Shown piece after piece: positions 1 to 64,000 of a stretch of 64,000 nt of DNA. The position numbers and the translations under genes were made by a program. The stretch lies in contig NZ_SJJZ01000003.1 in NCBI RefSeq assembly GCF_004331345.1, positions 124,001 through 188,000 on the forward strand, in the 5' to 3' direction. How positions within the stretch are numbered: position 1 is the first letter of the stretch; every line of letters begins with the position of its first letter. The notes beneath the pieces are model-generated. The model had not been told where the DNA came from. It worked only from the letters and a program-made list of their open reading frames with translations, and searched no databases. The stretch comes from Kribbella soli. Lineage in GTDB: Bacteria; Actinomycetota; Actinomycetes; Propionibacteriales; Kribbellaceae.

Positions 1-59
1 AGCAGCCGCGCGTCACCGCGGACGATCGTCACCCCGGCCAGCTCCACCACTGCAGTCAT
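1..59 (-). CDS. ABC transporter ATP-binding protein, N-terminal fragment (runs off the left edge)
   Basis: Only the first 19-20 codons are visible, read leftwards from an ATG at 59. They translate to MTAVVELAGVTIVRGDARLL, which matches the start of ABC ATPase subunits: a first beta strand followed by the residues that precede the Walker A loop, which would lie outside the window. To my knowledge an ABC ATPase also sits beside serB2 in mycobacteria, so the context fits. The start is supported by a TAGGTT hexamer 6 nt upstream, which suggests a leaderless transcript. Substrate and partner permease cannot be judged. Confidence 0.6.
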   Translation of the reverse strand, partial: MTAVVELAGVTIVRGDARL

Positions 60-65
60 GCTCAA

Positions 66-71
66 AACCTA
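66..71 (-). promoter_or_regulatory. Candidate -10 box (TAGGTT) for the ABC ATPase
   Basis: Read on the minus strand, TAGGTT ends 6 nt before the ATG at 59. That spacing puts transcription start at or next to the start codon, as in the leaderless genes common in actinomycetes. No convincing -35 was seen. Confidence 0.35.
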
Positions 72-120
72 AGGGGTCGCCGTCGGCGGGCGGTCGTCGG
101 GTGGTGAGAGACTTGCGAGC

Positions 121-855
121 GTGTTGACGACCTCCGCCTCGCTTCGGTTCACGGTGTGGACGAACGCGATGCTGACCGGTGCCTGCGACCCCGACACCGC
201 CGCGCAGAAGATCCTGGGTGACGACGTCGGTCACCACGTCGCGGGCCTCGCAAACCATCCCGAGCCGGCCACCCTGCCGGTCGCCCTGAATCTGCTGCGC
301 GCCGCGGGTACGACGCAGGCGCATCTCGCGCTGCCGGTGCCGGGTGACCCGATCGGCCTGGCCGGACCGCCGACGTTCAACGAGGCCGCGCTGGAGACCG
401 GCGAGGCCGTCGTACTCACGGGGCCGGAGCTCGGACTCGTTCCGGCGTACGTCGGTCCAGCGGTGCAGTGGACCGTGCTACCGGCCGCTTCGCCGCTGCC
501 TGCCGACCTCGGTGAGGCGGACCGCGGGTTGCGGATGGCGCTGATCGAGGCGGCCGAGTCGTTGGCCGCGCTGGATGTCGCGCGCTGGAAGCCGGAGGTC
601 GCGGACGCGCTGATCGACATCCGGCGGATCGGTCAGGGACGCGGTGACGATCTGGCTCCGGGGTACGAGCCACGCGCGGTGAAGACCGCGGCGACGGCCC
701 GGCGCTGTCTCGCGATTGCGGACGCCGCCCTCGACGACGACGGCGCCGCGGTCACCGGGGCCGAGGCCGATGCTCGCCGGCGTGCCCTGCTCGAGCTGGC
801 CGCCGCGGCGCGGCGGGCGTTGGTGGCGGCCTGCGCGCCTCCGATTCACGCCTGA
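121..855 (+). CDS. Conserved actinobacterial hypothetical protein upstream of serB
   Basis: A 244-residue soluble, Ala/Leu-rich protein read from GTG 121. ATG 169 is an alternative start, since no strong ribosome binding site decides between them. It has no signal peptide, membrane segment or catalytic motif that I recognise. The first ~120 residues are mixed and the C-terminal half (about 130-240) looks mostly helical and Arg/Ala-rich. I know similar proteins as hypothetical neighbours of serB in high-GC Gram-positives, but cannot name a domain. It ends 53 bp before serB on the same strand and is divergent from the ABC ATPase. No function is assigned. Confidence 0.7.
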   Translation: MLTTSASLRFTVWTNAMLTGACDPDTAAQKILGDDVGHHVAGLANHPEPATLPVALNLLRAAGTTQAHLALPVPGDPIGLAGPPTFNEAALETGEAVVLTGPELGLVPAYVGPAVQWTVLPAASPLPADLGEADRGLRMALIEAAESLAALDVARWKPEVADALIDIRRIGQGRGDDLAPGYEPRAVKTAATARRCLAIADAALDDDGAAVTGAEADARRRALLELAAAARRALVAACAPPIHA

Positions 856-908
856 GATTTGGACCGGACACCGGACGGTCATCTCACTTAGGTAGCGTTC
901 GGGGTGCG

Positions 909-2126
909 ATGACTGAGCTCAGTGAGGGTGAGAGCGCGTCGGCCGACCGGCCCACGTTGCTAGTGACGTTGACGGGCAGCGACCGGCCGGGGCTGACGTC
1001 CGCCGTACTGTCGACGCTCGCGACCCGCGGGCTCGACGTGATCGACGCCGAGCAGGTCGTGCTCCGGGGCCGGCTGGTGCTCGGCGTGCTGCTGTCCGCG
1101 CCGCGCGACCACAAGAGCCTGAAGGAAGAGCTGAAGGCGCTCGCCGCCGCCCTCGACGTCGAGATCTCGGTGAAGAGGGGTGTCGGCGACAACGAGCCGC
1201 GGCGCAAGGGCCGCAGCCAGGTGACCGTGATCGGCCGCCCGCTGTCCGCAGCCGGACTCGCCGCGGTCGCCGGCCGGATCGCCGACACCGGCGCCAATAT
1301 CGACCGGATCAGCCGGATGGCGCGGTACCCGGTGACCGCGATGGAGTTCGCCGTCTCCGGTGCCGATCCCGAAGTGCTCCGGACCGTTCTCGCGCTGGAA
1401 GGCGTCCGGCAGGGGCTCGACATCGCCGTCCAGGACGGCGGGCTGTACCGGCGGGCCAAGCGACTGATCGTGATGGACGTCGACTCGACGCTCATCCAGG
1501 GCGAGGTCATCGAGATGCTCGCCCACCACGCCGGCCGGCTGGAGGAGGTCGCCGCCGTCACCGAGCAGGCGATGCGCGGCGAGCTGGACTTCGCCGACTC
1601 GCTGCGGAACCGGGTCGCGGCGCTCGAAGGACTGCCCGCGACAGCCCTCGACGAGGTGTACGCCGCGATCGAGCTGGCGCCCGGTGCGCGCACGCTGGTC
1701 CGCACGCTCAAGCGGCTCGGGTACCAGTTCGCGATCGTCAGCGGCGGGTTCAGCCAGATCACCGACAAGCTGGCTGCGGAGCTCGGGATCGACTACGCGC
1801 AGGCCAACGAGCTGGAGATCGTTGACGGCGTTCTCACCGGCCAGGTCGTCGGCGAGATCGTCGACCGCCCCGGCAAGGCGACCGCGCTGCGCCAGTTCGC
1901 CCAGCGGTCCGGTACGCCGTTGTCCCAGACGGTCGCGATCGGCGACGGCGCCAACGACCTCGACATGCTGGCCGCCGCGGGCCTCGGCGTTGCGTTCAAC
2001 GCCAAGCCCGTCGTCCGCGCGGCCGCCGACACCCACGTGAGCGTTCCGTACCTGGACACGATCCTCTATCTCCTCGGCATCACCCGCGAGGAAGTCGAAG
2101 CCGCGGACGCCGACACACCGACCTGA
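909..2126 (+). CDS. serB: Phosphoserine phosphatase with N-terminal ACT domains
   Basis: Hydrolyses O-phosphoserine to serine and phosphate, the last step of serine synthesis in the cytoplasm. The 405-residue protein has the SerB2 layout: two ACT-like regulatory domains (about 15-90 and 98-170, the second around QVTVIGRPLS) followed by a HAD phosphatase domain from about residue 185. HAD motif I is DVDSTLIQGE, with nucleophile Asp and the acid Asp two positions on. Motif II is the Ser in IVSGGFS, and motifs III/IV are the Lys in RPGKATAL and GDGANDLDML. Length matches mycobacterial SerB2. ATG 909 lies 10 nt after a TAGCGT hexamer at 893-898. The ACT domains suggest amino-acid feedback control, as known for SerB2. 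Confidence 0.95.
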   Translation: MTELSEGESASADRPTLLVTLTGSDRPGLTSAVLSTLATRGLDVIDAEQVVLRGRLVLGVLLSAPRDHKSLKEELKALAAALDVEISVKRGVGDNEPRRKGRSQVTVIGRPLSAAGLAAVAGRIADTGANIDRISRMARYPVTAMEFAVSGADPEVLRTVLALEGVRQGLDIAVQDGGLYRRAKRLIVMDVDSTLIQGEVIEMLAHHAGRLEEVAAVTEQAMRGELDFADSLRNRVAALEGLPATALDEVYAAIELAPGARTLVRTLKRLGYQFAIVSGGFSQITDKLAAELGIDYAQANELEIVDGVLTGQVVGEIVDRPGKATALRQFAQRSGTPLSQTVAIGDGANDLDMLAAAGLGVAFNAKPVVRAAADTHVSVPYLDTILYLLGITREEVEAADADTPT

Positions 2127-2151
2127 TCGCACATACGGCACGATCAGGCCC

Positions 2152-3033
2152 ATGGACTTCTCGACCCGGCCCGCCACCCTTGACGACGCGCCCGCGATCC
2201 ACCGCCTGATCGCTGCGGCGGAGCAGCTCTGGCGCGGGCGGGTGGAGTCGGCCCCCGATGCAGTGGCCGCCGACCTGCAGCGCCCCCTCATCACCCTCGA
2301 CCTCGACACCCGGGTGATCGAAGCAGCGAACGGTGAGCTCGTCGCTTGGGCCTGGGTCCACGGCGGGCGGCGCGCGCAGGTCGACGTCCATCCGTCGTAC
2401 GTCGGTCTCGGCCTCGGGACCCAGCTGCTCGACTGGGCGGAGGCACGTGCCCGCGAGCACGGCAGTGACTGGCTCGCGCAAACGGTCGACGACGCGGACG
2501 AGGCCGGTACCGCGTTGCTCCGCTCCCGCGGGTACGACGTACACGCGACGAACTGGTTGCTCGAGCGACCGGTCGCGGGTGCCGCGCCCGTGGTGCCCGA
2601 AGGTGTGACGTTGCGGCCGTTCGCGCCGGGCGACGAGCGGGTTGTGCACCAGGTGGTGCAGGACGCTTTCGACGAATGGCAGCCGCGGCGGCACGAGTAC
2701 GAGGAGTGGGCCAAGACGTCCATCGAGCGCCCCAGCTTCGATCCCGAACTGTCGCCGGTCGCGGTGGCCGGCGACGAGGTGATCGGCGTGGCCCTCAGCC
2801 TGCACCTCCCCGACTCGCCCGACGGGTACATCGAGCAGGTGGCCGTCCGCCGCGACCACCGCGGCCGCGGCCTGGCCCGCGCACTCCTGACCGCCGCAGC
2901 CGAAGGAGCCGGCCGCCGAGGCAAACAAACCCTCACCCTCTGGACCCACTCCGGCACAGGCGCCCTAGCCATGTACGAACGCCTCGGCATGACAGTCCGC
3001 CGCAGCACAACGGTGTACCGCACCCAGCTGTGA
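2152..3033 (+). CDS. Tandem-domain GNAT N-acetyltransferase
   Basis: A 293-residue cytoplasmic protein with two GNAT folds. The first, about 1-145, carries a degenerate acetyl-CoA loop around VGLGLGTQLLDW. The second, about 150-293, carries the canonical pyrophosphate-binding loop RRDHRGRGLARALL, followed by the typical C-terminal YERLGMTVRRSTTVY strand. Double GNATs of this shape include the mycothiol synthase family and antibiotic-type acetyltransferases, but nothing here identifies the acceptor. It starts 25 bp after serB and could share its transcript. Confidence 0.85.
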   Translation: MDFSTRPATLDDAPAIHRLIAAAEQLWRGRVESAPDAVAADLQRPLITLDLDTRVIEAANGELVAWAWVHGGRRAQVDVHPSYVGLGLGTQLLDWAEARAREHGSDWLAQTVDDADEAGTALLRSRGYDVHATNWLLERPVAGAAPVVPEGVTLRPFAPGDERVVHQVVQDAFDEWQPRRHEYEEWAKTSIERPSFDPELSPVAVAGDEVIGVALSLHLPDSPDGYIEQVAVRRDHRGRGLARALLTAAAEGAGRRGKQTLTLWTHSGTGALAMYERLGMTVRRSTTVYRTQL

Positions 3034-3040
3034 CGAACTG

Positions 3041-3070
3041 TTGACACTGCGCCGTGAGAGCGCTCACATT
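3041..3070 (+). promoter_or_regulatory. Candidate promoter of the GH16 glucanase
   Basis: A perfect TTGACA -35 box lies at 3041-3046, just after the stop codon of the GNAT gene. A weak -10 (CACATT, 3065-3070) follows at 18 bp. The -35 is convincing and the -10 is not. The interval between them is largely occupied by the palindrome at 3055-3068. Confidence 0.4.
3055..3068 (+). promoter_or_regulatory. LacI-family (CebR-like) operator upstream of the glucanase
   Basis: TGAGAGCGCTCACA is a near-perfect palindrome: the core GAGCGCTC is exact and one outer base pair is mismatched. It closely resembles the CebR operator of streptomycetes, TGGGAGCGCTCCCA, which represses cellulose/cellobiose genes. 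It sits between -35 and -10 and 28 bp before the GH16 start, so a sugar-responsive LacI-type repressor is a reasonable inference. No such regulator is encoded in the window. Confidence 0.55.
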
Positions 3071-3096
3071 GGCCTCATCGAAACCTGGAGGCCATC

Positions 3097-4464
3097 ATGC
3101 GATTCCGCCCCATCGCACTCGCCCTGGTCGTTCCACTGCTCGCCGTCGTCTCGATCGGCGTCGCCGCGGAGGCCAACGTCCCACCGCCACCAGCCGGCTG
3201 GACGACCGTTTGGAGTGATGACTTTGACGGTGCTAGCGGTGCGTTGCCGTCTGGTGCCAACTGGATCGTCGATACCGGTCACGGCTACCCGGGTGGGCCC
3301 GGGAACTGGGGTACCGGGGAGATCCAGAACTACACGAACAGCCCGAACAACCTGTCGCTCGACGGCACCGGGAACCTGCGCATTACGCCGCGGCGCGACG
3401 GTGCAGGGAACTGGACGTCCGCCCGGGTCGAGACGCAGCGGAGCGACTTCAAGCCGCCGGCGGGTGGGGTGCTGGCGATCGAGAGCCGGATCCAGATGCC
3501 GAACGTCACCGGTGACGCCGCGCTCGGCTACTGGCCGGCGTTCTGGGCGCTCGGTGCGCCGTACCGCGGGAACTACTGGAACTGGCCGGGCATCGGCGAG
3601 TTCGACATCATGGAGAACGTCAACGGGATCAACTCCGTCTGGGGCGTGCTGCACTGCGGCGTGAACCCCGGCGGTCCGTGCAACGAGACCAGTGGGATCG
3701 CCAACAACCGGGCCTGTCCGGGCGCGACCTGCCAGGCCGGGTTCCACACCTACCGCTTCGAGTGGGACACGAGCATCTCGCCGAACCAGTTGCGCTGGTA
3801 CGTCGACGGACAGCAGTTCCACTCGATCAGTCAGGGCCAACTGCCTGCCGACACGTGGGCGAACATGACCTCGCACGCCGGCTACTTCGTCCTCCTGAAC
3901 GTCGCGATCGGCGGAGCGTTCCCGGATGCGCTCAACGGCCCGACCCCGCGAGCCTCGACGGTGCCCGACAAGCCGATGATCGTGGACTACGTGGCCGTGT
4001 CGTCGAAGGGCGGCGGCACCACCCCACCGACCACACCCCCGCCAGGCGGTGGCGGCAGCGCGTACACCACCCAGCAGGCCGAGTCGTTCCAGCAGCAGGC
4101 CGGCACAGGTGTCGAGACGACCACCGACTCCGGCGGCGGCCAGAACCTGATGCAGGTAGGCAACGGTGACTGGGCGCTCTATCGCAGCATCGACTTCGGC
4201 AGCACCCCAGCAACCCAGTTCGTCGCCCGCGTGGCGTCCGGCGCGGCAGGCGGAGTCAGCGGACTGGTCGAAGTACGCCTGGACAGTCGAAGCAACGCCC
4301 CGATCGGCAGCTTCGCAATCGCCAACACCGGCGGCTGGCAGTCCTGGCAATCGGTCCCGGCCAACATCAGCGCGGTCACCGGCGTGCACGACGTCTACCT
4401 GACCTTCACCAGCGGCCAGCCCGCCGACTACGTCAACCTCAACTGGTTCACGTTCACCCACTAA
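3097..4464 (+). CDS. Secreted GH16 beta-glucanase with C-terminal CBM6-like domain
   Basis: Cleaves internal beta-1,3 or beta-1,3/1,4-glucan bonds outside the cell; the laminarinase-like specificity is inferred from the family. The 455-residue protein starts with a signal peptide (about 1-27, hydrophobic core LALVVPLLAVVSIGVAA). The GH16 domain (about 30-305) contains the active-site strand GEFDIMENV, where the two Glu are nucleophile and acid/base and the Asp lies between them. A Pro/Gly/Thr linker (about 306-325) leads to a C-terminal beta-sandwich starting TTQQAESF and ending in a Trp-rich strand, typical of CBM6. A GGAGG ribosome site lies just before ATG 3097. A LacI-type operator lies upstream and a long hairpin follows the stop. 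Confidence 0.9.
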   Translation: MRFRPIALALVVPLLAVVSIGVAAEANVPPPPAGWTTVWSDDFDGASGALPSGANWIVDTGHGYPGGPGNWGTGEIQNYTNSPNNLSLDGTGNLRITPRRDGAGNWTSARVETQRSDFKPPAGGVLAIESRIQMPNVTGDAALGYWPAFWALGAPYRGNYWNWPGIGEFDIMENVNGINSVWGVLHCGVNPGGPCNETSGIANNRACPGATCQAGFHTYRFEWDTSISPNQLRWYVDGQQFHSISQGQLPADTWANMTSHAGYFVLLNVAIGGAFPDALNGPTPRASTVPDKPMIVDYVAVSSKGGGTTPPTTPPPGGGGSAYTTQQAESFQQQAGTGVETTTDSGGGQNLMQVGNGDWALYRSIDFGSTPATQFVARVASGAAGGVSGLVEVRLDSRSNAPIGSFAIANTGGWQSWQSVPANISAVTGVHDVYLTFTSGQPADYVNLNWFTFTH

Positions 4465-4491
4465 CCCGCCGTACCGAACGCCCTCAACCCA

Positions 4492-4550
4492 ACTTTGAGA
4501 AGCCACCAACCACGAATCGCCGCCGAGAATGGTTGGTGGCTTCTCAAAGT
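4492..4550. repeat. 59-bp hairpin element, copy A (perfect 21-bp stem)
   Basis: Two perfect 21-bp inverted arms (4492-4512 and 4530-4550, starting ACTTTGAGAAGCCACC) enclose a 17-nt loop. The element lies between the convergent stop codons of the GH16 gene (4464) and the DUF559 gene (4601), so it could end transcription in both directions. A copy differing at two positions lies at 5760-5818 in the same orientation, outside any convergent arrangement. That argues for a dispersed REP/MITE-like repeat rather than only a terminator. Confidence 0.85.
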
Positions 4551-4600
4551 CGACGTCCCGGGGCTGGCCGGCGCGGTGCGGTGGTGAGTGCGGGGTGGGG

Positions 4601-5620
4601 TTAGGCGGCGTGGAGCCAGAGGGCGGGGTTGTGGGGGGCCGGGGCGCGCCAGATCGGCGGGTCGCCGGGGCGAGAGTTGCCTCTTGCGAAGGCTGCGCGG
4701 AGGCGGGCGATCAGATCCGATCGCGGATCGAGGACGTCCTCCCAGCCGAAGTGCACAAGCTCTACAGCGCGATCGCTCAGTCGCTGATCACGCCGGTAGC
4801 TGCGGCGCAACTGCCGGCGTCGTTCCTCGGCGCTCTCGCTGTCGTACTTCGCAAGGCCGTCGGCCTCACCGATCGTCCGAAACTGCGGCCACCAGAAGTC
4901 CACACGTTCGGGCATCCACGCAGTGCCGTCCCAGAACTGGGCCTGGAGGATCGGCAGCGGCAAGCCGGCGTCGGCGAAGACCGCACGGGCTATCGACTCG
5001 AGCACCGACTCCGACCTCGGATCGCCGAAGCCGATCGTGTTCCGCGCCCGACGGATTCCCGGCCACTGGAACTGCCGCTCCATCACGCTTTCGAGATCAC
5101 CGACGGAGACGCCGCTGCGCAGTGCGTCGTCGACGGTCACGATCGCCTCGCGGAACGGCAAGGTGCGAGCGAGATCCACCACGGTTCTCGCCGCGCCGGT
5201 GACCGGCAGCCACAGGTGCCGAGACACATCGGCCGGGTCCAGGGTCGCACGTCGTACGACGATGTCCTGGCGGCGCTGGTTCCGCTTCGTCGTGGCCGGC
5301 CGTGTCAACCAGACGGCGGCGGTCCGAGGCGCCGACTGACGCCGACTGTCCGTCCAGGTGTGCAGCCCCGCGAGGCCGGCCGCGCTGAAATGACTGACAA
5401 CCGAGCCTGGATGCAGTGCCTGCGCGCAAGCTGTCCGTGCCACCTCCTCGTCCAAGCGACTGTCGATGTAGTGCCCGTGGTGGTGTTGCAGAACCTGCCT
5501 CCTCAGGAGGCGTCGCAGGTCGGCGTCTCGCAGTCCCGCCGCGAGAAGAACCTGCCGGTCTCGCGGCGTCCGAACGAGCTGCAGCAATCGATGCCGAACA
5601 TCCTCAGCCAGCCGATCCAT
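4601..5620 (-). CDS. AbiEi-antitoxin-like / DUF559 endonuclease-fold protein
   Basis: A 339-residue cytoplasmic protein. The N-terminal ~60 residues form an AbiEi-like winged-helix region (QVLLAAGLRDADLRRLLRR, then HHGHYID). The C-terminal ~130 residues, after GDPRSESVLESIAR, resemble the DUF559/very-short-patch-repair nuclease fold, with RVDFWWPQFRTIGEADG as the strand that carries the acidic residues. Such proteins are common single genes in actinomycetes and are often labelled AbiEi-family antitoxin without an adjacent toxin. None is seen here. I chose ATG 5620; the frame stays open upstream to 6004, but that part crosses the tandem repeat and hairpin and reads as low-complexity Arg. The gene is bracketed by two copies of a hairpin element. 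Confidence 0.75.
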   Translation of the reverse strand: MDRLAEDVRHRLLQLVRTPRDRQVLLAAGLRDADLRRLLRRQVLQHHHGHYIDSRLDEEVARTACAQALHPGSVVSHFSAAGLAGLHTWTDSRRQSAPRTAAVWLTRPATTKRNQRRQDIVVRRATLDPADVSRHLWLPVTGAARTVVDLARTLPFREAIVTVDDALRSGVSVGDLESVMERQFQWPGIRRARNTIGFGDPRSESVLESIARAVFADAGLPLPILQAQFWDGTAWMPERVDFWWPQFRTIGEADGLAKYDSESAEERRRQLRRSYRRDQRLSDRAVELVHFGWEDVLDPRSDLIARLRAAFARGNSRPGDPPIWRAPAPHNPALWLHAA

Positions 5621-5700
5621 CCGGCCAGGATGCGCTACAACCCATCCCCCGCGCGCCACGCTTCTAGTCCCGCTGTGGATAACTCCCCTCGCCGAACGCC

Positions 5701-5760
5701 GCCGAACCTCGCCGTACCTCGCCGTACCTCGCCGTACCTCGCCGTACCTCGCCGTACCGA
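5701..5760. repeat. Tandem 10-bp repeat (GCCGTACCTC), six units
   Basis: Six consecutive 10-bp units: GCCGAACCTC, four exact GCCGTACCTC, then GCCGTACCGA. They lie upstream of the DUF559 gene and abut hairpin copy B. The last unit also occurs alone at 4468-4477, just before hairpin copy A. With identical internal units the array is likely to vary in copy number. It could act as an operator array or as a slippage site; neither is shown. Confidence 0.85.
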
Positions 5761-5818
5761 CTTTGAGAAGCCACCGACCACGAATCGCCGCCGATAATGG
5801 TTGGTGGCTTCTCAAAGT
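5760..5818. repeat. 59-bp hairpin element, copy B
   Basis: Same 21-17-21 architecture as the copy at 4492-4550, with one substitution in the left arm (leaving a G-T wobble pair) and one in the loop. It lies between divergent genes (DUF559 start at 5620, cphB start at 5887), so it is not placed as a terminator. Both copies have the same orientation and both are preceded by the sequence GCCGTACCGA, directly here and 14 bp away at copy A. Confidence 0.85.
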
Positions 5819-5874
5819 CGGATTTTTGGAGCGGGGGCGGCGACCGGGATGCGGTCCGGCGCGGGGTGAGCACC

Positions 5875-5880
5875 TATTCT
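5875..5880 (+). promoter_or_regulatory. Candidate -10 box (TATTCT) for cphBA
   Basis: TATTCT ends 6 nt before the cphB ATG, which suggests a leaderless cphB-cphA transcript. No clear -35 box was seen. This also argues that translation does not begin at the ATG inside hairpin copy B (5797), which is in the same frame. Confidence 0.4.
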
Positions 5881-5886
5881 TCGCGT

Positions 5887-6963
5887 ATGTCTGAACTGCA
5901 GGGTGGGCCTGGAGCCCTGTTCGCCATCGGTGGTGCCGAGGACAAGCTGAAGAAGCGGACGGTGCTGCAGGAGTTCGTCGAGGCGGCGGGCGGGTCCAAG
6001 GCACGGATCGTGGTGGTTCCCACCGCGTCCGCGCTCGGGCCCGACGTCGTCGACGTGTACCGGGCGCTGTTCGCGGCGCTCGGCGCCGAGAGCGTCGTCG
6101 GCGTACGCCCGGAGAACCGGGAGGACGCCGACGACCCGGCCTTCATCGCCCCGCTGAACGACGCGACCGGGATCTTCATGACCGGCGGCAACCAGCTCAA
6201 GCTCGCGGGCGTTGTCACGGGTACGGCGTTCGGCCGCGCGGTCACCGCCGCTCATGCGCGCGGTGCGGCCGTCGGCGGTACGTCGGCCGGCGCGAGCATC
6301 CTCGCCGAACACATGATCGCGTTCGGCCGCTCCGGCGCCACCCCGCGGCAGCGGATGAGCCAGCTGTCCAGCGGACTCGGCCTGGTCCAGGGCGCGATCG
6401 TCGACCAGCACTTCGCCCAGCGGAACCGGTACGGCCGGCTGCTGTCGCTCGTTGCCCAGTCCCCCGGTCTGCTCGGGATCGGCGTCGACGAGGACACCGC
6501 GGCGGTCGTCCGCGGCACCCACCTGGAGGTCGTCGGCCGGGGGGCGGTGACGATCTTCGACGGCACCCGGATCACGTCGAACGCCCACAACGCCAAGCGG
6601 TCGGAGCCGATCCTCGCGTCCGGCGTCGTACTGCACGTCCTTCCGGCCACCGCCACATTCGACCTGCAGAACCGCGTGCTGCTGTCGTACGGCCCACAGC
6701 CGCCGGCGGAGGAGATCGCTGAGATGGCGGCCGCCGAGGCCGACCTGCGCAAGCTCGCCAAGGAGATCGCCGCCGAGGGAGTGTCGCCGAGGTACTACGA
6801 GGAGCGGAAGCGGCGGGCGGGCCGCCGGACCGCGAAGTCGGCCAAGCCGGCGAAGTCTGCGATCGGGGCCGGGGAGTCCAGACCGGGGGCGACCGAGCCG
6901 ATCACGGCCGGCGCCGAACCCGACTCCCCCGACCCGACGCAAGCAGACAACGGAAACCCATGA
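5887..6963 (+). CDS. cphB: Cyanophycinase
   Basis: An exo-peptidase of the S51 serine family that releases beta-Asp-Arg dipeptides from cyanophycin, the Asp/Arg nitrogen reserve. The 358-residue protein carries the nucleophile elbow GGTSAGAS at about residue 140, the family's catalytic Ser. The upstream FMTGGNQLKL and downstream GLVQGAIVDQHFAQRNR motifs match CphB. The last ~60 residues form a Lys/Ala/Pro-rich tail beyond the usual length of ~275-300, probably disordered. I chose ATG 5887 because MSELQGGPGALFAIGG is the family's natural N-terminus and a -10-like hexamer lies 6 nt upstream. Its stop overlaps the cphA ATG by 4 bp, so the two are translationally coupled. Confidence 0.93.
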   Translation: MSELQGGPGALFAIGGAEDKLKKRTVLQEFVEAAGGSKARIVVVPTASALGPDVVDVYRALFAALGAESVVGVRPENREDADDPAFIAPLNDATGIFMTGGNQLKLAGVVTGTAFGRAVTAAHARGAAVGGTSAGASILAEHMIAFGRSGATPRQRMSQLSSGLGLVQGAIVDQHFAQRNRYGRLLSLVAQSPGLLGIGVDEDTAAVVRGTHLEVVGRGAVTIFDGTRITSNAHNAKRSEPILASGVVLHVLPATATFDLQNRVLLSYGPQPPAEEIAEMAAAEADLRKLAKEIAAEGVSPRYYEERKRRAGRRTAKSAKPAKSAIGAGESRPGATEPITAGAEPDSPDPTQADNGNP

Positions 6964-9779
6964 CCGAAACGCACGGCACCCCGGCCCCCGACCTGAAGAT
7001 CATCGAGACCCGCGTCTACCGCGGCCCGAACATCTGGAGCTACGACCCCGCGATCCACCTGGTCGTGGACCTCGGCTCGCTCGAGAACTTCCCGTCGAAC
7101 ACCATCCCCGGCTTCAGCGAGCGGCTGCTCGCCGACCTCCCGCGGCTCGACCAGCACCACTGCTCGCGTGGCCGCAAGGGCGGGTTCATCGAGCGTCTGG
7201 ACGAGGGCACCTGGCTCGGCCACATCGCCGAGCACGTCTCGCTGCAGCTCCAGCAGGAGGCCGGCCACGACATGCGCCGCGGCAAGACGCGCCAGGTCAA
7301 AGGCACGCCCGGCGTCTACAACATCACCTACGCGTACGCCGACGAAGCGGTCGGGCTCGCGGCGGGTGAACTCGCCGTACGGTTCGTGAACAACCTCGTC
7401 CAGCCCCAAATGAAGGATGGACAGCCCGCGTTCGACTTCACCACCGAGCTGGAGAAGTTCATCAAGCAGGCCGAGCGGACCGCGTTCGGCCCGTCCACGC
7501 AGGCGATCGTGGACGAGGCGGTGTCCCGGGACATCCCGTGGATCCGGCTGAACAAGGCCAGCCTGGTCCAGCTCGGGCAGGGCGTGCACGCGAAGCGGAT
7601 CCGGGCCACCATGACGTCCGAGACCGGCTCGATCGCGGTCGACGTCGCCAGCGACAAGGACCTGACCACGCGACTGCTTGCCTCGGCCGGTCTGCCGGTG
7701 CCGCGGTCGGAGTCGGTCCGCACGGTCGACGCTGCCGTCTCGATCGCCAACAAGATCGGCTACCCGGTCGTGTGCAAGCCGCTCGACGGCAACCACGGCC
7801 GCGGTGTCTGCCTGAACCTGCAGGACGCGGACGCGGTCCGGGAGGCGTTCCCGATCGCCGCCGAGCAGTCCCGGCGCGGATTCGTGATCGTGGAGAACTT
7901 CGTCACCGGCAAGGACTACCGGTGCCTGATCATCAACGGCCGGATGGAGGCGATCGCCGAACGCGTGCCCGCGCACGTGGTCGGCGACGGCGTCCACACC
8001 GTGGCCGAGCTCGTCGACATCACCAACGCCGACCCGCGCCGCGGCGTCGGGCACGAGAAGATCCTGACCCGGATCACGGTCAACAACGCCGCCCGTCAAC
8101 TGGTCCGCGACCAGGGCTTCGAGCTGGACGACGTACCGCCCGAAGACGTGATGGTGAAGCTGACGCTGACCGGCAACATGTCCACCGGCGGGATCTCGAT
8201 CGACCGGACCTGGGAGGCGCACCCGGAGAACGTCGAGATCGCCGAGGAGGCTGCCCGGATGATCGGGCTCGACATCGCCGGTATCGACTTCATCTGCCCG
8301 GACATCACCCAGCCGGTGCGCGAGACCGGCGGCGCGATCTGCGAGGTGAACGCGGCGCCCGGGTTCCGGATGCACACCAACCCGACGATCGGCGAACCGC
8401 AGTACATCGCGAAGCCGGTGGTGGACATGCTGTTCCCGCCCGGCGCGGTCAGCCGGATCCCGATCGTCGCCGTCACCGGGACGAACGGGAAGACGACCAC
8501 CTCGCGGATGATCAGCCACGTCTTCAAGGGCATGGGCCGCAAGGTCGGGATGACGTCGACCGACGGCATCGTGATCGACGAGCGGCTCGTGATCCGGCAG
8601 GATGCGTCCGGCCCGAAGTCCGCGCGGATGGTGCTGCAGAACCCGCGGGTCGACTTCGCGGTGTTCGAGGTGGCGCGCGGCGGGATCCTGCGCGAGGGGC
8701 TCGGGTACGAGCGCAACGACGTGGCCGTCGTCCTGAACGTGCAGCCGGACCACCTCGGCCTGCGCGGGATCGACACGCTCGAGCAGTTGGCCGATGTGAA
8801 GGCCGTGCTGGTCGAGGCGGTGCCGCGGACCGGGTACGCCGTACTGAACGCCGACGACCCGTTGGTGCGGAAGATGCGCCGGAAGTGCTCGGGGCAGGTC
8901 GTGTGGTTCAGCATGGCCGAGCCGGGCAGCGAGGTCCGCGACTACATCGAGGGGCACTGCCGCCGCGGCGGGCGGGCCGTGGTGCTGGAGCGCTCGGACC
9001 TGGGCGACATGATCGTGGTGAAGCACGGGCGCCGGTCGATGCAGCTCGCGTGGACTCACTTGCTGCCGGCAACGTTCGGCGGGCGGGCGATGATGAACGT
9101 GCAGAACGCGATGGCGGCGGCCGCGGCGGCGTTCGCGGCGGGTGCGCCGTTGCACGACATCCGGCAGGGGCTGCGGACGTTCAACACGTCGTACTACCTG
9201 TCGCCGGGCCGGCTGAACGAGATCGACGTCGACGGCCGCAGCGTGATCGTCGACTACTGCCACAACGCGCCGGCGATGCGGATGCTCGGCGACTTCGTCG
9301 ACCGGCTCGGGGAGAGCCTGAGCGCGTCGTCCGAGGTCGGGCGGCCGTCGCGGATCGGCGTGATCGCGACCGCGGGCGACCGGCGCGACGACGACATCCG
9401 CGAACTCGGTGAGGTCGCGGCGCAGCACTTCGACGTGGTCATCGTCCGCGAGGACGCCCGGCTGCGTGGGCGCAAGCGCGGCGAGTCGGCGGGATTGGTG
9501 CAGGTCGGCGTACGGGCCGCGATGGACAACAGCGCGCGATGCCGGCGAGTGGACGTCGTACTCGACGAGCTCGAAGCGGTGCGGTTCGCGTTGGAGCGTT
9601 CGAACCCGGGCGATCTCGTGATCCTGTGCGTCGACCAGCACCAGTCGGTACTCGCGGAGCTCGAATCGGTATCGCACCTGGCACAGGCCGGCGCGCGGTC
9701 CGGTGACGAGGGCGGCGACCCAGACTTCGTGCAACCCGACGAAGAGATCACAGAGGAGACGCCGCGGGAACTTGCCTAG
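6960..9779 (+). CDS. cphA: Cyanophycin synthetase
   Basis: Builds the multi-L-arginyl-poly-L-aspartate polymer with two ATP-dependent ligations, adding Asp to the backbone and then Arg to the side chain. The 939-residue protein shows all three CphA domains. The N domain is about 1-165 (RGPNIWSYDPAIHLVVDLG, HCSRGRKGGF). The ATP-grasp G domain is about 215-480 (PVVCKPLDGNHGRGVC, ICEVNAAPGF). The Mur-ligase-like M domain starts near 490 with the P-loop VAVTGTNGKTTTSRM and continues through FEVARGGILREGL and VDYCHNAPAM. Length is close to the ~870-900 of characterised CphA, with an acidic C-terminal tail. Coupled to cphB. Arginine or nitrogen supply is the likely signal, but no operator was recognised. 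Confidence 0.95.
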   Translation: MTETHGTPAPDLKIIETRVYRGPNIWSYDPAIHLVVDLGSLENFPSNTIPGFSERLLADLPRLDQHHCSRGRKGGFIERLDEGTWLGHIAEHVSLQLQQEAGHDMRRGKTRQVKGTPGVYNITYAYADEAVGLAAGELAVRFVNNLVQPQMKDGQPAFDFTTELEKFIKQAERTAFGPSTQAIVDEAVSRDIPWIRLNKASLVQLGQGVHAKRIRATMTSETGSIAVDVASDKDLTTRLLASAGLPVPRSESVRTVDAAVSIANKIGYPVVCKPLDGNHGRGVCLNLQDADAVREAFPIAAEQSRRGFVIVENFVTGKDYRCLIINGRMEAIAERVPAHVVGDGVHTVAELVDITNADPRRGVGHEKILTRITVNNAARQLVRDQGFELDDVPPEDVMVKLTLTGNMSTGGISIDRTWEAHPENVEIAEEAARMIGLDIAGIDFICPDITQPVRETGGAICEVNAAPGFRMHTNPTIGEPQYIAKPVVDMLFPPGAVSRIPIVAVTGTNGKTTTSRMISHVFKGMGRKVGMTSTDGIVIDERLVIRQDASGPKSARMVLQNPRVDFAVFEVARGGILREGLGYERNDVAVVLNVQPDHLGLRGIDTLEQLADVKAVLVEAVPRTGYAVLNADDPLVRKMRRKCSGQVVWFSMAEPGSEVRDYIEGHCRRGGRAVVLERSDLGDMIVVKHGRRSMQLAWTHLLPATFGGRAMMNVQNAMAAAAAAFAAGAPLHDIRQGLRTFNTSYYLSPGRLNEIDVDGRSVIVDYCHNAPAMRMLGDFVDRLGESLSASSEVGRPSRIGVIATAGDRRDDDIRELGEVAAQHFDVVIVREDARLRGRKRGESAGLVQVGVRAAMDNSARCRRVDVVLDELEAVRFALERSNPGDLVILCVDQHQSVLAELESVSHLAQAGARSGDEGGDPDFVQPDEEITEETPRELA

Positions 9780-9801
9780 GGCAAGTCTCGTTGGCCGTTG
9801 C

Positions 9802-10305
9802 GTGAAGACGAAGTTACTGGCGGCCGCGGCCGTTGTCACGTTCCTGGTGTCGTCGTGCGGCTCGACGGAGAAGCCGGCCGCTCAGGTGGCGGCGGTGACC
9901 ACTCCGGGCGTACTCGTCGAGGACGCGTGGGTGCGGGCGACGACCGGCGCGAAGGACACCACGATGACGGCCGCGTTCCTGTCGCTGACCAATCCCGGTG
10001 ACACCGACGTGAAGTTGACCTCGGCAACTTCACCGGTCGCCGGGGTGGTGCAGCTTCACGAGATGGCGATGCAGGACGGCAAGATGGTGATGCGCGAGAA
10101 GTCCGGCGGCATCACCGTCCCCGCCGCCTCCCACGCCCACCTCTCCCCCGGCGGCGACCACATCATGCTGATGTCGCTGAAGCGGCCGCTGAATCCCGGT
10201 GACGAGGTCCCGCTCACGCTCAAGTTCTCCGACAACACCACCCACGACCTCAAGGTCCCGGTCAAGGCCTTCACCGAGGAAGAAGAGCACTACCACACCA
10301 AGTGA
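9802..10305 (+). CDS. Copper chaperone PCu(A)C-type lipoprotein
   Basis: A 167-residue exported copper chaperone. It has a short lipoprotein signal (about 1-18) with lipobox VSSC, so it is probably anchored on the outer face of the membrane. The PCuAC domain (about 40-150) carries the Cu(I) ligand pattern: His and Met in LHEM, a Met-rich stretch (MQDGKMVM), HAHL, then a second Met/His group in HIMLM. A final EEEEHYH tail could also bind metal. The start is GTG 9802, 22 bp after cphA. It overlaps the next gene by 4 bp, and pairing with a DyP peroxidase matches the ecuC-dtpA arrangement known in Streptomyces lividans, although no sco gene is present here. Confidence 0.88.
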   Translation: MKTKLLAAAAVVTFLVSSCGSTEKPAAQVAAVTTPGVLVEDAWVRATTGAKDTTMTAAFLSLTNPGDTDVKLTSATSPVAGVVQLHEMAMQDGKMVMREKSGGITVPAASHAHLSPGGDHIMLMSLKRPLNPGDEVPLTLKFSDNTTHDLKVPVKAFTEEEEHYHTK

Positions 10306-11465
10306 CGACCAGACGGCAGTTCTTCGGGTACGCCGGTGCCGCCGCAGCAGGCGCCGCGGCCACGGGCGGTGCTGTCGTTGCTCTCGACAACGACACCGCC
10401 GAGGCACCTGTTTCTCGGACTATCTCGCCGTACGGCGAACATCAAGCCGGGATCGCACGAGCCGCGCCGGCGGTGGCCGAGTTGGTCAGCTTCAAGCTCG
10501 GGACCGATCGGGCCGGGCTCGGGCGGTTGATGCGGCTGTGGACGAGCGACATCATCGCGTTGGCCGATGGGCGGGCTGCGCCTGGGGACACCGCACCGGA
10601 GTTGGCGGTGGCCAACAAGAGCCTGACGGTGACGGTCGGGTTCGGGCCGCGGGTGTTCGAGCTGACCGGGCAGCGCCCGCCGGGCCTCGACGACCTGCCG
10701 GTGATGAAGCACGACCGGCTGCAGCCCGCCTGGTCAGGCGGTGACCTGCTGGTGATGGTCGGCGCGGACGACGCGGTCAGCGTGGTGCACGCCGTACGGC
10801 GATTGATCGCGGACGCGAAACCGTTCGCGACCCCCATCTGGCGCCAGACCGGTTTCTGGGACAGCACCGGCCCGGACGGCAAGCCAGTCACCGGCCGCAA
10901 CCTGTTCGGCCAGGTCGACGGCACCGGCAACCCTGCCTTCGGTACGCCGGAGTTCGACCAGACCGTCTGGTCCGCCGACGGCCCCGACTGGTTCCGCGGC
11001 GGTACGACGCTCGTCGTACGGCGGATCCGGCTGAACCTCGACACCTGGGACGAGCTCACCCGCTCCGAGCAGGAACGCGCCGTCGGCCGCAAACTCTCCA
11101 CCGGCGCTCCGCTTACCGGCACCGCCGAGCACGACGAACTCGACCTCGAGGCCCGCGACGCCGATGGCCGTCCGGTCATCGCGCAGAACGCGCACGCGCG
11201 CCTCTCGCACCACAGCGAGAACGACGGACGCCGCATCTTCCGCAAGGGCCTGAACTACGTCCACGACACCGGCGCGACCCGCGAATCCGGCCTGATCTTC
11301 CTCAGCCACCAAGCGGACGTCGCAGGCCAGTTCCTCCCCCTGCTCGCCCGCCTGGACGCGGTCGACGCCCTCAACGAGTGGACCACCACCATCGGCTCCG
11401 CAGTCTTCGCCCTCCCACCCGGCTTCCAGCCCGGCGAATGGCTCGGCCAGAAACTTCTCACCTGA
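10302..11465 (+). CDS. Tat-exported DyP-type heme peroxidase (DtpA/EfeB-like)
   Basis: A 387-residue dye-decolorising peroxidase that uses H2O2 with heme b. The N-terminus has a twin-arginine motif (TTRRQFFGYAG) and an Ala-rich core, so it is exported folded. The DyP fold runs from about 50 to 385. It includes the catalytic GxxDG motif (GQVDGTGNP) at about residue 206, the proximal His region (NAHARLSHHS) and the distal Arg-containing FRKGLNYV. It starts at GTG 10302, overlapping the copper chaperone stop. In S. lividans the equivalent pair acts in copper delivery and cuprooxidase maturation. Extending that to this organism is inference. Confidence 0.92.
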   Translation: MTTRRQFFGYAGAAAAGAAATGGAVVALDNDTAEAPVSRTISPYGEHQAGIARAAPAVAELVSFKLGTDRAGLGRLMRLWTSDIIALADGRAAPGDTAPELAVANKSLTVTVGFGPRVFELTGQRPPGLDDLPVMKHDRLQPAWSGGDLLVMVGADDAVSVVHAVRRLIADAKPFATPIWRQTGFWDSTGPDGKPVTGRNLFGQVDGTGNPAFGTPEFDQTVWSADGPDWFRGGTTLVVRRIRLNLDTWDELTRSEQERAVGRKLSTGAPLTGTAEHDELDLEARDADGRPVIAQNAHARLSHHSENDGRRIFRKGLNYVHDTGATRESGLIFLSHQADVAGQFLPLLARLDAVDALNEWTTTIGSAVFALPPGFQPGEWLGQKLLT

Positions 11466-11511
11466 GCTGTCACCCTGCGACGCTGTCCAAGGCGTTGTAA
11501 GGGGTGTGCCG

Positions 11512-12033
11512 ATGAGAGCCGAGCATGACTTCGACGAGTTCGTTCGGGCGCGGTGGACCGCGACCGCGCGGCTCGCCTACGCGCTCACCCTGGACCATCA
11601 GAAGGCGGAAGACCTCGCGCAGGACGCGTTCACCAAACTGTGGTTCCACTGGCGGAAGCTGCAGAACGGGAACCCCGAGGCCTACCTGCGCAAGATCGTC
11701 GCCAGCAGCTTCCTGTCCGGTCGCCGGCGCCGCTGGCTCGGCGAACGCCCGACGGACGCACCGCCGGAGGCTGTCGTCGACCCCGGCACCGCCCAGGTGG
11801 ACGAGCGCCTCGCGCTCCGCCAGGCGATGGCCCGCCTGAGTCCACGACAGCGCGCGGCCGTCTATCTCCGGTACGCCGAGGACCTGTCCGAGCGCACTGT
11901 CGCCGAAGTCCTCGGCTGCTCGATCGGCGCCGTGAAACAGCACACCCGCAGGGGCCTCGAAGCGCTCCGCGCCGACATCACGTTCGCCACTCCGGACGAG
12001 CTGGCCGACCTGACCGAAAGGGGGATCTCATGA
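11512..12033 (+). CDS. RNA polymerase sigma-70 factor, SigE-like (ECF-type) family
   Basis: A 173-residue sigma factor. Region 2 (about 8-75) contains the conserved helix DHQKAEDLAQDAFTKLW. Region 4 (about 110-165) has the helix-turn-helix around SPRQRAAVYLRYAEDLSE and VAEVLGCSIGAVKQH. This is the SigE-family layout common in actinomycetes. ATG 11512 is preferred over GTG 11506 because AAGGGG lies 7 nt before the ATG. The stop overlaps the next ATG (ATGA), so the downstream membrane protein is co-translated and is a candidate partner. Target genes cannot be seen. Confidence 0.9.
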   Translation: MRAEHDFDEFVRARWTATARLAYALTLDHQKAEDLAQDAFTKLWFHWRKLQNGNPEAYLRKIVASSFLSGRRRRWLGERPTDAPPEAVVDPGTAQVDERLALRQAMARLSPRQRAAVYLRYAEDLSERTVAEVLGCSIGAVKQHTRRGLEALRADITFATPDELADLTERGIS

Positions 12034-12803
12034 ACCTCAACCGCCTGCCCGACGACCTGGGCGCCAAGCTCGCCGTCCTCACCGACGAGCGGCCCGAGCC
12101 CGCCGACCCCGCGGCCCCGATCCGGCTGCGGATCAAGCGCCGCCAGGTCCGTCGCCGTACGACTGCCGCGGCCGTGTGCGCGGCCGCCGCAACGGCCGCA
12201 GTCATCGTGGCGAGCTCGGTCCTCGGCTCGATCCGGTCGGCAGAGCCCGGCATCGCTACTCCCTCTCCGAGTCCCGCGCCGAAGATGCAGACCCAGCACC
12301 TCGACTTCAAGTACACCCCGCTCCCGGAGCCCTGGTCCGACAAGCCGGCGTTCACGACGCAGCCGGACTCGCTCAAGTACGCGCCCGCGTTCTACGTCGC
12401 CCGCGGCAGCATTCCGAACGAGAGCTGGGCGGTCGCGTCGTACTACAGCTCCGGCTGCCTCGTCGTCACCGATGAGGGCCCGGCGAAGGCCTTCGGCGGC
12501 ACCAAAGACTGCTTCTACGAGAACTGGCAGCCGGACCAACGGGCCAAATACCGGACCATCCCGGCGGTCGTCCCGAACCTGTCGTCCCCGATCCACTTCA
12601 CGATGGTGATGGGCGCGGTGTCCGCCGAGGCGCGCACAGTCCAGATCACCGCGGGCGGCAAGACCTACACCACGGACGCGATCGGCACGCCGAACAGCAG
12701 CCGGTTCAGGTTCTTCGCACTGGTGATCGACGCCGCCGAATCCGACCTCACCGCGGTCACGCCACTGACTGCCACCGGACAGCCCGCGCCCAGCCCGAGC
12801 TGA
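12030..12803 (+). CDS. Single-pass membrane protein coupled to the sigma factor (possible anti-sigma)
   Basis: A 257-residue protein. A basic cytoplasmic stretch (about 1-50, RIKRRQVRRR) precedes one membrane segment (about 51-70, Ala/Val-rich). A Pro/Ser linker (PSPSPAPK) and an extracytoplasmic domain of ~170 residues follow, with two Cys (SSGCLVV and TKDCFYE) that could form a disulfide. The layout and 4-bp overlap with a SigE-family sigma factor are typical of a membrane regulator of that sigma. The cytoplasmic part is short and lacks a recognisable zinc-binding anti-sigma motif, so the anti-sigma role is inference. It ends 1 bp from the stop of the convergent neighbour. Confidence 0.8.
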   Translation: MNLNRLPDDLGAKLAVLTDERPEPADPAAPIRLRIKRRQVRRRTTAAAVCAAAATAAVIVASSVLGSIRSAEPGIATPSPSPAPKMQTQHLDFKYTPLPEPWSDKPAFTTQPDSLKYAPAFYVARGSIPNESWAVASYYSSGCLVVTDEGPAKAFGGTKDCFYENWQPDQRAKYRTIPAVVPNLSSPIHFTMVMGAVSAEARTVQITAGGKTYTTDAIGTPNSSRFRFFALVIDAAESDLTAVTPLTATGQPAPSPS

Positions 12804-12804
12804 C

Positions 12805-13659
12805 TCAGGAGGCAGGCTGGCGGCGTGCGAGAAGGCGGCGGCGGGGTTCTTCCTGGTCGATCCAGTCGAGGTCGTCGGAGAGTACGGCGTCGTTCGACTT
12901 GTCGGCGTACGGGTCCTGGGGTGGCGGTGGCGGCGGGAGGGCGCGGAGCTTGAGTGCCACCATCGGGATCGCGAGCAGGACGCCGACGACCATCCACGGC
13001 CAGTACTCGCGCAGCAGCGGCTCGAACGACTGGAAGAACGCCTCGGTCGACGCGTCACCGACCGCGTCCATCGGCTTCCCGGTCGACTGGCTGACCAGCC
13101 GGACGGACGCGACGATACCGAAGCACGCCAGATAGAACCCGGTCAGCGGGATCCAGGACCCCACCGACCGCCAGCCGCGCTTCCAGCACGCAATGTAGAG
13201 CAGCACTGCGAGGCCGGCGCCGACCAGCAGACCGCTCAGCTGCCACAGCCACCGCCACTCGGCCAGCTGCTCGGCCGGCCGTAGCGCGGTCCAGGCCACC
13301 GGCAGCGCCAGCGCGAACGCCGCTGCCACCGAACTCCTGGTGCCCAGGGCACCGAAGAACCCGCCGAGAGCGCTTGCCACCAGCAATGTGATCAGCAGAT
13401 CCCGCTCTCCGAACGAGTTCCCGGTCAGCCACCACATGCCCGCGGCAACGATCAGCACGACCGGTACGGCGATCCGGATCCGCCCGATCAGCAGCCCGGC
13501 CAGCACGCCCCCGGCGAATCCGCCGAGCACCACCAGATCGATCCGCGGCGGCACGAAGTACGTCGTACCCTCCGGCAGGCCCTTCAGATACGTCGCGGAA
13601 AAGCCGCCGACAAACCAGGCGACCACCGCGGCCGGGATCGACCACAGGTAGCGCATCAC
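12805..13659 (-). CDS. Multi-pass membrane protein, unknown function
   Basis: A 284-residue protein with about seven hydrophobic segments between residues 5 and 230 (for example VVLGGFAGGVLAGLLIG, PVVLIVAAGMWWL, LLVGAGLAVLLYIA, WPWMVVGVLLAIPM). A cytoplasmic tail follows with seven consecutive prolines and an Asp/Glu-rich end. I do not recognise a family. The start is GTG 13659, directly followed by an ATG. It lies 35 bp downstream of the Mur-ligase-like gene on the same strand, so it may belong to that operon. Confidence 0.75.
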   Translation of the reverse strand: MMRYLWSIPAAVVAWFVGGFSATYLKGLPEGTTYFVPPRIDLVVLGGFAGGVLAGLLIGRIRIAVPVVLIVAAGMWWLTGNSFGERDLLITLLVASALGGFFGALGTRSSVAAAFALALPVAWTALRPAEQLAEWRWLWQLSGLLVGAGLAVLLYIACWKRGWRSVGSWIPLTGFYLACFGIVASVRLVSQSTGKPMDAVGDASTEAFFQSFEPLLREYWPWMVVGVLLAIPMVALKLRALPPPPPPQDPYADKSNDAVLSDDLDWIDQEEPRRRLLARRQPAS

Positions 13660-13694
13660 AACCCCGTTCCCACCCCAACCAAGGGCGGAAGGGG

Positions 13695-15380
13695 CTAGTG
13701 CTGGGCTTTCTCGACCTTGCTCTTCAAGGTCTCCGGTGTGTCGACAGTAGCTCCCTCGGACCGCAACCAGCTGTCAAGACTCGCCCGATCCTGCAGAGAC
13801 ATGACCGCCACCACGTCCCCGGCCCGCGCCTCGGCGACGAGCGCCTGCGCCGCCGCCAGCTCGGTCGGGAACGCCGGTACGTCGTCCACGCCGACCGATG
13901 AAGCGCCCTCGCGGAACACCGCCTCGAGCTCCTCCGGCGGCCGTCCGCGCAGGTAGTCGCTCTTGTGGCCGATCGCCACCCGGTCAGTCGCCCGTGCACC
14001 CATCGCGCCGAGCGTCGCGACCATGTCGTCGGCCCGGTCACCTGGCGATCCGAGCGCCAGCATCAGCCGGCCGCCGTCCGGCCGGACGCCGTTCATGATC
14101 TCGAGCAGCGCCTCCAGCCCGGCCTCGTTGTGCGCGAGGTCGATGACGACGGTGAAGTCGCGCAGCGAGTACATGTTCATCCGGCCGGGGTTGTTCTCGT
14201 TCGGCGCGAACGTGCTCAGGCCCTCGATCACCGCCGCCCGCGGCAGCCCGAGACCGAGCGCCGCCGACGCCGCGGCCAGCGTGTTCTCGACGTTGTAGTG
14301 CGACAGGCCGGACAGCGTCATCGGTACGTCGACGACCTTGAGCAACGGCTCCGGGTCGCGCGACTGGTCGAGCACGGTCACGTACCCGTCGAGCACGGTC
14401 GTCGCCCGGCCGCCCTCGTCGAGCACGGTCCGGATCGACGGCGAGTCGGGGTCGCGGGAGAACACCCAGCACTTGGCCGGCGAACCGAGCCGCATCGCGA
14501 ACGTCCGCGGGTCGTCGCCGTTCACCACGCACCAGCCGCGCGGCCGGGTGATCTGCGTGATCACCGCCTTCACCTCGGCGAGCTGGTCGACGGTGTCGAT
14601 CCCGCCCAGGCCGAGATGATCCGCGCTCACGTTGGTGACCACCGAGACGTCGTTGTACGCGACACCGATGCCGCGGCGCAGGATCCCGCCGCGGGCGGTC
14701 TCGGTCACCGCGAGCTGGATACCGGGCTGGGACAGCACCTGCCCGGCGCCGCTCGGCCCGGAGAAGTCGCCGTACTTCACCAGTTCGCCGTCGAAGTACA
14801 CGCCGTCGGTGCTCGACCAGCCGACGTGCAGCCCGGCGGCACGCCCGATGTGCGCGATCATCCGCGACGTCGTGGTCTTGCCGTTCGTCCCGGTCACCGC
14901 GACCACCGGCACCTTCGGCCGCAGCGTCGGCGGCGGGTTACCCGGCGGCTCGTCCCGCACCCGCTCGCCGACGGTGTGGATCAGCTCACTCAGATCGTCC
15001 TCGCCGAACGCGTCCAGCACCTCGACGATCGCCGCCCCGAGCGCCCCCGCCCGTCCCTCGTGCGCCCACGGGAACGCCACCACGAGCCGCCGTACGTCGG
15101 ACTCCGGGCGGACCCGTACGCCGATCCGCCCGATCCCGGCCTCCCGGGCGATCCGCCGTACGACATGACCGACGACCCGGATCGCGAACCGCTGCCGGAA
15201 CCCGGACCCGATCCGGCCGGGCCGGGTGGCGCCGAGACCGATCGCCTGGCCGTACGCTTTCGCCGCCGGAGCGGGGGCGTCCGCGATCGCCGACACGTCC
15301 AGCGTCAGCTTGATCGCGGCCCGGCTGAAGTAGAGATTGGCGCCGTCGAGAACGCGGAGCTCTACCAACGAAGTTGCCAC
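13695..15380 (-). CDS. CphA-like Mur ligase family protein without the ATP-grasp domain
   Basis: A 561-residue cytoplasmic ligase. The M (Mur-ligase) part starts near residue 155 with the P-loop VAVTGTNGKTTTSRM, identical to that of the cphA at 6960. It continues with WSSTDGVYFDGE, TARGGILRRGIG, NVSADHLGLGGIDT and DLAHNEAGLEALLE, all with close CphA counterparts. The first ~130 residues resemble the CphA N domain (LRVLDGANLYFSRAAIKL; FPWAHEGRAGALGAAIVEVL). The ~250-residue ATP-grasp domain that CphA carries between them is absent, so only one of the two cyanophycin ligations would be possible. Substrate unknown. GTG 15380 shares one base with the fabI stop (TAGTG). Confidence 0.85.
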   Translation of the reverse strand: MATSLVELRVLDGANLYFSRAAIKLTLDVSAIADAPAPAAKAYGQAIGLGATRPGRIGSGFRQRFAIRVVGHVVRRIAREAGIGRIGVRVRPESDVRRLVVAFPWAHEGRAGALGAAIVEVLDAFGEDDLSELIHTVGERVRDEPPGNPPPTLRPKVPVVAVTGTNGKTTTSRMIAHIGRAAGLHVGWSSTDGVYFDGELVKYGDFSGPSGAGQVLSQPGIQLAVTETARGGILRRGIGVAYNDVSVVTNVSADHLGLGGIDTVDQLAEVKAVITQITRPRGWCVVNGDDPRTFAMRLGSPAKCWVFSRDPDSPSIRTVLDEGGRATTVLDGYVTVLDQSRDPEPLLKVVDVPMTLSGLSHYNVENTLAAASAALGLGLPRAAVIEGLSTFAPNENNPGRMNMYSLRDFTVVIDLAHNEAGLEALLEIMNGVRPDGGRLMLALGSPGDRADDMVATLGAMGARATDRVAIGHKSDYLRGRPPEELEAVFREGASSVGVDDVPAFPTELAAAQALVAEARAGDVVAVMSLQDRASLDSWLRSEGATVDTPETLKSKVEKAQH

Positions 15381-16156
15381 TACGCTCCCATCGCGTGGTA
15401 GCCGCCGTCGACGTGCACGATCTCGCCGGTGGTCGCGGGGAAGAAGTCACTGAGCAGGGCGACGATGGTGCGCCCGGTCGGCTCCAGGTCGGACGGGTCC
15501 CAGCCCAGCGGGGCGCGGTCCAGCCACGGCTCCTCGAACTTCTCGAAGCCCGGGATCGCCTTCGCGGCCAGGGTCTTCAGCGGGCCGGCCGACACCAGGT
15601 TGCACCGAATGCCCTGGGCGCCGAGGTCGCGCGCCAGGTACCGGTTCGTGGACTCGAGGGCGGCCTTCGCCACCCCCATCCAGTCGTACCCGGGCCAGGC
15701 CACGGTCGCGTCGAAGGTCATCCCGACGACGCTGCTGCCACGGCTCATCAGCGGCGCGCAGGTCACGGCCAGCGACTTCAGGCTGTACGCCGACACGTGG
15801 ACGGCCTGCGCCACGTCGTCCCACGGCCCTTCGAGGAACTTGCCGCCGAGGATCGTCTCCGGGTTGCCGTACGCGATCGAGTGCACGACCCCGTCCAGCC
15901 CGTCGACATGCTCACGGACGGCGTCCGGCAGCGCGGCCAGGTGCTCGGCGTTCGTGACGTCGAGCTCCAGCACCGGAGGCTCGGTCGGCAGCCGTTTCGC
16001 GATCCGCTTGGTGATGCTCAGCGCGCGGCCGAAGTTCGAGATCAGCACGGTGGCGCCTTGTTCCTGCGCCACCTTGGCGGTGGCGAAGCCGATCGACGAG
16101 TCGAGGGTGACTCCGGCGACCAGGATCCGCTTGCCGTCGAGGATGCCCACCGGCAT
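15380..16156 (-). CDS. fabI: Enoyl-ACP reductase (NADH), InhA/FabI type
   Basis: Reduces trans-2-enoyl-ACP to acyl-ACP in the last step of each fatty-acid elongation cycle (FAS II). The 258-residue protein has the divergent SDR nucleotide motif GVTLDSSIGF of FabI/InhA enzymes. The catalytic Tyr-x6-Lys appears as YDWMGVAK near residue 155, and the SAGPLKTLAAKAIPGF substrate loop follows. ATG 16156 is preceded by AAAGGG. It lies 22 bp downstream of fabG in the same operon, the order known from Streptomyces and, as mabA-inhA, from mycobacteria. Confidence 0.95.
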   Translation of the reverse strand: MPVGILDGKRILVAGVTLDSSIGFATAKVAQEQGATVLISNFGRALSITKRIAKRLPTEPPVLELDVTNAEHLAALPDAVREHVDGLDGVVHSIAYGNPETILGGKFLEGPWDDVAQAVHVSAYSLKSLAVTCAPLMSRGSSVVGMTFDATVAWPGYDWMGVAKAALESTNRYLARDLGAQGIRCNLVSAGPLKTLAAKAIPGFEKFEEPWLDRAPLGWDPSDLEPTGRTIVALLSDFFPATTGEIVHVDGGYHAMGA

Positions 16157-16177
16157 GCCCTTTCTAGATGAGTGTTG

Positions 16178-16882
16178 TCAGTTGCCCATGCCGATGCCGC
16201 CGTCGACCGGGATCACCGCGCCGGTGATGTAGCCGGCCTCCTCCGACGACAGCCAGCGGACCGCGTTCGCGATCTCCTCGGTCAGGCCGAAGCGGCCGAG
16301 CGGGATCTGGCTGAGGTACTGCTTCTGGGTCTCCTCCGGCAGCACTGCGGTCATGTCGGTCTCGACGAAGCCCGGCGCGACCACGTTCGCGGTGATGCCG
16401 CGGCTGCCCAGTTCGCGGGCGATCGAGCGGGCCATGCCGATCAGTCCGGACTTGCTGGCCGCGTAGTTCACCTGACCGGGCGAGCCGAGCAGGCCGACCA
16501 CCGAGGAGATGAACACGATCCGGCCCTTGCGCAGCCGCAGCATGCCCTTGGCGGCGCGCCGGGCGACCCGGAAGGAGCCGGTGAGGTTGGTCTCGATCAC
16601 CGAGTCCCAGTCGTCGTCGGACATCCGCAGCAGCAGCGTGTCGCGGGTGATGCCGGCGTTCGCCACCAGCACCTCGACCGGCCCGTGCTGCTCCGCGATC
16701 GTGTCGAACGCGGCGTCGACCTGTTCCTGGTCGGTGATGTCGCACTTCACGCCGAGGAAGCCCTCCGGCGGCGGGCTGGTGTTGTACGTGACAGCGACCT
16801 GGTCGCCCGCCTCCTTGAACGCGGTCGCGATCGCCAGCCCGATCCCCCGGCTACCGCCGGTCACCAACACAGACCTACCCAC
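16178..16882 (-). CDS. fabG: 3-oxoacyl-ACP reductase (FabG/MabA type)
   Basis: NADPH-dependent reduction of beta-ketoacyl-ACP in FAS II. The 234-residue classical SDR has the cofactor motif VTGGSRGIGLAI at residues 7-18, NAG(I) in the central strand, catalytic Ser in VFISSVVG, YAASKSG (Tyr-x3-Lys) and the C-terminal GAVIPVDGGIGMG. GTG 16882 is preceded by GAGGAGGG. It is the first gene of the fabG-fabI-CphA-like ligase series on the minus strand. Confidence 0.95.
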   Translation of the reverse strand: MGRSVLVTGGSRGIGLAIATAFKEAGDQVAVTYNTSPPPEGFLGVKCDITDQEQVDAAFDTIAEQHGPVEVLVANAGITRDTLLLRMSDDDWDSVIETNLTGSFRVARRAAKGMLRLRKGRIVFISSVVGLLGSPGQVNYAASKSGLIGMARSIARELGSRGITANVVAPGFVETDMTAVLPEETQKQYLSQIPLGRFGLTEEIANAVRWLSSEEAGYITGAVIPVDGGIGMGN

Positions 16883-16942
16883 AAGCCCTCCTCACATCGC
16901 CGGACGGAGGAACGCTATCCCACGGAGGCCGGGCGATCCGAC

Positions 16943-17155
16943 TTAGGAGTCTTCGAGGCGGAAGCCGACCTTCATGCCGACCTGGTAGTGGTCGATCTGG
17001 TTGTCGACGACGTGGCCGCGGATCTCGGTCACCTCGAACCAGTCGAGGTGCCGAAGGGTCTCCCCGGCCCTGGCGATGCCGTTGGTGATCGCCTGGTTGA
17101 TGCCCTCTTTCGAGGTGCCGACGATCTCCGTGACCCGGTAGGTGCGATCGGTCAT
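16943..17155 (-). CDS. Dodecin family flavin-binding protein
   Basis: A 70-residue protein with the dodecin pattern: a beta strand TYRVTEIVGTS, an amphipathic helix (EGINQAITNGIARA), then WFEVTEIRGHV and a final strand. Dodecins form hollow dodecamers that store FMN/riboflavin or CoA in the cytoplasm. The length is the family norm. ATG 17155 has a GGAGAGAGG ribosome site. It lies 60 bp upstream of fabG on the same strand. Confidence 0.9.
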   Translation of the reverse strand: MTDRTYRVTEIVGTSKEGINQAITNGIARAGETLRHLDWFEVTEIRGHVVDNQIDHYQVGMKVGFRLEDS

Positions 17156-17228
17156 GACAAACCTCTCTCCATCCGGCTGCGCCCAGGCGGGCGGCGCGGC
17201 GTACCGTTGTTCTTGGTGAGGAGGATAG

Positions 17229-17612
17229 ATGTCGAAACGCCATGAGCGGAGCGACGCGACGGTCGTCTCGGTGACGAGTGCGCAGCCGGGCCGGTCCGAG
17301 GATCTGGACAGCCGGATCGCGCGCTACGCCTGGATGATGTCGATCCGGATCGTCTGCTTCGTGCTGGCCGTCGTCACCCCGTCGCCGTGGCGCTGGCTCT
17401 TCGTCGTCGGCGCCATCGCCTTGCCGTACTTCGCGGTCGTGCTGGCGAACGCCCAGCGGTCCACGACCACACCCGCCGCGGAGCCGTACGTCGCCCCCGC
17501 GCGGCCCGCGATCGGGGAGCGTCCGACGGTCGTCGTACCCGCTGACTCCGACACTTCTCAGGACACTTCTCCGGACGCTTCTCAGGACCGTCCGGCCGAC
17601 ACCGAAAAGTGA
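17229..17612 (+). CDS. DUF3099 domain membrane protein
   Basis: A 127-residue protein with two membrane segments (about 35-52, IRIVCFVLAVV, and about 56-76, WLFVVGAIALPYFAVVLAN). A Pro-rich, then Ser/Asp-rich cytoplasmic tail follows. The pattern matches DUF3099, a small actinobacterial family of unknown function that commonly sits near fabG/fabI. GAGGAGG lies before ATG 17229. A strong hairpin at 17701-17740 follows. Confidence 0.8.
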   Translation: MSKRHERSDATVVSVTSAQPGRSEDLDSRIARYAWMMSIRIVCFVLAVVTPSPWRWLFVVGAIALPYFAVVLANAQRSTTTPAAEPYVAPARPAIGERPTVVVPADSDTSQDTSPDASQDRPADTEK

Positions 17613-17700
17613 TCTGGGCCGGGACTGGAAAACTTGGACTGATCCGTGTCAGAATCTCCCGCGTGCTCTGAAGTTCAGCTGTGGAATTCAGGGACTTGAT

Positions 17701-17740
17701 GCGGCGTCGGACGGCTCCCCCCGTGGCTGTCCGACGTCGC
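17701..17740 (+). terminator. Hairpin after the DUF3099 gene
   Basis: A 12-bp stem (GCGGCGTCGGAC at 17701-17712 pairing with 17729-17740, one G-T pair) with a C-rich loop, followed by TTCATTTT. It fits a rho-independent terminator reading rightwards, about 90 bp past the DUF3099 stop and 60 bp before the next start. Confidence 0.6.
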
Positions 17741-17802
17741 TTCATTTTGCCCAGGCTATTGATTATTGAGGCATCAGGAATGCAGAGGAATGACACCCGC
17801 GG

Positions 17803-18024
17803 ATGACTGAAGAAGCCGCACCGACTGCACCGACCCCGCCGACCGACTGCTCCGCCAGGGGCTGCGGGAACCCTGCCACCTGGGCGCTGCTGTGGAACAA
17901 CCCGAAGATCCATACCCCCGACCGGCGCAAGACCTGGCTGGCCTGCGACGAACACAAGGACAGCTTGTCCGACTTCCTCGATCGCAGGTCTTTCCTGCGC
18001 GAGGTCGAGCCATTCAGCGGATGA
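17803..18024 (+). CDS. Small zinc-ribbon-like protein
   Basis: A 73-residue cytoplasmic protein. A Pro/Thr-rich N-terminus precedes CSARGCGNPATWAL, a Trp-rich middle (ALLWNNPKIH) and ACDEHKDSLSDFLD. The CxxxxC and CDEH groups suggest a single zinc site. Similar small proteins are frequent hypothetical genes in actinomycetes. It is read from ATG 17803 and stands alone, with convergent moaA beyond it. Confidence 0.7.
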   Translation: MTEEAAPTAPTPPTDCSARGCGNPATWALLWNNPKIHTPDRRKTWLACDEHKDSLSDFLDRRSFLREVEPFSG

Positions 18025-18071
18025 ATGCCAGGTAGCGAAAAACTACATTTCCGGATTGGGCCGGTATGACC

Positions 18072-19106
18072 TCAACCGCCGATCGCTGACATCGGGCGGG
18101 ACGGTTGCAGGAAGCTCGGGTCGTTGATGCCGTGACCCGGAAGTTTGTTGAGCATCGCGCGACGCCAGCGGTCGGCCAGTTCGGCGTCGTCGGCGCCGGC
18201 CCGCAGCGCGGTCCGCAGGTCGGACTCGGTGCGCGCGAACAAGCAGTCCCGGACCTGCCCGTCGGCGGTCAGCCGAACCCGGTCGCAGTCCCCGCAGAAC
18301 GGCCGCGTGACGGACGCGATGATGCCGACCGTCTGCGGTCCGCCGTCGACCAGGAACGACTCGGCCGGCGCACTGCCGCGCTTCGACGCGTCGTCCGGCG
18401 TCAGATGGAACCGCTCGGTGAGCATTCCGAGAATCTCGTCGGCGGTGATCATCGTCGTCCGGTCCCAGCCGTGCTGCGCGTCCAGCGGCATCTGCTCGAT
18501 GAACCGCAGTTCGTAACCGCGCTCGAGGCAGAACTCCAGCAATTGCGGCGCACCCGAGTCATTCACGCCGCGCATGAGGACCGCATTGACTTTCACCGGC
18601 GTCAGGCCGGCGTCGTGCGCGGCCTCCAGCCCGCCGATCACGTCCTGCAAACGGTCCCGCCGGGTCAGATTCTTGAACGTTTCCTGGTCGACCGTGTCGA
18701 GGCTCACATTCACCCGGTCCAGACCGGCGGCCTTCAGCGCGGCCGCCTGCCGGGCGAGGCCGATCCCGTTCGTGGTCAGTGACACCTCGGGGCGGGGCGC
18801 GAGTGCCGTCGTACGGGCGACGATATCGACCAGGCCGCGGCGCAGCAGCGGTTCGCCGCCGGTGAAGCGGATCTCGTGCACGCCCAGGAGCGTGACCGCG
18901 ACCGACACCAGGCGGACGACCTCGTCGTCGGTGAGCAGTTCGGGCTTCGCGAGCCAGTCCAGACCCTCTTCGGGCATGCAGTACGTGCAGCGCAGGTTGC
19001 AACGGTCCGTGAGCGACACGCGCAGGTCGGTCGCGGTCCGGCCGTAGCGGTCCGCCAGACCGGTTCGCGTCCCGTCCTGGATCATCGCCGCCTGGATCGC
19101 TGTCAC
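18072..19106 (-). CDS. moaA: GTP 3',8-cyclase MoaA
   Basis: A radical-SAM enzyme that converts GTP to 3',8-cyclo-7,8-dihydro-GTP, the first step of molybdenum cofactor synthesis. The 344-residue protein has the N-terminal [4Fe-4S] motif CNLRCTYC (SAM cluster), FTGGEPLLR, and the second cluster at PFCGDC with the distal Cys in VRDCLF. It ends in the conserved Gly-Gly (SAIGG) needed for activity. GTG 19106 is used; ATG 19085 is an in-frame alternative. No other moa genes are in the window. It is divergent from the SURF1 gene with a 57-bp gap. Confidence 0.95.
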
Positions 19107-19151
19107 GACCCCAGCGTACGTGCCGCGCGTCAGCCATTTCAGGGGATGGCT

Positions 19152-19157
19152 TAAGTT
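19152..19157 (+). promoter_or_regulatory. Candidate -10 box (TAAGTT) for the SURF1 gene
   Basis: TAAGTT ends 6 nt before GTG 19164, the spacing of a leaderless transcript. It lies in the 57-bp divergent gap with moaA. No -35 is evident. Confidence 0.35.
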
Positions 19158-19163
19158 CGAGAC

Positions 19164-19952
19164 GTGGGTCGCCTGATGAACATTCGCTGGATCGTCGCCG
19201 CACTGGCCGTCGTCGCACTCGCCGGCGTGTGCGTGCAGCTCGGTCGCTGGCAGCTGCACCGCCTCGACGAACGCAAGGCGCGCAACACGGTGACCCGGAC
19301 CAATCTGGCCGCCCGGGCGGCCCCGATCGACCAGATCCTCGGTCCGCCGGGCGTCGTCGGCGACCAGCACGCCTGGCGCACCGTCGTTCTCTCCGGGCGG
19401 TACGACGCCTCGAAGCAGGTCGTCCTGAAGTACCGCAACGTCCAGGACAAGCCGGGCTTCGAGATCGTCACCCCGCTGGTGCTCGCGGACGGGAAGGCGG
19501 TGCTGGTCGATCGCGGCTTCCTGGCCCGGCAGAGTTCGGAGCTGATGCCGCTGCACGTCCCCGCCGTACCGTCCGGCGAGGTGACCGTCACCGGCCGCCT
19601 GCAGCGCAGCGAACGCGGCGGCCACACCAACGGCGGTACGCCGGACGACGGTACGGCGCGACTCATCAACGGCCCGGACTACGCGAAGGTGCTCGGGCTG
19701 AACCTGTACGACGGCTACGTCACCGTGGACAAGCAGGAGCCGGCGAACGACCCGGCGTTCAGCTCGTTCCCCGGGCCGGAGATCGACGACGGGCCGCACT
19801 TCTTCTACGCGCTGCAGTGGTTCTTCTTCGCGCTGCTGGCGCTCGGTGGACTCGTCTACTTCTCCCGGCAGCAGGCGACCGCCGGCAAGCCCGCAGAGCA
19901 GCAGCCCGAGGCCGTCGAACGACCCGAGGCCCACGCCGGAGCCCCGGACTGA
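19164..19952 (+). CDS. SURF1-family cytochrome oxidase assembly protein
   Basis: A 262-residue membrane protein with the SURF1 layout. One transmembrane segment lies near the N-terminus (about 9-26). A large extracytoplasmic domain begins with [16 protein letters not shown], the family signature, and a second segment (about 213-232) lies near the C-terminus. SURF1 proteins help insert heme a into cytochrome c oxidase. A Pro/Glu-rich tail of ~25 residues ends the protein. GTG 19164 is used. Confidence 0.9.
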
Positions 19953-20044
19953 CGCCTGCCCTGGCAGCTCGTTGCCTTGCGCAACGACGGTTCTTGCCGT
20001 GGGCACGAGATGCGCGGCGGGGTGTGGTGGGGCAGGATGGTGCT

Positions 20045-20809
20045 GTGGACCTCGGACTGCGCGATCGCACCTACATCGTCACCGGCGCGAGTGCCGGACT
20101 CGGCTTCGCCACTGCCAAGGCGCTGGCCGCCGAAGGCGCGCGGCTGGTGATCTCCAGCCGCAACGAGGAGTCGATCGCGCGCGCCGCGGCGGAGCTGACG
20201 GAGCTCGGCGGGAACGTCGTCGGGATCCCCGTCGACAACGCCGACCCGGACAGCGCGGAGCGGCTGGCCGCGACCGCGATCGCCAAGTGGGGCGAGCTGC
20301 ACGGCGCGCTGATCAGCGTCGGCGGACCGCGGGCCGGGACCGCGCTGGACACCGACGAGGAGGACTGGCGGTCGGCGTTCGACAGCGTGTTCCTCGGCGG
20401 GCTGCGGATCGCTCGCGCGGTCGCCCGGGCCGGCGCCGAGGACACCTCGATCGCGTTCGTGCTCTCGTCGTCGGTGAAGTCCCCGATCGCCGGCCTGGCG
20501 ATCTCGAACGGTTTGCGGCCCGGCCTCGCGATGGTGGCGAAGACGCTCGCCGACGAGCTCGGGCCGAACGGGATGCGGGTGAACGGCCTGATGCCGGGCC
20601 GGATCGCGACCGACCGCCTGAAGGAGCTGGACGCCCGCGGCGGCGATCCCGACACGGCCCGGCGAGCCGCGGAGAAGACCATCCCGCTGCGCCGTTACGG
20701 CACCCCCGACGAGTTCGGCCGGGTCGCCGCGTTCGTGCTCTCCCCCGCAGCGTCGTATCTCACCGGCGCCATCATCCCGATCGACGGCGGCGCCCTCCGC
20801 ACCTTCTGA
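20045..20809 (+). CDS. Atypical SDR-family oxidoreductase
   Basis: A 254-residue SDR. The Rossmann motif [15 protein letters not shown] at about residue 12 and the C-terminal GAIIPIDGG are canonical. However, the active-site segment reads [22 protein letters not shown], so the usual Tyr-x3-Lys is replaced around ISNGLR. An SDR subgroup with SN-x-LR in place of Tyr-x3-Lys is known among FabG-like proteins. Function is unassigned. GTG 20045 is chosen because [14 protein letters not shown] is the normal SDR start. The open frame continues upstream but overlaps the SURF1 gene in another frame. Confidence 0.85.
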
Positions 20810-20815
20810 CCTGCC

Positions 20816-21289
20816 TTAGCCCCACTGGCCGGGCACGTAGTCCCCGGCGGGCTGCTGGGTGATCACGTTGAGGCGGTTCCAGGTGTTGATGCCCGCGACT
20901 GCCGCGACCAGGGCGCCCAACTGCTCCTCGTTGTAGTGCTTGGTGGCGTTCAGCCACACGTCGTCGGGAACTCCGCCGGCTGCGTCGGCGATCCGGGTGC
21001 CGGCTTCGGCCAGCGCGAGCGCGGCGCGCTCGGCCTCGGTGTAGACGGTGGCTTCGCGCCACGTCGCGACGAGGTTGATCCGGACCGAGGTCTCGCCGTG
21101 ATGCGCGAGATCCTTCGAGTGCATGTCGACGCAGTACGCGCAGCCGTTGATCTGGCTGACCCGAAGCTCGACCAGCTCGAGCGTGGTCAGTGGGACCCCG
21201 ACGGTGGTCGCGACCCGGGCCGCGCTGTTCAGGTGCTTGATGAACTTGGTGAGGACGGGGTTGGTGAACAGGTCCAGACGAGTGTCCAT
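20816..21289 (-). CDS. Carboxymuconolactone decarboxylase / AhpD-like protein
   Basis: A 157-residue all-helical protein with the AhpD core motif CAYCVDMH (CxxCxxxH) at about residue 52-59, preceded by LELVELRVSQING. This motif is a redox-active disulfide with a proton relay, as in alkylhydroperoxidase D. The C-terminus NTWNRLNVITQQPAGDY is typical of the uncharacterised YfcI/AhpD-like carboxymuconolactone group. ATG 21289 has an AGGAGA ribosome site; the open frame extends further upstream without one. The gene ends just after the convergent SDR stop. Confidence 0.9.
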   Translation of the reverse strand: MDTRLDLFTNPVLTKFIKHLNSAARVATTVGVPLTTLELVELRVSQINGCAYCVDMHSKDLAHHGETSVRINLVATWREATVYTEAERAALALAEAGTRIADAAGGVPDDVWLNATKHYNEEQLGALVAAVAGINTWNRLNVITQQPAGDYVPGQWG

Positions 21290-21353
21290 AACAGGTATCT
21301 CTCCTAGCGAATGAGCGTTTGACACCCATCCGACGAGACAGCCCCGCAAAGTG

Positions 21354-22442
21354 TCAGTCGGGGATCCGGTTGCCCTGCTCGTCCCAGTGCTCGGCGACCT
21401 TCTTGCTCGGCTGGACCCTGGGCGGCTCCCCCGGCATCTTCGGGTAGTCCGGCGGGAAGTTCAGCTCGCCGCCGGGAAGCTCCTCCCACAGCCGCAGCAA
21501 CGGCTCCAGCGGGTACGCCGTGTCGTCCATGTCCGCCCACGGATCGCCGTCGGCGAGGTACTCCGGAACCGTGTGCAGGTTGAACGCCCGCGGATCGTCG
21601 ACCTCGGCGAGCCGCTCCCACGTCATCGGCGTACTCACCGGCGCACCCGGCCGTGGCCGGAGCGACCAGGCGCCCGCGACGGTCCGGTCACGGAGGTTCT
21701 GGTTGAAGTCCAGGAAGATCGACGCTTCGCCGCGTTGTTCCTTCCACCAGGCGGTGGTCACGCCGTCGTCGCGGCGTTCGAGCTCGCGGCCGAGGCCGAT
21801 CGCGGCGTGCCGGACCTCGTCGAAGCTCCACTCCGGCCGGATCCGGACGTAGATGTGGATGCCGCGGTTGCCGCTGGTCTTCGGATAGCCCCGCAGACCC
21901 AGCTCCTCGAGGAGTTCGCGGGCGACGCCGGCCACCCGCCGGGCATCGGCGAAGGTCGCGCCGGGCTGTGGGTCGAGGTCGAGGCGCAGCTCGTCGGGGC
22001 GGTCGAGATCGCTGCTGCGAACGGCCCACGGGTGGAAGGTCAGCGTGCCCATCTGCGCCGCCCACACCGCGGCGGCGGGTTCGCTCAGGCACAGCTCGTC
22101 GATCGGGCGTCCGTTCGGCGTCAGCACGCGGCAGGTCTCGAGCCAGTCGGGCGCGCCTTTCGGGAGCCGCTTCGAGTAGAAGCCGTCCCCCGTCTGACGA
22201 CCGGTCGCGTCCACCGACAGCGTCATACCTTCACGCCATCCACCCGGCCAGCGTTCCAGCGCGACAGGACGGTCGCCCGACGCCCGCATGAACGCGGGCG
22301 CCACGGCGGTGAAGTACTCGCAGACCTGCAGTTTGGTGACCTCCGGGGCCCAGTCGGTCGCCTCGTAGGCCACCCGATCGGGGCTGGAGACCCGGACCTC
22401 CCGGTCCCCCACGGTGAGCATCACCGCTGTGCTCTTCGCCAT
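21354..22442 (-). CDS. Stand-alone LigD-type polymerase/primase domain protein
   Basis: A 362-residue archaeo-eukaryotic-primase-like polymerase of the LigD PolDom family. These add nucleotides during non-homologous end joining and also make short primers. Visible motifs are LRLDLDPQPG (the catalytic Asp pair), TSGNRGIHIYVRI (the Ser-Gly and His-x-x region) and SIFLDFNQN (the third Asp). No ligase or nuclease domain is attached, and no ku gene lies nearby. ATG 22442 is supported by a TACGGT hexamer 6 nt upstream. The open frame extends far upstream across the protease gene, but only as antisense. Confidence 0.92.
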   Translation of the reverse strand: MAKSTAVMLTVGDREVRVSSPDRVAYEATDWAPEVTKLQVCEYFTAVAPAFMRASGDRPVALERWPGGWREGMTLSVDATGRQTGDGFYSKRLPKGAPDWLETCRVLTPNGRPIDELCLSEPAAAVWAAQMGTLTFHPWAVRSSDLDRPDELRLDLDPQPGATFADARRVAGVARELLEELGLRGYPKTSGNRGIHIYVRIRPEWSFDEVRHAAIGLGRELERRDDGVTTAWWKEQRGEASIFLDFNQNLRDRTVAGAWSLRPRPGAPVSTPMTWERLAEVDDPRAFNLHTVPEYLADGDPWADMDDTAYPLEPLLRLWEELPGGELNFPPDYPKMPGEPPRVQPSKKVAEHWDEQGNRIPD

Positions 22443-22448
22443 GCCGTG

Positions 22449-22454
22449 ACCGTA
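22449..22454 (-). promoter_or_regulatory. Candidate -10 box (TACGGT) for the LigD-like gene
   Basis: Read on the minus strand, TACGGT ends 6 nt before ATG 22442, which fits a leaderless start. No -35 with good spacing was found. Confidence 0.35.
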
Positions 22455-22610
22455 TCGCCCCAACCCGACAAATCCGGAGAATTTCCGTTGGGCGCACGGG
22501 AAAGGCAACTTTTCTCGACCTCTGGCCACGGTAGGTGACCGGGCGGTAACGTTCCTGCACCTCGTTCCTGGGGCGTGAGGCCCCCGGGACACCTGACAAG
22601 GAGCGCGAGG

Positions 22611-24206
22611 ATGAATAGATCCGCCCTGATCGCCGCTGCCACCGCAGTGGTGACCGCTACCGCCCTCGGACTGACCAGCGCCACCACAGCGGCCGGTGCG
22701 CCAACGGCTTCCCCTGTCCCCACCCCCGCCGCGGCCGTTGCCAAGGCCAAGGAAGCGATCAGCAGCAACCTGACCGCGTTGCGGGCCACGACGGCCGACG
22801 CGTTCTTGGTCAAGGACGTGATCGTCGACAAGGACGGCTCCAGCCACGTCCGGATGGACCGCACGATCGGGGGGCTCCCGGTCCTCGGCGGCGACGTGGT
22901 CGTGCACCAGGCGAAGGACGGCGCCTTCAAGGGCGCCAGCCTGTCGCTGGGCAGGAGCGCCAATGTCGCCCGTACGCCGAAGGTCAGCAGCGCGACCGCT
23001 ACCGCGAAGGCGCTCGCCAAGGGCCTGAAGGCCGACGGCAAGCCGAGTCTGGTGATCGAGGCCCGCAAGGGTGCGCCGCGGCTGGCCTACCTGGTCACGG
23101 CGGTCGGCACCCAGGCCGACGGTACGCCGAGCCGCATCACGACGACCGTGGACGCCCTGACCGGCGCGAAGCTGGTCAGCGAGCAGCACATCGAGACCGC
23201 GACCGGTGACGGCAAGAGCCTGTACAGCGGGACCGTGCCGCTCGAGACCTCCACGGCCACCGGCGGCTTCACGCTGACCGACGCGACGCGTGGCGGCGGC
23301 TACACCGGCGACGCGAACAACAAGACCGACTCGCTCCTGTGCCAGCTCTTCGGCTTCGGCTGCACGGCCCCGACCCGTTTCACCGACGCGGACAACCACT
23401 GGGGCACCGGCGTCAACACGGACCGCGCCTCGGCCGCCGTCGACGCGCACTACGGCGCCGCGACGACGTACGACTACTACAAGACCGTGCACGGCCGGAA
23501 CGGGATCTTCGGCGACGGCAAGGGCGTCCCGAGCCGCGTGCACTACGGCTCCAACTACGTGAACGCGTTCTGGGACGGCAAGCAGATGACGTACGGCGAC
23601 GGCGACAACGTCGTCGCGGGTCCGCTCGTCTCGATCGACGTGGCCGGCCACGAGATGTCCCACGGCGTCACCGAGCACACCGCGAACCTCACCTACTCGG
23701 GTGAGTCCGGCGGCCTGAACGAGGCGACCAGCGACATCTTCGGCACGCTGGTCGAGTTCTACTCCAACAACGCCTCCGACCCCGGTGACTACTACATCGG
23801 CGAGGAGATCATGAAGGACCGCCCGGCGTTGCGGTTCATGGACAAGCCGAGCAAGGACGGCAACTCCGCCGACTGCTGGTCCTCCGGTGTCGGCAACCTC
23901 GACGTGCACTACTCCTCCGGCGTGGCGAACCACTTCGCCTACCTGCTGGCCGAGGGCACCGGCGCGAAGACGATCGGCGGCCTGCCGCACAACGGGTCCA
24001 CCTGCAACGGCACGACGCTGGCCGGCATCGGGCACGACAAGGTCGGCAAGATCTGGTTCCGCGCGCTGACGACGTACATGACGAGCGGTACGACGTACGC
24101 GCAGGCCCGGACCGCCACGCTGAACGCGGCGACCGACCTGTACGGCGCCAGCAGCCCGGAGCGGGCCGCCGTCGCCGCCACCTGGACCGCTGTCAGCGTC
24201 AACTGA
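22611..24206 (+). CDS. Secreted M4 (thermolysin-like) zinc metalloprotease
   Basis: A 531-residue pre-pro-enzyme. The signal peptide is about 1-27 (Ala/Thr-rich, ending TTAAGA). The FTP and PepSY-type propeptide runs about 35-210, and the catalytic M4 domain about 225-530. The zinc motif HEMSH is at about residue 347, the third ligand Glu is in GLNEATSDIFG, and the downstream His is in the C-terminal lobe (SSGVANHFAY, NGTTLAGIGHDK). It hydrolyses peptide bonds outside the cell. ATG 22611 is preceded by AAGGAG. A strong terminator hairpin follows the stop. Confidence 0.93.
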   Translation: MNRSALIAAATAVVTATALGLTSATTAAGAPTASPVPTPAAAVAKAKEAISSNLTALRATTADAFLVKDVIVDKDGSSHVRMDRTIGGLPVLGGDVVVHQAKDGAFKGASLSLGRSANVARTPKVSSATATAKALAKGLKADGKPSLVIEARKGAPRLAYLVTAVGTQADGTPSRITTTVDALTGAKLVSEQHIETATGDGKSLYSGTVPLETSTATGGFTLTDATRGGGYTGDANNKTDSLLCQLFGFGCTAPTRFTDADNHWGTGVNTDRASAAVDAHYGAATTYDYYKTVHGRNGIFGDGKGVPSRVHYGSNYVNAFWDGKQMTYGDGDNVVAGPLVSIDVAGHEMSHGVTEHTANLTYSGESGGLNEATSDIFGTLVEFYSNNASDPGDYYIGEEIMKDRPALRFMDKPSKDGNSADCWSSGVGNLDVHYSSGVANHFAYLLAEGTGAKTIGGLPHNGSTCNGTTLAGIGHDKVGKIWFRALTTYMTSGTTYAQARTATLNAATDLYGASSPERAAVAATWTAVSVN

Positions 24207-24221
24207 CGCAACAGAGTGAGC

Positions 24222-24258
24222 AGCCGGTCCTGTCCCACTGGGGCGGACAGGACCGGCT
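24222..24258 (+). terminator. Terminator of the M4 protease gene
   Basis: A perfect 14-bp inverted repeat (24222-24235 with 24245-24258, arm AGCCGGTCCTGTCC) with a 9-nt loop, followed by ATCAAACGTTTT. It begins 15 nt after the protease stop. Confidence 0.75.
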
Positions 24259-24275
24259 ATCAAACGTTTTGACCA

Positions 24276-24304
24276 TTGCCACGGTGTTTGTGCGGACCTA
24301 CCGT
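24276..24304 (+). promoter_or_regulatory. Promoter of the receiver/reductase-cyclase operon
   Basis: TTGCCA (24276-24281, five of six consensus bases) is followed after exactly 17 bp by TACCGT (24299-24304). ATG 24312 lies 7 nt after the -10 box, so the transcript should be leaderless. This is one of the two best-formed promoters in the window. Confidence 0.6.
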
Positions 24305-24311
24305 CACAGAC

Positions 24312-26039
24312 ATGGGTGGGGTGCCCGGGGGTGGGCCGCGGCTGCGTGCAGCGCGGCCGTTACTTCTCGTCGTCGACGCTGACCCGGAGCGTCTGGAACG
24401 GTGCGAGACCGAGTTGGATCGCGGCTTCGGCGCGGACTTCCGGGTCCGCGGTGAGCTGACAGCGGCGGCCGCGCTGGACTGTCTACAGCGCGCGCACGAG
24501 TGGGAGCAGCGGGTTGCCGTGGTGATGGTCGACCACGCGCTCCCGGACGAGGACCGAGCCGAGGTCCTCGCGGCGTCGCGGACGCTGCATCCCGACGCGC
24601 GGCGGGCGTTGCTGATCGAGTGGGGCGCCTGGGCGGAGCGTACGACGGCGTCGGCGATCCTGACCGCGATGTCGGTCGGCGACATCAACTATTACGTGCT
24701 GAAGCCGTGGATCGCGCACGACGAGCTGTTCCACCGCACGATCGCGGAGTTCGTCCAGGAGTGGTCGCGGTACGAGGTCGCCAACCTGCGTGAGGTGGTC
24801 GTGATCGCGGCCAGTACGTCGGTGCGCGGTCAGGCCGTGCGCAGTCTGCTGGCCCGCAACGGGATCCCGAGCGCGTTCCGGGACAGTGGTTCGGCGCTCG
24901 CGAACGACGTACTCGAGTTCATCGGTGAGCCGGATCCCGGCGACGGGGTGCTGGTGTGGATGCCGGCGGTCGGCGGCGCGGTCCTGCACGATCCGACCGA
25001 CGCGGAGATCGCCGAGGCGTGGGGCGTCCCGACGACGCTGGCCCCTGACGCGGACCGGTCGTTCGACCTGCTGGTCGTCGGGGCCGGACCGGGCGGGCTG
25101 GCCGCGGCCGTGTACGGGTCGTCCGAGGGGTTGCGGACGCTGGTCGTGGAGCGCGAGTCGATCGGTGGGCAGGCCGGGACGAGTTCGCTGATCCGCAACT
25201 ATCTCGGGTTCTCGCGTGGCATTCGCGGGTCGGAGCTGGCGCAGCGCGGCTACCAGCAGGCGTGGGTGTTCGGGGCGCATTTCGTGCTGATGCGAACGGT
25301 CGATCGGCTGGAGAAACGGGGCGATCAATTCGTCGCCGCGATCGAGGCGGTGGGCGAGGTCACGGCGCGGGCGGTCGTGCTGGCGAGCGGCGTGTCCTAC
25401 CGGCGCCTCGACGTACCGTCCCTGGAGAAGCTGGTGGGCGCCGGGGTGTACTACGGCGCGAGCGTGTCCGAGGCGCATGGACTGCAGGATCGGGACGCGT
25501 GCGTGGTCGGTGGTGGGAACTCGGCCGGGCAGGCGGTCCTGCACCTGGCGCGGTACTGCCGTCGCGTGCTGCTGGTGATCCGCGGTGAGGATCTGGCGGC
25601 GAGCATGTCGCAGTACCTCATCGACGCGATCGTTGCCGCCGACAACGTCACGGTGCGGGCGTCGAGCGAGGTGACCGGCGGCGGTGGCGACGGGCGGCTG
25701 GAGTACGTCGTACTGCGGGACCGGCGGACCGGTGACGAGGAGACGGTCCCGGCCGACGGGCTGTTCGTGATGATCGGCGCGGTGCCGGGGACCGGTTGGC
25801 TGCCGGCCGAGGTGGGGCGGGACGCGCACGGTTTCGTGCTGACCGGGTCGGATGCCGCGGCGGATCCGCAGTGGCAGCAGGATCGGCCGCCGCAGCCGTA
25901 CGAGACGACGGTGCCGGGGCTGTTCGCGGTCGGCGACGTACGGTGCGCGTCGGTGAAGCGGGTGGCGTCGGCAGTCGGTGAAGGATCGGTGGTGGTCTCG
26001 CAGATCCACACGCACCTCAAGGCCCGGTCGGATGCCTGA
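24312..26039 (+). CDS. Response-regulator receiver fused to a thioredoxin-reductase-like FAD protein
   Basis: A 575-residue fusion. Residues about 15-135 form a receiver domain: acidic pair in VVDADPE, phospho-acceptor Asp in VMVDHALPD, and Lys in YYVLKPW. A linker domain (about 140-245) precedes a two-dinucleotide-domain flavoprotein from about 255, with FAD motif VVGAGPGGLAAAVYG, IGGQAGTSS, the NAD(P)H motif VVGGGNSAGQAV and GLFAVGDVR. The redox CxxC of thioredoxin reductases, expected after the first NADPH strands, is absent (YYGASVSEA). It is therefore not a thioredoxin reductase. ATG 24312 is fixed by a good leaderless promoter. The stop overlaps the cyclase start, suggesting one signalling unit. 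Confidence 0.88.
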   Translation: MGGVPGGGPRLRAARPLLLVVDADPERLERCETELDRGFGADFRVRGELTAAAALDCLQRAHEWEQRVAVVMVDHALPDEDRAEVLAASRTLHPDARRALLIEWGAWAERTTASAILTAMSVGDINYYVLKPWIAHDELFHRTIAEFVQEWSRYEVANLREVVVIAASTSVRGQAVRSLLARNGIPSAFRDSGSALANDVLEFIGEPDPGDGVLVWMPAVGGAVLHDPTDAEIAEAWGVPTTLAPDADRSFDLLVVGAGPGGLAAAVYGSSEGLRTLVVERESIGGQAGTSSLIRNYLGFSRGIRGSELAQRGYQQAWVFGAHFVLMRTVDRLEKRGDQFVAAIEAVGEVTARAVVLASGVSYRRLDVPSLEKLVGAGVYYGASVSEAHGLQDRDACVVGGGNSAGQAVLHLARYCRRVLLVIRGEDLAASMSQYLIDAIVAADNVTVRASSEVTGGGGDGRLEYVVLRDRRTGDEETVPADGLFVMIGAVPGTGWLPAEVGRDAHGFVLTGSDAAADPQWQQDRPPQPYETTVPGLFAVGDVRCASVKRVASAVGEGSVVVSQIHTHLKARSDA

Positions 26040-27396
26040 GCGGAAGTTCGTCTACACGCCGGCGATGGTCGGGCTGACCGCGCTGGTGCTGGTGTTGCCG
26101 CTCATCGGCCTCGTGCTGGTGTTGCAGGAGCCACGGTTCGACGTGCATTGGGAGCACCATCCCGCACACTTCTGGTTGGTGCTGCTGACTGCCGCGTTGA
26201 GCGCCGTACTCGCGTACACGACCGGCGCGGCGGCTTTGCGGCGAGGTGATGCGCGGGTGCTGTTCGTGTCGCTGGCGTTCCTGTCGGCGGCAGGGTTCCT
26301 AGGGCTGCATGCGCTGGCGACGCCGAAGGTCCTGCTGGACACGCCGAACGTCGGCTTCACGCTCGCGACGCCCATCGGGGTGGCGCTGGCGTCGGTCTTT
26401 GCGTTCCTGTCGAGCCTGACCGTCTCCGGCATCGCGTGGGGCCGAAGGCTGCGGGTCGGTTTGCTCGTGCTGATGGCCTTGTGGGCGGCGGCTTCGGTAC
26501 TGCGGTTGTGGCCGCTGCACGCGACGTCCGTCCCAGAAGTTGCCGACGGCATCCTCACCGCGCTCGCCGTACCCACGGTTCTGCTGTACTGCGTTGCCGC
26601 GGCGAGGTACCTGCGGACGTGGTGGGCGCGGCCGTCGCTGATGCTGCTGTCGATGATCGCGGCGTTCGTACTGCTCGGCGAGGCGATGGTCGCGCTGGTG
26701 TTCGCCCGGAACTGGGCGTTGTCGTGGTGGGAGTGGCACGTGCTGATGCTCGGCGCCTTCGTGCTGGTCGTCGCCGGGGTCCGGATCCAGTGGTACGAGG
26801 AACGGTTCGCGGACCTGTACCAGGAGGACACGGTGTCGGGACGGCGCGAGCTGAGCGTGCTGTTCGCGGACCTGCAGGGGTTCACGTCGTTCTCGGAGCA
26901 GCACGACCCGTCCGAGGTCACGGCGATGCTCAACACGTACTTCCAGGTCGTCGTACCGCAGGTCGTCCGGCGGCACGGCGGCGACGTGGACCGGATCATC
27001 GGCGACGCCTTGATGGTGACGTTCAACAAGCGTGGTGACCAGCCGGATCATGCGCATCGAGCGGCCGAGGCCGGGCTGGCACTGCAGAAGGCGGCGGCCG
27101 CCGTACAGGACGCGCATCCGAACTGGCCGCGGTTCCGGGTCGGGATCAACAGTGGGATCGCGTCCGTGACGCTGCTCGGGACGGAAGGCGGGAGAACGCA
27201 TACCGTCATCGGTGACACCGTGAACGTCGCATCGCGGATCGAGGGGAAGGCTCCGGGTGGGGCGGTCGCGATCGGCCCGGCGACGAAGGCCCTGCTGCCG
27301 GAGGCCCGCACCGAGTCCCTCGGGCTGGTCAGTTTGAAGGGAAAGGCCGAGCCGGTCGAGGTGTACCAACTGCTGGCGCTGCGCGGGAACGAATGA
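26032..27396 (+). CDS. Membrane-anchored class III nucleotide cyclase
   Basis: A 454-residue protein. About six to seven membrane segments fill residues 8-250 (for example LTALVLVLPLIGLVLVL, FWLVLLTAALSAVLAY, MLLSMIAAFVLLGEAMVALVF). A cytoplasmic CHD cyclase domain follows (about 275-450). Metal-binding Asp residues are in LFADLQGFTS and IIGDALMV. The transition-state Asn and Arg are in GDTVNVASRIEG. The Lys that usually precedes the second Asp in adenylate cyclases is Arg here (VDRIIGD), and the second specificity position is Thr (HTVIGD). ATP remains the likely substrate but this is not certain. It overlaps the receiver/flavoprotein gene by 8 bp. Confidence 0.88.
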   Translation: MPERKFVYTPAMVGLTALVLVLPLIGLVLVLQEPRFDVHWEHHPAHFWLVLLTAALSAVLAYTTGAAALRRGDARVLFVSLAFLSAAGFLGLHALATPKVLLDTPNVGFTLATPIGVALASVFAFLSSLTVSGIAWGRRLRVGLLVLMALWAAASVLRLWPLHATSVPEVADGILTALAVPTVLLYCVAAARYLRTWWARPSLMLLSMIAAFVLLGEAMVALVFARNWALSWWEWHVLMLGAFVLVVAGVRIQWYEERFADLYQEDTVSGRRELSVLFADLQGFTSFSEQHDPSEVTAMLNTYFQVVVPQVVRRHGGDVDRIIGDALMVTFNKRGDQPDHAHRAAEAGLALQKAAAAVQDAHPNWPRFRVGINSGIASVTLLGTEGGRTHTVIGDTVNVASRIEGKAPGGAVAIGPATKALLPEARTESLGLVSLKGKAEPVEVYQLLALRGNE

Positions 27397-27433
27397 TCAC
27401 CCCTGCCTTCGGCACCTGTTCACGTGTTGGACC

Positions 27434-27462
27434 TTGGAACGACCTCTCGCCGGTGTGAGAAT
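27434..27462 (+). promoter_or_regulatory. Candidate promoter of the LTD nuclease gene
   Basis: TTGGAA (27434-27439), 17 bp, GAGAAT (27457-27462), then 7 nt to ATG 27470. The -35 also contains GGAAC, which extracytoplasmic-function sigma factors favour, so the sigma factor used is uncertain. Confidence 0.35.
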
Positions 27463-27469
27463 CCGGGCC

Positions 27470-29857
27470 ATGTCTGCCCTGTACCGATCGCGGCGCCGCC
27501 TGGGCGCTCTCGTGGTCACTTCGAGTCTCGTCTTCGCCGGCGCTGCGATGCTGATCGCCCGGCCTGCCGATGCTGCATCCACTGACGTGGTCATCACTGA
27601 GGTGTACGGCGGTGGCGGCAACAGCGGCGCGCCGTACCAGAACGACTTCGTGGAGCTGACCAACAACAGCTCGGCCCCTGTCGACGTGAGCGGCTGGTCG
27701 ATCCAGTACGCCTCGTCGAGCGGCACGTCGTGGCAAGTGACGAAGCTGACCGGCACCATCGCGCCCGGAGCCGCCTACCTCGTCCAGGAGGGAGCCGGCG
27801 CCGGCAACGGCCAGCCGCTGCCGACGGCGAACGCGACCGGAACCATCCCGATGTCCGCGTCCACCGGCAAGGTCGCGCTGGTCACGAACCAGACCGCGCT
27901 CGCCTGTGGCGCCACCTGCCACGCGGACGCGGGCGTCAAGGACTACGTCGGCTTCGGTACGGCGAACGACTCCGAGACCGCGCCTGCGCCGGGCCTGTCG
28001 AACACGACCTCGGCCGCGCGGACCGACCCGGCGAAGGACACCGACAACAACAGTGCCGACTTCGCCGCGGGCAACCCGTCGCCCGGCACGCTCACCGGTG
28101 GTCCGGCCGAGCCGCCGGTGGACGCGAAGATCCACGACATCCAGGGCGCCGCGCACCGCTCGCCGCTGGAGGGCAAGCAGGTCGCGAACGTCACCGGTGT
28201 GGTGACGGTGAAGGGCAGCAATGGGTTCTGGTTCCAGGACCCGCAGGCGGACGACAACCCGGCGACCAGCGAGGGCCTGTTCGTGTTCACCAGCTCCGCG
28301 CCGACGGTCTCCGTGGGCGACGCCGTGACGGTCGAGGGCTCGGTCGCCGAGTTCCGCCCGGGCGGCTCCGGCGGTACGACGAACCTGACGACGACCGAGC
28401 TGACCAACCCGAAGGTCACTGTGACCGGGACTGCCGCCGTACCGGCGCCGACCATCGTCGGACCGGGCGGGCGCGTGCCGCCGTCGACCGTGATCGACGA
28501 TGACTCGAACGGTGACGTCGAGACGACCAGTACCGCATTCGACCCGGCCAGCGACGGTCTCGACTTCTGGGAGTCGCTGGAGGGCATGTGGCTGGGCATC
28601 AACCAGCCGGAGGTCACCGGCCCGACGAGTTCGTTCCGCGAGCTGTCCGTCGTACCGGCTGGGTCGGGTGTGCGTACGGTGCGCGGCGGGATCCTGCTGC
28701 AGAAGACCGACAGCAACCCGGAGCGGGTGCTGCTGGACGACGTACTGACGACGATCCCGGACGCGAAGACCGGCGACAAGCTGGCCGGTGTGGTGACGGG
28801 TGTCCTCGACTACTCGTTCGGCAACTTCAAGCTGCTGCCGACCACGACGCCGACCGTGATCGACGGCGGGGTCAAGCGCGAGACGACCAAGGCTTCGTCG
28901 CCGGTGCAGCTGTCGGTGGCGACGTTCAACGTGGAGAACCTGGACCCGTCCGACGGCGACGTCAAGTTCGACGGGCTGGCGGAGGCGGTCGTGCACAACC
29001 TTGCGTCGCCGGACATCCTCGGTCTCGAGGAGGTCCAGGACGACGACGGAGCGGTCAACTCCGGTGACACGAGCGCGGACAAGACGCTCGGCATGCTGAC
29101 CGCTGCGATCGTGAAGGCGGGCGGGCCGCAGTACACCTGGAAGCAGATCGACCCGGTGAACAACCAGGAGGGCGGCGAGCCGGGCGGCAACATCCGGGTC
29201 GCGTTCCTGTACCGGACGGACAAGGCGGTGAAGTTCGTCGACACGCCCGGCGGGACGTCGACGTCGGCGACCACGATCGTCACGGACGGCCGCGGCAAGC
29301 CGCACCTGAGCGCCTCGCCGGGCCGGATCGACCCGGCGAACCCGGCCTGGGCCGCCACCCGGGTGCCGCTCGCGGGCGAGTTCAAGTGGCACGGGCAGAC
29401 CGTGTTCGTGGTCGTGAACCACTTCAGCTCGAAGGGCGGCGACAACCCGCTGTGGGGCCGCTTCCAGCCGCCGGTGCAGGTGACCGCGGAGAAGCGGCAC
29501 CAGCAGGCCGCCTCGGTGCGCGGGTTCGTGGACCAGATCCTGGCCAAGGACAAGGGTGCGAACGTCGTCGTCCTCGGTGACCTGAACGACTTCGACTGGT
29601 CGCAGACCGCGGACATCCTGGTCGGCTCGGGCAAGACCGCGCTGATCGACCTGCCGCGGACGCTGCCGCTGCCGGAGCGGTACAGCTACGTGTTCGAGGG
29701 CAACAGCCAGATCCTCGACCAGATCCTGATCTCGCAGAACCTGCGGCCGGCGTCGGCGTACGACGTCGTGCACATGAACGCGGAGTTCCCGGACCAGATC
29801 TCCGATCACGACCCGCAGGTGGTGAAACTCATCCCGCTGCCCTCCTGGGTGCGATAA
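27470..29857 (+). CDS. Secreted nuclease: lamin-tail domain plus endonuclease/exonuclease/phosphatase domain
   Basis: A 795-residue exported protein. The signal peptide (about 1-36) ends ARPADAAS. A lamin-tail domain (about 38-165) opens VVITEVYGGGGNSG. A beta-rich OB-like middle region (about 215-330) precedes the EEP nuclease domain (about 480-795). The nuclease motifs are ATFNVENL (Asn), LGLEEVQDDDG (metal-binding Glu), VNHFSSKGGDN (His), VVLGDLNDFDW (Asp/Asn) and the final SDHDPQV (Asp-His). This resembles ExeM/NucH-type extracellular DNases, useful for scavenging DNA. It is read from ATG 27470. Confidence 0.9.
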   Translation: MSALYRSRRRLGALVVTSSLVFAGAAMLIARPADAASTDVVITEVYGGGGNSGAPYQNDFVELTNNSSAPVDVSGWSIQYASSSGTSWQVTKLTGTIAPGAAYLVQEGAGAGNGQPLPTANATGTIPMSASTGKVALVTNQTALACGATCHADAGVKDYVGFGTANDSETAPAPGLSNTTSAARTDPAKDTDNNSADFAAGNPSPGTLTGGPAEPPVDAKIHDIQGAAHRSPLEGKQVANVTGVVTVKGSNGFWFQDPQADDNPATSEGLFVFTSSAPTVSVGDAVTVEGSVAEFRPGGSGGTTNLTTTELTNPKVTVTGTAAVPAPTIVGPGGRVPPSTVIDDDSNGDVETTSTAFDPASDGLDFWESLEGMWLGINQPEVTGPTSSFRELSVVPAGSGVRTVRGGILLQKTDSNPERVLLDDVLTTIPDAKTGDKLAGVVTGVLDYSFGNFKLLPTTTPTVIDGGVKRETTKASSPVQLSVATFNVENLDPSDGDVKFDGLAEAVVHNLASPDILGLEEVQDDDGAVNSGDTSADKTLGMLTAAIVKAGGPQYTWKQIDPVNNQEGGEPGGNIRVAFLYRTDKAVKFVDTPGGTSTSATTIVTDGRGKPHLSASPGRIDPANPAWAATRVPLAGEFKWHGQTVFVVVNHFSSKGGDNPLWGRFQPPVQVTAEKRHQQAASVRGFVDQILAKDKGANVVVLGDLNDFDWSQTADILVGSGKTALIDLPRTLPLPERYSYVFEGNSQILDQILISQNLRPASAYDVVHMNAEFPDQISDHDPQVVKLIPLPSWVR

Positions 29858-29919
29858 CCGGAGTCTTACGTCGGTGGCCCGGGCGGGGTTTTCCTTGTCC
29901 GGGCGCCGATACTGGGGAC

Positions 29920-30345
29920 GTGACAGATCAGACCAAGCAGTACGCCGTACAGAAGTCCGACACGGAGTGGAAGGCCGAGCTCTCCCCCGCCGAGTTCCAC
30001 GTGCTGCGCCAGGCCGGTACCGAGCGGCCGTTCGTCGGTGAGTACACCGACACCAAGACGGTCGGCGTGTACAGGTGCCGGGCCTGCGACGCGGAGCTCT
30101 TCCGGAGCGAGACCAAGTTCGACTCGCACTGCGGCTGGCCGTCGTTCTTCGCGCCGCTCGCCGAGGACCGGGTCGAGTACATCGAGGACCACGACCTCGG
30201 CATGAAGCGCGTCGAGGTCCGCTGCGCCAACTGCGGCTCCCACCTCGGCCACGTCTTCGAGGGCGAGGGCTACGGCACTCCCACCGACCTCCGCTACTGC
30301 ATCAACAGCATCAGCCTCACCCTCACCCCGGCCGACCCCGCCTGA
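29920..30345 (+). CDS. msrB: Peptide-methionine (R)-S-oxide reductase MsrB
   Basis: Reduces methionine-R-sulfoxide in proteins. The 141-residue protein has both structural zinc CxxC pairs (CRACDAELF and RCANCGSHLGH), the CGWPSFF motif and the catalytic Cys near the C-terminus in RYCINSISL. GTG 29920 lies 6 nt after GATACT, again a leaderless-like arrangement. It is a single gene between the nuclease and the AAA+ ATPase. Confidence 0.95.
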   Translation: MTDQTKQYAVQKSDTEWKAELSPAEFHVLRQAGTERPFVGEYTDTKTVGVYRCRACDAELFRSETKFDSHCGWPSFFAPLAEDRVEYIEDHDLGMKRVEVRCANCGSHLGHVFEGEGYGTPTDLRYCINSISLTLTPADPA

Positions 30346-30408
30346 CCCACCGGTCGCCCGGCGGAGTCCTAGACTGGGGCGGCTGGTGGAATCTGGGGAA
30401 GGAAATTG

Positions 30409-32445
30409 GTGGCTGACGACGTCCGTAGTCCGCGGGTTCTCGATGTGCTGGCGGCGGAGAAGCCGTGGGAGGTGCCGGGCGACTGGCTGGCCCGTGTCCG
30501 AAGGCAGCTCAAGGCCTGGGCCGACGACCCTGAGGCGCTGCGGCCGTTGCGCCCCGAGGCGTTCCCGGACTTCGTCAAGGGCACGCCCGCCGCGGTCTGG
30601 TACACCCATCAGGTGGCCCCGCTGCTGACCGGGTGGATCCCCGTCCTGCACGGTGAGTACGCCGACCTGTCGACCGAGCTCACCCACGAGTTCTACCGGC
30701 CGTCCTCCCGCCTCGGCGGCAGCGGCCACGTGATCCACGCGGCGCCGACCGACTGGCACCTGCAGGCGATCGCCGGCGCCCGCGGCTTCCGCGAGAACGG
30801 GCGTAAGCACGCTCTGCAGCTGTCCCGCAACGTCGCCGCGCTGTTCGTCGACGCTCCCCCGATGGCAGCCCGTGCCACCGCCCTGACCGCGGCGTTCGAC
30901 CGCGTCCTGGCCAACCGCGAGATCACCGAGCTGCACATCACCGGCGAGTACGACGACATCGCGAAGTACTGGCGTACCGACGCGCTCAACGACGCCGAGC
31001 GCGCCGTACTCCCCGAGCTCGCCGGCCCCACCGCGGCCCTGCGCTACTCGCTGAACGCGGTCCGGGACACGCACGCCCGGATGCTGATGGTGAGCCCGGA
31101 CGAGTACGCCGGCGACTTCGCCCAGGTGCTGGCCGAGCTGATCCTGGCCACCGGGCTGCGCGGGATTCCGCAGTCTGTGGCAAACATCCTCGGTGACTCC
31201 GCGATCGACGTGCACAAGGCGCTCCAGGACCTCGACCCGACGTTCACGCTGCAGACCTGGCACGGCCACATCAACCAGTGGATGTCCCGCGCGATCCGCA
31301 ACGGCCAGGCGCCCCTCGCCCGGTCCTGGGGCGCCGCCGCCGCGCGGGTCGGCGTACACCTGTCCGGTGTGCTCAACAACGCGGCGTGGCCGGAGCCGGA
31401 GGTCCCGGACCTGACCACGCTGTTCCGGATGCTCGACCGGGAGCGCTGGAGCGCCCTCGAGAACCAGGCCGCGTCGAACCAGGAAGCCTCGCTCTCAGCC
31501 GCCTGGAACGACGTCAAGAAGGAAGAAGACAAGAGCGCCGGCAACGCCTCGGGTGGCACGCTCGACGACGCGCTGCCGAAGCCGCTCGACTTCAGCGACA
31601 ATCCGATCGCCGAGCTCGACTCGCTGATCGGCCTGGAGTCGGTGAAGGACGCGGTCCGCCGGATGGTCGCCGAGGTGAAGACGAACCTCCGCCGGGCCGA
31701 GCTCGGGCTGCCGAGTCACGAGCGCGCGCGGCACATGGTGTTCGTCGGCAAGCCCGGTACGGCGAAGACCACGATCGCCCGGCTATTGAGCCGGATCTAC
31801 CACCAGCTCGGCGTCCTGGAGAAGGGCCATGTGGTCGAGGTCGACCGCTCCGACCTGGTCGGCGCCGGCCTCGGTTCGACCGCCCCGATGACCGCGGCGA
31901 AGTTCCGCGAGGCGCTCGGCGGCGTGCTGTTCATCGACGAGGCGTACAGCCTGACGCCGGAGAACACCCCGGGCGACTACGGTCTCGAGGCGGTCGCGAC
32001 GGTCCTGAAGTTGATGGAGGACCACCGCAACGACTGCATCGTGATCGTCGCCGGGTACCACCGCGAGATGCAGCGGTTCATGGAGTCCAACACCGGTCTG
32101 GCGTCCCGGTTCCCGAAGCTGCTGTCGTTCAGCGAGTACGACACCGACCAGCTGGTCGGTATCTTCGAGCTGCAGGCCCGGCAGAAGGGCATGATCTACG
32201 GCGAGGAAGTGCTGGACAAGGTCCGCGCCGTCATCCCGCCCGCGCCGCGTGGCCACAGCTTCGGTAACGGCCGTTTCATCCGGAACGTGCTCGAGGAGGC
32301 CGTCTCCAACCAGGCCACCCGGCTGTCCGCCAGCGACCCGGACAAGCTCACCGAGCGGGACCTGCGCGAGCTGATCCCGTCGGACGTCCGGCCCCCGACG
32401 TCGATGCGTGCCGAGGACTACCTGCTGCAGAAGCCCGGCACTTAA
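30409..32445 (+). CDS. CbbX/EccA-type AAA+ ATPase
   Basis: A 678-residue cytoplasmic protein. The first ~400 residues are a helical region of unknown fold. The AAA+ module begins around residue 405 (LIGLESVKDAVRRMV). Walker A is GKPGTAKTT, Walker B is VLFIDEAYSL, followed by sensor 1 (IVIVAGYHREM), an arginine finger region (NTGLASRFPK) and sensor 2 (GNGRFIRNVLEEA). This CbbX/CfxQ-type module is shared with rubisco activases and with EccA of type VII secretion, but no esx or rubisco genes are nearby. GTG 30409 has AAGGAA just upstream. Confidence 0.88.
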   Translation: MADDVRSPRVLDVLAAEKPWEVPGDWLARVRRQLKAWADDPEALRPLRPEAFPDFVKGTPAAVWYTHQVAPLLTGWIPVLHGEYADLSTELTHEFYRPSSRLGGSGHVIHAAPTDWHLQAIAGARGFRENGRKHALQLSRNVAALFVDAPPMAARATALTAAFDRVLANREITELHITGEYDDIAKYWRTDALNDAERAVLPELAGPTAALRYSLNAVRDTHARMLMVSPDEYAGDFAQVLAELILATGLRGIPQSVANILGDSAIDVHKALQDLDPTFTLQTWHGHINQWMSRAIRNGQAPLARSWGAAAARVGVHLSGVLNNAAWPEPEVPDLTTLFRMLDRERWSALENQAASNQEASLSAAWNDVKKEEDKSAGNASGGTLDDALPKPLDFSDNPIAELDSLIGLESVKDAVRRMVAEVKTNLRRAELGLPSHERARHMVFVGKPGTAKTTIARLLSRIYHQLGVLEKGHVVEVDRSDLVGAGLGSTAPMTAAKFREALGGVLFIDEAYSLTPENTPGDYGLEAVATVLKLMEDHRNDCIVIVAGYHREMQRFMESNTGLASRFPKLLSFSEYDTDQLVGIFELQARQKGMIYGEEVLDKVRAVIPPAPRGHSFGNGRFIRNVLEEAVSNQATRLSASDPDKLTERDLRELIPSDVRPPTSMRAEDYLLQKPGT

Positions 32446-32819
32446 ACCGGGGTCGCGAGCGCCACGGGGTTGCCCTCGGGATCGGCGAGGTACGCCTGGC
32501 GCTCGCCCCACGGCATCGTGGCCGGCTCCTGCAGGACCGGGTGGCCGGCCGCGCGGAAGCGTTCCACCTCCGCCTCGACGTCGTCGACGTACACGAACAG
32601 CTCGAAGCGTGGCGCCGCACCGACCGTGATACCGAGCTGCGCCTCGGGCCAGTTGGCGTCGGACAGGCCGAGGGACGACTCGCCGCGCTCCAGGCCGACG
32701 TAGTGCGGGTCGCCCTCCAGCGGGAACTGGTACGTCGGTTCGTAGCCGAGGAGCGCGTAGAACTCGACGGACCGGCGTACGTCGGAGACGTAGAGCACCG
32801 GGAACGCCTTGCGATGCAT
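32442..32819 (-). CDS. VOC-family (glyoxalase/bleomycin-resistance fold) protein
   Basis: A 125-residue protein with one betaalphabetabetabeta pair typical of the VOC superfamily: FPVLYVSDVRRSVEFYALLGY, FELFVYVDDVEAEVERF and QAYLADPEGNPVAL. It contains the conserved acidic residues but its activity cannot be inferred. ATG 32819 overlaps the hemQ stop (TGATG), so it is read with the heme operon; GTG 32822 is an alternative. Its stop overlaps that of the convergent ATPase gene. Confidence 0.85.
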   Translation of the reverse strand: MHRKAFPVLYVSDVRRSVEFYALLGYEPTYQFPLEGDPHYVGLERGESSLGLSDANWPEAQLGITVGAAPRFELFVYVDDVEAEVERFRAAGHPVLQEPATMPWGERQAYLADPEGNPVALATPV

Positions 32820-33514
32820 CACACCAGATTAGCGACCAGCTCGGAGAGCTCGGTGCGCTTGCCGGTGTAGAACGGGATCTCCTCGCGGACGTGCCGGCGG
32901 GCCGTCGACGCGCGCAGGTCGCGCATCAGGTCGACCATCCGGTGCAGTTCGTCGGCCTCGAACGCGAGGATCCACTCGTAGTCGCCGAGCGCGAACGACG
33001 CCACGGTGTTCGCCCGCACGTCCGGATAGGTGCGCGCCATCTTGCCGTGCTCGGCGAGCATGAAGCGGCGCTCCTCGTCCGGCAGCAGGTACCACTCGTA
33101 GGACCGGACGAACGGGTACACGCAGATGTAGCCGCGCGCCTCCTCGTCGGCCAGGAACGCCGGGATGTGGCTCTTGTTGAACTCGGCCGGCCGGTGCAGC
33201 GCGAACTGCGACCAGACCGGCACCAGGTGCCGCCCGAGCCGCGAACGGCGCAGCTGGTGGTACGCCTTCTGCAGTGCGTCCGACGTCGGCGCGTGCCACC
33301 AGATCATGAAGTCGGCGTCCGCCCGGAAGCCTTCGACGTCGTAGAACCCGCGGATCACCACGTCCTCGGCGGCAAGCTTCCCGACCAGCTCGTTGAGCTC
33401 GGCAGTCACCTCGTCCCGGTCCAGGTCACCGAGGGGCGTCTCGACCTTGAACACCGACCACAGGGTGTAGCGGATCACGTCGTTGAGCTCACGGGCTTTC
33501 GGCTTACCAGTCAC
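32819..33514 (-). CDS. hemQ: Coproheme decarboxylase HemQ
   Basis: Converts iron-coproporphyrin III to heme b by two oxidative decarboxylations, the last step of the coproporphyrin-dependent pathway of Gram-positives. The 231-residue protein has the chlorite-dismutase-like fold, with WSVFKVE at the start, [42 protein letters not shown] and the axial-His motif [16 protein letters not shown] 33514 overlaps the cgoX stop (GTGA). The open frame continues upstream, but only as antisense of cgoX. Confidence 0.94.
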
Positions 33515-34929
33515 GACTTCATTGTCTCCAATGCGTTCAGGTGTTCCCGCACCCGGGTCGCCGCCTTGCCACCCGAGGCCACACACGCGGCGATCCCGAC
33601 GCCCCGGTACGCCGCACCGCACACCGCCAGTCCGGGTACGTCGGCCACCGCGGCCTCCACCCGGTCGACGCGATCCAGGTGGCCGACGGCGTACTGCGGA
33701 AGACCACCGCCCCACCGTGTCACCAACGACCCGACCACCTCGGCCTGCAGGCCGATCGCCGTGCGCAGATCCGCGACCGCGAGCTGAACCAGCTCCTCGT
33801 CGGACCGCTGCAGCACGTACTCCTCACCGAGCCGCCCGACCGAGGCACGCAGTACCGCGAGCTCTCCCCCGGCCTCCGCGGACCACGCCCACTTGGCGTG
33901 CGAGTACGTCGACGCCTTGATCGTCCGGCCCTCCACCGACGGCACCAGGAACCCGGACCCGTTGGCATCCGACGGCCAGTCCCGCTTCCGGACGGCGAGC
34001 GTGACGATCGCCATGCTCGCGTACTCCACCGCCGCCAGCTCGGTCGATGCCGCGGGCGCCAGCTCCCCCAGCATCCGTCCCGCCGGAGCAGCCGGTACGG
34101 CGACCACGACCGCATCCGCCGAGAGGTACGTCGGCGCGGGCACCGGTCCCGCCTCCAGCTCGAACCCGTCGGCGGTCCGCGAGATCCGGCGTACGGCGAG
34201 CTTGGTGCGGATCTCGACGCCGCGGGCGGTCAGGTCCTGCTCGAGAGCGCCGATCAGGCGGTTGATGCCGCCGACGATGCCCGCGAACACCGGCTGGCCG
34301 GCGCGCTTCTGGCCCAGTTCGCGGAGCTCGGCCGTGGCGGCGAGCAGGCTCGGCGCGGTCCGCAGCTTCGCGTACAGGTCGGGTACGGCGGCGGCGAGCG
34401 AGATCTCGTCGGCCTTCCCGGCGTACACCCCGCCGAGCAGCGGGTCGATCAGCTTGTCGGTCACCGCAGACCCCATGCGCTCGGCGACGAACCGCCCGAT
34501 CGCCACGTCCTCCGTCAGCGCAGGCGCGGGCAGCTCGGCCTCGTGCGCGACCTGCTCGGCGGCCGCATCCCCGAGTACGTCGGCGGTCGCGGCCGGATCC
34601 ACCGGGACGCCCATCACGGTCGGCGGGATCGCGCGGATCCGGTCGCCGACCCACAGCCCGGCCGAGGTCGTTGCCGGATGCACCAGATCGTCCCCGAGCC
34701 CGACGGCCCGGATCAGCTCCACCGCCTCCGGCCGCCGCGCCAGCACCGACTCGGCGCCGAGGTCGACCGGCACACCCTCGATCGCGTCCCCGGCCAGCTT
34801 CCCGCCGAGCCGCGGCGACCCTTCGAGGACCGTGATCCGCGGCGGGTTCGGCCCGGTCGCGAGCGCATGCGCCGCCGCCAGCCCACTGATCCCGCCACCG
34901 ACCACGACCACCCGGCTCACGCCGTTCAC
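33511..34929 (-). CDS. hemY: Coproporphyrinogen III oxidase (HemY/CgoX type, FAD)
   Basis: Oxidises coproporphyrinogen III to coproporphyrin III using FAD and O2 at the membrane face. The 472-residue flavoprotein has the FAD motif [15 protein letters not shown] at residues 7-22, the second motif [20 protein letters not shown], a central substrate domain and the C-terminal FAD motif [18 protein letters not shown]. Paired with hemQ it is best read as the coproporphyrin-pathway enzyme, historically annotated as protoporphyrinogen oxidase (hemG/hemY). GTG 34929 overlaps the upstream GNAT stop by 4 bp. Confidence 0.93.
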
Positions 34930-35432
34930 TCGGACTCCAAGCTCAACTCGTACTTCTTGCCCGGCCCGAGGTCGGTGCTGCTGCTGCCGACAGGGCGGAA
35001 CCCGGTGCGCGTCAGCACCGCCTGCGAGGCGCCGTTGTGGTCCGAGGCCCCGGCCGTCAGCGCGGTCAGCCCGTAGTCGGTCCGTGCGACCTCGATGATC
35101 GCCCGCACGGCCGCCGTCGCGAGGCCCTTTCCGGCCCATTTCTCGGCGATCCGGTAGCCCAGCTCGGCCGATCCGTTCACAAGGTCCATCAGGTTCACCC
35201 GGCCGACCACCGCCCCGGTGCCGTCGACCAGCACGTGGAAGCGGCAGACGTCTGCCTCCTGCTCGGCGAGCAGGGCGGCGTGCCGAGTCGCGTAGTCCGT
35301 GAAGAACTCGTCGCCGCGGTCCCAGATCCACGAGGCGAAGTACTGCCGGTTCTCCCGCTCGAAGGCGAGTACGGCGTCGGCGTGGTCCGCTCGCAGCGGC
35401 TCCAGGGTGACGTCGTAGTCAGGCAGGTACAT
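34926..35432 (-). CDS. GNAT N-acetyltransferase inserted in the heme operon
   Basis: A 168-residue RimJ/RimL-type [24 protein letters not shown], the acceptor-side [13 protein letters not shown], then the acetyl-CoA loop [13 protein letters not shown] and the closing strand [15 protein letters not shown]. It resembles ribosomal-protein or Ala-type acetyltransferases, acceptor unknown. ATG 35432 overlaps the end of hemE by 14 bp, and its stop overlaps hemY by 4 bp. It is therefore translated with the heme genes, although no heme role is known for this family. Confidence 0.9.
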
Positions 35433-36489
35433 GGGCCGACTTCGTCTGCACGTACTGCGTGATCCGGCGCAACACCTCGGGATCGGCGTTCGGCGGGACG
35501 CCGTGGCCGAGGTTGAAGATGTGACCGGGGGCCGCCTTGCCCTCGGCGAGGATCCGGTCGATCTCCGGCTCGATCGTCTCCCACCCCGTGAACAGCAGGG
35601 CGGGGTCGAGGTTGCCCTGGACCGGCTTCGGGGCGCCGCCGGCGGCAGTAATCCGGCGTACGGCCTCGTCCAGCGGGACGCGCCAGTCGACGCCGACGAC
35701 ATCGGCCCCGGCCTCGCTCATCAGACCGAGCAGCTCACCGGTGTTCACGCCGAAGTGCACCCGCGGTACGCCGTACTCCTTCATCGCCTCGAACACCTTC
35801 GCCGAGTGCGGCTGCACGAACCGCTCGTAGTCCCGCGGCGACAACCCGCCGGCCCACGAGTCGAACAACTGGATCGCCGACGCGCCGGCCTCGACCTGGA
35901 CCGACAGGAACGCGATCGCGACATCGGCCAGCCGGTCCGCCAGCGCGTGCCACAGGTCGGGCTGACCGTGCATCATCGCCTTGGTCTTCGCGAAGTCCTT
36001 GCTCGGCCCACCCTCGACCAGGTACGACGCGAGCGTGAACGGCGCGCCCGCGAACCCGATCAACGGCGTACCGCCGAGCTCGGAGACGAGCTGCTGGATC
36101 GCCTCGGTGGTGAACGGCACGTCGGCCGCGGTGACCGGGCGGACCGCCGCTACCCCGACGGCGTCCCGGATCGGGTCCGCCGACACCGGGCCGATGCCAG
36201 GCTTGATCTCGATGTCGTAACCGGCGAACTGGAGTGGGGTGACGATGTCGGAGAAGAAGATCGCCGCGTCGACGCCGTAACGGCGGACCGGCTGCAGCGT
36301 TATCTCGACGACGAGGTCGGGCCGCATACAGGACTCGAGCATCGTGGTGCCCTCGCGCACCGCACGATATTCGGGCAGCGCCCGCCCGGCCTGTCGCATG
36401 AACCACACCGGAGTGTGCGGCACCGGCTCACCCCGGGCGGCGAGCAGATAGGCGGAACGGTCCGGAGTGGAGAGTGGCGTCACTGGCAC
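35419..36489 (-). CDS. hemE: Uroporphyrinogen decarboxylase
   Basis: Removes four carboxyl groups from uroporphyrinogen III to give coproporphyrinogen III. The 356-residue TIM-barrel enzyme has the N-terminal signature [16 protein letters not shown] with catalytic Arg residues, [16 protein letters not shown] with the essential Asp, [17 protein letters not shown] and the C-terminal [17 protein letters not shown] 36489 is the start. It leads the minus-strand heme operon hemE-GNAT-hemY-hemQ-VOC. Confidence 0.96.
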
Positions 36490-36593
36490 ACAGCGATGAT
36501 CCCACGCTGTGATCGGCGCTCGGTGACCCGGTCGCGTCTGGCATACACACAGCTACCGGCGCGTCTTAGCGGGCGGCGGTGAGTAATCAGTCG

Positions 36594-36599
36594 TAGGCT
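36594..36599 (+). promoter_or_regulatory. Candidate -10 box (TAGGCT) for the DUF3000-rnd operon
   Basis: TAGGCT ends 6 nt before ATG 36606, in the 116-bp divergent gap with hemE. The spacing indicates a leaderless start; the -35 region (GGGCGG) is poor. Confidence 0.4.
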
Positions 36600-36605
36600 G
36601 CCGAC

Positions 36606-37208
36606 ATGGGTGCCCGCAAGCAGGTCGACGCGCCACCCGCGGAGTTCGCCGAGGCAGTCTCGCAATTACGAGGTGCCCGGTTCCGGCCCGAGGTTTTCGT
36701 CGAGGAGATGCCCGCACCGCAGCGGATCGCACCGCATGCGGCGGCGGTCAGCGCTGACGTGACGGTCGACGGTGACGATGTCGCCACCGGCCGTCTGGTC
36801 GTCCTCTACGACCCGGCCGGGAACGACGCCTGGCAGTCGACCTTCCGCTGTGTCGCATACGTGCGCGCCGCCGTCGAACCGGAGATGGTGACCGACGCGC
36901 TGCTCGGTGGCGTGGGCTGGACCTGGCTGATGGAGGCCCTGGCGGACCGCGGTGCCGACTTCCTGGCTCCGAGCGGTACCGTCACCAGGGTGGTTTCCGA
37001 AAGCTTCGGCGGCATGGCCGACGACGACGCGACGGCGGAGATCGAGATCCGCGCGTCCTGGAGTCCCGTGCCCGGCCCCGGTGGGCAGGTGGACGTGACC
37101 CGGCACGCCGAGGCGTGGGGCGAGGTGCTGTGTACGGCGGCCGGACTGCCGCCGGTGCCGCCGGGGGTGGTCGCGATGCCGACCCGGCGTGGACAGCGGG
37201 GCCGATGA
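36606..37208 (+). CDS. DUF3000 domain protein
   Basis: A 200-residue cytoplasmic protein of the actinobacterial DUF3000 family: FAEAVSQLRGARFRPEV at the start, AYVRAAVEPEMVTDALLGGVGWTWLMEALA in the centre, and HAEAWGEVLCTAAGLPP at the end. Function is unknown, but the family is almost always next to rnd and hemE, as here. ATG 36606; the stop overlaps the rnd ATG (ATGA). Confidence 0.88.
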   Translation: MGARKQVDAPPAEFAEAVSQLRGARFRPEVFVEEMPAPQRIAPHAAAVSADVTVDGDDVATGRLVVLYDPAGNDAWQSTFRCVAYVRAAVEPEMVTDALLGGVGWTWLMEALADRGADFLAPSGTVTRVVSESFGGMADDDATAEIEIRASWSPVPGPGGQVDVTRHAEAWGEVLCTAAGLPPVPPGVVAMPTRRGQRGR

Positions 37209-38461
37209 GCCCAGCTGACACCCAGCCGTCCGCCCCGGACGACCCCATTGCGAACCTGCCCCTGCTCGAGCTCAGGGACGGGTTGTCGGAGGTGATCGAC
37301 TCCGATCCCGCGCTCACCGACACCGTCGAAGCGTTCCGGTCCGGCACCGGTCCGGTGGCTGTCGACGCCGAGCGTGCGTCCGGCTACCGGTACTCCCACC
37401 GCGCGTACCTGGTCCAGCTGCGGCGTGAGGGCTCCGGCTCCGCGCTCGTCGACCCGATCCCGTTCGGCGACCTGTCCGCGCTCGGCGACGCGATCGTCGA
37501 CACCGAGTGGATCATCCACGCCGCGAACCAGGATCTGGCCTGCCTGGCCGAGGTCGGGATGGTGCCGCGGCAGGTGTTCGACACCGAACTCGCCGGCCGC
37601 CTGCTCGGGTACCCGAAGGTGGGCCTCGCCTCGCTCGTGAGCGAAGTACTCGGCTACCGGATGCGCAAGGAGCACTCCGCGGCCGACTGGTCCACCCGGC
37701 CGCTCCCGGCGCCCTGGCTGGTGTACGCCGCCCTGGACGTCGAGATGCTGATCGAGCTGCGGAACGCGATCGAGCAGGAGCTGCGCCGCGAAGGCAAGTG
37801 GGACTGGGCGGAGCAGGAGTTCGCCGCGATCCTGGACGCTCCCCCGCGGGAGCCGAAGCCGGACCCATGGCGCCGTACGTCGGGCATGCACCGCGTCCGG
37901 AACCGCCGCAGCCTGGCCACCGTCCGGGCGCTGTGGGAGGCCCGGGACCAGATCGCCGAGTCCGCCGACATCTCCCCCGGCCGGGTGCTGCCGGACGCCG
38001 CGATCGTCGAGGCAGCGTCCGCGATGCCGACCGACCGCGACACGCTGCAGAAGCTCACCGCCTTCAAAGGCCGCGGCGCCCACCGGCACATGCGGACCTG
38101 GTGGGAGGCGATCGACCACGCCCGCAAGCTCCCCGACTCCGAACTCCCCAAGCAGGGCCCGAGGTACGACGGCCCGCCACCGGCCCGCGCCTGGGCCGAC
38201 CGCGACCCGGACGCCGCCGCCCGCTTGTCGGCCGCCCGCGCCGGGGTCGCCGAGATCGCCGAGGCCCACCGCCTCCCCACGGAGAACCTGCTCGCCCCGG
38301 ACACGATCCGCCGCCTGGCCTGGTCCCCACCACCAGACGTGAGCCTCGAAGTGGTCACCACGTTCCTGCGCGACCACCACGCCCGCGACTGGCAGATCGC
38401 CCTCACCTCGGAAGTCCTCACCGAAGCAATGACCTCCGAGGCAAAGAAACCCCTCGACTAG
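37205..38461 (+). CDS. rnd: Ribonuclease D-like 3'-5' exonuclease
   Basis: A 418-residue DEDDy exonuclease that trims RNA 3' ends. The catalytic domain (about 15-215) shows VAVDAERASGYRYSHRAYLVQL (Asp, Glu), IIHAANQDLACLAEVGM (Asp) and the Tyr-x3-Asp motif (VYAALDVEMLIEL). An HRDC domain follows (about 230-310, NRRSLATVRALWEARDQIAE), then a C-terminal helical region ending near 415. The second position of the first motif is Ala-Glu rather than Thr-Glu, which actinobacterial members commonly show. Coupled to DUF3000. Confidence 0.92.
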   Translation: MSPADTQPSAPDDPIANLPLLELRDGLSEVIDSDPALTDTVEAFRSGTGPVAVDAERASGYRYSHRAYLVQLRREGSGSALVDPIPFGDLSALGDAIVDTEWIIHAANQDLACLAEVGMVPRQVFDTELAGRLLGYPKVGLASLVSEVLGYRMRKEHSAADWSTRPLPAPWLVYAALDVEMLIELRNAIEQELRREGKWDWAEQEFAAILDAPPREPKPDPWRRTSGMHRVRNRRSLATVRALWEARDQIAESADISPGRVLPDAAIVEAASAMPTDRDTLQKLTAFKGRGAHRHMRTWWEAIDHARKLPDSELPKQGPRYDGPPPARAWADRDPDAAARLSAARAGVAEIAEAHRLPTENLLAPDTIRRLAWSPPPDVSLEVVTTFLRDHHARDWQIALTSEVLTEAMTSEAKKPLD

Positions 38462-38940
38462 GCCTCCGGGCGATACAGCGAGCTCTGCACGTACTCCATC
38501 GCCTTCAGGAACGTCTCGTCGCCGAGTCGTCGGATCAGCTCCTGCTCGTCGACGGCCTCGATCCGGGTGTGGACCCAGTAGAGGTTGCCGTACGCGTCGT
38601 GCACCCGGCCGACCACGTCACCCCAGAACAGGTGCGTCGGCTCGGTCACCACGGTGCCCCCGGCGGCCACGACCTTCTCCAGCGTCTCGTGCACGTCCGG
38701 CACGTACAGCCGCAGGAACGCCTGCCTCGGCGGCCATCCGGGATGGTCGAACATCATCACGACCGAGTCGCCGATCCGCATCTCGGCGTGCTGGATGAAC
38801 CCGTCCGGCCCCACCACCCGGCCACCCAGATCAACCGCGTCGAACGCGGCCGCCAGGAAGTCCATCAGCCCGGCGGTGTCGTGCCCGATGATCCACGGCG
38901 TCACGCTGTGGTAGCCCTCGGGGATCGGGTTCACCGTCAT
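38458..38940 (-). CDS. VOC-family protein (PhnB-like)
   Basis: A 160-residue protein with the PhnB/YdeC-like VOC pattern: YHSVTPWIIGHDTAGLMDFL, HAEMRIGDSVVMMFDHP and the closing GDVVGRVHDAYGNLYWVHT. It is probably a small-molecule-binding or modifying protein; substrate unknown. ATG 38940 has AGGAGCAGGAC upstream. It converges with rnd, overlapping its stop by 4 bp. Confidence 0.85.
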   Translation of the reverse strand: MTVNPIPEGYHSVTPWIIGHDTAGLMDFLAAAFDAVDLGGRVVGPDGFIQHAEMRIGDSVVMMFDHPGWPPRQAFLRLYVPDVHETLEKVVAAGGTVVTEPTHLFWGDVVGRVHDAYGNLYWVHTRIEAVDEQELIRRLGDETFLKAMEYVQSSLYRPEA

Positions 38941-39003
38941 GTCCTGCTCCTCAGGTCGTTGTAGAACCCAACGCTAGAAGCAGAACAGGACAGGATCAGT
39001 CCT

Positions 39004-40218
39004 CTACTCCACCAGGATCTCGTCGGCGGTTGTCAGGTCTTGCCGGATGTGGTCGCGGAGGGTGAGGACGATCTGGAGTGCGCCGAGGAGGATCACGGTT
39101 GCGATGACGGCGAAGATCTGGCGGTAGCTGAGCAGGCTGACGAGCAGACTGCCGAGAGCCAGCGAGATCGCCTGTGGGGTGGACACGAGCACTTCGACCG
39201 CGGTCGACACCCGGCCGATGAGGTGTTTCGGCGAGCGGCGCTGCATCAGCGTGGTGAAGGAGACGAAGGTCCAGGGCAACCCGAGACCGCAGATGGCTGC
39301 ACCGACCAGCACCACCGCGATCGTGGGCGCGGCGATACAGACCACGGTGGCGACGGCCAGCACCGTCAGACCAAGAGCACAGCTGAGGATTTCACCGAGG
39401 CGGCGTACGGCGCGGCCGGCGGTGAGACCGCCGATGATCGCTCCGACGCCCTGACAGGTCACGAAGACACCCGAGAAGGTCGGCGGCTTACCGAACGCGT
39501 CCATCAGCGCGTAGATCGACGACTCGAAGAAGCCGATGACGAGGATCGAGATCGCGAGTCCGACGAGGACGTGACGGAGCACCCGGTCGCCGGTCAGGAA
39601 GCGAACGCCGGCCAGGACGTCCTCCCGGAAACTGTGTTTCTCCGGAGCAGGCGGCTCGGTGACCTTGATGGTCGCGATCAGCACTCCGGCCACGGCGAAC
39701 GTGGTCGCGTCGACCACAGCGACCAGCCACCCGCCCGCGGTCGCGAAGATCGCGGCGCCGACCAGCGGGCCGAACAACCGATAGCCCTCCTTGATCGTGG
39801 CAAGGCTGGAGTTGGCATCGACGAGCAGGTCGTCGGGCAGCATGTCCTTCAGCAGCCCGTTGACTGCTGCGGGCAGTACGACGAACGAGACGCCGTACAG
39901 GAAGGCGACCAGCCAGATCAGCCACACGTCCCCCTCGTCCCGCACGAGCACGAGTGGCAGCACCGCGACCGCGCTGGCGAAGTTGCCCCAGACCAGGATC
40001 GCCTTGCGGGGCAGCCGGTCCACCCAGACACCGAGCAGCGGGGCGCCGAGCGCCGGCAGAACCATGAAGAAGAACGTCAGGCCGGCGAGCGCGTTGGACC
40101 CGGTGAGCGTCTTCACCCACATGCTCAGCACCAGCAACATCACGGAGTCGCCGAGCATCGACGTACTCAGCCCACCGAACAGGCGCGGGAACCCGGGCTG
40201 CGCGAACAGCTTCCTCAT
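39004..40218 (-). CDS. MFS transporter coupled to an ArsR-type regulator
   Basis: A 404-residue integral membrane protein with about 12 hydrophobic segments. The MFS loop 2-3 motif appears as GVWVDRLPRKAILVWGN and a related one follows the central loop (GRAVRRLGEIL). It resembles the macrolide-efflux/enterobactin-exporter group. ATG 40218 overlaps the ArsR stop (ATGA), so repressor and exporter are translated together. The exported compound is unknown. Confidence 0.9.
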   Translation of the reverse strand: MRKLFAQPGFPRLFGGLSTSMLGDSVMLLVLSMWVKTLTGSNALAGLTFFFMVLPALGAPLLGVWVDRLPRKAILVWGNFASAVAVLPLVLVRDEGDVWLIWLVAFLYGVSFVVLPAAVNGLLKDMLPDDLLVDANSSLATIKEGYRLFGPLVGAAIFATAGGWLVAVVDATTFAVAGVLIATIKVTEPPAPEKHSFREDVLAGVRFLTGDRVLRHVLVGLAISILVIGFFESSIYALMDAFGKPPTFSGVFVTCQGVGAIIGGLTAGRAVRRLGEILSCALGLTVLAVATVVCIAAPTIAVVLVGAAICGLGLPWTFVSFTTLMQRRSPKHLIGRVSTAVEVLVSTPQAISLALGSLLVSLLSYRQIFAVIATVILLGALQIVLTLRDHIRQDLTTADEILVE

Positions 40219-40805
40219 GCCGGTTCGATTCCCGGGAAGTACGTCGGTACGCCCCAGGCGACGAACTCGCACAGCCGCGCGTTCGCCGGACGTTGCGCCG
40301 GATCCGTCAGCCGCTCGACGTGGCGGTCGAGCACCGCGTTGATCGCGGCGTTCATCTCCGCGAGCTCGTCCGCGGTCAGCCAGGCGACCATCTCGGTGTT
40401 GCTCCGCGCGGCACGCCATTCCTCAGCGTCGTCCGGCGCGCGCTGCTGCGACTCCCGCAGACGGTCGATCGCCCGCCCCATCATCACGTCCGACAACGCC
40501 TGTGCCGCGCGCCGTTCCTCGACCGACCCCGACGCATGCTCCTCGTCCCAGCGGAACCCGAGCCCGGGCACCTTCCACGGCCGCTGCCGCCCCTTCCCGC
40601 CCTCGGCCTCCACGACGAACCCGTGCTGCGCCAGCTTCCGGAGGTGCCAGGAACAGTTCGCAGGCGTCTCGTCCAGCCGATCGGCCAGCTCGGTCGCGGT
40701 CAGCGGCCCGCTGAGGGACAGCAACTCGACGATCGCCATCCGCACCGGATGGGCCAGGGCGTTCAGCTCGCGGGGGTCGCTCAGGCGACGATGCGGGTTC
40801 GGCAT
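40215..40805 (-). CDS. ArsR-family winged-helix repressor
   Basis: A 196-residue regulator. The winged-helix DNA-binding domain fills about 8-85 (ELNALAHPVRMAIVELL, TATELADRLDETPANCSWHLRKLAQHG). The C-terminal half is helical (MMGRAIDRLRESQQRA, TADELAEMNAAINAVL) and probably senses the ligand of the coupled exporter. There is no metal-binding CxC motif. ATG 40805 is fixed by a consensus promoter whose -10 ends 6 nt upstream. A perfect 16-bp palindrome between -35 and -10 strongly suggests autoregulation. Confidence 0.9.
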   Translation of the reverse strand: MPNPHRRLSDPRELNALAHPVRMAIVELLSLSGPLTATELADRLDETPANCSWHLRKLAQHGFVVEAEGGKGRQRPWKVPGLGFRWDEEHASGSVEERRAAQALSDVMMGRAIDRLRESQQRAPDDAEEWRAARSNTEMVAWLTADELAEMNAAINAVLDRHVERLTDPAQRPANARLCEFVAWGVPTYFPGIEPA

Positions 40806-40811
40806 GCATGG

Positions 40812-40840
40812 AAAGTACTCTTTCGAAAGAGTTGTTGCAA
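40812..40840 (-). promoter_or_regulatory. Promoter of the arsR-MFS operon
   Basis: Read on the minus strand, TTGCAA (40835-40840), a 17-bp spacer and TACTTT (40812-40817) are followed by 6 nt and the ATG at 40805. The transcript should be leaderless. Confidence 0.6.
40817..40832 (-). promoter_or_regulatory. Perfect palindromic operator (ACTCTTTCGAAAGAGT) of the arsR-MFS operon
   Basis: A 16-bp perfect inverted repeat lies across the promoter spacer and touches the -10 box, the usual place for an ArsR-type repressor to block RNA polymerase. The adjacent ArsR protein is the obvious candidate to bind it. Confidence 0.65.
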
Positions 40841-40896
40841 TGGATGGCAAAGAAATCGCCCGCCGCGACTGCGACGGGCGATCTGGCCGGGAGGTG

Positions 40897-41385
40897 CTAG
40901 GCCGGGAGCTGGGACTCGATGGCGGTGATTACCTCGGCGGATTCCGGTTCGGTGCGGGGGCGGAAGCGGGCGGCGACGGTGCCCTCGGGGGTGAGGAGGA
41001 ACTTCTCGAAGTTCCACTGGATGTCGCCGGACTCGCCTTCGGCGTCGGGGGTCTGGGTCAGCTCGTCGTAGAGCGGGTGCCGGCCCTCGCCGTTCACCTC
41101 GAGCTTGTCGAGCATCGGGAACGTCACGCCGTACGTCGTCGAGCAGAAGGTGTCGATCTCCTCGGCGGAACCCGGCTCCTGGCCGCCGAACTGGTTGCAC
41201 GGGGCGCCGAGCACGGTGAAGCCGCGCGACGCGTACTTCTTCTGCAGGTTCTCCAGACCCTCGTACTGCGGCGTCAGACCACACTTCGACGCCACGTTCA
41301 CGACCAGAACAGCCTTGCCCTTGTACTCGCCGAGCGAGGTCGCAGCGCCGGACAGGGTGGTCAACGGGATGTCGTACAGGCTCAT
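40897..41385 (-). CDS. Glutathione peroxidase family (thiol peroxidase)
   Basis: A 162-residue thioredoxin-fold peroxidase. The peroxidatic Cys is in VVNVASKCGLTPQYEGL, the Gln in APCNQFGGQEPG and the Trp in IQWNFEKFLL. These complete the Gln-Trp-Cys(-Asn) active site of the family. The resolving-Cys region differs from selenoenzymes, so it is likely thioredoxin- or mycothiol-linked. ATG 41385 overlaps the stop of the shrunken dienelactone hydrolase gene (ATGA). Confidence 0.92.
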   Translation of the reverse strand: MSLYDIPLTTLSGAATSLGEYKGKAVLVVNVASKCGLTPQYEGLENLQKKYASRGFTVLGAPCNQFGGQEPGSAEEIDTFCSTTYGVTFPMLDKLEVNGEGRHPLYDELTQTPDAEGESGDIQWNFEKFLLTPEGTVAARFRPRTEPESAEVITAIESQLPA

Positions 41386-41666
41386 GCTTGTCCTTGGGAG
41401 GTTGGGAGGTGTTGGGCGAGAAAGTCTTCGGTACGGCGCCACGCGGTCACCTTCGGCGCGAGCCCGACCAGGCCGGGCAGCGCGGAGCCGTAGTAGCTCA
41501 CCAGGACGTCCGGCGACGACACGGCGGGATCCGCCGCGCGCTGCTTGATGTAGTCGGAGACGCCGAAGATCTCCTGCAGCAGCAGGACTGCCGGTGCCTC
41601 GGTGTCAGCAGATCCCCACTCGTGGACCGGTAGCAGACCTGAACCGGTATCGATCTCCGATGTCAC
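41382..41666 (-). CDS. Dienelactone hydrolase remnant with two internal in-frame deletions
   Basis: A 94-residue open frame whose pieces align in order with three separate parts of dienelactone hydrolase (~235 residues). PAVLLLQEIFGVSDYIKQRA matches the N-terminal oxyanion region, DVLVSYYGSALPGL the central strand, and WRRTEDFLAQHL the C-terminal helix. The parts carrying the catalytic Cys (G-x-C-x-G-G elbow), Asp and His are missing, so it cannot hydrolyse. The frame is intact, starts at GTG 41666 overlapping the upstream stop (GTGA), and its stop overlaps the peroxidase ATG. Translation may thus be kept for coupling. A short functional relative is possible but I know of none. Confidence 0.65.
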   Translation of the reverse strand: MTSEIDTGSGLLPVHEWGSADTEAPAVLLLQEIFGVSDYIKQRAADPAVSSPDVLVSYYGSALPGLVGLAPKVTAWRRTEDFLAQHLPTSQGQA

Positions 41667-42337
41667 ACCGTGAAGCGTACGACCTCGCGCGTAACCGGCT
41701 CGGGTGCGGGTGCAGGTGCGGGCACCCACGCCTTGGTCTCGGCGATGGCGTCGAGGAGGAGCTGGTACAGGCGGGCGTCCGGATCAGGTACGCACGCCTG
41801 CGAGATGCCCTCGACCGCGCACGAGACCGCGCGGGGCGCCGTACGGCGGGCGAAGTCCGGGGTCGCGCGGCGCGAGCGGGACGTGAAGGACCGTGCCCAC
41901 TTGGTCGCCGACGGGACCGCCTCCAGCACCGCGAGCGACTCCGGCTCGATGTCGTCGAGCGGCCGGCCGTCGAGCGTGGCGAGCTGCTTCTCCCCCACCA
42001 GCAGGGCGACGGCCAGGATGTACTGGCGCTCCTGCGAGACGACCGGCAGCGCATGCTGGATGCAGCGCGCGGTCACCCGCGGTACGACGTGTGGGTCGTC
42101 CGGGGTCAGCCCGATCACCGAGGGGATCAACGGAGCCAGCCGGGACCGGCCGGAGTCCGTCGTGCAGTCGTTCACGTCGCGCGCGACGCCTGCCAGCAGC
42201 GCATGCGTACAGGACGGATGGTCCGACCACGGCTCACCGGCCAGGTAGGACGCGAACTCCATGAAGCAGGCGCCTTTACGCGGACTGCGGTGTTTCCCCC
42301 GGCTGAGGACCGGCACGGACAGATCAAGATTGTTCAT
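41663..42337 (-). CDS. Conserved actinobacterial hypothetical protein
   Basis: A 224-residue protein, apparently cytoplasmic, opening with a basic stretch (VLSRGKHRSPRKGACFMEFASYLAG). A helical middle contains several Cys/His (HPSCTHALLAGVARDVNDC, CIQHALPVVSQERQYILAV). I know similar proteins as hypothetical genes of Kribbella and Streptomyces but no function. ATG 42337 has a GGGGAG ribosome site. It is the first gene of the coupled series with the dienelactone remnant and the peroxidase. Confidence 0.75.
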   Translation of the reverse strand: MNNLDLSVPVLSRGKHRSPRKGACFMEFASYLAGEPWSDHPSCTHALLAGVARDVNDCTTDSGRSRLAPLIPSVIGLTPDDPHVVPRVTARCIQHALPVVSQERQYILAVALLVGEKQLATLDGRPLDDIEPESLAVLEAVPSATKWARSFTSRSRRATPDFARRTAPRAVSCAVEGISQACVPDPDARLYQLLLDAIAETKAWVPAPAPAPEPVTREVVRFTV

Positions 42338-42445
42338 AGAACGGCTCCCCTAGCTACCTGGCACCAGCATGCGCCGTTTCCTCCCGCATTGCCACGGGTA
42401 ACGCCTTTGTGAGCGGACGCACAGGCGTGGGTACTTTGGCGGTTC

Positions 42446-42463
42446 TGTTACCGACGGGTAGCA
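42446..42463 (+). promoter_or_regulatory. Candidate TetR-type operator upstream of the fadA-fadB operon
   Basis: TGTTACC-GACG-GGTAGCA is an imperfect inverted repeat (6 of 7 arm positions) 36 bp before the thiolase start. Size and shape fit operators of TetR-type fatty-acid regulators. No regulator gene is adjacent. Confidence 0.3.
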
Positions 42464-42499
42464 TCGGGGTAGCTTTCCCGACCCCAGAGGAGGGCCCTC

Positions 42500-43696
42500 G
42501 TGCCCCGTGAGATCCGCGATGTCGTGTACGTCGACGGCGTTCGCACCCCGTTCGGCAAGGCCAAGGGCCAGTACGCCGAGACCCGCGCCGACGACCTGGT
42601 GATCAAGTGCATCCGGGAGCTGCTGCGGCGCAACCCGGGTCTCCCCCCGGAGCGGGTGGACGAGGTCGCGATCGCGGCCACCACCCAGATCGGCGACCAG
42701 GGCCTGACCATCGGCCGGACCGCCGCGCTGCTGGCCGGCCTGCCGAACACCACGCCCGGCTACTCGATCGACCGGATGTGCGCCGGCGCGATGACCGCCG
42801 TCACCACCACCGCCGCCGGGATCGCGTTCGGCGCGTACGACGTGGTCGTGGCCGGCGGCGTCGAGCACATGGGCCGGCACCCGATGGGCGAGGGCGTGGA
42901 CCCGAACCCGCGGATCATCTCCGAGAAGCTGGTCGACACCTCGGCCCTGGTGATGGGGTCGACCGCGGAGAACCTGCACGACCGGTTCCCCTCGATCACC
43001 AAGGAGCGCGCCGACCTGTTCGCGGTCGCCTCCCAGGAGCGCGCCGCGAAGGCCTACGCGAACGACCTGATCCAGCCAGACTTGGTGCCGATCGCCACGC
43101 GTTCGGCCGAGCTGGGCTGGGGCTACGCCACCACCGACGAGCCGATGCGCCCGGGCACCACGATGGAGGACCTGGCGAAGCTGAAGACGCCGTTCCGTCC
43201 GCACGGCCGGGTGACGGCGGGCAACTCCGCAGGCATCAACGACGGTGCGACCGCCGCGCTGATCACGTCGGCCGAAGCCGCCGAGGAGCTCGGCCTGAAG
43301 CCGAAGATGAAGCTGGTCTCGTACGGCTTCGTCGGCGTCGAGCCCGAGGTGATGGGCTTCGGGCCGGTGCCCGCGACCGAGAAGGCGCTGAAGCTGGCCG
43401 GCCTGACCATCGACGACATCCAGGCCTTCGAGGTCAACGAGGCGTTCGCGGTCCAGGTGCTGGCGTTCCTGGAGCACTACGGCATCGCCGACGACGACCC
43501 GCGGGTCAACCCGTACGGCGGCGCGATCGCCTTCGGCCACCCGTTGGCGTCGTCCGGCGTCCGGCTGATGAACCAGCTGGCCAAGCAGTTCGAGCAGCGC
43601 CCCGAGGTCCGCTACGGCCTCACCACCATGTGCGTCGGCCTCGGCATGGGCGGGACCGTCATCTGGGAGAACCCCAACTGGGAGGGTCAGAAGTGA
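42500..43696 (+). CDS. fadA: Acetyl-CoA C-acyltransferase (3-ketoacyl-CoA thiolase)
   Basis: Cleaves 3-ketoacyl-CoA with CoA, the last step of beta-oxidation. The 398-residue thiolase has the acyl-accepting Cys in DRMCAGAMTAV near residue 94, the NEAFAVQ motif, His in NPYGGAIAFGHPLASSG, and the second catalytic Cys in TTMCVGLGMGG. GTG 42500 is preceded by GAGGAGG. Its stop overlaps the fadB start by 4 bp, as usual for the alpha/beta subunits of the trifunctional complex. Confidence 0.95.
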   Translation: MPREIRDVVYVDGVRTPFGKAKGQYAETRADDLVIKCIRELLRRNPGLPPERVDEVAIAATTQIGDQGLTIGRTAALLAGLPNTTPGYSIDRMCAGAMTAVTTTAAGIAFGAYDVVVAGGVEHMGRHPMGEGVDPNPRIISEKLVDTSALVMGSTAENLHDRFPSITKERADLFAVASQERAAKAYANDLIQPDLVPIATRSAELGWGYATTDEPMRPGTTMEDLAKLKTPFRPHGRVTAGNSAGINDGATAALITSAEAAEELGLKPKMKLVSYGFVGVEPEVMGFGPVPATEKALKLAGLTIDDIQAFEVNEAFAVQVLAFLEHYGIADDDPRVNPYGGAIAFGHPLASSGVRLMNQLAKQFEQRPEVRYGLTTMCVGLGMGGTVIWENPNWEGQK

Positions 43697-45804
43697 GCCT
43701 GCAGGAACTGATCGACTCGGCGTCGGCGCTCTCGACCGACGAGGTCGTCACGCTCGCCCACTCGCGGGACGTCGTACTGCCGAACAAGGCCGGCACGATG
43801 GCGCTCATCACGCTGGACAACGGCCACGACCACACCAAGCCGAACACCTTCGGGCCGAAGGGCCTGGGCTCGCTGAACGCAGCCATCGACGCGGCACTCG
43901 CCCGCGACGAGATCGTCGCGATCGGTGTCACCGGCAAGCCGTTCATCCTGGCCGCGGGCGCAGACCTGACCGGCGTACCGAAGCTGACCGACCGGGAGCA
44001 GGCGCTGGCGCTCGGCAAGATCGGGCACGGCGTGATGCGGAAGCTGGTCGACGGCGGCAAGCCGTCGTTCGCGTTCGTGAACGGTGTCGCGCTCGGCGGC
44101 GGGCTCGAGGTCGCGCTGCACGCAACCTACCGGACCGTGTCGGTGGCCGCGGGCATGCTGTCGACACCGGAGGTCTTCCTCGGCCTGATCCCGGGCTGGG
44201 GCGGCAACTTCCTGCTGCCGAACCTGATCGGCGCGGACCACGCGGTGAAGGTCGTCGTCGAGAACGCCCTCAACCAGAACAAGATGCTCAGCGGGCCGGA
44301 AGCGGTGAAGCTCGGCATCGGCGACGTACTGCTGGAGTCGGCGGACTTCCTCGAGCAGTCGCTGATCTGGGCTTCGAAGGTCCTCACGGGCGAGGTCACG
44401 GTCCAGCGGGCGGAGATCGACCGCGGCGACGCGTGGGACGCGGCCGTTGCCCGGGGCAAGGGCTTCGCCGACGTCAAGGTGAGCGGTGCGGCGCCGGCGC
44501 CGTACCGGGCGCTGGACCTGATCGCGGCGGCGAAAGACAACGACCGCGACCGTGGGTTCGCGGCCGAGGACGAGGCGCTCGCCGACCTGATCATGAGCGA
44601 GGAGCTGCGCAGCGGCCTCTACGCGTTCGACCTGGTGAACAAGCGCGCCAAGCGTCCGGCCGGCGCGCCGGACAAGTCGCTGGCGCGGCCGGTCTCGAAG
44701 GTCGGTGTCGTCGGCGCGGGCCTGATGGCGGGTCAGCTGGCGCTGCTGTTCGCGCGGCGGCTCGAGGTTCCCGTCGTACTGACGGATCTCGACCAGGAGC
44801 GCGTGGACCGCGGCGTCGGGTACGTGCACGGTGAGATCGACAAGCTGCTCGGCAAGGGCCGGATCCGTGCGGACAAGGCGAACCAGCTGAAGGCGCTCGT
44901 CACCGGTTCGGTGGACAAGGGTGCGTTCGCGGACGCCGACTTCGTGATCGAGGCCGTGTTCGAGGAGCTGCAGCTGAAGAAGACGATCTTCGCCGACCTG
45001 GAGAAGATCATCCGGCCGGACGCGATCCTGGCCACCAACACCTCGTCGTTGTCGGTGACCGAGATGGCGGCGGACCTGGAGCACCCCGAGCGGGTCGTCG
45101 GGTTCCACTTCTTCAACCCGGTCGCGGTGCTGCCGCTGCTGGAGATCATCCGCGCGGACCGGACCGACGACGCGTCACTCGCGACGGCGTTCGCGGTCGG
45201 CAAGAAGCTGAAGAAGTCCTGCGTGCTCGTGAAGGACGCGCCGGCGTTCGTGGTCAACCGGCTGCTGACCCGCTTCCTCGGCGAGGTCAGCGCGGCGGTG
45301 GACGAGGGTACGCCGATCCTCGCGGCGGACAAGGCGCTGTCGGCGCTCGGGTTGCCGATGCCGCCGTTCGTGCTGCTGCAGCTGGTCGGGCTGCCGGTCG
45401 CACTGCACGTCGCGGAGACGATGAACCGGGCGTACCCGGAGCGGTTCGCCGTGTCGGAGAACCTGGCGAAGGTCGTCGCCGCGGGCAAGAGCTCGTTCTA
45501 CATCTGGCCGGAGGGCAAGCCGGTCGTGGACCCGGAGGTCGAGGCGCTGGTGACGGTCGGCGACAAGCCGTCCACCTCCGACGAGCTGCGCACCCGGGTG
45601 CTGACCGCGCTCGCCGAGGAGATCAAGATCATGCTCGACGAGGGCGTGGTCGCGGAGGCCCAGGACATCGACCTGTGCCTGCTCCTGGGCGCCGGCTGGC
45701 CGTTCCACCTCGGCGGCATCACGCCGTACCTGGACCGCTCCGGCATCGCAGAGAAGGTCAACGGCAGTCGCTTCCTGCCCAAGGGCGTGGCGAGCCTCGC
45801 CTGA
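43693..45804 (+). CDS. fadB: Multifunctional enoyl-CoA hydratase / 3-hydroxyacyl-CoA dehydrogenase
   Basis: Alpha subunit of the beta-oxidation complex. The 703-residue protein has an N-terminal crotonase domain (about 20-270; oxyanion motifs FILAAGADLTG and NGVALGGGLEVALHA, catalytic Glu in TPEVFLGLIPGWGG). The NAD-binding 3-hydroxyacyl-CoA dehydrogenase domain follows (about 330-510; VGVVGAGLMAGQLALLFARR, TNTSSLSVTEMA, GFHFFNPV with catalytic His). The C-terminal dehydrogenase domain is about 515-700. GTG 43693 overlaps fadA (GTGA). A long hairpin after the stop separates it from the convergent HExxH gene. Confidence 0.95.
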   Translation: MSLQELIDSASALSTDEVVTLAHSRDVVLPNKAGTMALITLDNGHDHTKPNTFGPKGLGSLNAAIDAALARDEIVAIGVTGKPFILAAGADLTGVPKLTDREQALALGKIGHGVMRKLVDGGKPSFAFVNGVALGGGLEVALHATYRTVSVAAGMLSTPEVFLGLIPGWGGNFLLPNLIGADHAVKVVVENALNQNKMLSGPEAVKLGIGDVLLESADFLEQSLIWASKVLTGEVTVQRAEIDRGDAWDAAVARGKGFADVKVSGAAPAPYRALDLIAAAKDNDRDRGFAAEDEALADLIMSEELRSGLYAFDLVNKRAKRPAGAPDKSLARPVSKVGVVGAGLMAGQLALLFARRLEVPVVLTDLDQERVDRGVGYVHGEIDKLLGKGRIRADKANQLKALVTGSVDKGAFADADFVIEAVFEELQLKKTIFADLEKIIRPDAILATNTSSLSVTEMAADLEHPERVVGFHFFNPVAVLPLLEIIRADRTDDASLATAFAVGKKLKKSCVLVKDAPAFVVNRLLTRFLGEVSAAVDEGTPILAADKALSALGLPMPPFVLLQLVGLPVALHVAETMNRAYPERFAVSENLAKVVAAGKSSFYIWPEGKPVVDPEVEALVTVGDKPSTSDELRTRVLTALAEEIKIMLDEGVVAEAQDIDLCLLLGAGWPFHLGGITPYLDRSGIAEKVNGSRFLPKGVASLA

Positions 45805-45810
45805 CAGACC

Positions 45811-45854
45811 GCTGGGGGGCGGTACGGAGCCGGAAGCCCGCTCCGTCCCCCAGC
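45811..45854. terminator. Bidirectional terminator hairpin between fadB and the convergent HExxH gene
   Basis: Outer stem GCTGGGGG (45811-45818) with CCCCCAGC (45847-45854), inner stem ACGGAGC (45824-45830) with GCTCCGT (45840-45846), a small one-sided bulge and a 9-nt loop. It fills the 54-bp gap between two convergent stop codons. Confidence 0.65.
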
Positions 45855-45858
45855 ACCT

Positions 45859-47151
45859 TCACCCCTTGAACTTCTTGGCTCCGGCGACGATCTGGGCCGC
45901 GGTCAAGCCGGTGTCCTTGGTCAGTACCGTCTCGCCGTGCTGGGAGAGGTCGACGTACAGGGTGGCGAGTTTCTTCTCGCCGAGTTTGTCGGCCAGGTAC
46001 TCGACGATCCACCAGCTGGTCCCGTAGGCCTGGTCGGCGTCGTCGGCGAAGACGGTCTCGTTGGGCAGCGCCTTCAGCTTGGACAGGTACTTGGTCCGGA
46101 CGCGCTTGCGGTACGGGTCGACGGACCAGTGCGGATCGTCCTCGATCGAGCGGCAGCGAACGTATTCGGCCAGGCCTTCGACCGCCCAGATCGGGGCGTT
46201 CAGCCCGAGGGTCGCGGTCGCCACGTGCGTCATCTCGTGGACGAGCAGGTCCTTGTCGAGCTTCTTCCGCAGCGCCGGGTTCACCACGATCCGGCTGCCG
46301 ATCGGCTTGCCCAGTTGTTCACCCTCGAAGAGCGTCACGGCCTTCGCCGCGATCGTCCAGCCGTCGCCGCTGCCGGCCGTCCAGAGCGTCGACATCACCC
46401 GCTCCTGCGGCATCGCCACGACCAGCACCGCCCCGTTCCACGGGCGCTCCCAGTGCTTGCGCACCGACGTCACGGCCTTCTCCGCGACCTTCGCGACCTT
46501 CGTGCCGAGACTCGCCTCGCGTTTGTCGACGACCACGACGACCTTGTCCCGCCGCACCAGCTGGACCTCGTCGAAGTCCCACGGCTGGCGATGCCCGGCC
46601 TCGGACAGGAACTCGTCGGTCGCGGTGTCGTCGACGAGCACCCAGGCCCCGGCCCGCTGGACGAACGTGTACCCGAGATCGGTCTGCACCGGCCGCGGGT
46701 CCAGCCCGGAGATCTGGTACCGCATCATGACCCGCGTCGAGAACGCCGCCGCCCCGAACTTCGTGATCATGGTCGGCACCTGCTCGAACGTGTCGGCGGT
46801 GAAGTACTGCAGCGTGCTGAACCCGAACTTCCGCAGGTTGGTGTACAGCATCCGCTCCCGCGCCACCAGCGCGGTCTGCTTCGGGTCGACCGTGGCCAGG
46901 AACCCCTTGAGGTCACCCTTCTGGATGGCAACCGCTCGGCGCGCGAGGACCGCGTCGACAGCCTTCTGGCGCGCCGCCTTCTCGGCCGCGCTCAGCTCCC
47001 CCGGCGTCTTGCCGGCTGTGCTCGGTGTCGCGGCGACAGCGCTGCTGCCGGCCGGTACGTCGCCGTGCCAGGCCCGGACAGCGAAAACCGCGCCGGACGC
47101 AGTGAGCGCCAGCGCGGCAACGCCTGCGAACAGGCGTTTCGGGTGATTCAT
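45859..47151 (-). CDS. Membrane-anchored HExxH protein (gluzincin-like), paralog 1
   Basis: A 430-residue extracytoplasmic protein with one N-terminal membrane segment (about 8-26). A helical/NTF2-like region follows (about 55-190, AVDAVLARRAVAIQKGDLKGFLATVD). A peptidase-MA-like domain (about 200-430) carries the zinc motif HEMTH and the third ligand Glu in WAVEGLAEY. It is probably a zinc peptidase acting at the cell surface, but no substrate is known. It shares its whole architecture with the genes at 48786 and 50207. Confidence 0.82.
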   Translation of the reverse strand: MNHPKRLFAGVAALALTASGAVFAVRAWHGDVPAGSSAVAATPSTAGKTPGELSAAEKAARQKAVDAVLARRAVAIQKGDLKGFLATVDPKQTALVARERMLYTNLRKFGFSTLQYFTADTFEQVPTMITKFGAAAFSTRVMMRYQISGLDPRPVQTDLGYTFVQRAGAWVLVDDTATDEFLSEAGHRQPWDFDEVQLVRRDKVVVVVDKREASLGTKVAKVAEKAVTSVRKHWERPWNGAVLVVAMPQERVMSTLWTAGSGDGWTIAAKAVTLFEGEQLGKPIGSRIVVNPALRKKLDKDLLVHEMTHVATATLGLNAPIWAVEGLAEYVRCRSIEDDPHWSVDPYRKRVRTKYLSKLKALPNETVFADDADQAYGTSWWIVEYLADKLGEKKLATLYVDLSQHGETVLTKDTGLTAAQIVAGAKKFKG

Positions 47152-47215
47152 TGGTGTCCCCCTCGGACGGTCGGCTGATCCTAACCGCAGCCGACCGTCC
47201 CCGGGGACCCAGAGA

Positions 47216-48697
47216 TCAGGCCTTCTGGACCTCGCCCGTGCGCTCCTCCAGACCGACGCGGCTCCGCCGGTAGCCGTAGACGGCGTAGACGACGAAGCCG
47301 AGCACCATCCAGATCGCGAACCGCAGCCAGGTCTCCAGCGACAGGTTCAGCATCAGGTACAGGCAGATCAGCGCCGCCAGGATCGGGACCACCGGGCTGC
47401 CCGGCACCCGGAACGAGCGCTGGATGTCGGGGCGGCTCTTGCGCAGCAGCGGCACCGCGATCGACACCAGGGTGAACGCGGCCAGCGTGCCGATGTTCAC
47501 CATCTCCTCGAGCTTGCCGATCGGGGTCACGCCGGCGACGATCGCGACGACCACGCCGATGCCGATCGTCAGGCGGTACGGCGTACCCCACTTCGGGTGC
47601 GTCTTGCCGAGCTGCCGGGGCATCAGGTGGTCGCGGCTCATCGCGAACACGACGCGCGCGGCGCCGATCATCAGCGTCAGCACGACGGTGGTCAGGCCGG
47701 CCACCGCACCCGCCGAGATCAACGTCGCGAAGCCACCCCGGCCGACGGACCGGAACGCCTCCGCGAGCGCGGCCTCTCCGCTGATGTCGGTGTACTTCAC
47801 CATGCCGGTGATGACGATGCAGACCAGCACGTAGAGCACCGTGCAGATGGCCAGCGAGCCGATGATGCCGCGCGGCAGGTCGCGCTGCGGGTTCTTCGCC
47901 TCCTCGGCCGTGGTCGCGACCACGTCGAACCCGATGAACGCGAAGAACACCAGCGACGCGCCCGACACCAGACCCATCACGCCGAACGTCGACGGCGTGA
48001 ACCCGAACAGCGCCTGGAACAACGGCGTCGTGATAGTGACCCCCGCGTCCGGAGTCTCGACACTCGGCGGGATGAACGGCGTCAGGTTCGAGCCCTTGAC
48101 GTAGAACAGGCCGGCGATGATCACGAACAGCACCACGAACAGCTTGATCGCGACCAGCACCAGGTTGACCCGCAGCGACTCCTTGATGCCGATCGTCGCG
48201 AGAATCGCCAGCACCACGACCAGCAGCATCGCGAGCACGTTGACGTTGCTGTCCGGTCCGATCGACGACGGCCAGCCCAAACCGATCTGGTCGAGGAACA
48301 AGGCGGCGTACGTCGACCAGCCCTGGGCCACGACGCTTGCTCCGAGCATCAGCTCGAGCAGCAGGTCCCAGCCGATGATCCAAGCGAAGATCTCACCGAG
48401 CGCGAAGTACGAGAACGTGTACGCCGAACCCGACACCGGCACGGTGGACGAGAACTCGGCGTAGCACAGTGCGGCCAGCGCGCAGCAGACGGCGGCCAGC
48501 ACGAAGGACAGTGCGATCCCCGGTCCGGCGTACAGCTTGGCCGCACGGCCGGTCAGGGTGAAGATGCCGGCACCGATGATGACGCCGATGCCGAAGACGG
48601 TCAGATCGACCGCGGTGAGGCGTTTCTTCAGCTGGTACTCCGGCTCGTCGGTGTCGGCGATCGACTGCTCGATCGTCTTCTTCCGCACAAGACTCAT
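47216..48697 (-). CDS. APC-family amino acid permease
   Basis: A 493-residue integral membrane protein with 12 or more hydrophobic segments. The first contains the APC signature VDLTVFGIGVIIGAGIFTLTG and a later one GFDVVATTAEEAKNPQRDLP. This pattern matches cationic amino acid transporters of the YfnA/CAT group. ATG 48697 is the start. It lies between HExxH paralogs 1 and 2 on the same strand with gaps of 64 and 88 bp, so joint transcription is possible but not required. Confidence 0.92.
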   Translation of the reverse strand: MSLVRKKTIEQSIADTDEPEYQLKKRLTAVDLTVFGIGVIIGAGIFTLTGRAAKLYAGPGIALSFVLAAVCCALAALCYAEFSSTVPVSGSAYTFSYFALGEIFAWIIGWDLLLELMLGASVVAQGWSTYAALFLDQIGLGWPSSIGPDSNVNVLAMLLVVVLAILATIGIKESLRVNLVLVAIKLFVVLFVIIAGLFYVKGSNLTPFIPPSVETPDAGVTITTPLFQALFGFTPSTFGVMGLVSGASLVFFAFIGFDVVATTAEEAKNPQRDLPRGIIGSLAICTVLYVLVCIVITGMVKYTDISGEAALAEAFRSVGRGGFATLISAGAVAGLTTVVLTLMIGAARVVFAMSRDHLMPRQLGKTHPKWGTPYRLTIGIGVVVAIVAGVTPIGKLEEMVNIGTLAAFTLVSIAVPLLRKSRPDIQRSFRVPGSPVVPILAALICLYLMLNLSLETWLRFAIWMVLGFVVYAVYGYRRSRVGLEERTGEVQKA

Positions 48698-48785
48698 CTG
48701 CGCCTCCTCGACTGCGTCTTATTGAAAGACGTGGACGGAACCCATTCGAGATTGCTCCTCTGACAGCGCGAGGTCAAACCGCCAC

Positions 48786-50141
48786 TCAGCGTTGTGGCCG
48801 GTATGTTGTCAGTGACGTCCAGAGGGTCGCTTCGGTGAGCCCGGTGCGACTCAGCAGGATGCGGTCGCGGGAGGCCTGGTCGGTGCCGTTGCGCGCCATG
48901 TCCTCGTACAGCTCCTCGACCTGGCCCAGTCCGATCCGCTGCACGAGAAAGCGGACCGCCAGCCAGCTGACGCCGTACACGTCGGCGGAGTTCTGGTAGA
49001 AGCCCGCGTCGCTCGGCAAAGAGGTCAGCTGCGGTACGGCGTCGTCGACGATCTCCTGCTCCCACTTGCCGACCTCGTCCGGTCCGCTGACGGCCTCGAT
49101 ACCGCGCCAGGACACGTACTCGGCGGCGCCTTCGGCCAGCCACAGCGGCTCGTACCCGCCGAGGTCCGCGGTCGCGACGTGGGTGATCTCGTGCGACAGC
49201 AGGATCTCGTCGACCCGGTCGCGCTCGTTCGGGTTGATGACGACGTACCCGCCGGCGACCGTGCCGTCGGCGGTGTCCTGACCGGGCAGCGAGGAGAACG
49301 TCGTACCGGTACTCGCCGCGGACTCGATGTCCTCGTCGGCGAACTTGGCGTCGCGGACCTCGGTCTCGTCGAGCGCGATCACGAACACCGAGCCGGTCCA
49401 CTTCAACGGCCAGTACGTCGAGACCTCGTGGAGCCCCTCGGCCGCCTCGGTGGCGATCGCCCGGCCGCGGGTCGTGTCGCCCTTCTCCACGACGACGAGG
49501 ACACGCGAGCCGCGCTGCACCTCGATCCGGCCGAGGTCCCAGGCCTCGCGATGCGCGCCCGGCCCGAGGTCGCCGTCCAGTTCGTCGTCCGCGGTGAGCA
49601 GCCAGCGGCCGCCGCGAGCGATGAACGTGTAGCCGAGCTCGGTCGTCACGGGCGTGAAGTCGACCTTGGGGATCTGGTACCGCATCAGGATCCGGACCAG
49701 GTACGTCGTACCGCCGTGGGCCTTGAGGATGGCCGGATTGAAGCGCTCCTCGGCCTGGCTGTAGCCGAGTTCGGTGAAGCCGATCTCGACCAGGTTCGCG
49801 AACAGGATCTTCTGCGTTGCACGCAGTTTCTTGTTCGCCGGGTCGACGTCGGCCAGGAACAGCGCCTCGTTCCCGGTCTGCACGGCCTGCGCGCGGCGGA
49901 GCAGGATGGTGTCGATCGCGACCCGCCGAGCGGCGACCGCGGCGGCGATCCGGGACGGCTTCGTGGCCTTCGGCGGCGCCGGCGAAACGGTCTGCGTGGC
50001 GGCGGTCCGCTCACGGGCGTCCTGCTCGCGTTGTCCAACGGTGTAGACGACGCCACCCGACACGAGGGCAACCGCCAGCACCAGGCCGAGCCAGCGGCGG
50101 GGCCCAGCAGGCAGCCCTTCATTGGGCGTCGTCGCACTCAC
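48786..50141 (-). CDS. Membrane-anchored HExxH protein, paralog 2
   Basis: A 451-residue protein built like paralog 1: a membrane segment at about 14-34, a helical region (RRVAIDTILLRRAQAVQTGNEALFLADVD), then the zinc motif HEITH and WLAEGAAEY. GTG 50141 is preferred, with GGAGGGAA 11 nt upstream, over the in-frame GTG 50186. It lacks a recognisable sorting signal, so the N-terminal segment should be the anchor. Confidence 0.82.
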   Translation of the reverse strand: MSATTPNEGLPAGPRRWLGLVLAVALVSGGVVYTVGQREQDARERTAATQTVSPAPPKATKPSRIAAAVAARRVAIDTILLRRAQAVQTGNEALFLADVDPANKKLRATQKILFANLVEIGFTELGYSQAEERFNPAILKAHGGTTYLVRILMRYQIPKVDFTPVTTELGYTFIARGGRWLLTADDELDGDLGPGAHREAWDLGRIEVQRGSRVLVVVEKGDTTRGRAIATEAAEGLHEVSTYWPLKWTGSVFVIALDETEVRDAKFADEDIESAASTGTTFSSLPGQDTADGTVAGGYVVINPNERDRVDEILLSHEITHVATADLGGYEPLWLAEGAAEYVSWRGIEAVSGPDEVGKWEQEIVDDAVPQLTSLPSDAGFYQNSADVYGVSWLAVRFLVQRIGLGQVEELYEDMARNGTDQASRDRILLSRTGLTEATLWTSLTTYRPQR

Positions 50142-50206
50142 TTCGGGTCGTTCCCTCCGAGTACCCGATCGTTGCAGCCGGGCCACCCTACTCGACGCTT
50201 GCCGCT

Positions 50207-51541
50207 TTACGCTGCGGCTGCGGCCTTGAGCGCGCGGAAAAGTCCCGCCTCGGTCATCCCGAGGTGCTCGAGCATGATCCGGTCACGTTCCTTCTGGGAC
50301 GTGCCGAGCGCGGCCAGCTCGCGGTACAGCGTGCCGACCTCGACCCCGCCGAACCGCGTGAACAGGTAGTCGAGCGCCAGCCAGGACATCGGGTACGAGC
50401 TGTCGGCCTGGTCGAAGAACGTGTCGTCGGCGGGCAGGCTCTTCGCCTTCGCGAGGTACTTCGTCCGCACGTCCAGCCGGTACTGCGTGATCGCCAGATC
50501 CTTCTGCCCGTCCATCGGCAGGAACTCGACGTACGTCGCGGCGCCCTCGACCAGCCAGCGTGGAGCGTACGGGCCGTACGGCGCGGTGGCGACGTGGGTG
50601 AACTCGTGGGCCAGCGTGCGGGCGTCGACCTTGTTCCGGTTGTGCGGGTTCACGACGACGTACGAGTCGGCCCGCTGCCCCTCGCCGGTGACCTCGCCGG
50701 GCAGTGTGCGGTACACCCAGGTCGCCATCGCGAGCGCGTCCTCGGCGTTCTTCGGCTGCGTGTAGTCGGCGCCGCGGACGATCTTGTCGTCGAGCGCGAT
50801 CACCACGCCGGAACCGTTCCAGCCGCCGGGCCAGCTCTTCGAGACCGCCTTCACCGCACTGAGCGACATCGCGACGAACCTGTCCGCGAGTGCGTCCTGG
50901 CCCTTCTCCACGACGACGAGAACGCGTGCGGCGCGCTTCACGAGGACCGCGTCCATGTCCCAGGCTTCCTGGTGCGAACCGCGCGGCAGGCGCTTGTCCA
51001 GGTCGGAGTCGGAGACCAGCATCCAGGTGCCGTTGGGCCGAGAAGTGAAGGTGTAGCCGAGCATCGCGCGGACCGCTACCAGGTCGATGCTGCGGATCTG
51101 GTAGGTCATCGCGACGGCCACGAGGTACGTCGACGGGCCGTACTTCTGGGCGATCGTGTCGTCGTACTGCTGGGCCAGTTGCTGGTAGGTGAGCTTCGCG
51201 AAACCGAACTGGCGGAGGTTCGTGAACAGGGTGCGCTGGCTCGCGACGAGCCGCTTGTTGCCAGGGTCGACGTCGGCAAGGAACGCCTGCTCGTTGCCGG
51301 CGAGGACAGCGTCCGAGCGACGCTTCAGCACCTGGTCGACGGCCGCCGACCGCGCGGCCTGGTCGACCGTCGGCGTGCTGGTGGTGGTGTCGGCCGCACG
51401 ACCGTCGGACTGGCTCGAACGATGCAGGGCGAGACCGCCGGCCACCGCGACCACTACCAGGACGAGCGACAGCAGGACCGGCCAGACGCGCGATCGCCGG
51501 CGCGTGGCCGCGTGCCGGCTGTGTCGCCCTGCCTCCGCCAC
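50207..51541 (-). CDS. Membrane-anchored HExxH protein, paralog 3
   Basis: A 444-residue protein with a basic cytoplasmic start (HAATRRRSRVW), one membrane segment at about 20-40, and the shared helical region (RSAAVDQVLKRRSDAVLAGNEQAFLADVD). The zinc motif HEFTH and WLVEGAATY follow; the second Glu of the AEY group is Thr here, but the EG glutamate, the likely third zinc ligand, is kept. GTG 51541 lies 9 bp after the dxs stop on the same strand, so it may be transcribed with dxs. Confidence 0.82.
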   Translation of the reverse strand: MAEAGRHSRHAATRRRSRVWPVLLSLVLVVVAVAGGLALHRSSQSDGRAADTTTSTPTVDQAARSAAVDQVLKRRSDAVLAGNEQAFLADVDPGNKRLVASQRTLFTNLRQFGFAKLTYQQLAQQYDDTIAQKYGPSTYLVAVAMTYQIRSIDLVAVRAMLGYTFTSRPNGTWMLVSDSDLDKRLPRGSHQEAWDMDAVLVKRAARVLVVVEKGQDALADRFVAMSLSAVKAVSKSWPGGWNGSGVVIALDDKIVRGADYTQPKNAEDALAMATWVYRTLPGEVTGEGQRADSYVVVNPHNRNKVDARTLAHEFTHVATAPYGPYAPRWLVEGAATYVEFLPMDGQKDLAITQYRLDVRTKYLAKAKSLPADDTFFDQADSSYPMSWLALDYLFTRFGGVEVGTLYRELAALGTSQKERDRIMLEHLGMTEAGLFRALKAAAAA

Positions 51542-51550
51542 GGTCCCCTG

Positions 51551-53437
51551 CTACGTACCCGGGCGGTCGCCGGCAGTGTCCGGCTCACTGAGAGCTTCTG
51601 CGTGCTGCGTGAGCTGCTCGGTGATCTCCCGCGCCACCTCTTGCCCGGTGAGTCCGATCGCCTGCAGTACGACGGCGCGCTTGGCGTGCTCGAGGAACTC
51701 CTGCGGCACGCCGAAGTCGCGGAACGGGGTATCGACGCCGGCATCGCGCAGAGCCTGGGCGATCATCGTGCCGCAGCCGCCGGCGCGGCCGTTGTCCTCG
51801 ATCGAGACGACCAGCTCGAAGTCCCTCGCCAGCTCGACCAGCTGCGGGTCCACGGGCTTCACCCAGCGCGGGTCGACCACGGTGACACCGAAACCGTGCG
51901 CCTCCAGGCGCTGCGCGACGTCGATCGCGGTCGCCGCCATCGCTCCGATGCCGACGAGCAGCACGTCCTTGCCGGACCGGCGGAGTACGTCGATCTGCCC
52001 GACGCGGTCGATCGCCTCGATGTCCGGGAACACCTCGCCCTTCGCGTACCGCAGCACCGTCGGGACGTCGTCGACCTCGATGGCCTCGTTCAGGAGCTCC
52101 TGGATCCGCTTGCCGTCCCGCGGCACGGCGAGGCGCAGCCCGGGGACGAGGTTGGCCAGCGACATGTCGTAGATGCCGTTGTGGGTCGGGCCGTCATCAC
52201 CAGTGACACCCGCACGGTCGAGGACGAACGTCACGCCGCACTTGTGCAGTGCGACGTCCAGCAGCAACTGGTCGAAGGCACGGTTGAGGAACGTCGAGTA
52301 GAGCCCGACGACCGGGTGCAGTCCGCCCAGCGCGAGACCGGCGGCGCTGGTCACCGCGTGCTGCTCGGCGATCCCGACGTCGAAGATCCGGTCCGGGAAC
52401 TCCTCCGCGAACGGCGCGAGCCCGGTCGGGTGCAGCATCGCCGCGGTGATCGCCACGACGTCCGGTCGCCGGTGGCCGATCTTGATCAGCTCGTCGGAGA
52501 ACACGTCCGTCCAGCCGCGCGGCTTGTTGACCGGGCGGACCTGGTGGAGGTTGTCCTCCTCGTCCTGCTCGGCGGCGGCGTACCCGAAGCCCTTCTTGGT
52601 GACCGCGTGCACGATCACCGGTCCGCCGAACGCCTTCGCGTTGCGGAGCGCGTCCTCGAGCGCCTGCCGGTCGTGGCCGTCGACGGGACCGACGTACTTG
52701 AGGCCGAGGTCCTCGAACATGCCCTGCGGGGCGAGCATGTCCTTCAGGCCCTTCTTGACGCCGTGCAGCACCTCGTACATCGGCGGGCCGACGTACGGCG
52801 TCCGGCCGAGGTTCTTCTTGATCAGGTCGAGGACCTTCTCGTACCGCGGGTTGGTGCGCAGGCTGGTCAGGTGGGTCGCGAGGCCGCCGACGGTCGGGCT
52901 GTACGAGCGGCCGTTGTCGTTGACGATGATGACGAGGTTGAGGTCCTTGGCGGCGGCGATGTTGTTCAGCGCCTCCCAGGCCATGCCGCCGGTGAGGGCG
53001 CCGTCGCCGATCACCGCGACCACGTGCCGGTCCTCGCCGCGCACCCGGTACGCCTTGGCCAGGCCGTCGGCGTACGACAGGGCGGTCGAGGCGTGGCAGT
53101 TCTCGATGACGTCGTGCTCGGATTCGGCCTGGCTCGGGTACCCGGACAGGCCGCCCTGCTGACGGAGCGTGCCGAACTCCCCCGCCCGGCCGGTGACGAG
53201 CTTGTGCACGTACGCCTGGTGGCCGATGTCGAAGAGGAGCCGGTCCTGCGGGGAGTCGAACACCCGGTGCATCGCCAGGGTGATTTCGACCATGCCGAGG
53301 TTCGGGCCGAGGTGGCCCCCGGTGCGGGTCACCGTCTCGACCAGCACGTCCCGGATCTCGGTCGCCAGATCGGTCAGCTGTTGATCGGTCAGCTTCTTGA
53401 GGTCCGCCGGACCCTCCACCGTCTCCAGCACGCGCAT
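51551..53437 (-). CDS. dxs: 1-deoxy-D-xylulose-5-phosphate synthase
   Basis: Condenses pyruvate and glyceraldehyde-3-phosphate, with thiamine diphosphate, in the first step of the MEP isoprenoid pathway. The 628-residue enzyme shows [10 protein letters not shown], the ThDP/Mg motif [16 protein letters not shown] with IVNDNG, the catalytic Glu region [12 protein letters not shown], and the C-terminal transketolase domain ([18 protein letters not shown]). ATG 53437 is followed by the normal Dxs start ([17 protein letters not shown]). Confidence 0.96.
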
Positions 53438-53538
53438 CGAGCTCCTCCCGCGGGTCGTCCTCGAATGCTTGAGTCTATATCTCGGACTCCAAGACGCCCG
53501 CCGGGTGTGCCTTGTTCGGAGGTGTGGTGGGTCTCACT

Positions 53539-53544
53539 TAGGGT
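53539..53544 (+). promoter_or_regulatory. Candidate -10 box (TAGGGT) for the first DUF402 gene
   Basis: TAGGGT ends 6 nt before GTG 53551 in the divergent gap with dxs, a leaderless spacing. Confidence 0.35.
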
Positions 53545-53550
53545 GATCGT

Positions 53551-54057
53551 GTGGAGATGGTGAGGACCCTGTTCCGGAAGTACGACGGGCAGCCGCATCG
53601 GCTGGTCGAGGCGGTCCGGCTCGGCGAGGACGAGCACGGCCTCTGGGTCGGCTCCGCTCCCGGTACCCGCGGTCAGCGTGCGGACGGCAGCTGGACCACG
53701 ATCGACCACCACCGGGTCCGGCTGTTCCCGCACGGCCAGTGGTGGAGCGCGCTGTTCAACGACGAGCCGCATCAGACCGCGATCTACTGCGACATCACGA
53801 TGCCGGCCGAGTTCGGCGTCGACTCGGTCACCGCCGTCGACCTCGACCTCGACATCCGCCTGCTCCGCGACGGCACCGTGCACGTGATGGACGAGGACGA
53901 GTTCCACGAACACCAGGTCCGCTACAACTACCCGCCCCAGGTGATAGCCACTGCGCGGGCGACCTGCGACTTCCTCGCCACCACCATCACCACAGCAGAA
54001 CCGTTCGTCACGGCGTACAAGCCGTACCTCGAACAGATCCGCGCGCTCGCGCGGTAA
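53551..54057 (+). CDS. DUF402 (nucleoside-di/triphosphatase-like) protein, paralog 1
   Basis: A 168-residue beta-barrel protein of the DUF402/FomD-like family. Known members hydrolyse nucleotide phosphates with Mg2+/Mn2+ bound by acidic residues. The conserved stretch ALFNDEPHQTAIYCDIT is followed by VDLDLDIRLLRDGTVHVMDEDEFHEH, which supplies those acids. GTG 53551 is used; ATG 53557 is an alternative. It is about half identical by eye to the gene at 57011, and the two flank the DUF4132 pair. A 12-bp hairpin overlaps its stop codon. Confidence 0.85.
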   Translation: MEMVRTLFRKYDGQPHRLVEAVRLGEDEHGLWVGSAPGTRGQRADGSWTTIDHHRVRLFPHGQWWSALFNDEPHQTAIYCDITMPAEFGVDSVTAVDLDLDIRLLRDGTVHVMDEDEFHEHQVRYNYPPQVIATARATCDFLATTITTAEPFVTAYKPYLEQIRALAR

Positions 54058-54103
54058 CCGGCTCTCGTCGGCTAGGAGCCCCCCTGAACCAACGAGAGCC
54101 GGT
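54057..54103 (+). terminator. Hairpin overlapping the end of the first DUF402 gene
   Basis: A perfect 12-bp stem (54057-54068 with 54092-54103, arm ACCGGCTCTCGT) encloses a 23-nt loop with a small inner stem. The left arm begins in the stop codon. No T-run follows, so it may be a weak terminator or an mRNA 3' stabiliser. Confidence 0.5.
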
Positions 54104-54229
54104 CACGATGACGACCTCTGGGCCGGCACCCCACCATGCTCCGTCGCATTCCGCGATCGGTCCACTCCTCACAGCAAAGTTGCATGAAGTTGCAGAACCG
54201 CTGAGCCCCTGGAGGGCGGTCGGCTGACT

Positions 54230-54571
54230 ATGCTGCGGCGGGTGGGGATCACGGTGAAGATCGTTGATGTGTCGGGGGCAGGGCGGGTCGGTACGACGAC
54301 GCTGCTGGAGGGGGTTTCGAGCAGGATCACGCTGCGCGACCTGGTCCTGACGCGTGTCCGGGACGAAGTGGCGCGCTTCAACGCCGCGCCGGACAAACAG
54401 CGGCACCTCGACTGGGAGCGGCAGGCGGATCGGGCGATCGAGGCGTTCGGACGCAACGGGTTCTTCGTGCTGGTCGACGACCGGCAGGTGACCGAGCTCG
54501 ACGAGGAACTCGAGCTGACCGCGGACTCCGACATCCGCTTCGTCCACCTGATTCAGCTGGTCGGCGGCTGA
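54230..54571 (+). CDS. Small beta-grasp (ubiquitin/MoaD/ThiS-like) candidate ending in Gly-Gly
   Basis: A 113-residue protein with no recognised family. I see a first strand (GITVKIVDVSG), then a strand and long amphipathic helix (RITLRDLVLTRVRDEVARFN). A charged insert precedes FFVLVDDRQVTELDEELEL, then DIRFVHLIQLVGG at the very end. The order of elements and the exposed C-terminal Gly-Gly resemble ubiquitin-like and sulfur-carrier proteins. This is inference from pattern, not a database hit. Its stop lies 2 nt before the DUF4132 start. ATG 54230 overlaps a TATGCT -10-like box whose spacing would favour GTG 54242 (four codons later) as a leaderless start. Confidence 0.7.
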   Translation: MLRRVGITVKIVDVSGAGRVGTTTLLEGVSSRITLRDLVLTRVRDEVARFNAAPDKQRHLDWERQADRAIEAFGRNGFFVLVDDRQVTELDEELELTADSDIRFVHLIQLVGG

Positions 54572-54573
54572 GC

Positions 54574-56985
54574 ATGGCAGGCGACGGTGAGGCGGCCGCG
54601 CTGGTGGCCGCGGCGCTGCAGACCCTTCGTAGCCGGTCCTGGACAGCTGACGGAGACGCGCGGGCGATGCCCGAGATCCAGGCGATCCTGCAGGCCACGG
54701 ACGCACTACGGCTGGAGTGCATCCTGACCGTCTCGGAGCAGGTCGACAGCTATCACTGCGCCCAACTGTTGTCGGTGATCGCGCGGAAGCGCGTCCAGCT
54801 CACGGCGGAGCACATCGAACGGTTGCTGACCCTGCGCATCGGGCAGTTCGAGCAGTCCCAGGCATGGCGGAGCAGCGAGGCGCTCCGCGCGGTGAGCCGC
54901 CAGATCGAGCACGCGTACGCCGCGCTTCCCGGCGCCGAGCAGGAGCCTTTGAAACCACTCCTCGCGTGTGCGGCCGAGCAGGTTCAGGACGCGGCGACGG
55001 CGACCAGGCTGCGGAAACTCGTAGGCGATGAGGACGGGCTCCGCGTCGACCTGATCGACGAGAGCGACGACATCGGCCCTCGCCTGCGCAGCGCGTTCGA
55101 GGCAGCCGACGAACCGGCCGAAGCGCTTGCGGCGGCACTCGATCTCCTCGCGGCGTTTCCCGCCCAGGGCAAGCCGTCGAAGAAGTGGCTCACCGAGGCC
55201 GAGCGCGTCACCAGCCTGTTGTCCAAGCCCGCGGCTCTGATCGGCACCCTCCTCGACGCGGCGCTCGACGCGGCCGACATCGAACCGCAGCGCACCACCG
55301 CCGTCACCCGCTACATCACCGCGGGCAACGAGTCCTTCCTGTGTGGCGTTGTCGCAATCGCCGGCGTACTGCGGGACTCGACGCTCCTGCCGCAGCTCCG
55401 GCGGCTCGCGATCAAGACGGTGACCGTGATCGGAGGCCAGTTCGGCAATCCTCGAAGCCTCCGGCTCGCCAACTCGTCGGCGCAGGCGATGGCCGATATC
55501 GGCGGGGCGTCGTCGATCACCGAGTTGCTCGCGCTCGAGCGTTCCGTTCGGCACGGGACGCTGCTGAGGCAGATCCGCAAGGCCATCGACGCGCTCGCCT
55601 CCGCGCAGGGACTGACCCGCGACCAGCTGCTGGAGCGCGCCGTCGAAACCCATGACCTCGACGCCGACGGCAAGCGCCGACAACCGCTGACGCGGGGATC
55701 GGCCGAGGTCGTGGTGGACGGACGGACGGCAGCACTTCTGTACGTCGACGAGAAGCAGACTCCCCGGAAGTCGGTACCTCCGGACGTGAAGCAGGCAGAT
55801 GCCGAAACGCTCGGCGCGCTCCGCAACGAGCTCAAGGCGATCCGGAAGACGATCGCCGGCGAGCGCGTGCGGCTGGACGGCCTGATGGCAACGGACCGCC
55901 GCTGGCCGCTGGGCAACTGGCGCACCTGGTACCTGGATCATCCGATCACCGGCCGGATGACACGCACGCTGGTCTGGGTGTTCAGCACCCCGGAAGGTCC
56001 GGACGTCGTCGGAGTTCCCCTCGATGCCGCGACGGTGATCACGAGTTCGGGTCAGCAGGCCGGGATTCCGCCGGACGCGGAGGTGCGGCTCTGGCACCCG
56101 ATCCACGCAACGGCCGACGACGTACGCGCCTGGCGACGGTACTTGCTCGAGCAGCAGGTCGTTCAGCCGTTCAAGCAGGCGTTCCGCGAGCTCTACGTGC
56201 TGACGCCTGCCGAGGAACAGACCCGCGCGTACTCGAACCGTTTCGCCGGTCACGTCTTCGGGCAGGTCCAGGCCCGTGCGTTGATGAAAGGGCGGGGCTG
56301 GGCGCCGGTCGCGGTCGCCTGGTGGGACGACGGTATCGACCACGGCGTTGCCCGGCGTACCTTCGACGCCGCCGGGATCCGCGCCGAGTTCTACTTCGAC
56401 CCGATCCACGACCTGGAGCCGGCCGCGACCGATCTCTACCCGTACTGCACCAGCGATCAGGTGCGGTTCGTCGACGTACGGACCGATGACTCGATCGGGC
56501 TCGCCGACGTGCCGCCGCTCGTCCTGACCGAGGCGCTGCGTGACGTCGACCTGTTCGTCGGCGTCACGTCGATCGGCGCCGATCCGGAATGGCTCGACCG
56601 TGGCACCGAGCGTCGCTTCGAGACGTACTGGCATACGTTCGGCTTCGGCGAACTGTCCGCCGCCGGCGAGATCCGCCGCGAGGTGCTCGAACAACTCGTC
56701 CCGCGGCTGGCCATCGCCGACCGGTGCGCGTTCGAGGACCGCTACCTGACGGTGCGCGGCGACCTCCGGACGTACCGGATCCATCTGGGCAGCGGCAACA
56801 TCCTGATGTCGCCGAACGACCAGTACCTCTGCATCGTCGCCGCCCGGGACAGCCAGGCGCAGAAGCTGTTCCTCCCCTTCGACGACGACCCGGTCCTCAG
56901 CCTGGTGCTCAGCAAGGCGTTCCTGCTCGCGAACGACACGGCGATCGAGGACCCCACGATCACCGCCCAGATCAACCGTCGCTGA
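54574..56985 (+). CDS. DUF4132 domain protein (MolR/YehI-like)
   Basis: An 803-residue cytoplasmic protein. Residues about 1-330 are helical and HEAT-like (for example VVAIAGVLRDSTLLPQLRRLA, then ANSSAQAMADIGG). The DUF4132 core follows from about 435 (WRTWYLDHPITGRMTRTLVWVF, VRLWHPIHATADDVRAWRRYL, QPFKQAFRELYVLTPAEEQT, YSNRFAGHVF). It ends with a domain typical of the family tail (GSGNILMSPNDQYLCIVA, LFLPFDDDPVLSLVLSKAFLL). The family includes E. coli MolR/YehI, and its biochemical role is unresolved. No WGR domain is present. It is translated with the Gly-Gly protein. A TAGGTT hexamer after the stop starts the next unit. Confidence 0.85.
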   Translation: MAGDGEAAALVAAALQTLRSRSWTADGDARAMPEIQAILQATDALRLECILTVSEQVDSYHCAQLLSVIARKRVQLTAEHIERLLTLRIGQFEQSQAWRSSEALRAVSRQIEHAYAALPGAEQEPLKPLLACAAEQVQDAATATRLRKLVGDEDGLRVDLIDESDDIGPRLRSAFEAADEPAEALAAALDLLAAFPAQGKPSKKWLTEAERVTSLLSKPAALIGTLLDAALDAADIEPQRTTAVTRYITAGNESFLCGVVAIAGVLRDSTLLPQLRRLAIKTVTVIGGQFGNPRSLRLANSSAQAMADIGGASSITELLALERSVRHGTLLRQIRKAIDALASAQGLTRDQLLERAVETHDLDADGKRRQPLTRGSAEVVVDGRTAALLYVDEKQTPRKSVPPDVKQADAETLGALRNELKAIRKTIAGERVRLDGLMATDRRWPLGNWRTWYLDHPITGRMTRTLVWVFSTPEGPDVVGVPLDAATVITSSGQQAGIPPDAEVRLWHPIHATADDVRAWRRYLLEQQVVQPFKQAFRELYVLTPAEEQTRAYSNRFAGHVFGQVQARALMKGRGWAPVAVAWWDDGIDHGVARRTFDAAGIRAEFYFDPIHDLEPAATDLYPYCTSDQVRFVDVRTDDSIGLADVPPLVLTEALRDVDLFVGVTSIGADPEWLDRGTERRFETYWHTFGFGELSAAGEIRREVLEQLVPRLAIADRCAFEDRYLTVRGDLRTYRIHLGSGNILMSPNDQYLCIVAARDSQAQKLFLPFDDDPVLSLVLSKAFLLANDTAIEDPTITAQINRR

Positions 56986-56997
56986 CCCGCCGGCCGA

Positions 56998-57003
56998 TAG
57001 GTT
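56998..57003 (+). promoter_or_regulatory. Candidate -10 box (TAGGTT) for the second DUF402 gene
   Basis: TAGGTT ends 7 nt before ATG 57011, a leaderless spacing, directly after the DUF4132 stop. Confidence 0.4.
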
Positions 57004-57010
57004 TGGGGTC

Positions 57011-57505
57011 ATGCGTGATGTGCGGGTGGTCTATCGCAAGTTCGACGAGAAGCTGCATTGGCACCAGTGGATGCGGTACCTGGGCGAGGACGAGTACGGC
57101 GTCTGGCTGGGCGCCCCGGCGGGGTCCGTGTCGCAACGCGGGGACGAGCCGGCGGTGACCCAGGAGCAGGCGCATGTGCAGCTGTTCCCGCGGGACAAGT
57201 GGTTCACCGCGATCTTCAACGACGAGCCGCGGCACACCGAGATCTACGCGGACATCACCACGCCGGTCGAGTTCTCCGACGACGTGGTGACGATGATCGA
57301 CCTCGACCTGGACGTGATCAAGCGCCGCGACGGGACCGTCTTCATCGACGACGAGGACGAGTTCGCCGAGCACCAGGTGAAGTACAGCTACCCGCCCGAC
57401 GTGATCGCCACCGCACGGCAGACCTGCGACTGGCTCGTCGGCGCGGTGTCCACCGACGAGCCCTTCCTGACCGTCTACAAGACCCACCTCGACAAGATCC
57501 GCTAG
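57011..57505 (+). CDS. DUF402 protein, paralog 2
   Basis: A 164-residue paralog of the gene at 53551, with the same AIFNDEPRHTEIYADIT and IDLDLDVIKRRDGTVFIDDEDEFAEH stretches and the same C-terminal VIATARQTCDWL helix. The acidic metal-binding positions are kept, so it should also be a nucleotide phosphohydrolase-like protein. It stands in the same orientation as the DUF4132 pair and closes the block. Confidence 0.85.
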   Translation: MRDVRVVYRKFDEKLHWHQWMRYLGEDEYGVWLGAPAGSVSQRGDEPAVTQEQAHVQLFPRDKWFTAIFNDEPRHTEIYADITTPVEFSDDVVTMIDLDLDVIKRRDGTVFIDDEDEFAEHQVKYSYPPDVIATARQTCDWLVGAVSTDEPFLTVYKTHLDKIR

Positions 57506-57507
57506 GA

Positions 57508-58308
57508 CTACAGCGAGGTCCGGCCCATCGCCACGGCGATGACGCCGACGACGGTCAGCAGCAGCGCCGAACCGGGGTGCATGCCGATCGAGATCCGGAT
57601 GTCCCGCTTCTTCCAGGCCAGGTGGACGCCGGGGTAGAGGAAGACGAGCTTGGACAAGACCGTCCACGGCGCCCAGAAGTGGTAGACCGAGAAGAAGAAC
57701 ACGTTGAAGAACGGTGCCCATCCGCGGAGCTGCGCCAGGCGGGGCAGCAGGAATCCCCGGAAGTAGTACTCCTCGATGAGCGGCAGGAACCAGCCGGTGA
57801 ACGGGCCGCAGATCAGCAGGGTGGTCAGGAGCTTCTGCTGCGAGTAGCCGTTCAGGTACGACGTGGCGCTGTCGCCGGTGCCCGCGTAGTGGATCCACGA
57901 GAAGGCGTTGTCGTAGAGAAAGTTGTCCAGCGGCGTCAGCGAGAGCGACACGACGGTCATCCACACGAGGCAGAAGCTGATCAGCGCGATGAGCTTGCCG
58001 CGCGGGACCGGACGGTCCATGTACTGCAGCGCACCGCCACGCAGGCAGTAGCGGCCGGTGGCCTGCTTACCCAGCCAGGCCATGCCGAGCAGGAGCGGGA
58101 AGAGGACAACCGCCAAGGCGACCGCCCAGGCCAGGAAGGGCGGGTAGCCGATCGCCCTGACGAGCGGCGCCGCGACGAACGCGTAGACGGCGACGATCAG
58201 CGCGCCAGGCACCAGGTGCAGAGCGATGGACAGAGGGATCGAGTGCTTGTCGGCGAGGAGGACCTCGACGAACTTCGGACGGGGCTTGGTGTGCGTGACT
58301 TGGTTCAT
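57508..58308 (-). CDS. CPBP-family intramembrane metalloprotease
   Basis: A 266-residue protein with about eight membrane segments. The CPBP/Abi motif EEYYFRG lies around residue 176 in LIEEYYFRGFLLPRL, and the second His motif in FFFSVYHFWAP. These place zinc ligands inside the membrane, as in Rce1-like proteases. ATG 58308 is the chosen start. Its stop lies 2 bp from that of the convergent DUF402 gene. Substrate unknown. Confidence 0.88.
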   Translation of the reverse strand: MNQVTHTKPRPKFVEVLLADKHSIPLSIALHLVPGALIVAVYAFVAAPLVRAIGYPPFLAWAVALAVVLFPLLLGMAWLGKQATGRYCLRGGALQYMDRPVPRGKLIALISFCLVWMTVVSLSLTPLDNFLYDNAFSWIHYAGTGDSATSYLNGYSQQKLLTTLLICGPFTGWFLPLIEEYYFRGFLLPRLAQLRGWAPFFNVFFFSVYHFWAPWTVLSKLVFLYPGVHLAWKKRDIRISIGMHPGSALLLTVVGVIAVAMGRTSL

Positions 58309-58380
58309 GCCGAGAAGGTTCGCCGCCCGGCCTGACACGGACCCGCCACGACTCTGACGCGGTGCCGCCACCGCGAGCAG

Positions 58381-59886
58381 CTACCGAGCTAGATGGACGC
58401 TGAGCGTTCCGTTCTTGAGCATCATCACGCCGGGGAGCGGGCCGCGTTGGCCGGCGTACATGTCGGCGATGGGGGCGACCGTGAGGTAGAGGTTCTGGCC
58501 GGCCGGGACGTCGACGGCGATCGCGGGGAGCTCGATCGTGCGCCGTACGCCGCGGGCCGTGTACTTCTCGCGCAGCGGCATGGTGTTGTTCTGCACGACC
58601 TTCGCGGTGAGCGGGTTCTTGCCGACGCTCAGCGCGAAGTACGCCGCCGACCGCGGGATCACGGTGTAGACGTCGGCGCTCAGCGTGGGCGTGCCGGCGA
58701 TCGTGATCGGGCCCTTCGCGATCGGCAGGTTGACGGGCAGGCCGACACCGGTCGGCGCGACGATCTTGCCGAGCGGGTACCGTTTGTTCGGTGTCAGGTT
58801 CCGTTGTGTGAGGCAACGGCCGTCGGCGGTCGACAGGTGGTACGTGCCGAAGCCGGTCAGGCCGGTCGACATATGCAGGAGTTGCAGCTGCATGAAACGG
58901 ATCGACAGGCTCGAGAAGGTGGGCGATCCGAGCCCGATCGAGCACGGGTCGCCTGCGGTCGCGTAGCCGGGCGGTACGACGCTGGGGAGCGTGTGACCGC
59001 CGTTGTACCCGACGAAGATCGACTTGGCCCGGGCGCGGGCGGTCAGCGCCCGGTCGAAGTTCGTGAGTCCCTGGTTGAGGTTGAACAGGTTGTCGGAGAT
59101 GCCCTGGCCGAACAGCACCGGGAGGTCGAGCTTGCGGCCCTGCTGCACGTGCCACGCCGGCCCGTTGTGCGCGAAGAACGCGTCGAGATCGCGCCCGGCC
59201 TTCCCGACCGGCCAGGTACCGGTCGCGATCAGCGCCACGAAGGCGGCCGACACCGCGGGCGGCAGATGCGTGCCGCCGCCGGCGAACAGGATCGACAGCC
59301 ACATCGTCCGGGCGGCCTCCTGCGGCGCGAGGCTCTGCTTGAGATCCCACCAGGTGATCTCCGGAGCGAGCGCGTCGAACCGGGTCCGCCCGCGGTCGCG
59401 AAGCTCGGTGAAGGCACCGGCGAACTGGTACCCACCGCCGTACGACCCGCCGATGGCTCCGATCAGCGGATCGCCGGGGCGTTGCTTCGTCACCCAGTCC
59501 AGGCCCCCGACCAGATCGACGAGCTTCACCACGTCGCGGCCTTCGTAGTCCGGGTTCATCACGTGCGCGACGCCGGTGCTCTGTCCGAAGCTGCGCTGGT
59601 CGAAGCTGAGTACGCCGAAGCCCGCGTCGAGCCAGGCCTTGAACGCGGCCGGGTCCGTGGTCCGGCTGCCGCCCCAGCCGTGGCTGTGGAAGATCAGCGG
59701 CACGGTGTGCCCGGCCGAGGCTGACGCCGGTTTGAACAGCGAGTAGCAGATCCGTACTGGCGTCGTCGTACCAGGCTCTGGCACCGATGCGACACATCCG
59801 TTCGTCACCGTGCTGGAGGCTTCGGCCGACACCACCGGCGACAGGAGAAGTGCTACGACACCGAGCAGAGCAAGCACACGACGCAT
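58381..59886 (-). CDS. Secreted alpha/beta hydrolase (X-Pro dipeptidyl-peptidase S15-like)
   Basis: A 501-residue exported protein. The signal peptide (about 1-23) ends SAEAS. The alpha/beta-hydrolase domain (about 30-340) has FHSHGWGGS (oxyanion), FGVLSFDQRSFGQS and the nucleophile elbow GGSYGGG. The acid Asp is probably in GQGISDNLFN and the His in YNGGHTLP. The last ~130 residues form a beta-rich domain like that of S15/CocE hydrolases. Esterase or peptidase activity cannot be told apart. ATG 59886 has GGAG upstream. Confidence 0.88.
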   Translation of the reverse strand: MRRVLALLGVVALLLSPVVSAEASSTVTNGCVASVPEPGTTTPVRICYSLFKPASASAGHTVPLIFHSHGWGGSRTTDPAAFKAWLDAGFGVLSFDQRSFGQSTGVAHVMNPDYEGRDVVKLVDLVGGLDWVTKQRPGDPLIGAIGGSYGGGYQFAGAFTELRDRGRTRFDALAPEITWWDLKQSLAPQEAARTMWLSILFAGGGTHLPPAVSAAFVALIATGTWPVGKAGRDLDAFFAHNGPAWHVQQGRKLDLPVLFGQGISDNLFNLNQGLTNFDRALTARARAKSIFVGYNGGHTLPSVVPPGYATAGDPCSIGLGSPTFSSLSIRFMQLQLLHMSTGLTGFGTYHLSTADGRCLTQRNLTPNKRYPLGKIVAPTGVGLPVNLPIAKGPITIAGTPTLSADVYTVIPRSAAYFALSVGKNPLTAKVVQNNTMPLREKYTARGVRRTIELPAIAVDVPAGQNLYLTVAPIADMYAGQRGPLPGVMMLKNGTLSVHLAR

Positions 59887-60012
59887 CAGTCACTCCAGGT
59901 GATCGACGGATCTCGCTTCGCACACGCTAGAGGACACGTCTTCGCCTGACCAGACCCGAGGCTCAGCCGTGCGCGAACCGATGGGCGAATCCCGCGTCGG
60001 CACTGCGACACT

Positions 60013-61926
60013 GTGCCCGTGCATATCGCGATCGAGGTCGTGGCCCTCGTCGCCGTCGTCGCGGCGGTCGCCGCGCTGGCGCGGCGGATAGGGATCTCGG
60101 CCCCTCTGCTGCTGGTCGTCATCGGGGTCGCCGCGTCGTACCTGCCGTTCATCCCGCGGGTCGAGCTCGAGCCCGAGGTCGTGCTGGTCGGTTTCCTGCC
60201 GCCGCTGCTCTACTCGGCCGCGATCAAGACCAGCCTGGTCGACTTCTCCAAGCACCGGCGGTCCATCGGGCTGCTGTCCGTCGGCCTGGTGGCGTTCACC
60301 GCGCTCGGCGTCGGCGTCGTCGCGTGGTGGCTGCTCGGTCAGGTCGCGGAGTCGATCGGCCAGGAACCGCTGCCGTTCTGGGCCGCGTTCGCGATCGGCG
60401 CGGTCGTCGCGCCGCCCGACGCGGTCGCCGCGACCGCGATCGCCAAACGGGTCGGCCTGCCGCGCCGCGTGGTCACGATCCTCGAGGGCGAGAGCCTGCT
60501 GAACGACGCGACCGCGCTGGTCTGTCTGCGTACGGCGATCGCTGCCGCCGTGGTGGCGCCGACCGTGTGGCACGTCGGCCTGGACTTCCTGCGGGCGGCC
60601 GGCGGCGGTGTGCTGGTCGGCATCGCCGTGACGTTCGTGCTGGCCAAGATCCGCCGCCGGTTCACCGATCCGGTGCTGGACACCACGCTCAGCCTGACCG
60701 CGCCGTTCATCGCGTACATCGCGGCCGAGAACCACTACGTCCACGCGTCCGGCGTACTCGCGGTCGTCGTCACCGGCCTGCTCCTCGGTCACAAGGCCCC
60801 GATCATCCAGTCGGCGAAATCGCGGATGTCGGAGCGGACCAACTGGCGGACCTTCCAGTTCCTGCTGGAGAACACGGTCTTCCTGCTGATCGGGCTGCAG
60901 ACCCGGTGGATCCTCGACGATCTCACCGAGAGCCCGCTGCCGACGTGGCTGATCGCGGCCACCACGGTCGCCGTATTCATCGCGGTGGTGCTGCTGCGGC
61001 CGATCTGGATCATCCCGACCACGATGCTGTCCCGGCGCTTCCTTGGTCCGTCGCGTCCCGGACCTATTTCGTGGAGTGCGCTGATCGTGGTGTCGTGGGC
61101 CGGGATGCGCGGTGTGGTCACGCTGGCCGCGGTCTTCACACTGCCCGAGGACACCCCACATCGCGAAGTCCTTGTGTTCATCGCCCTCGCTGTCACCGCG
61201 GGCACGCTGCTCGTCCAGGGCTCGACGCTGCCCTGGCTGGTACGTCGCCTGCGCCTGCCGGGACCGGATCCCGCAGAGGACGCGTTGCAGGAGGCCGCCG
61301 TACTGCAGGGTGCTCATCGGGCCGGGATCGCGAAACTCGACGAGATGTCGACGCCGACGGACCCGCCCGCGATTCTCGACGTACTGCGGCAGCGGGGTGA
61401 GGCGCGGGCGCAGGCTGCGTGGGAGCGGCTCGGACGGCCGGAGACCGAGTACGAGACGCCGAGTGAGACGTACCGGCGGCTGCGGATCGCGATGCTCGAG
61501 GCCGAACGCGCGCACATCCTGAAGGTCCGCGACGCCGGGCTGGTCGCCGACGAGGTGCTGCAGCGCGCGCAGAACGCGCTCGACATCGAGGAGTCGATCC
61601 TGGACCGCGACGAGGACGACGACGTCGGTGGGCGCTCCGAGGACCTCAAGCCGAAGACGACGCCGGGTGGCGCGTGCGAGCACCTGGAGCAGGCCCCGGT
61701 AGTGGTCACGCCGAACACACCGGACGGCTGCGAGGAGTGCTTGGCCGACGGGGGTTCGTGGGTCCACCTGCGGCTGTGCCTGGGGTGTGGTCACGTCGGG
61801 TGCTGCGACTCGTCGGTGATGAAGCACGCCAGCAAGCACAATGCTCAGACCAGGCACCCCGTGATGCGCAGCTTCGAGCCGGGCGAGACGTGGCGCTGGT
61901 GCTTCGTCGACGAGAAGCTAGGTTGA
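60013..61926 (+). CDS. NhaP/CPA1-type Na+/H+ antiporter fused to a UBP-type zinc finger
   Basis: A 637-residue fusion. Residues about 1-405 form a CPA1 antiporter with ~12 membrane segments and the family motifs FAIGAVVAPPDAVAATAIA and ILEGESLLNDATALV (ion-binding Asp). A cytoplasmic helical region follows (about 410-545). The last ~85 residues form a UBP zinc finger: CEHLE, CEECLADG, WVHLRLCLGCGHVGCCDSS, HASKHN and HPVMRSF. In eukaryotes this finger binds the C-terminal Gly-Gly of free ubiquitin. Such antiporter fusions are known in actinomycetes, but the ligand is not. GTG 60013 is used; GTG 60019 is an alternative. Confidence 0.92.
   Translation: MPVHIAIEVVALVAVVAAVAALARRIGISAPLLLVVIGVAASYLPFIPRVELEPEVVLVGFLPPLLYSAAIKTSLVDFSKHRRSIGLLSVGLVAFTALGVGVVAWWLLGQVAESIGQEPLPFWAAFAIGAVVAPPDAVAATAIAKRVGLPRRVVTILEGESLLNDATALVCLRTAIAAAVVAPTVWHVGLDFLRAAGGGVLVGIAVTFVLAKIRRRFTDPVLDTTLSLTAPFIAYIAAENHYVHASGVLAVVVTGLLLGHKAPIIQSAKSRMSERTNWRTFQFLLENTVFLLIGLQTRWILDDLTESPLPTWLIAATTVAVFIAVVLLRPIWIIPTTMLSRRFLGPSRPGPISWSALIVVSWAGMRGVVTLAAVFTLPEDTPHREVLVFIALAVTAGTLLVQGSTLPWLVRRLRLPGPDPAEDALQEAAVLQGAHRAGIAKLDEMSTPTDPPAILDVLRQRGEARAQAAWERLGRPETEYETPSETYRRLRIAMLEAERAHILKVRDAGLVADEVLQRAQNALDIEESILDRDEDDDVGGRSEDLKPKTTPGGACEHLEQAPVVVTPNTPDGCEECLADGGSWVHLRLCLGCGHVGCCDSSVMKHASKHNAQTRHPVMRSFEPGETWRWCFVDEKLG
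61919..61924 (+). promoter_or_regulatory. Candidate -10 box (TAGGTT) for the HIT gene
   Basis: TAGGTT overlaps the antiporter stop codon and ends 6 nt before ATG 61931, a leaderless spacing. The HIT gene could therefore be expressed separately from the antiporter. Confidence 0.4.
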
Positions 61927-61930
61927 CGGT

Positions 61931-62347
61931 ATGGCGGACTGTCTCTTCTGCTCCATCATCGCCGGCACGACGCCGGCGCAGATCGTCCTGGACACACCGG
62001 AGGTCGTCGGGTTCCTCGACGTCCGGCCGGTGTTCAAGGGCCACACGCTGCTCGTGCCGCGGACGCACGTGCCGACAATGGTCGAACTGCCGGACGAGCT
62101 GACGGTCCCGCTGTTCGGAGCGGCCCGGTCGGTCGCTAGCGCCGTACGGACCGCGTTCGACGCACAAGGATCGTTCGTTGCCGTCAACAACGTCGTGTCC
62201 CAGTCCGTGCCGCACCTGCACGTCCACGTCGTACCCCGCACGAAGGGCGACGGCCTCCGCGGCTTCTTCTGGCCACGCACCAAGTACGCTGACACCGCAG
62301 AGGCCGAGGAGTACGCCGGCAAACTCCGCGCGGCCCTCGCCGACTAG
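61931..62347 (+). CDS. HIT-family nucleotide hydrolase/transferase
   Basis: A 138-residue protein of the Hint branch: N-terminal CLFCSIIAG (zinc Cys pair), GHTLLVPRTHV, and the catalytic histidine triad SVPHLHVHVVPR. Hint proteins hydrolyse AMP-lysine-type phosphoramidates and related nucleotides. The C-terminus RGFFWPRTKYAD is common in actinobacterial members. Confidence 0.93.
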   Translation: MADCLFCSIIAGTTPAQIVLDTPEVVGFLDVRPVFKGHTLLVPRTHVPTMVELPDELTVPLFGAARSVASAVRTAFDAQGSFVAVNNVVSQSVPHLHVHVVPRTKGDGLRGFFWPRTKYADTAEAEEYAGKLRAALAD

Positions 62348-62856
62348 CTGGTGGCTCGCTCGTACTCGACTTGTGGGCGTGGGGTGCCGTCGCCGAAGTC
62401 GCGGGTTTGGGTGGCTCCGGTTTCGGTGAAGCCGCACTTGGTGTAGAAGCGGCGGGACTGCGGGGTGTCGCGGAGGGTCCAGAGGTGGACGCGGTCGTGG
62501 CCGTCGGCTTTGAGGTGTTGCAGGGTGGCTGTCATCAGCGCCGCGGAGACGCCGCTCCCCCAGCCGTCGGGGTGGGTGTAGAAGCTGTGGATCTCGGCGA
62601 GCCCGGTCCGCGTGTCCGACAGCTCGGACCACGACATCGCGAGCGGCCGATCGCCGACGAACCCGAGCATCACGAGCCCCTTGCCTGCCGCGAGCCGCTC
62701 GTGCCACCTGGTCAGCCGACTCGCAATCCCTTCCTGCGCGACGTCCTCGGGAAAGAGCGGCGCGTACGCTGCACCCCAGGAAGCCGCATGCACCTGCCCG
62801 ACCGCATCCCCGTCGGCAACGGTAGCCCGCCGTACATCAATCGAGGGGTCGGTCAA
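62344..62856 (-). CDS. GNAT N-acetyltransferase
   Basis: A 170-residue GNAT: VRRATVADGDAVGQVHAASW, the beta4 strand GLAEIHSFYTHPDGWGSGV with the acetyl-CoA loop, VHLWTLRDTPQSRRFYTKCGF and a closing strand. TTG 62856 is chosen as start because GGAGG lies 6 nt upstream, inside the end of the HEAT-repeat gene. The two overlap by 20 bp. Acceptor unknown. Confidence 0.88.
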   Translation of the reverse strand: MTDPSIDVRRATVADGDAVGQVHAASWGAAYAPLFPEDVAQEGIASRLTRWHERLAAGKGLVMLGFVGDRPLAMSWSELSDTRTGLAEIHSFYTHPDGWGSGVSAALMTATLQHLKADGHDRVHLWTLRDTPQSRRFYTKCGFTETGATQTRDFGDGTPRPQVEYERATS

Positions 62857-63394
62857 GGCGGTCCTCCAGGGTGGCGAGTGCGCGCTCGACGGCGGCGCGG
62901 ACGGTGTGATCGGGGTCGTCGGCCAGCGGCCGGATCGCGTCGGCATGCTCGTACTCCCCCGCGGCGCCGATCGCGCGAACGGCCGCCGTGCGAACTCTCG
63001 GCAGCTCGTGCTCGAGCATCGGCAGCAGCGCGTCGACGAGCTGGCCGAGCTCCCGCTGCGCGGTGATCCGCGCGACGTGCTCCCGGACCCGCCAGGCAGG
63101 ATCGCGCGCGGCGACCAGGAGCGCATCGACCACGTCGTCCCGCCACACATAAAGGAACACGCGGGCGGCCCACACCCGGACCCAGTAGTAGTTGCCCGGA
63201 TCAACAGGCGCCTTCCAGCCACCCGGATTCTCCGACCCGGTGATCGCCACCAGCTTCGGCAGGTCAGCGCCGTACGCCGCCTCGCCCGGGATCTCCCCGG
63301 TCAGGAAGGCAACGCACCAGTCGACCACGGCATCCTCGCCGTACGTCGCACACGCGGCCCGCACGACATCGCGCGGTGACTCCCGGTCGGCCAT
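62837..63394 (-). CDS. HEAT-repeat protein
   Basis: A 185-residue all-helical protein. The N-terminal ~80 residues carry YYWVRVWAARVFLYVW. Three to four HEAT-like repeats follow (DALLVAARDPAWRVREHVARI, LLPMLEHELPRVRTAAVRAIG, IRPLADDPDHTVRAAVERALA). These usually make a protein-binding surface; no partner is evident. ATG 63394 is the start. Confidence 0.85.
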   Translation of the reverse strand: MADRESPRDVVRAACATYGEDAVVDWCVAFLTGEIPGEAAYGADLPKLVAITGSENPGGWKAPVDPGNYYWVRVWAARVFLYVWRDDVVDALLVAARDPAWRVREHVARITAQRELGQLVDALLPMLEHELPRVRTAAVRAIGAAGEYEHADAIRPLADDPDHTVRAAVERALATLEDRLDRPLD

Positions 63395-63461
63395 GAAATC
63401 AGTAAACCGCGGGCCACCGACAATTCCGGTGACCCGCGGCTACTGGACTCTCGAAGCTGCG

Positions 63462-64000
63462 TCAGCCGGCGATCAGGGACCGGAGGACGTACTGCAGGAT
63501 GCCGCCGTTGCGGTAGTAGTCGGCCTCGCCCGGGGTGTCGATGCGGACGACCGCGTCGAACTCCTTGACGCCGCCGTCGGTCGCGGTCACCGTGACGTGG
63601 ACCGTGCGCGGGATCTCGCCGTCGTTCAGCGCGGTCACGCCGGTGATGTCGAAGGTCTCCTCGCCGGTCAGGCCGAGGGACTCCGCGTTCTCACCCTCCG
63701 GGTACTGCAGCGGCAGCACGCCCATGCCGATCAGGTTCGACCGGTGGATCCGCTCGAAGGACTCGGTGATGACGGCCTTCGCGCCGAGCAGCGCCGTACC
63801 CTTCGCGGCCCAGTCCCGCGACGAGCCCGAGCCGTACTCCTTGCCGGCCAGGATCACCAGCGGCGTCCCGGATTCGGCGTACGCCTGAGCGGCCTCGTAG
63901 ATGCTCGTCACGGGCGCGTCGGCCGGATTTGAAATGGACTGCGTGAAGTCGCGGGTGAAACCGCCCTCGGTGCCCGGCGCGATCTGGTTGCGCAGGCGGA
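63462..64000 (-). CDS. acnA: Aconitate hydratase, C-terminal part (runs off the right edge)
   Basis: About 179 C-terminal residues of the TCA-cycle enzyme that interconverts citrate and isocitrate. Visible are [18 protein letters not shown], the swivel-domain motif [16 protein letters not shown] with the catalytic Ser and Arg, and [20 protein letters not shown]. The catalytic iron-sulfur domain lies beyond the edge. The position relative to dxs and fadB matches the core order known in Streptomyces. Confidence 0.95.

Follow-up and report, generated by a model that had tools for sequence, protein, structure and literature searches.

A Gly-Gly-ending ubiquitin-like protein encoded with a DUF4132-DUF7737 partner in Kribbella soli and other bacteria

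MoaD, ThiS, Urm1, SAMP and ubiquitin combine a beta-grasp fold with a free terminal Gly-Gly, and the same combination is predicted for a small ubiquitin-like (Ubl) protein of Kribbella soli, whose gene is directly followed by a gene for a DUF4132 protein. The pair lies in a stretch of 64,000 nucleotides, referred to here as the window. The original prediction, made from this stretch, took the small protein for a ubiquitin/ThiS/MoaD-type protein and its neighbor for a possible enzyme, carrier or target of such a modifier. The locus therefore raises the question of whether the small protein has this fold and what its tail and its partner could do together. The features of the locus are as follows.

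54242 to 54571, + strand: Ubl gene, encoding a 109-amino acid predicted beta-grasp protein with a Gly-Gly end; GTG start, with ATG 54230 as the alternative
54563 to 54568, + strand: codons of the C-terminal Gly-Gly
54574 to 56985, + strand: partner gene, encoding an 803-amino acid DUF4132-DUF7737 protein of the short architecture
55765 to 56301, + strand: DUF4132 domain (residues 398-576), with the conserved motif QPFKQ..RE.Y
56668 to 56973, + strand: DUF7737 domain (residues 699-800)
56830 to 56832, + strand: codon of Cys753, the residue that covaries with the Gly-Gly tail
56782 to 56784, + strand: codon of His737 (in IHLGS), retained both in pairs ending in Gly-Gly (GG) and in pairs ending in Gly-x-x-Trp (GxxW)
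54204 to 56984, no strand assigned: cassette of about 2.77 kb, missing at the same site of sibling genomes

The reading frame at 54230-54571 (113 amino acids) ends in Gly-Gly followed by a stop, as can be read directly in the sequence, where its last codons are GGC GGC TGA (54563-54571). The 2-nt spacing between this stop and the partner ATG at 54574 was also confirmed. The gene stands where it had been placed, but its start does not. ATG 54230 is out of frame in all five other Kribbella loci (L010-L014), whereas a GTG at the beginning of GITVKI/SITVKI is common to the Kribbella loci (ATG in L014), so GTG 54242, which gives 109 amino acids, is the better start. The partner was matched by Pfam to DUF4132 (9.5e-49) and DUF7737 (4e-42), and the small protein had no Pfam family above the cut-off. 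Judging by genome searches, the two-gene cassette is rare in bacteria.

The fold of the small protein was predicted with AlphaFold2 from 26 family rows (pLDDT 85, pTM 0.73). The model contains strands at residues 3-10, 16-25, 28-30, 74-78, 81-83, 89-91 and 97-102 and helices at 31-48 and 58-70, in agreement with the strand-helix-strand order first proposed, and its last three residues have pLDDT below 50. The first five Foldseek matches in the PDB were a ubiquitin variant, 5mpo_B, ISG15, ubiquitin with Uba6, and 1wgk, with E of 5e-3 to 6e-3 (none below 0.001) and probability of 0.96-1.00. Superantigen-like proteins followed from rank 6 on and PI3K chains from rank 12 on. 5mpo_B is a chain of human molybdopterin synthase, which we take from its length to be the MoaD-type subunit, and 1wgk is presumably Urm1. 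VIA-align gave Z 9.3 for 5mpo_A of human molybdopterin synthase (rmsd 2.9 over 78) and for two other ubiquitin-fold chains, Z 8.3 for ISG15 (rmsd 1.9 over 71) and Z 8.2 for ubiquitin 6w9s_B (rmsd 1.9 over 73); a Z of about 8 may reflect a common arrangement, and the rows listed here are mostly ubiquitin or ubiquitin-like chains. The ubiquitin alignments extend to ubiquitin residue 75 or 76, that is, into the tail, and the ubiquitin-fold protein Hub1 is also among the VIA-align matches. The small protein is, on its model, of the ubiquitin/MoaD-type beta-grasp fold, as originally predicted. It differs from MoaD, ThiS, Urm1, SAMP and ubiquitin in having no Pfam or NCBIfam match to their families: ThiS/MoaD and ubiquitin profiles gave no match to the window protein at E up to 1, nor, in Pfam, to six of its relatives at E up to 0.5.

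Ubl homologues were found in 7 of 97 genomes of relatives, in 6 of 38 within the genus Kribbella, and in 18 of 396 genomes of the phylum, eight of these 18 being of a kind that lacks the Gly-Gly. Further genomes yielded 28 Ubl loci, which were retrieved by peptide patterns that exclude the tail, and later also members from Deinococcus, Novosphingobium and Nonomuraea. Since 27 of the 28 relatives fetched in this way end exactly in Gly-Gly-stop, the terminal Gly-Gly is beyond chance; the remaining one, L052, enters masked N after its Gly-Gly. Similarity to DUF4132 partners lies downstream in 27 of the 28, the exception again being L052, which is masked there, and the partner is truncated in L050, L055 and L059, where the contig or locus stops. 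GG pairs come from eight phyla (Actinomycetota, Planctomycetota, Armatimonadota, Chloroflexota, Bacteroidota, Cyanobacteriota, Deinococcota and Pseudomonadota). In most Ubl members the helices are separated by about 22 additional residues that are absent from the window protein, and the partner occurs in a short form of about 800 amino acids and a long form of about 1650 amino acids with DUF5724. Among 47 complete pairs of the window class, 46 end in GG and one in GGA. The conservation of the terminal Gly-Gly that had been anticipated is therefore borne out in the first relatives and in the complete pairs, and homologues without it also exist. Seven long-form pairs of Bacteroidota end in GSYW (three), GTYW, GAYW, GSIW and GRLW. 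In addition, solitary paralogues without GG occur at eight loci (L025-L028, L030-L033), all from a single actinobacterial family, with no partner in their flanks (about 1.5 kb for all eight, about 5-7 kb for four). G193, of the same family, has the GG form with a partner. The seven GxxW pairs, the single GGA and the GG-less solitary paralogues weaken a simple reading of the protein as a GG modifier, and they fulfil in part what the original prediction had named as grounds for its own refutation.

The original prediction called for a survey of actinobacterial DUF4132 loci for the small partner. The link between the small protein and DUF4132 proteins held in such a survey, in a narrower form: by sequence, pairing with the Ubl is specific to DUF4132 proteins that carry a C-terminal DUF7737. 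In 296 actinobacterial genomes, 17 DUF4132 places were found. Eight of them are Ubl-linked, and a profile made from the final 459 partner residues matched Ubl-linked proteins to their end. One more (G224:3583247) has DUF7737 and no adjacent Ubl. In the other eight, the profile matched only partially, DUF7737 is missing and the flanks, short in two cases, showed no Ubl; one of these eight has WGR, and two (L080, L083) have a MoxR-type AAA gene by Pfam. The DUF4132 domain is thus common to the window partner and to the WGR-DUF4132 (MolR type) and MoxR-associated proteins, but the examined members of the latter two kinds have neither DUF7737 nor its Cys, and no Ubl was found nearby. The window partner has no N-terminal WGR domain by Pfam, a test that recognized a true WGR-DUF4132, and no MoxR-type AAA gene is adjacent to the window pair.

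Searches for DUF7737 gave 39 genes in total. The 28 that were judged exclude the window, eight loci chosen through their Ubl, and G495:C94 and G824, which are cut upstream by contig ends. A Ubl lies directly upstream of 24 of these 28 genes, all found without using the Ubl, and is not adjacent in four (G224:3582590, G495:C378, G495:C182:4 and G788). In G824, a GG Ubl lies on a separate contig, followed by transposase-like ORFs (identified by eye) and the contig end. DUF7737 is rare, with 7/247, 6/246, 6/194 and 4/151 genomes in four phyla, where each sample includes one center genome chosen for having the gene, and it was found in none of 14 control genomes.

A single residue of the partner follows the tail. 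Cys is present at the column of window Cys753 in all 47 pairs of the GG/GGA class and in none of the seven GxxW pairs, which have Ser (5), Asn (1) or Ala (1) instead. Among the 45 columns with at least 95% conservation in the 47 pairs, no other is missing from every GxxW pair; 41 are kept in six or seven of them, and only two or three retain Pro165, Pro303 and Pro403 (A6 numbering). Conserved columns with His, Lys, Arg or an acidic residue are intact in all seven, and an invariant His lies 16 residues before the invariant Cys in DUF7737. Eleven of the 65 aligned rows were left out of this count: six without an adjacent Ubl (L079, L101, L105, L111, L117, L119), four partial or duplicate (L058, L065, L069 and the second piece of L104) and one broken gene (L104). 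GG and Cys are both present in L058, L065 and L104. The window partner with its Cys753, and L137 (GG, Cys), stand outside the 47. In a quick tree built without the Cys753 column, the GxxW rows form one clade (SH-aLRT 100), and the tail and the Cys each change once. The covariation, perfect in the rows, is therefore one independent event, and fewer than six independent pairs are too few for statistical significance.

Partner genes that have no adjacent Ubl were also compared and fit the same pattern, though not cleanly. Five of them keep the Cys (L079, L111, L119, L141 and, at a contig end, L101), and a GG Ubl occurs elsewhere in each of their genomes; the four that were aligned keep all 45 conserved columns. 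The G788 partner has Asp at the Cys753 column, and no Ubl was found in that assembly. A partner copy on an Acetobacter plasmid has Phe there, and a search of the plasmid alone found no Ubl on it. These two partners are on very long branches and keep 27 and 34 of the 45 conserved columns, respectively.

The last 459 residues of the partner were modelled with pLDDT 84.1 and pTM 0.68. There was no clear PDB fold match (best E 0.09, probability 0.07), a second structural comparison reached Z 5.4 at best, no viral match came under E 0.001, and the best match of the partner sequence to the PDB had E 0.34. The modelled part may have a new fold, for which the evidence is weak because a model of more than 400 residues was taken undivided into domains. 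No known catalytic motif was found in the partner. In contrast to the partners of MoaD, ThiS and ubiquitin-type systems, it had no Pfam match to E1, MoaE, ThiG or a thiolation enzyme.

The absence of E1, E2 and JAB genes noted in the window extends to the family, as none recurs beside the pair in 44 loci, where representatives of recurrent families were identified by Pfam. No neighbor family at all lies beside more than five of the 44 loci, according to a rough gene caller and BLASTP; Pfam assigned representatives of the recurrent neighbors to histidine kinases, a response regulator, MMPL, TetR and ABC proteins. The Ubl conjugation operons of bacterial conflict systems likewise place a small Ubl in an accessory operon, but they carry E1, E2, JAB and RING genes, according to the available part of PMC7159879, and none of these recurs beside pairs of the window type. 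Neither the window pair nor the D. radiodurans pair had a match in PADLOC, within its library's coverage of Ubl systems.

The closest known system is in Deinococcus radiodurans, where a 134-amino acid protein ending in LTALAGG is followed by a DUF5724-DUF4132-DUF7737 protein with the Cys. The pair comes after trxC, with modA and thiS no more than 6 kb downstream. It is equated here with DRA0165-DRA0166 (SEP068184 / DR_A0165) because the gene order (trxC, small gene, DUF4132) is that of the published work; the locus tags differ. The two genes and their order are the same as in the window, but the partner is the long form with DUF5724, whereas the window partner is short. The available text of PMC8533742 places a radiation/desiccation motif at -83 of the drA0165-drA0166 operon and reports that the operon is upregulated by DdrO depletion and that DRA0166-V5 increases after mitomycin C in an IrrE-dependent manner. 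In the corresponding excerpts of PMC9650054, SEP068184 (DR_A0165) increases after gamma rays and peroxide, its deletion leads to higher survival under peroxide, and it is pulled down with Trx1. The two sources, as far as these parts go, disagree on the motif.

DRA0165 was recovered with both C-terminal and N-terminal tags, and 157 co-purified proteins were common to all four pull-down sets (PMC9650054, in the part available). This pattern does not look like conjugation that depends on the Gly-Gly. In the same excerpts, a model of the Deinococcus orthologue is said to resemble structures of molybdopterin synthase. In the accessible sections of PMC8533742/PMC9650054, DRA0165 is a stress peptide not conserved outside Deinococcus, a statement contradicted by the homologous sequences found here. 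Those sections do not tie DRA0165 to a Gly-Gly tail or to DUF7737, and they mention no conjugate. Among the matches listed from the open-licence literature, no description of a Ubl with a DUF4132-DUF7737 protein was found; DUF4132 also occurs in PMC9334617 and PMC11674859.

The sequences and the model indicate a Ubl whose tail needs no processing, encoded together with a DUF4132-DUF7737 partner. It can be hypothesized, tentatively, that the two proteins form a self-contained Ubl system with covalent chemistry between the Ubl and Cys753, a reading that we prefer to the others but regard as no more than possible. The flexible tail would insert into a partner pocket, and the terminal glycine would undergo covalent chemistry in which the DUF7737 residue Cys753 participates; the simplest form would be a Ubl-S-Cys thioester, and we infer this step. 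From the thioester the Ubl could be handed on to a target, or the adduct could persist in a regulated manner. Activation of the glycine could fall to the partner itself or to a housekeeping E1 such as MoeB/ThiF. The tail of GxxW pairs may still dock, through its terminal Trp, without the covalent step. The Deinococcus module is under DNA-damage control, and a role in stress may apply outside Deinococcus as well. In a bolder form, which is unlikely, DUF4132-DUF7737 proteins would be a new class of Ubl transferase with a fold unrelated to E1, E2 and known E3, which alone activate or receive the GG Ubl as a DUF7737-Cys thioester and modify targets in DNA-damage or oxidative stress, so that two genes would make up a complete Ubl system.

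The small protein could instead act non-covalently, as a subunit with a structural or regulatory task that inserts its tail like a plug into a partner pocket, with GG and GxxW as two docking forms and the Cys as a packing change that accompanies the larger tail. This somewhat doubtful explanation draws on the GxxW pairs, all seven of which end in Trp and persist without the Cys, on the single evolutionary event behind the change of Cys and tail, and on the presence among the fold matches of Hub1, which is not known to act by conjugation. However, packing fails to explain why GG (46/47) and Cys (47/47) are retained together across eight phyla and two partner architectures. The invariant Cys, with its invariant His 16 residues before, and the absence of the Cys from the GxxW pairs would also suit a Cys peptidase, in which DUF7737 would be a deconjugase or a processing peptidase for the Ubl. 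This is very unlikely, as GG is already terminal in nearly all primary products and processing is unneeded, no conjugating enzyme recurs beside the pair, and the His stays where the Cys is gone.

A quite unlikely alternative is a sulfur carrier. As in MoaD, ThiS and Urm1, the Ubl would bear a thiocarboxylate at its C terminus, installed by a sulfurtransferase together with a housekeeping E1, and Cys753 would make an acyl disulfide or take sulfur for a modification made by the DUF4132 protein. The best fold matches include a MoaD-type chain, the Deinococcus orthologue was modelled like molybdopterin synthase and Trx1 binding was reported (PMC9650054, excerpts), and trxC, modA and thiS are near the D. 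radiodurans pair. However, the 44 loci show no recurrent trx, thi or mod family next to the pair, and the partner has no match to MoaE, ThiG or a thiolation enzyme. On the findings as a whole, a Ubl family that has no Pfam entry gains a partner and a candidate catalytic residue, and one kind of DUF4132 protein is set apart from the others. An unexplained DNA-damage operon of D. radiodurans becomes a testable Ubl system without neighboring E1, E2 or JAB genes, and the idea is testable now because that operon is induced by DNA damage and has published phenotypes. If the partner does the chemistry itself, Ubl attachment would have another route in addition to the E1 cascade and the Pup ligase.

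The module is accessory. Both genes flanking the window pair are DUF402 by Pfam, and five of the six Kribbella cassettes lie between two DUF402 genes, which are about 30-300 bp apart in 12 other Kribbella genomes and at another distance or on different contigs in the remaining ones. In G025, where the cassette is missing, the matches to the left and right flanks adjoin and share 8 nt, with 98% identity at the second DUF402 protein. No DUF402 match was found in the 13 kb around the G022 cassette. None of the phage records contained the C-terminal part of the long-form partner. In a plasmid collection, the window C-terminal query matched 17 records, in most of which the DUF4132 is reduced or of another kind, the long-form query matched seven, and the Ubl queries matched two and one.

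The cassette, composed of the gene for the ubiquitin-like protein (Ubl) and its DUF4132-DUF7737 partner gene, is bordered in the window by two DUF402 paralogues with ~53% identity to each other:

53551-54057, DUF402 paralogue 1, cassette flank
57011-57505, DUF402 paralogue 2, cassette flank

The same two DUF402 genes are closely adjacent in 12 cassette-free sibling genomes.

Ubl and partner genes also occur apart or in unequal number. In an Armatimonadota genome (G495; L041/L141, L111, L112, L142), five DUF7737 genes or pieces were found versus only two Ubl genes. In G824, the partner gene lies on a different contig from the Gly-Gly Ubl of L143 (G824:C12:8500-12618), which is followed immediately downstream by transposase-like ORFs, by eye of the IS200/IS605 type. 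Locus L079 (G224:C1:3577000-3595000) holds a DUF4132-DUF7737 gene that has no Ubl of its own and is divergently adjoined by a WGR-DUF4132 gene. MoxR-type AAA genes adjoin DUF4132 genes at L080, which additionally carries DUF5682, and at L083.

Solitary Ubl relatives from one actinobacterial family (L025-L028, L030-L033) lack Gly-Gly, and the partner was not found beside them within the flanks read (~1.5 kb for all, ~5-7 kb for four). Three Ubl copies are odd (L109 in G950, L024/L065 in G354, L107 in G959): one terminates in Gly-Gly-Ala, one retains KLVPLVGG with the sheet partly missing, and one is broken across two frames or by a stop.

Elsewhere in the window are tandem paralogues with HExxH-like motifs, identified by eye only:

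48786-50186, minus strand, tandem paralogue
50207-51541, minus strand, tandem paralogue

Their motifs, SHEITHVAT and AHEFTHVAT, suggest that they are perhaps zinc peptidase-like.
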